Assembly: GCA_021789355.1 (NCBI GenBank)
Contig: JAJYJR010000354.1
Coordinates: 1-6,342, forward strand
Reading direction: 5' to 3'
Length of the DNA stretch: 6,342 nt
DNA from: Chloroflexota bacterium
GTDB lineage: Bacteria > Chloroflexota > Limnocylindria > Limnocylindrales > CSP1-4
Part shown: piece after piece, positions 1-6,342 of the stretch
Layout of the letters: every line of letters begins with the position of its first letter
How positions within the stretch are numbered: position 1 is the first letter of the stretch
Made by a program: the position numbers and the translations under genes
Notes under the pieces: model-generated
What the model was told of the DNA's origin: nothing
Database searches by the model: none
The model's input: only the letters and a program-made list of their open reading frames with translations

Positions 1-181
1 CGGGCCCCCGCCGCACCTGGTGCACTTCGTCGGCTCCGCGGAGCTGGATCGAGATTCGAGCTGGCGGCGCCGTGCACGGCAGGCAGTCATGGAGCTCAGC
101 GATCGCAATGGGCCGACTGTCGCGGCGGCGAACTCCACGAAGCCCGGCCGGCCCGACGCGTGCCCAGCGACCTCGTCCGTG
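1..181. other. Left-edge stretch without a supported gene
   Basis: This stretch lies downstream of the 3' end of the leftward blue copper gene. No open frame here has a convincing start with a ribosome binding site or a recognisable protein. A GTG-initiated plus-strand frame (20-271) runs antisense into the copper gene and looks like a GC-rich shadow. A 12-bp perfect palindrome (GCCGTGCACGGC, 69-80) is present, but no hairpin followed by a U-tract marks a clear terminator for the leftward operon. Confidence 0.4.
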
Positions 182-895
182 TCAGGACCCCGTGACCTCG
201 AACGTCCCGTACATCCCCTGCTCGGCGTGACCTGGCACCTGGCAGAGGTAGGTGTAGGTGCCCGCGGTTGAGGCGGTGAAGCTCAGCGTCTCGCTTGGCA
301 GACCGGCGGACGTCGGATCGCCGAGCGGTGCGGCCGAGGCGCCCGCGAACGCAGGCCCCGCCATCATCGACATGTACGGGAACGGCCCGGAGCCACTGAC
401 GAGCGCCCAGTTGTGGCTCATGTCGGGATCGGCGTTCACGAGCTCGACCGTCACCGTCGCGCCACGCGGCACGACGATCGTGGGGTTGGTGAGACCCGCG
501 ATCCGGAACGTGAGATCGGGGCCGTCAGACGGGCTGGCGAGGACCGCGAAGCGGACGTCGCTCGAGCCGAACGTGATCCGTTTGGCCGCCTGGTCGACGG
601 TCGCGCCGGCCGGCGTGGCGCTGCCCAGGGCGGTTGCCTCGGCCTGCGAGATCGGCTGCCCGACCCGACCGGCCAGTGCGCTACCCATGGCCTGGCCCAT
701 CGCGCTGCCGTTGCCCATCATGCCGCCGCCCATCATGCCGGGACCCATGAAGCCGAACGAGCCCCAGCCGCCGGAGTTCGACCAGGTCGGAGATCCCGTC
801 ACGCCGGTGCCGCCCAAGGCGGCCCCCGCGACGAGCAGCACGAGTCCGAGTGCCAGCAGGCCGGCGGCCAGCCGGCCGAGCGTCACGCGACGCAT
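182..895 (-). CDS. Membrane-tethered type 1 (blue) copper protein, sulfocyanin-like cupredoxin
   Basis: This is a predicted electron-carrier cupredoxin of 237 aa, probably on the outer face of the membrane. A basic N-terminus and one hydrophobic segment (about residues 7-29) form a signal peptide or anchor. A Gly/Met-rich stretch follows (about 45-72, with MGPGMM, GGGMMGNG and MGQAMG). The cupredoxin domain occupies about 105-237. All four type 1 copper ligands are visible: His161 in SHNW, then Cys218-x4-His223-x4-Met228 in LCQVPGHAEQGM. The long spacing and the GMYGTF ending recall sulfocyanin/rusticyanin-type proteins rather than short plastocyanins, but the exact subfamily is inference. 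The ATG at 895 overlaps the stop of the SHOCT gene by one base (TGATG); an adjacent GTG at 898 is an equally possible start. It is the last gene of the run that begins with cytochrome b, so it is a candidate electron acceptor for that protein. Confidence 0.88.
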   Translation of the reverse strand: MRRVTLGRLAAGLLALGLVLLVAGAALGGTGVTGSPTWSNSGGWGSFGFMGPGMMGGGMMGNGSAMGQAMGSALAGRVGQPISQAEATALGSATPAGATVDQAAKRITFGSSDVRFAVLASPSDGPDLTFRIAGLTNPTIVVPRGATVTVELVNADPDMSHNWALVSGSGPFPYMSMMAGPAFAGASAAPLGDPTSAGLPSETLSFTASTAGTYTYLCQVPGHAEQGMYGTFEVTGS

Positions 896-1137
896 CACGC
901 GTACCCCAAGGCCTTCTTGGCCTGCTCGAACTCGGCTTCCGTGATCTCACCGCGGGCAAACCGCTCGCGGAGGCTCTCGAGCGCGGTGGCCTGCGGGCGG
1001 GAGCCGCCGCGGTCGGCGCCGGCAGGCCCGGAGAGGCCGCGCACGAGGAGCACCACCAGGGCGATCACGAGGATCAGACCGCCGATCATCCACAACGAGC
1101 TGCCGAGGCCCATGCCCCAGCCAATGCCTCCCATCAT
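895..1137 (-). CDS. Small SHOCT-domain membrane protein
   Basis: An 80-aa protein with three parts. The N-terminus is Met/Gly-rich (MMGGIGWGMGLGSS). One transmembrane helix spans about residues 15-35 (WMIGGLILVIALVVLLV). A charged C-terminal SHOCT motif covers about 52-79 (LESLRERFARGEITEAEFEQAKKAL). SHOCT is a short C-terminal module thought to mediate oligomerisation or partner binding, and its biochemical role is not settled. The start is well supported by AAGGAGA (1151-1145), seven bases before the ATG at 1137; a second in-frame ATG follows at once. The stop overlaps the start of the blue copper gene, so the two are probably translationally coupled. The Met/Gly-rich tip resembles that of the neighbouring cupredoxin, which suggests, but does not show, a shared metal-related or assembly role. 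Confidence 0.85.
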   Translation of the reverse strand: MMGGIGWGMGLGSSLWMIGGLILVIALVVLLVRGLSGPAGADRGGSRPQATALESLRERFARGEITEAEFEQAKKALGYA

Positions 1138-1305
1138 GGGAGCGTCTCCTTACAGGTACCGTGTGGCACTGCGAGATGTCGGCGCACCGCCGCCACCCGG
1201 AGAGCGTGGCGCCGCGTCCTCAAGGCCGGATGCCCGCCGGCGTCAAGATTCGATCAAGTCGAGATCTCATCGCAGGCCCAGGCTGGCGGCATCGGCCCGT
1301 GGCTG
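1138..1305. promoter_or_regulatory. 168-bp gap inside the leftward gene run; possible internal promoter
   Basis: This is the only sizeable gap in the leftward run, between the 173-aa anchored protein and the SHOCT gene. It carries a good ribosome binding site for SHOCT (1145-1151). On the minus strand CTTGA occurs twice 11 bp apart (plus-strand TCAAG at 1243-1247 and 1254-1258). The second copy is part of TTGACG, a plausible -35, but no matching -10 is evident. No intrinsic terminator is visible. Whether the SHOCT and copper genes are read from cytochrome b or from their own promoter is undecided. Confidence 0.3.
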
Positions 1306-1827
1306 CTATGCGCGCTCACCGCGAAGGCGCTCGGCGCGCAGCACCAGGACCGCCCCGACGCCGACGGCGAGGAGGGCGAAGAGGACCACCAGCGCGGTCT
1401 CGAGCCCAGAGCGGGTCCGTGATTGCGGCACGCTCAGGTCAGCCGGCGCCTCGGCCGCGATCCCGCCGGCGGCCGCCATCACCGCGAGGTCGCCGGTGAG
1501 CGTCTCGTCCCCGATGGCCTCGAAGCGGTACGTGCCGCCGGGGAGGCGGGACGGGATCATCACCGTGTCGGTGAATGAGCCCGTGGCGTCGGTCCGCACG
1601 GTCGGGAACTGGACCACGATGCCCTGCCCGACCAGCACGATGACGCGCTCGAGGTCGGGCTCCACGCCCGTGACACTCAGGGTGACCTGGTCGCCGGCGG
1701 TCACGGTCGAGGGCGCCACGACGACGCTGACCTGCCCATGGGCTAGCGCGGCGGGGGCAACGGCGAGCAGCAGGAGTCCCGCCGCCGGCAGCGCCGCCCA
1801 GCGCGAAAGCCTACGAATCGTGCCCAT
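1306..1827 (-). CDS. Exported, C-terminally anchored beta-sandwich-like protein (YtkA/CopC-like in layout), function unknown
   Basis: A 173-aa protein I do not recognise as a named family. Residues 1-29 form a clear signal peptide (RR basic end, hydrophobic core, cleavage-type site ALA). A beta-rich extracytoplasmic domain follows (about 30-118), with Ig/CopC-like phrases such as PSTVTAGDQVTLSVTG and LPGGTYRFEAIG. Next come an Ala/Pro-rich linker and one helix (about 143-163) ending in a basic tail. Cleavage after ALA would leave His30 at the mature N-terminus, as in CopC proteins, but it is the only histidine in the protein and no second CopC copper ligand is evident. The ATG at 1827 is chosen because it begins the signal peptide and follows a purine-rich AAAGGCGGAG; an in-frame extension upstream to 1959 encodes no plausible domain. 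It overlaps the upstream 72-aa gene by 17 bp, which argues for co-expression with cytochrome b. Confidence 0.72.
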   Translation of the reverse strand: MGTIRRLSRWAALPAAGLLLLAVAPAALAHGQVSVVVAPSTVTAGDQVTLSVTGVEPDLERVIVLVGQGIVVQFPTVRTDATGSFTDTVMIPSRLPGGTYRFEAIGDETLTGDLAVMAAAGGIAAEAPADLSVPQSRTRSGLETALVVLFALLAVGVGAVLVLRAERLRGERA

Positions 1828-2029
1828 GGTCTCCGCCTTTCCTGGCCCGACCGGCCGCGAGAAGTGGACCGATGAAACCCGCCGTCCCGCCAAGCACGAG
1901 CGGCAGGCCCACGAGGAGCGCCTGCAACCAACCCCCAAACGACCCGCGCACGAGGGCATCGCCGAGCCCGATCTCGACGAGGCCCATGCCGGCCGCGAGG
2001 AGCGCGAGCCGGAACAGCACGGCGCCCAT
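1811..2029 (-). CDS. 72-aa two-helix membrane protein encoded with cytochrome b, function unknown
   Basis: A small protein with two predicted membrane helices (about residues 3-22 and 34-58) joined by a short loop (LGDALVRGSFGG). It ends in a charged, His-containing tail (RARKGGDHGHDS). I do not recognise a family. The start is strongly supported by context: the ATG at 2029 overlaps the cytochrome b stop in a TGATG junction, and the reading frame overlaps the next gene by 17 bp. Such tight packing is typical of subunits or assembly factors made in fixed ratio with their neighbour, so an accessory subunit of the cytochrome b complex is a reasonable guess. The same frame stays open well upstream inside cytochrome b, but that part is Arg/Pro-rich and is a shadow. 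Confidence 0.68.
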   Translation of the reverse strand: MGAVLFRLALLAAGMGLVEIGLGDALVRGSFGGWLQALLVGLPLVLGGTAGFIGPLLAAGRARKGGDHGHDS

Positions 2030-3111
2030 CACATCGCCACGTGGCTCTTGGCGGGCGTCGCCAGCGCGTAGGCCACGAGCGCCACGAGGGCCACCAGGAA
2101 GAGCACGCCAGCGACGATGAACGCCCGTCGACGGCCCGGCGAGCGGTACCGGCTGCGGTCGACGAACGGCACGAGGGCGAGCGCGCCGACGAGCAGGCCC
2201 GGCGCCCAGAGCAGTGCCGGCAGCCCGAACCAGTCCTCGAACGGGTAGAACGGCAGGAACATCCACCAGGGCTTCGAGACTTCCACGCTCGGGTTCGGGC
2301 TCCCGCCGAGCGGCGTGCGCACGAGCAGCGAGAGGACGGTCGTGATCCCGAGGATGATGAGCCCGAAACCCGCCATCCGGACGAGGTGGGCGGCGAAGGT
2401 CGAGCCCTCCTTCGACGGTTCCGGGCCACCGTCGGTCGCGGCGTCGAAGTCCGCCGGCAGCGGCGAGATGCCGTGGCGCTTGACGAGCAGGAAATGGGCG
2501 ATGAGGAGGAACGTCCCGAGCGCGGGCAGGATCACGACGTGGGCGATGTAGAGCCGCCCCACGATCGGCAGGCTCGCCCCGAAGGTCGGCGAGAACCAGA
2601 ACCCAAAGGCGCCGATCAGATCCCCGATCTCGACGTTGTGGCCGAGCGCCTCGAACCCCTCCTGGTCCCATTTGAGGACGGTGCCGGTGAAGATGAGCCC
2701 GACCGTGATCGTGAGGAGGCCGAGCCCGATGAGCCAGTTGAGCTCGCGGGGGCGCTTGTAGGCGCCGGTCAGATAGACCCGGCCCATATGGAGCAGGACC
2801 GTGGCCATCACGAGGTTGGCGGTCCAGAAATGGATGCCGCGCACGATGTCGCCGAGCGGCGCCGCGTTCATGATGTACAGCACGCTCTCGCGGGCGGCCT
2901 CAGGCGTCGGATGGTAGAACTGGGCGAGCCAGACGCCGGTCGCCGCGAGGATCAGGAACCCGAAGAAGCTGATCCCGCCCAGGATGTAGCCGATCCCGTT
3001 CGCGTGCGCCGGAACAGGGTAGGCCAGGCCGGAGAGGCCGAGGCGCTCATCGATCGCGTGCCACGCGCGGCGCCAGCTGCCCCCGGGCGCGGTCGTTGCC
3101 CTCGCCGTCAT
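2029..3111 (-). CDS. b6f-type fused cytochrome b (cytochrome b6 plus subunit IV-like domain)
   Basis: A 360-aa diheme membrane cytochrome b expected to exchange electrons with the quinone pool. Residues 31-215 follow plant/cyanobacterial b6 closely: VPAHANGIGYILGG, FYHPTPEA, RVYLTGAYKRPRELNW and KRHGISPLP. Heme ligands are His94/His108 in helix B and His191/His206 in helix D; the 15-residue helix D step is the b6f-type spacing. About 240-352 match subunit IV with three helices, giving seven in all and no bc1-type eighth. Two departures stand out. The position of b6 Cys35, which anchors the extra heme, is Ile43. The quinol-oxidation motif PEWY reads PWWM (281-284), so the usual acidic residue is absent. 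The ATG at 3111 follows GGGAGGAG (3123-3116); an open extension to 3276 has no b6 homology. No Rieske or c-type cytochrome gene adjoins it within the window. Confidence 0.93.
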   Translation of the reverse strand: MTARATTAPGGSWRRAWHAIDERLGLSGLAYPVPAHANGIGYILGGISFFGFLILAATGVWLAQFYHPTPEAARESVLYIMNAAPLGDIVRGIHFWTANLVMATVLLHMGRVYLTGAYKRPRELNWLIGLGLLTITVGLIFTGTVLKWDQEGFEALGHNVEIGDLIGAFGFWFSPTFGASLPIVGRLYIAHVVILPALGTFLLIAHFLLVKRHGISPLPADFDAATDGGPEPSKEGSTFAAHLVRMAGFGLIILGITTVLSLLVRTPLGGSPNPSVEVSKPWWMFLPFYPFEDWFGLPALLWAPGLLVGALALVPFVDRSRYRSPGRRRAFIVAGVLFLVALVALVAYALATPAKSHVAM

Positions 3112-3389
3112 CGAGCTCCTCCCGTGTCGACCGGATCGCGAGCGCTCCGGGCCCCAGCTTGTATGCGCATCACCGCAGGAGTGTGGCGCTGGAGCTACTC
3201 CATGTCCACGACTGCCGGCGAGGCATTCGCGAGGGCCGGAAGGACGCGGCTCCAGGCACGCCCAGTGGACTGCCACAAGCTGAGAACGATGTGAGTACAG
3301 GCTGGGGAACGCCTGAGGAACGTGCGCGTTGGCCCATCGTCGGCGCCCGCCTATCGGTTCGATTTCGTGTGGCGACGGCCGGCCGGCAA
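3112..3389 (-). promoter_or_regulatory. Upstream region and long leader of the cytochrome b run
   Basis: About 280 bases lie between the doxX terminator and the cytochrome b start. They hold a strong Shine-Dalgarno (3116-3123) and a four-unit 11-bp repeat array (3280-3323, listed separately). There is also a short inverted repeat TGGAG-CTA-CTCCA (3190-3202). No convincing -35/-10 pair is visible. If transcription begins just downstream of the array, the mRNA leader would be well over 100 nt. The plus strand shows no supported gene here. Confidence 0.5.
3280..3323 (-). promoter_or_regulatory. Four tandem 11-bp repeats, putative winged-helix regulator operator
   Basis: Read on the minus strand toward cytochrome b, four abutting 11-mers occur: ACGTTCCTCAG (3323-3313), GCGTTCCCCAG (3312-3302), CCTGTACTCAC (3301-3291) and ATCGTTCTCAG (3290-3280). 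The last five bases fit CTCAG with at most one change in every unit, and three units share GTTC or CGTTC before it. Direct repeats at one helical turn are the usual layout for OmpR/PhoB-family response regulators and for SARP-type activators. The array is about 170 bp upstream of the cytochrome b ATG. That it is a binding site is inference; the periodicity is seen directly. Confidence 0.55.
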
Positions 3390-3419
3390 AGAACGAGCCC
3401 GCCGAAGCGGGCTCGTTCT
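3390..3419 (-). terminator. Intrinsic terminator downstream of doxX
   Basis: A perfect 13-bp stem (AGAACGAGCCCGC with its complement) encloses a four-base loop. In the minus-strand transcript the loop reads C(UUCG)G, the very stable tetraloop type, and the stem is followed by a short U-stretch (UCUUUG). It lies 22 bp past the doxX stop and before the cytochrome b repeat array, so it insulates the two leftward units. On the plus strand the hairpin is followed by G residues, so it should act mainly in one direction. Confidence 0.85.
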
Positions 3420-3441
3420 GGGGGGGAGGGAGGGCGAGCGA

Positions 3442-4041
3442 TCAGGCGGCGGGGACTCCCGAGCGCGCCGGGGCCGCGACCCCGGCCCGCGTCGAGCGAC
3501 GGATCGAGAGAAGGACGTTGAGGCTGACCGCGGAGAGGATGAGCTGGATGACCGGCATGACACTGTCGAGATCGACACCCTCACCGTTCGGGTCGGCGGC
3601 GATGATCCAGAGGTGATTGGCGCCGCTCATGAGGTGGAAGTTCACGTTCATGATGATGGCGACGACGCCTGAGAGGACGATGAGCGAGAGGATGATGCTG
3701 CGGCCGCGGATCGCCAACCGCGACCAGCGGGCCAGCCAGACGAGCGGGGCGACGATCAGGACGATGCCCAGGGCGAGTTCGCCGGCCATCACGAGATAGC
3801 CGAACAGCTGCCCGTTGGGGATGACGATGCTGTCGAGGAACGACTTGTAGGGACCCGTCAGGTCCTTGGCCTGGTCGGAGAGCGTGCCCGCGAGGCCCGA
3901 GGCGAAGTCGCCGGCGAGCACCTTCGAGAGCCCCGACATGAGCCACTCGTAGCCCAAGAAGATCTGCACGGCGAGCAGGCCTACGAGGAAGGGCCGCGCG
4001 TCGCCCTCGAGCGAGGGGGTGCGAGCAGATGAGCGATCCAT
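3442..4041 (-). CDS. DoxX/DoxD-family integral membrane protein
   Basis: A 199-aa four-helix membrane protein with helices at about 18-37, 79-104, 115-135 and 160-180. DoxX-type features include GYEWLMSGLSKVLAGDF around the end of helix 1, the GELALGIVL segment in helix 2 (GYLVMAGELALGIVL, 81-95), and NFHLMSGANH (134-143) after helix 3. The family includes DoxD, the large subunit of archaeal thiosulfate:quinone oxidoreductase, and many uncharacterised bacterial proteins linked to redox or sulfur stress. No DoxA-like partner is present, so thiosulfate oxidation cannot be assigned. The start is the ATG at 4041, with AGGGAG about ten bases upstream. It is a single-gene unit: it has its own terminator and is divergent from the metal ATPase. 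Three 11-bp-phased repeats about 100 bp upstream resemble those before cytochrome b and the ATPase, suggesting common control. Confidence 0.85.
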   Translation of the reverse strand: MDRSSARTPSLEGDARPFLVGLLAVQIFLGYEWLMSGLSKVLAGDFASGLAGTLSDQAKDLTGPYKSFLDSIVIPNGQLFGYLVMAGELALGIVLIVAPLVWLARWSRLAIRGRSIILSLIVLSGVVAIIMNVNFHLMSGANHLWIIAADPNGEGVDLDSVMPVIQLILSAVSLNVLLSIRRSTRAGVAAPARSGVPAA

Positions 4042-4141
4042 GGTCCAATACTCCCTGTCGGCCGTGAGCCCGAGCCTCTGTGTGTCGATCCGCCGTGCTG
4101 GCGGTTTCGAGATGTCGATGACCGGAGCCTGATCGGCGTAC

Positions 4142-4174
4142 CTGAGACTCCGATGAACACAGCCTGAGACTTGC
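4142..4174 (-). promoter_or_regulatory. 11-bp-phased repeat array upstream of doxX
   Basis: On the minus strand, toward doxX, the units are GCAAGTCTCAG (4174-4164), GCTGTGTTCAT (4163-4153) and CGGAGTCTCAG (4152-4142). The outer two share AGTCTCAGG exactly 22 bp apart; the middle one keeps only TCA at the matching phase. The layout and the CTCAG core match the arrays before cytochrome b and the ATPase. The array ends about 100 bp from the doxX start codon. Confidence 0.45.
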
Positions 4175-4185
4175 GGTTCGTTTTC

Positions 4186-4198
4186 GACCTGGGAGGTC
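4186..4198. repeat. Palindrome GACCT-GGG-AGGTC in the divergent region
   Basis: A perfect inverted repeat with 5-bp arms and a 3-bp centre sits between the two outward-facing repeat arrays. The ACCT...AGGT arms are loosely like MerR-family half-sites, but the spacing is too short for the usual 19-20 bp MerR-type spacer. It may be a dimer site for a second regulator or chance. Confidence 0.25.
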
Positions 4199-4216
4199 AG
4201 GCGCGGAGGGCCAGCC

Positions 4217-4260
4217 GACGCTCTCCGTTCCCGCTCAGCCCGCGCTCAGGCAGGACTCAC
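4217..4260 (+). promoter_or_regulatory. 11-bp-phased repeat array upstream of the metal ATPase
   Basis: On the plus strand, toward the ATPase, the units are GACGCTCTCCG (4217-4227), TTCCCGCTCAG (4228-4238), CCCGCGCTCAG (4239-4249) and GCAGGACTCAC (4250-4260). The terminal five bases fit CTCAG with at most one change each. The last unit resembles the ACTCAC unit of the cytochrome b array. The array ends about 120 bp before the GTG start. A shared direct-repeat-binding activator is inferred. Confidence 0.45.
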
Positions 4261-4368
4261 CTCGCCCTGCCAGCATGAGGCTCGACCCCGAGGCTCGCCC
4301 CAACCGGCGCGCTGCGGGCGCCAACGACCGACCTGTAGTAGAAATGGCGACAACCGCCAGCCCCAGAT

Positions 4369-4376
4369 GGAGGGAG
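4369..4376 (+). promoter_or_regulatory. Ribosome binding site that decides the ATPase start
   Basis: GGAGGGAG is followed by a six-base spacer and GTG at 4383. The in-frame ATG upstream at 4344 has no comparable site, so GTG is preferred. Confidence 0.75.
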
Positions 4377-4382
4377 CGCAAC

Positions 4383-6342
4383 GTGATCGAGGCCGTCTTC
4401 GAGGCGGGGGGCCTGCTGCGGGCGAGCAGCGCGGGCGCGCTCGAGCGCCACCTCGCCCGCCAGCGGGGCGTGCAGGACGTCGAGGCGAACCCGGTTGCCC
4501 AGCAGGTGAGCGTCCGCTACGACGACACCGTCATCGGCGCCGACGCGATTGAGGCCCTGATCCGCGACTTCGGCTGCGGCTGCGGCGGCGAGGTCGTGCC
4601 CGCCCATCTCTGCCAGGGCGAGACGCCGGCGGCGATGGGGAGCGCCGTCTCCCACGAGGCGGCCCACCCCGCCCCGCCCGCCGGCGGGCACGCCGGGCAC
4701 GCCATGGCGGGGCCCGCAGCTGAGCATGCCGGCCATGTGATGGCCGGGCCCGCCGTCGCTCACGCCGGCCATGCTTTGCCTGCCGCCGCCCCCGCCGCCC
4801 CCGCCGCCCAGCCGGCGGGCGAGATGGCCGCCATGGCCCACGCGATGGGCCATGGCGCCGGGATGAGCATGGACGCCATGGTGCGCGACATGCGCAACCG
4901 CTTCCTGGTCGCGCTGGTGCTGGCGATCCCGGTCACGCTCTACTCGCCGCTCTTCAAGGACGTCTTCAAGGCCGAGGTGGCCACCCCGTTCGGGATCGAC
5001 ACCAAGATCGTCCTCTTCATCCTCACCACGCCCGCGGTCCTGTGGAGCGGCCAGATCTTCTTTGTGGGCGCATACCGGGCGCTCCGCCACCGGACCCTCG
5101 ACATGTCGGTCCTCGTGGCGCTCTCGGTCGGGAGCGCGTATGTGTTCAGCCTGGCCGGCACCTTCCTGTACCGCGGCGACGTGTTCTATGAGGCGTCGAT
5201 CGATCTGCTCGTGTTCGTCCTGCTCGGCCACTGGTTCGAGATGCGCGCACGGTCAGGGGCGTCGGACGCGATCCGCGCCCTGCTCGATCTCGCGCCGCCC
5301 AGGGCGACGGTCCTCCGCGACGGCGAGCCGGTGGAGGTGTCGACCTCGGAGGTCGTTCCCGACGACATCGTCCTCATCCGCCCTGGCGACAAGATCCCGG
5401 TCGACGGGATCGTCGTCGAGGGATCGTCGAGCGTCGACGAGTCGATGCTCACCGGCGAGAGCGTGCCGGTCGACAAAGCGGTCGGCTCCGCCGTCATCGG
5501 CGCCTCGATCAACAAGACCGGCAGCTTCCGATTTCGGGCGAGGAAGGTCGGTGCCGACACCGCCCTCGCGCAGATCGTGCGCCTGGTGCAGCTCGCCCAG
5601 AACTCGAAGGCACCGGGCCAGCGCCTTGCCGACCGCGCCGCCCAATGGCTCGTCGCGATCGCCGTCGTGCTCGGTCTCGCGACGTTCTTCGGCTGGCTCA
5701 CGATCGGCGGCTCCACGTTCGTCTTCGCGCTCACGCTCGCGATCACCGTGGTCGTCATCGCCTGCCCCGATGCGCTCGGGCTCGCGACCCCGACCGCGAT
5801 CATGGTCGGGACCGGTCTCGGTGCCCTCAACGGGATCCTGTTCAAGAACGCAACCGCCCTCGAGCAGGCGTCGAAGGTGGGAACGGTCGTCTTCGACAAG
5901 ACCGGCACCCTCACCGTCGGCGAGCCCCGGGTGGTTGAGCTCGTGGCGAGCGCGAACCCGGTCGGCGAGGACGACCTGCTCCGACTGGCCGCCTCGGCCG
6001 AGGCGTCGAGCGAGCATCCCCTGGCGACCGCGGTCGTGGCCGCAGCGAAGGAGCGGAGCATGGCGCTCAGCGCGGCGACCGACTTCGGGGCCGTGCCCGG
6101 CCATGGCCTGGAGGCCCGGGTCGACGGGCGGACCGTCCTGATCGGCAATGCGAAGCTCATGCGTGACCGCAGCGTCGGGTTCGAGGCGTTCGATGCGCGG
6201 GCAGCCGAGCTCGAAGGCGCCGGTCGGACGGTCATGCGGGTCGCCGTCGACGGCGAGGCGGCCGGGATCATCGCGATCGCCGATGCCGTTCGGCCCTCCG
6301 CTCGCGAGGCCATCGAGCGCCTCCATCGGATCGGCGTCCGGG
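4383..6342 (+). CDS. P1B-type heavy-metal-translocating ATPase with CPD motif (3' end outside window)
   Basis: The first 653 residues of a membrane metal pump, probably a Cu/Ag-type exporter. Residues 1-62 look like an HMA metal-binding fold whose CxxC is lost: [16 protein letters not shown] stands where GMTCxxC is expected. CGCGG (65-69), HLC (75-77) and a His/Met/Ala-rich linker to about 166 follow. The first helices start near 174 ([17 protein letters not shown]), as in CopB-like pumps. The actuator domain carries TGES (357-360). The transport helix has CPD (461-463, in [11 protein letters not shown]) instead of CPC, CPH or SPC. The phosphorylated aspartate is Asp505 in DKTGT. The nucleotide domain has His545-Pro546 and GHGL (573-576). 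The GDGxNDxP hinge and last helices lie past the window edge. The frame is intact. GTG is chosen on its ribosome site. CPD makes metal specificity uncertain; I recall similar HMA-degenerate CPD pumps in Actinomycetota. It is divergent from doxX. Confidence 0.93.
4689..4778 (+). repeat. In-frame 36-bp repeats encoding HAGHxMAGPAxx
   Basis: Two full 36-bp units (4689-4724 and 4725-4760) encode [12 protein letters not shown] and [13 protein letters not shown] decaying third (from 4761) encodes HAGHAL. They lie in the linker between the degenerate HMA domain and the first membrane helix of the ATPase and supply regularly spaced HxxH pairs, with a Met two residues after each pair in the two full units. 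This is likely a flexible metal-binding or metal-sensing segment (inference). Confidence 0.75.

Follow-up and report, generated by a model that had tools for sequence, protein, structure and literature searches.

The window analyzed here, a stretch of 6,342 nucleotides from a Chloroflexota bacterium, contains three direct-repeat arrays that are very probably the operators of class II activated promoters, bound by an OmpR-family regulator that is encoded among its own targets and governs a regulon of about 40 predicted promoters. In the proposed mechanism, the phosphorylated response regulator, supplied by a two-component pair located elsewhere in the genome among its own targets, would bind three CTCAG half-sites placed in tandem one helical turn apart. 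The bound protein would sit at the place of the -35 box and bring RNA polymerase to a -10 element that begins another 10 bp downstream, and the transcripts of many targets would begin at or beside the start codon. The three transcription units of the window would be co-expressed members of this regulon of about 40 promoters, which would include genes for metal transport, cupredoxins, cytochrome b, complex-I-type proteins, DoxX, envelope functions, and the regulator itself.

The minus strand of the window encodes a cupredoxin, a SHOCT protein, two small genes, a cytochrome b, and a DoxX-like protein, and the divergent plus strand encodes a heavy-metal P-type ATPase. The DoxX-like membrane protein (positions 3442-4041, minus strand, 199 amino acids) matched the Pfam DoxX family with an E-value of 0.00075 and 20.5 bits, which is under the curated cut-off of 23.6. 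The cytochrome b/b6-type protein (2029-3111, minus strand) was recognized through the Pfam families PF13631 and PF00033. Downstream of it, two small genes were called from open reading frames at 1811-2029 and 1306-1827 (1306-2029 in total, minus strand); they had no Pfam match and perhaps form one operon with cytochrome b. The ATPase gene (4383-6341, plus strand) was identified by Pfam (in the frame from 4344), by its CPD metal motif, and by gene calling; it includes an N-terminal HMA domain and extends past the end of the window, and by eye its GTG start at 4383 is preceded by a GGAGGG ribosome site. No regulator gene was found among the five of the seven window genes with a Pfam match.

The metal moved by the window ATPase is uncertain. 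Copper exporters carry CPC at the position where this protein has CPD, and the ATPases of six relatives (L068, L074, L091, L065, and L066 among the loci) included three with CPD and three with CPC. The N-terminus of the window ATPase is rich in His and Met. Additionally, two CTTGA repeats with an exact 11-bp spacing were observed upstream of the SHOCT and cupredoxin genes (1243-1258, minus strand); their core is unlike CTCAG, and they possibly belong to another regulator or arose by chance. Between the end of doxX and the cytochrome b promoter (3391-3418), two 12-bp arms were seen by eye to form a perfect inverted repeat, which looks like a terminator.

All three arrays in the window are CTCAG-type direct repeats of three or four copies with an exact 11-bp period. 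The doxX operator (4142-4168, minus strand) consists of CTCAG at 4168-4164, TTCAT at 4157-4153, and CTCAG at 4146-4142. The ATPase operator (4223-4260, plus strand) consists of CTCCG at 4223, CTCAG at 4234, CTCAG at 4245, and CTCAC at 4256, where the best triple spans 4234-4260. The cytochrome b operator (3280-3317, minus strand) consists of CTCAG at 3317, CCCAG at 3306, CTCAC at 3295, and CTCAG at 3284. The matching 11-bp arrays at three units, each facing its own gene, had been noted in a preliminary description and can be read directly in the sequence. The CTCAG pair 22 bp apart upstream of doxX, which was noted there as well, also holds, except that TTCAT is the middle of three copies and not mere intervening sequence. 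Similarly, the arrays were retained as regulatory elements in the form of operators, but the unit appeared to be a promoter with a -10 element and not the operator alone.

The predicted -10 element of doxX is CAGGCT (4126-4131, minus strand), which includes A-11 and T-7, occupies +15 to +20 as counted from the third repeat, and was placed from the profile of 95 sites and the pile-up of start codons described below. That of the ATPase gene is CAGCAT (4271-4276, plus strand), predicted from the same profile, the scoring matrix, and the start-codon pile-up. Upstream of cytochrome b, an atypical -10 element TCCACT with T-7 and without A-11 (3264-3269, minus strand) was positioned by analogy. The corresponding start sites were predicted at about 4119 (minus strand) for doxX, 4283 (plus strand) for the ATPase gene, and 3257 (minus strand) for cytochrome b. 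A 48-column matrix trained on related genomes scored the three sites at 38.1 (doxX), 29.1 (ATPase), and 19.7 (cytochrome b, the weakest of the three), compared to a best score of 11.6 over 100 Markov-1 random windows. Since the training set included the near-identical orthologues of all three sites in the genome G001, these scores support the sites and are no independent test. In the window alone, the loose motif CTCAGN6CTCAG with up to two mismatches had 12 matches, where 7.96 ± 3.09 were expected and 12 were reached by 30 of 200 shuffles. Hence, the loose motif was unconvincing within the window alone, and the case needed relatives; the arrays in the window are confirmed as real, and together with the relatives the evidence is overwhelming.

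A search with the DoxX-like protein found 309 homologues, of which 120 were listed, two of them under the name Candidatus Limnocylindrales; 51 of those listed were aligned and traced to 15 loci in public genomes. One locus, L003 in a Chloroflexi MAG contig of G001, encodes a DoxX 96% identical to that of the window, and the entire window arrangement is kept in this genome (L074). When the regions upstream of DoxX were inspected by eye in ten loci, a triple array with differing spacers was seen in L001 to L007, including weaker copies in L004 and L005, and none was seen in L008 to L010, where DoxX is 49 to 50% identical. A site was present before DoxX in all seven related genomes and before nine of the ten ATPase genes at an identity of at least 76%, with none found in G059. 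Of the ten cytochrome b homologues found, eight were preceded by a site: three in G001 and one each in G010, G027, G037, G059 (weak, 13.7), and G013, where the gene and its site fall across two stretches. In G006 and G007, no site was found in front of the cytochrome b genes. Scores of the closest cytochrome b sites were only 13.7 to 20.4, and they therefore form a weaker class.

An OmpR-family response regulator and its kinase were encoded among the arrays in G001, G003, and G007. Of these, G001 is the near relative of the window genome (DoxX 96% identical) in which the regulator was identified (L075:9649-10332), in place of the source genome itself. Both regulators scanned were over the cut-offs of PF00072 and PF00486 (REC and Trans_reg_C), and the neighboring gene encodes a HAMP/HisKA/HATPase_c kinase. 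Across eight regulators, Asp55 and Lys105 were invariant, and a kinase-length frame followed the regulator in all 20 located loci (of 23, where three were not located by the script). The proteins thus have the features of the OmpR/PhoB family, namely a receiver with a phospho-acceptor Asp, a winged helix, and an adjoining kinase. In a search of 177 genomes with a profile of the eight regulators, 23 genomes scored at least 419.9 bits and the rest at most 324. Two copies each of the regulator-kinase pair were observed in G001 (L075, L077) and G007 (L064, L067).

The regulator and the promoters tended to co-occur. A strict promoter pattern, which combines the array with A-11 and T-7, was found in 22 of the 23 genomes with the regulator (166 matches), the only exception being G017, where the regulator lies at a contig end. 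Among the 154 genomes without the regulator, 21 contained the pattern (44 matches, up to five per genome), which may reflect incomplete MAGs or other regulators. The co-occurrence had a Fisher p of 3e-15, uncorrected for shared ancestry. Furthermore, a site faces the regulator gene in all 22 loci with enough upstream sequence (23 loci, one per genome); it lies within 200 bp in 19 loci and about 1.2 kb upstream in three, where one called gene of about 380 amino acids separates it from the regulator. Six of these 22 loci were on training contigs and 16 on contigs outside training. An OmpR/PhoB gene preceded by the motif, which had earlier been suggested as a thing to seek, was therefore found in every testable locus. 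Together with the conservation of the sites, it favors the claim that one regulator, not encoded in the window, serves all three units.

A candidate signal was also considered. A His-rich stretch of the kinase had pointed to copper, but the stretch was not conserved in 21 kinases, and a copper signal is therefore not claimed. The extracellular sensor domain resembles that of WalK (PAS/CACHE-like fold) at 16% identity, but this is a widespread sensor fold that does not reveal the ligand. The zinc sensor CzcS was not among the 50 matches listed, and was listed weakly by Foldseek.

An alternative that appears unlikely accepts the class II promoters but assigns their binding to some other protein, either another regulator of the OmpR family or an activator of the SARP type, so that the pair identified here would be merely another target. 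It draws on an OmpR pair of another type that G007 encodes in the same region (L067:3178-5027), and on the strict matches in genomes without the regulator and across the phylum. A paralogue could bind at these sites. The operator, however, precedes the regulator in 22 of 22 loci and more distant regulators in none of seven, and the strict promoter is present in 22 of 23 genomes with the regulator, compared to 21 of 154 without it. In all seven loci of the distant regulators, no upstream facing site scored 9 or more; weak matches were seen at the downstream edge in L157 (10.5) and L160 (9.9), and the upstream regions of the three loci read by script gave only GC-rich triples. The recognition helix of the regulator also fits a PhoP-like motif, which argues further for the regulator found among the arrays as the binder.

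The closest solved relatives of this regulator by profile were PhoP and PrrA of Mycobacterium tuberculosis. PhoP was described to read TCACAGC repeats with a 4-bp spacer (an 11-bp period), to contact bases through Asn212, Val213, Glu215, Ser216, Tyr217, and Tyr220, and to bind three-repeat DNA more tightly than two-repeat DNA (PMC4832192), and some PhoP sites were reported to overlap the -35 region (PMC3413638). The same 11-bp direct repeat is used here, and five of the six contact residues (Asn, Val, Glu, Tyr, and Tyr) are kept in the recognition helix NVLEVYVRYLR, with Ile at the equivalent of Val213 in one of the eight regulators. In contrast, the core here is (T)CTCAG(C/G), which by eye matches six of the seven positions described for PhoP and differs by one base at the third. 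A valine stands here in place of Ser216, the PhoP residue with a water-mediated contact to the third base. This substitution may explain the changed base, but the more distant regulators also have the valine, and it is therefore no proof. Three copies are the norm here, and the targets also differ from those of PhoP. The case offers a clean way to test how recognition helices of the PhoP type deal with a changed base.

Comparisons to other known systems gave partial resemblances. The E. coli pho box has an 11-bp period, and the -35 element is missing from its promoters. In promoters of this kind, direct repeats were described to lie at a strict distance from the core promoter (PMC10294691). 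The arrays have these features in common with the pho box, and the core differs. In contrast to PhoB, no phosphate-uptake family was found among the annotated targets, which are part of all targets. The CzcR/SilR/CopR regulators are similar in their metal-handling targets, and their family TIGR01387 was the best or second-best NCBIfam match for four regulators, though at scores (241.0, 239.5, 234.2, and 236.2 bits) below the cut-off of 279.2. Nothing usable was found in the literature as an MprA-box precedent, and no description of this regulon was found in the open-access literature.

The promoter anatomy was obtained from 95 of 97 arrays aligned on the third repeat. Outside the repeats, an A at +16 was present in 79% and a T at +20 in 85% of the sites, with no other downstream position close. 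These two bases belong to a hexamer that starts 10 bp past the last repeat. They are four apart, the same distance as between A-11 and T-7 in the -10 element of sigma70-type promoters. T at -12 was present in only 7% of the 95 sites, with C or G in its place; its lack is unusual for sigma70-type promoters and is possibly offset by the activator. As an independent line of evidence, among 160 sites scoring at least 20, 23 had an ATG at +27 and 15 had one at +28, against a background of about 2.2 per offset, and GTG was raised at +26 (seven sites) and +27 (ten sites). ATG peaks at +16 and +19 arose partly because the A and T there were used for scoring. The start codons fall seven to eight bases after T-7, as leaderless transcripts would give, and many target transcripts are probably leaderless judging by this spacing. 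The fixed distance of the -10 element and the pile-up of start codons indicate that the arrays belong to predicted promoters, and that the array occupies the place of the -35 box. The operator over the -35 region at a fixed distance to the -10 element is the arrangement of pho-box-type class II promoters.

This position would also allow a bound protein to block the polymerase, and repression by the regulator at the arrays was considered on that ground. We regard it as distinctly improbable, since the profile of 95 sites shows no distinct hexamer at -35 and the -10 element lies at a constant distance. A fixed spacing between operator and -10 element is needed for activation and not for repression. 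The arrays are accordingly read as probable sites of activation.

Counts across genomes were made in seven main genomes (G001 to G007), all of which are draft MAGs. The three-copy motif with at most two mismatches, counted on both strands, had 33 matches against 17 in the reversed control in G001, 14 against 2 in G002, 18 against 6 in G003, 13 against 6 in G004, 18 against 8 in G005, 24 against 4 in G006, and 30 against 1 in G007. Stretches were taken from contigs with clustered matches, and 26 of the 150 matches fall outside them. Of the 97 merged arrays on the chosen contigs, one was within a called gene, and 87 of the 91 with a called next gene point toward that gene; the gene calls came from a simple caller of our own that missed some short genes. 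On the training stretches of the seven MAGs, the matrix found 144 sites scoring at least 15, where 126 of 138 were oriented to the next gene. In five genomes outside training, 45 sites were found on 195 kb, with 42 oriented to the next gene and none in the reversed sequence. Coding DNA, which makes up 79.5% and 85.8% of the two sets, contained one of the 144 and one of the 45 sites, and the preliminary proposal thus passed its own check that the repeats might be equally frequent in coding DNA. The array contigs of both sets were picked because matches occur on them, in the held-out set those of the strict pattern. No matrix site reached 12 in six loci of other lineages.

In the 177 genomes of the class, the strict pattern had 210 matches in 43 genomes and its reversed form had one. 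An origin of the arrays by chance, or by low-complexity repetition as in GC-rich DNA, to which the only mild excess of the loose motif within the window would be congenial, has a negligible probability given these 210 matches against one, the lack of sites in reversed held-out sequence, and the conservation of sites upstream of orthologues.

In a sample of the phylum, at least one strict match was found in 142 of 400 genomes and a control match in 21. Some genomes of this sample (e.g., G452, G236, and G189) contain YTCA triple repeats with a -10 element at the same distance, often with a T at -12, and these triples look as if they formed a family of related regulons. As the architecture is spread thinly across the phylum, other regulators probably act at promoters of a related kind.

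The sites were concentrated in small parts of genomes of 3.5 to 3.9 Mb. For example, 19 of the 20 strict matches in the 3.5-Mb genome G007 are in parts of two contigs (C17 and C72). This clustering on few contigs suggests a genomic island. A transmissible or recombining region of about 100 kb, which would carry its own two-component system and in which a single three-repeat operator would have come to control most promoters, is a possible but doubtful reading. An integrase was found on an array contig in three of eight genomes (G007, G001, and G003) and in none of the other five, and mobility is therefore kept only as a possibility. Integrases flank the arrays on both sides in G003 only. Among five readable flanking stretches, four were without a site and one had a single site, and no tRNA genes were found in 19 stretches. 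If the island were real, it would have a private transcription program by which metal handling, the envelope, and some of the respiratory chain are switched jointly, and the concentration of sites makes islands with their own regulators a testable question.

The predicted regulon was larger than the three units first proposed. Their shared type of promoter was upheld, but 43 and 40 promoters were predicted in the two best-covered genomes, and 9 to 20 in five others from which less sequence was taken. Target clusters were formed from the first genes behind the sites in the seven genomes, and one or two members of each were checked with Pfam. Clusters led by a site included DoxX in seven genomes, a cluster containing P-type ATPases in six, an ICMT-type methyltransferase in five, a cupredoxin in four, and FtsX, M48 peptidase, YHS, and LGT clusters in three each. 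The regulator itself was behind a site in six of the seven genomes and on another contig in the seventh. Further targets were a multicopper oxidase, a ZIP protein, complex-I-type genes led by a YHS protein, CMAS, and an M23 peptidase. A CO dehydrogenase had been guessed from protein lengths as content of the region, but the Pfam matches there were to P-type ATPases and to a protein with HMA, DsbD, and cupredoxin domains.

As far as domain content indicates, the common thread of the predicted targets is metals, respiration, and the envelope, and many have no Pfam match. Membership in the regulon would connect metal handling and respiration with relatives of DoxX and with several proteins that match no Pfam family. 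For an uncultured class of Chloroflexota, the analysis provides a large regulon defined from sequence, for which the promoter anatomy is described, start sites are predicted, and a regulator is proposed as a candidate. One of its loci contains a complex-I-type operon (L075:759-9209; chain 3, NuoL-like, and NuoM) led by a YHS protein of 52 amino acids with a site in front, followed by two-component genes with a site of their own. In the same locus, a Mutator-family transposase is encoded among the regulon genes (L075:13771-15015), and a matrix site scoring 23.0 lies 316 bp upstream and faces it.
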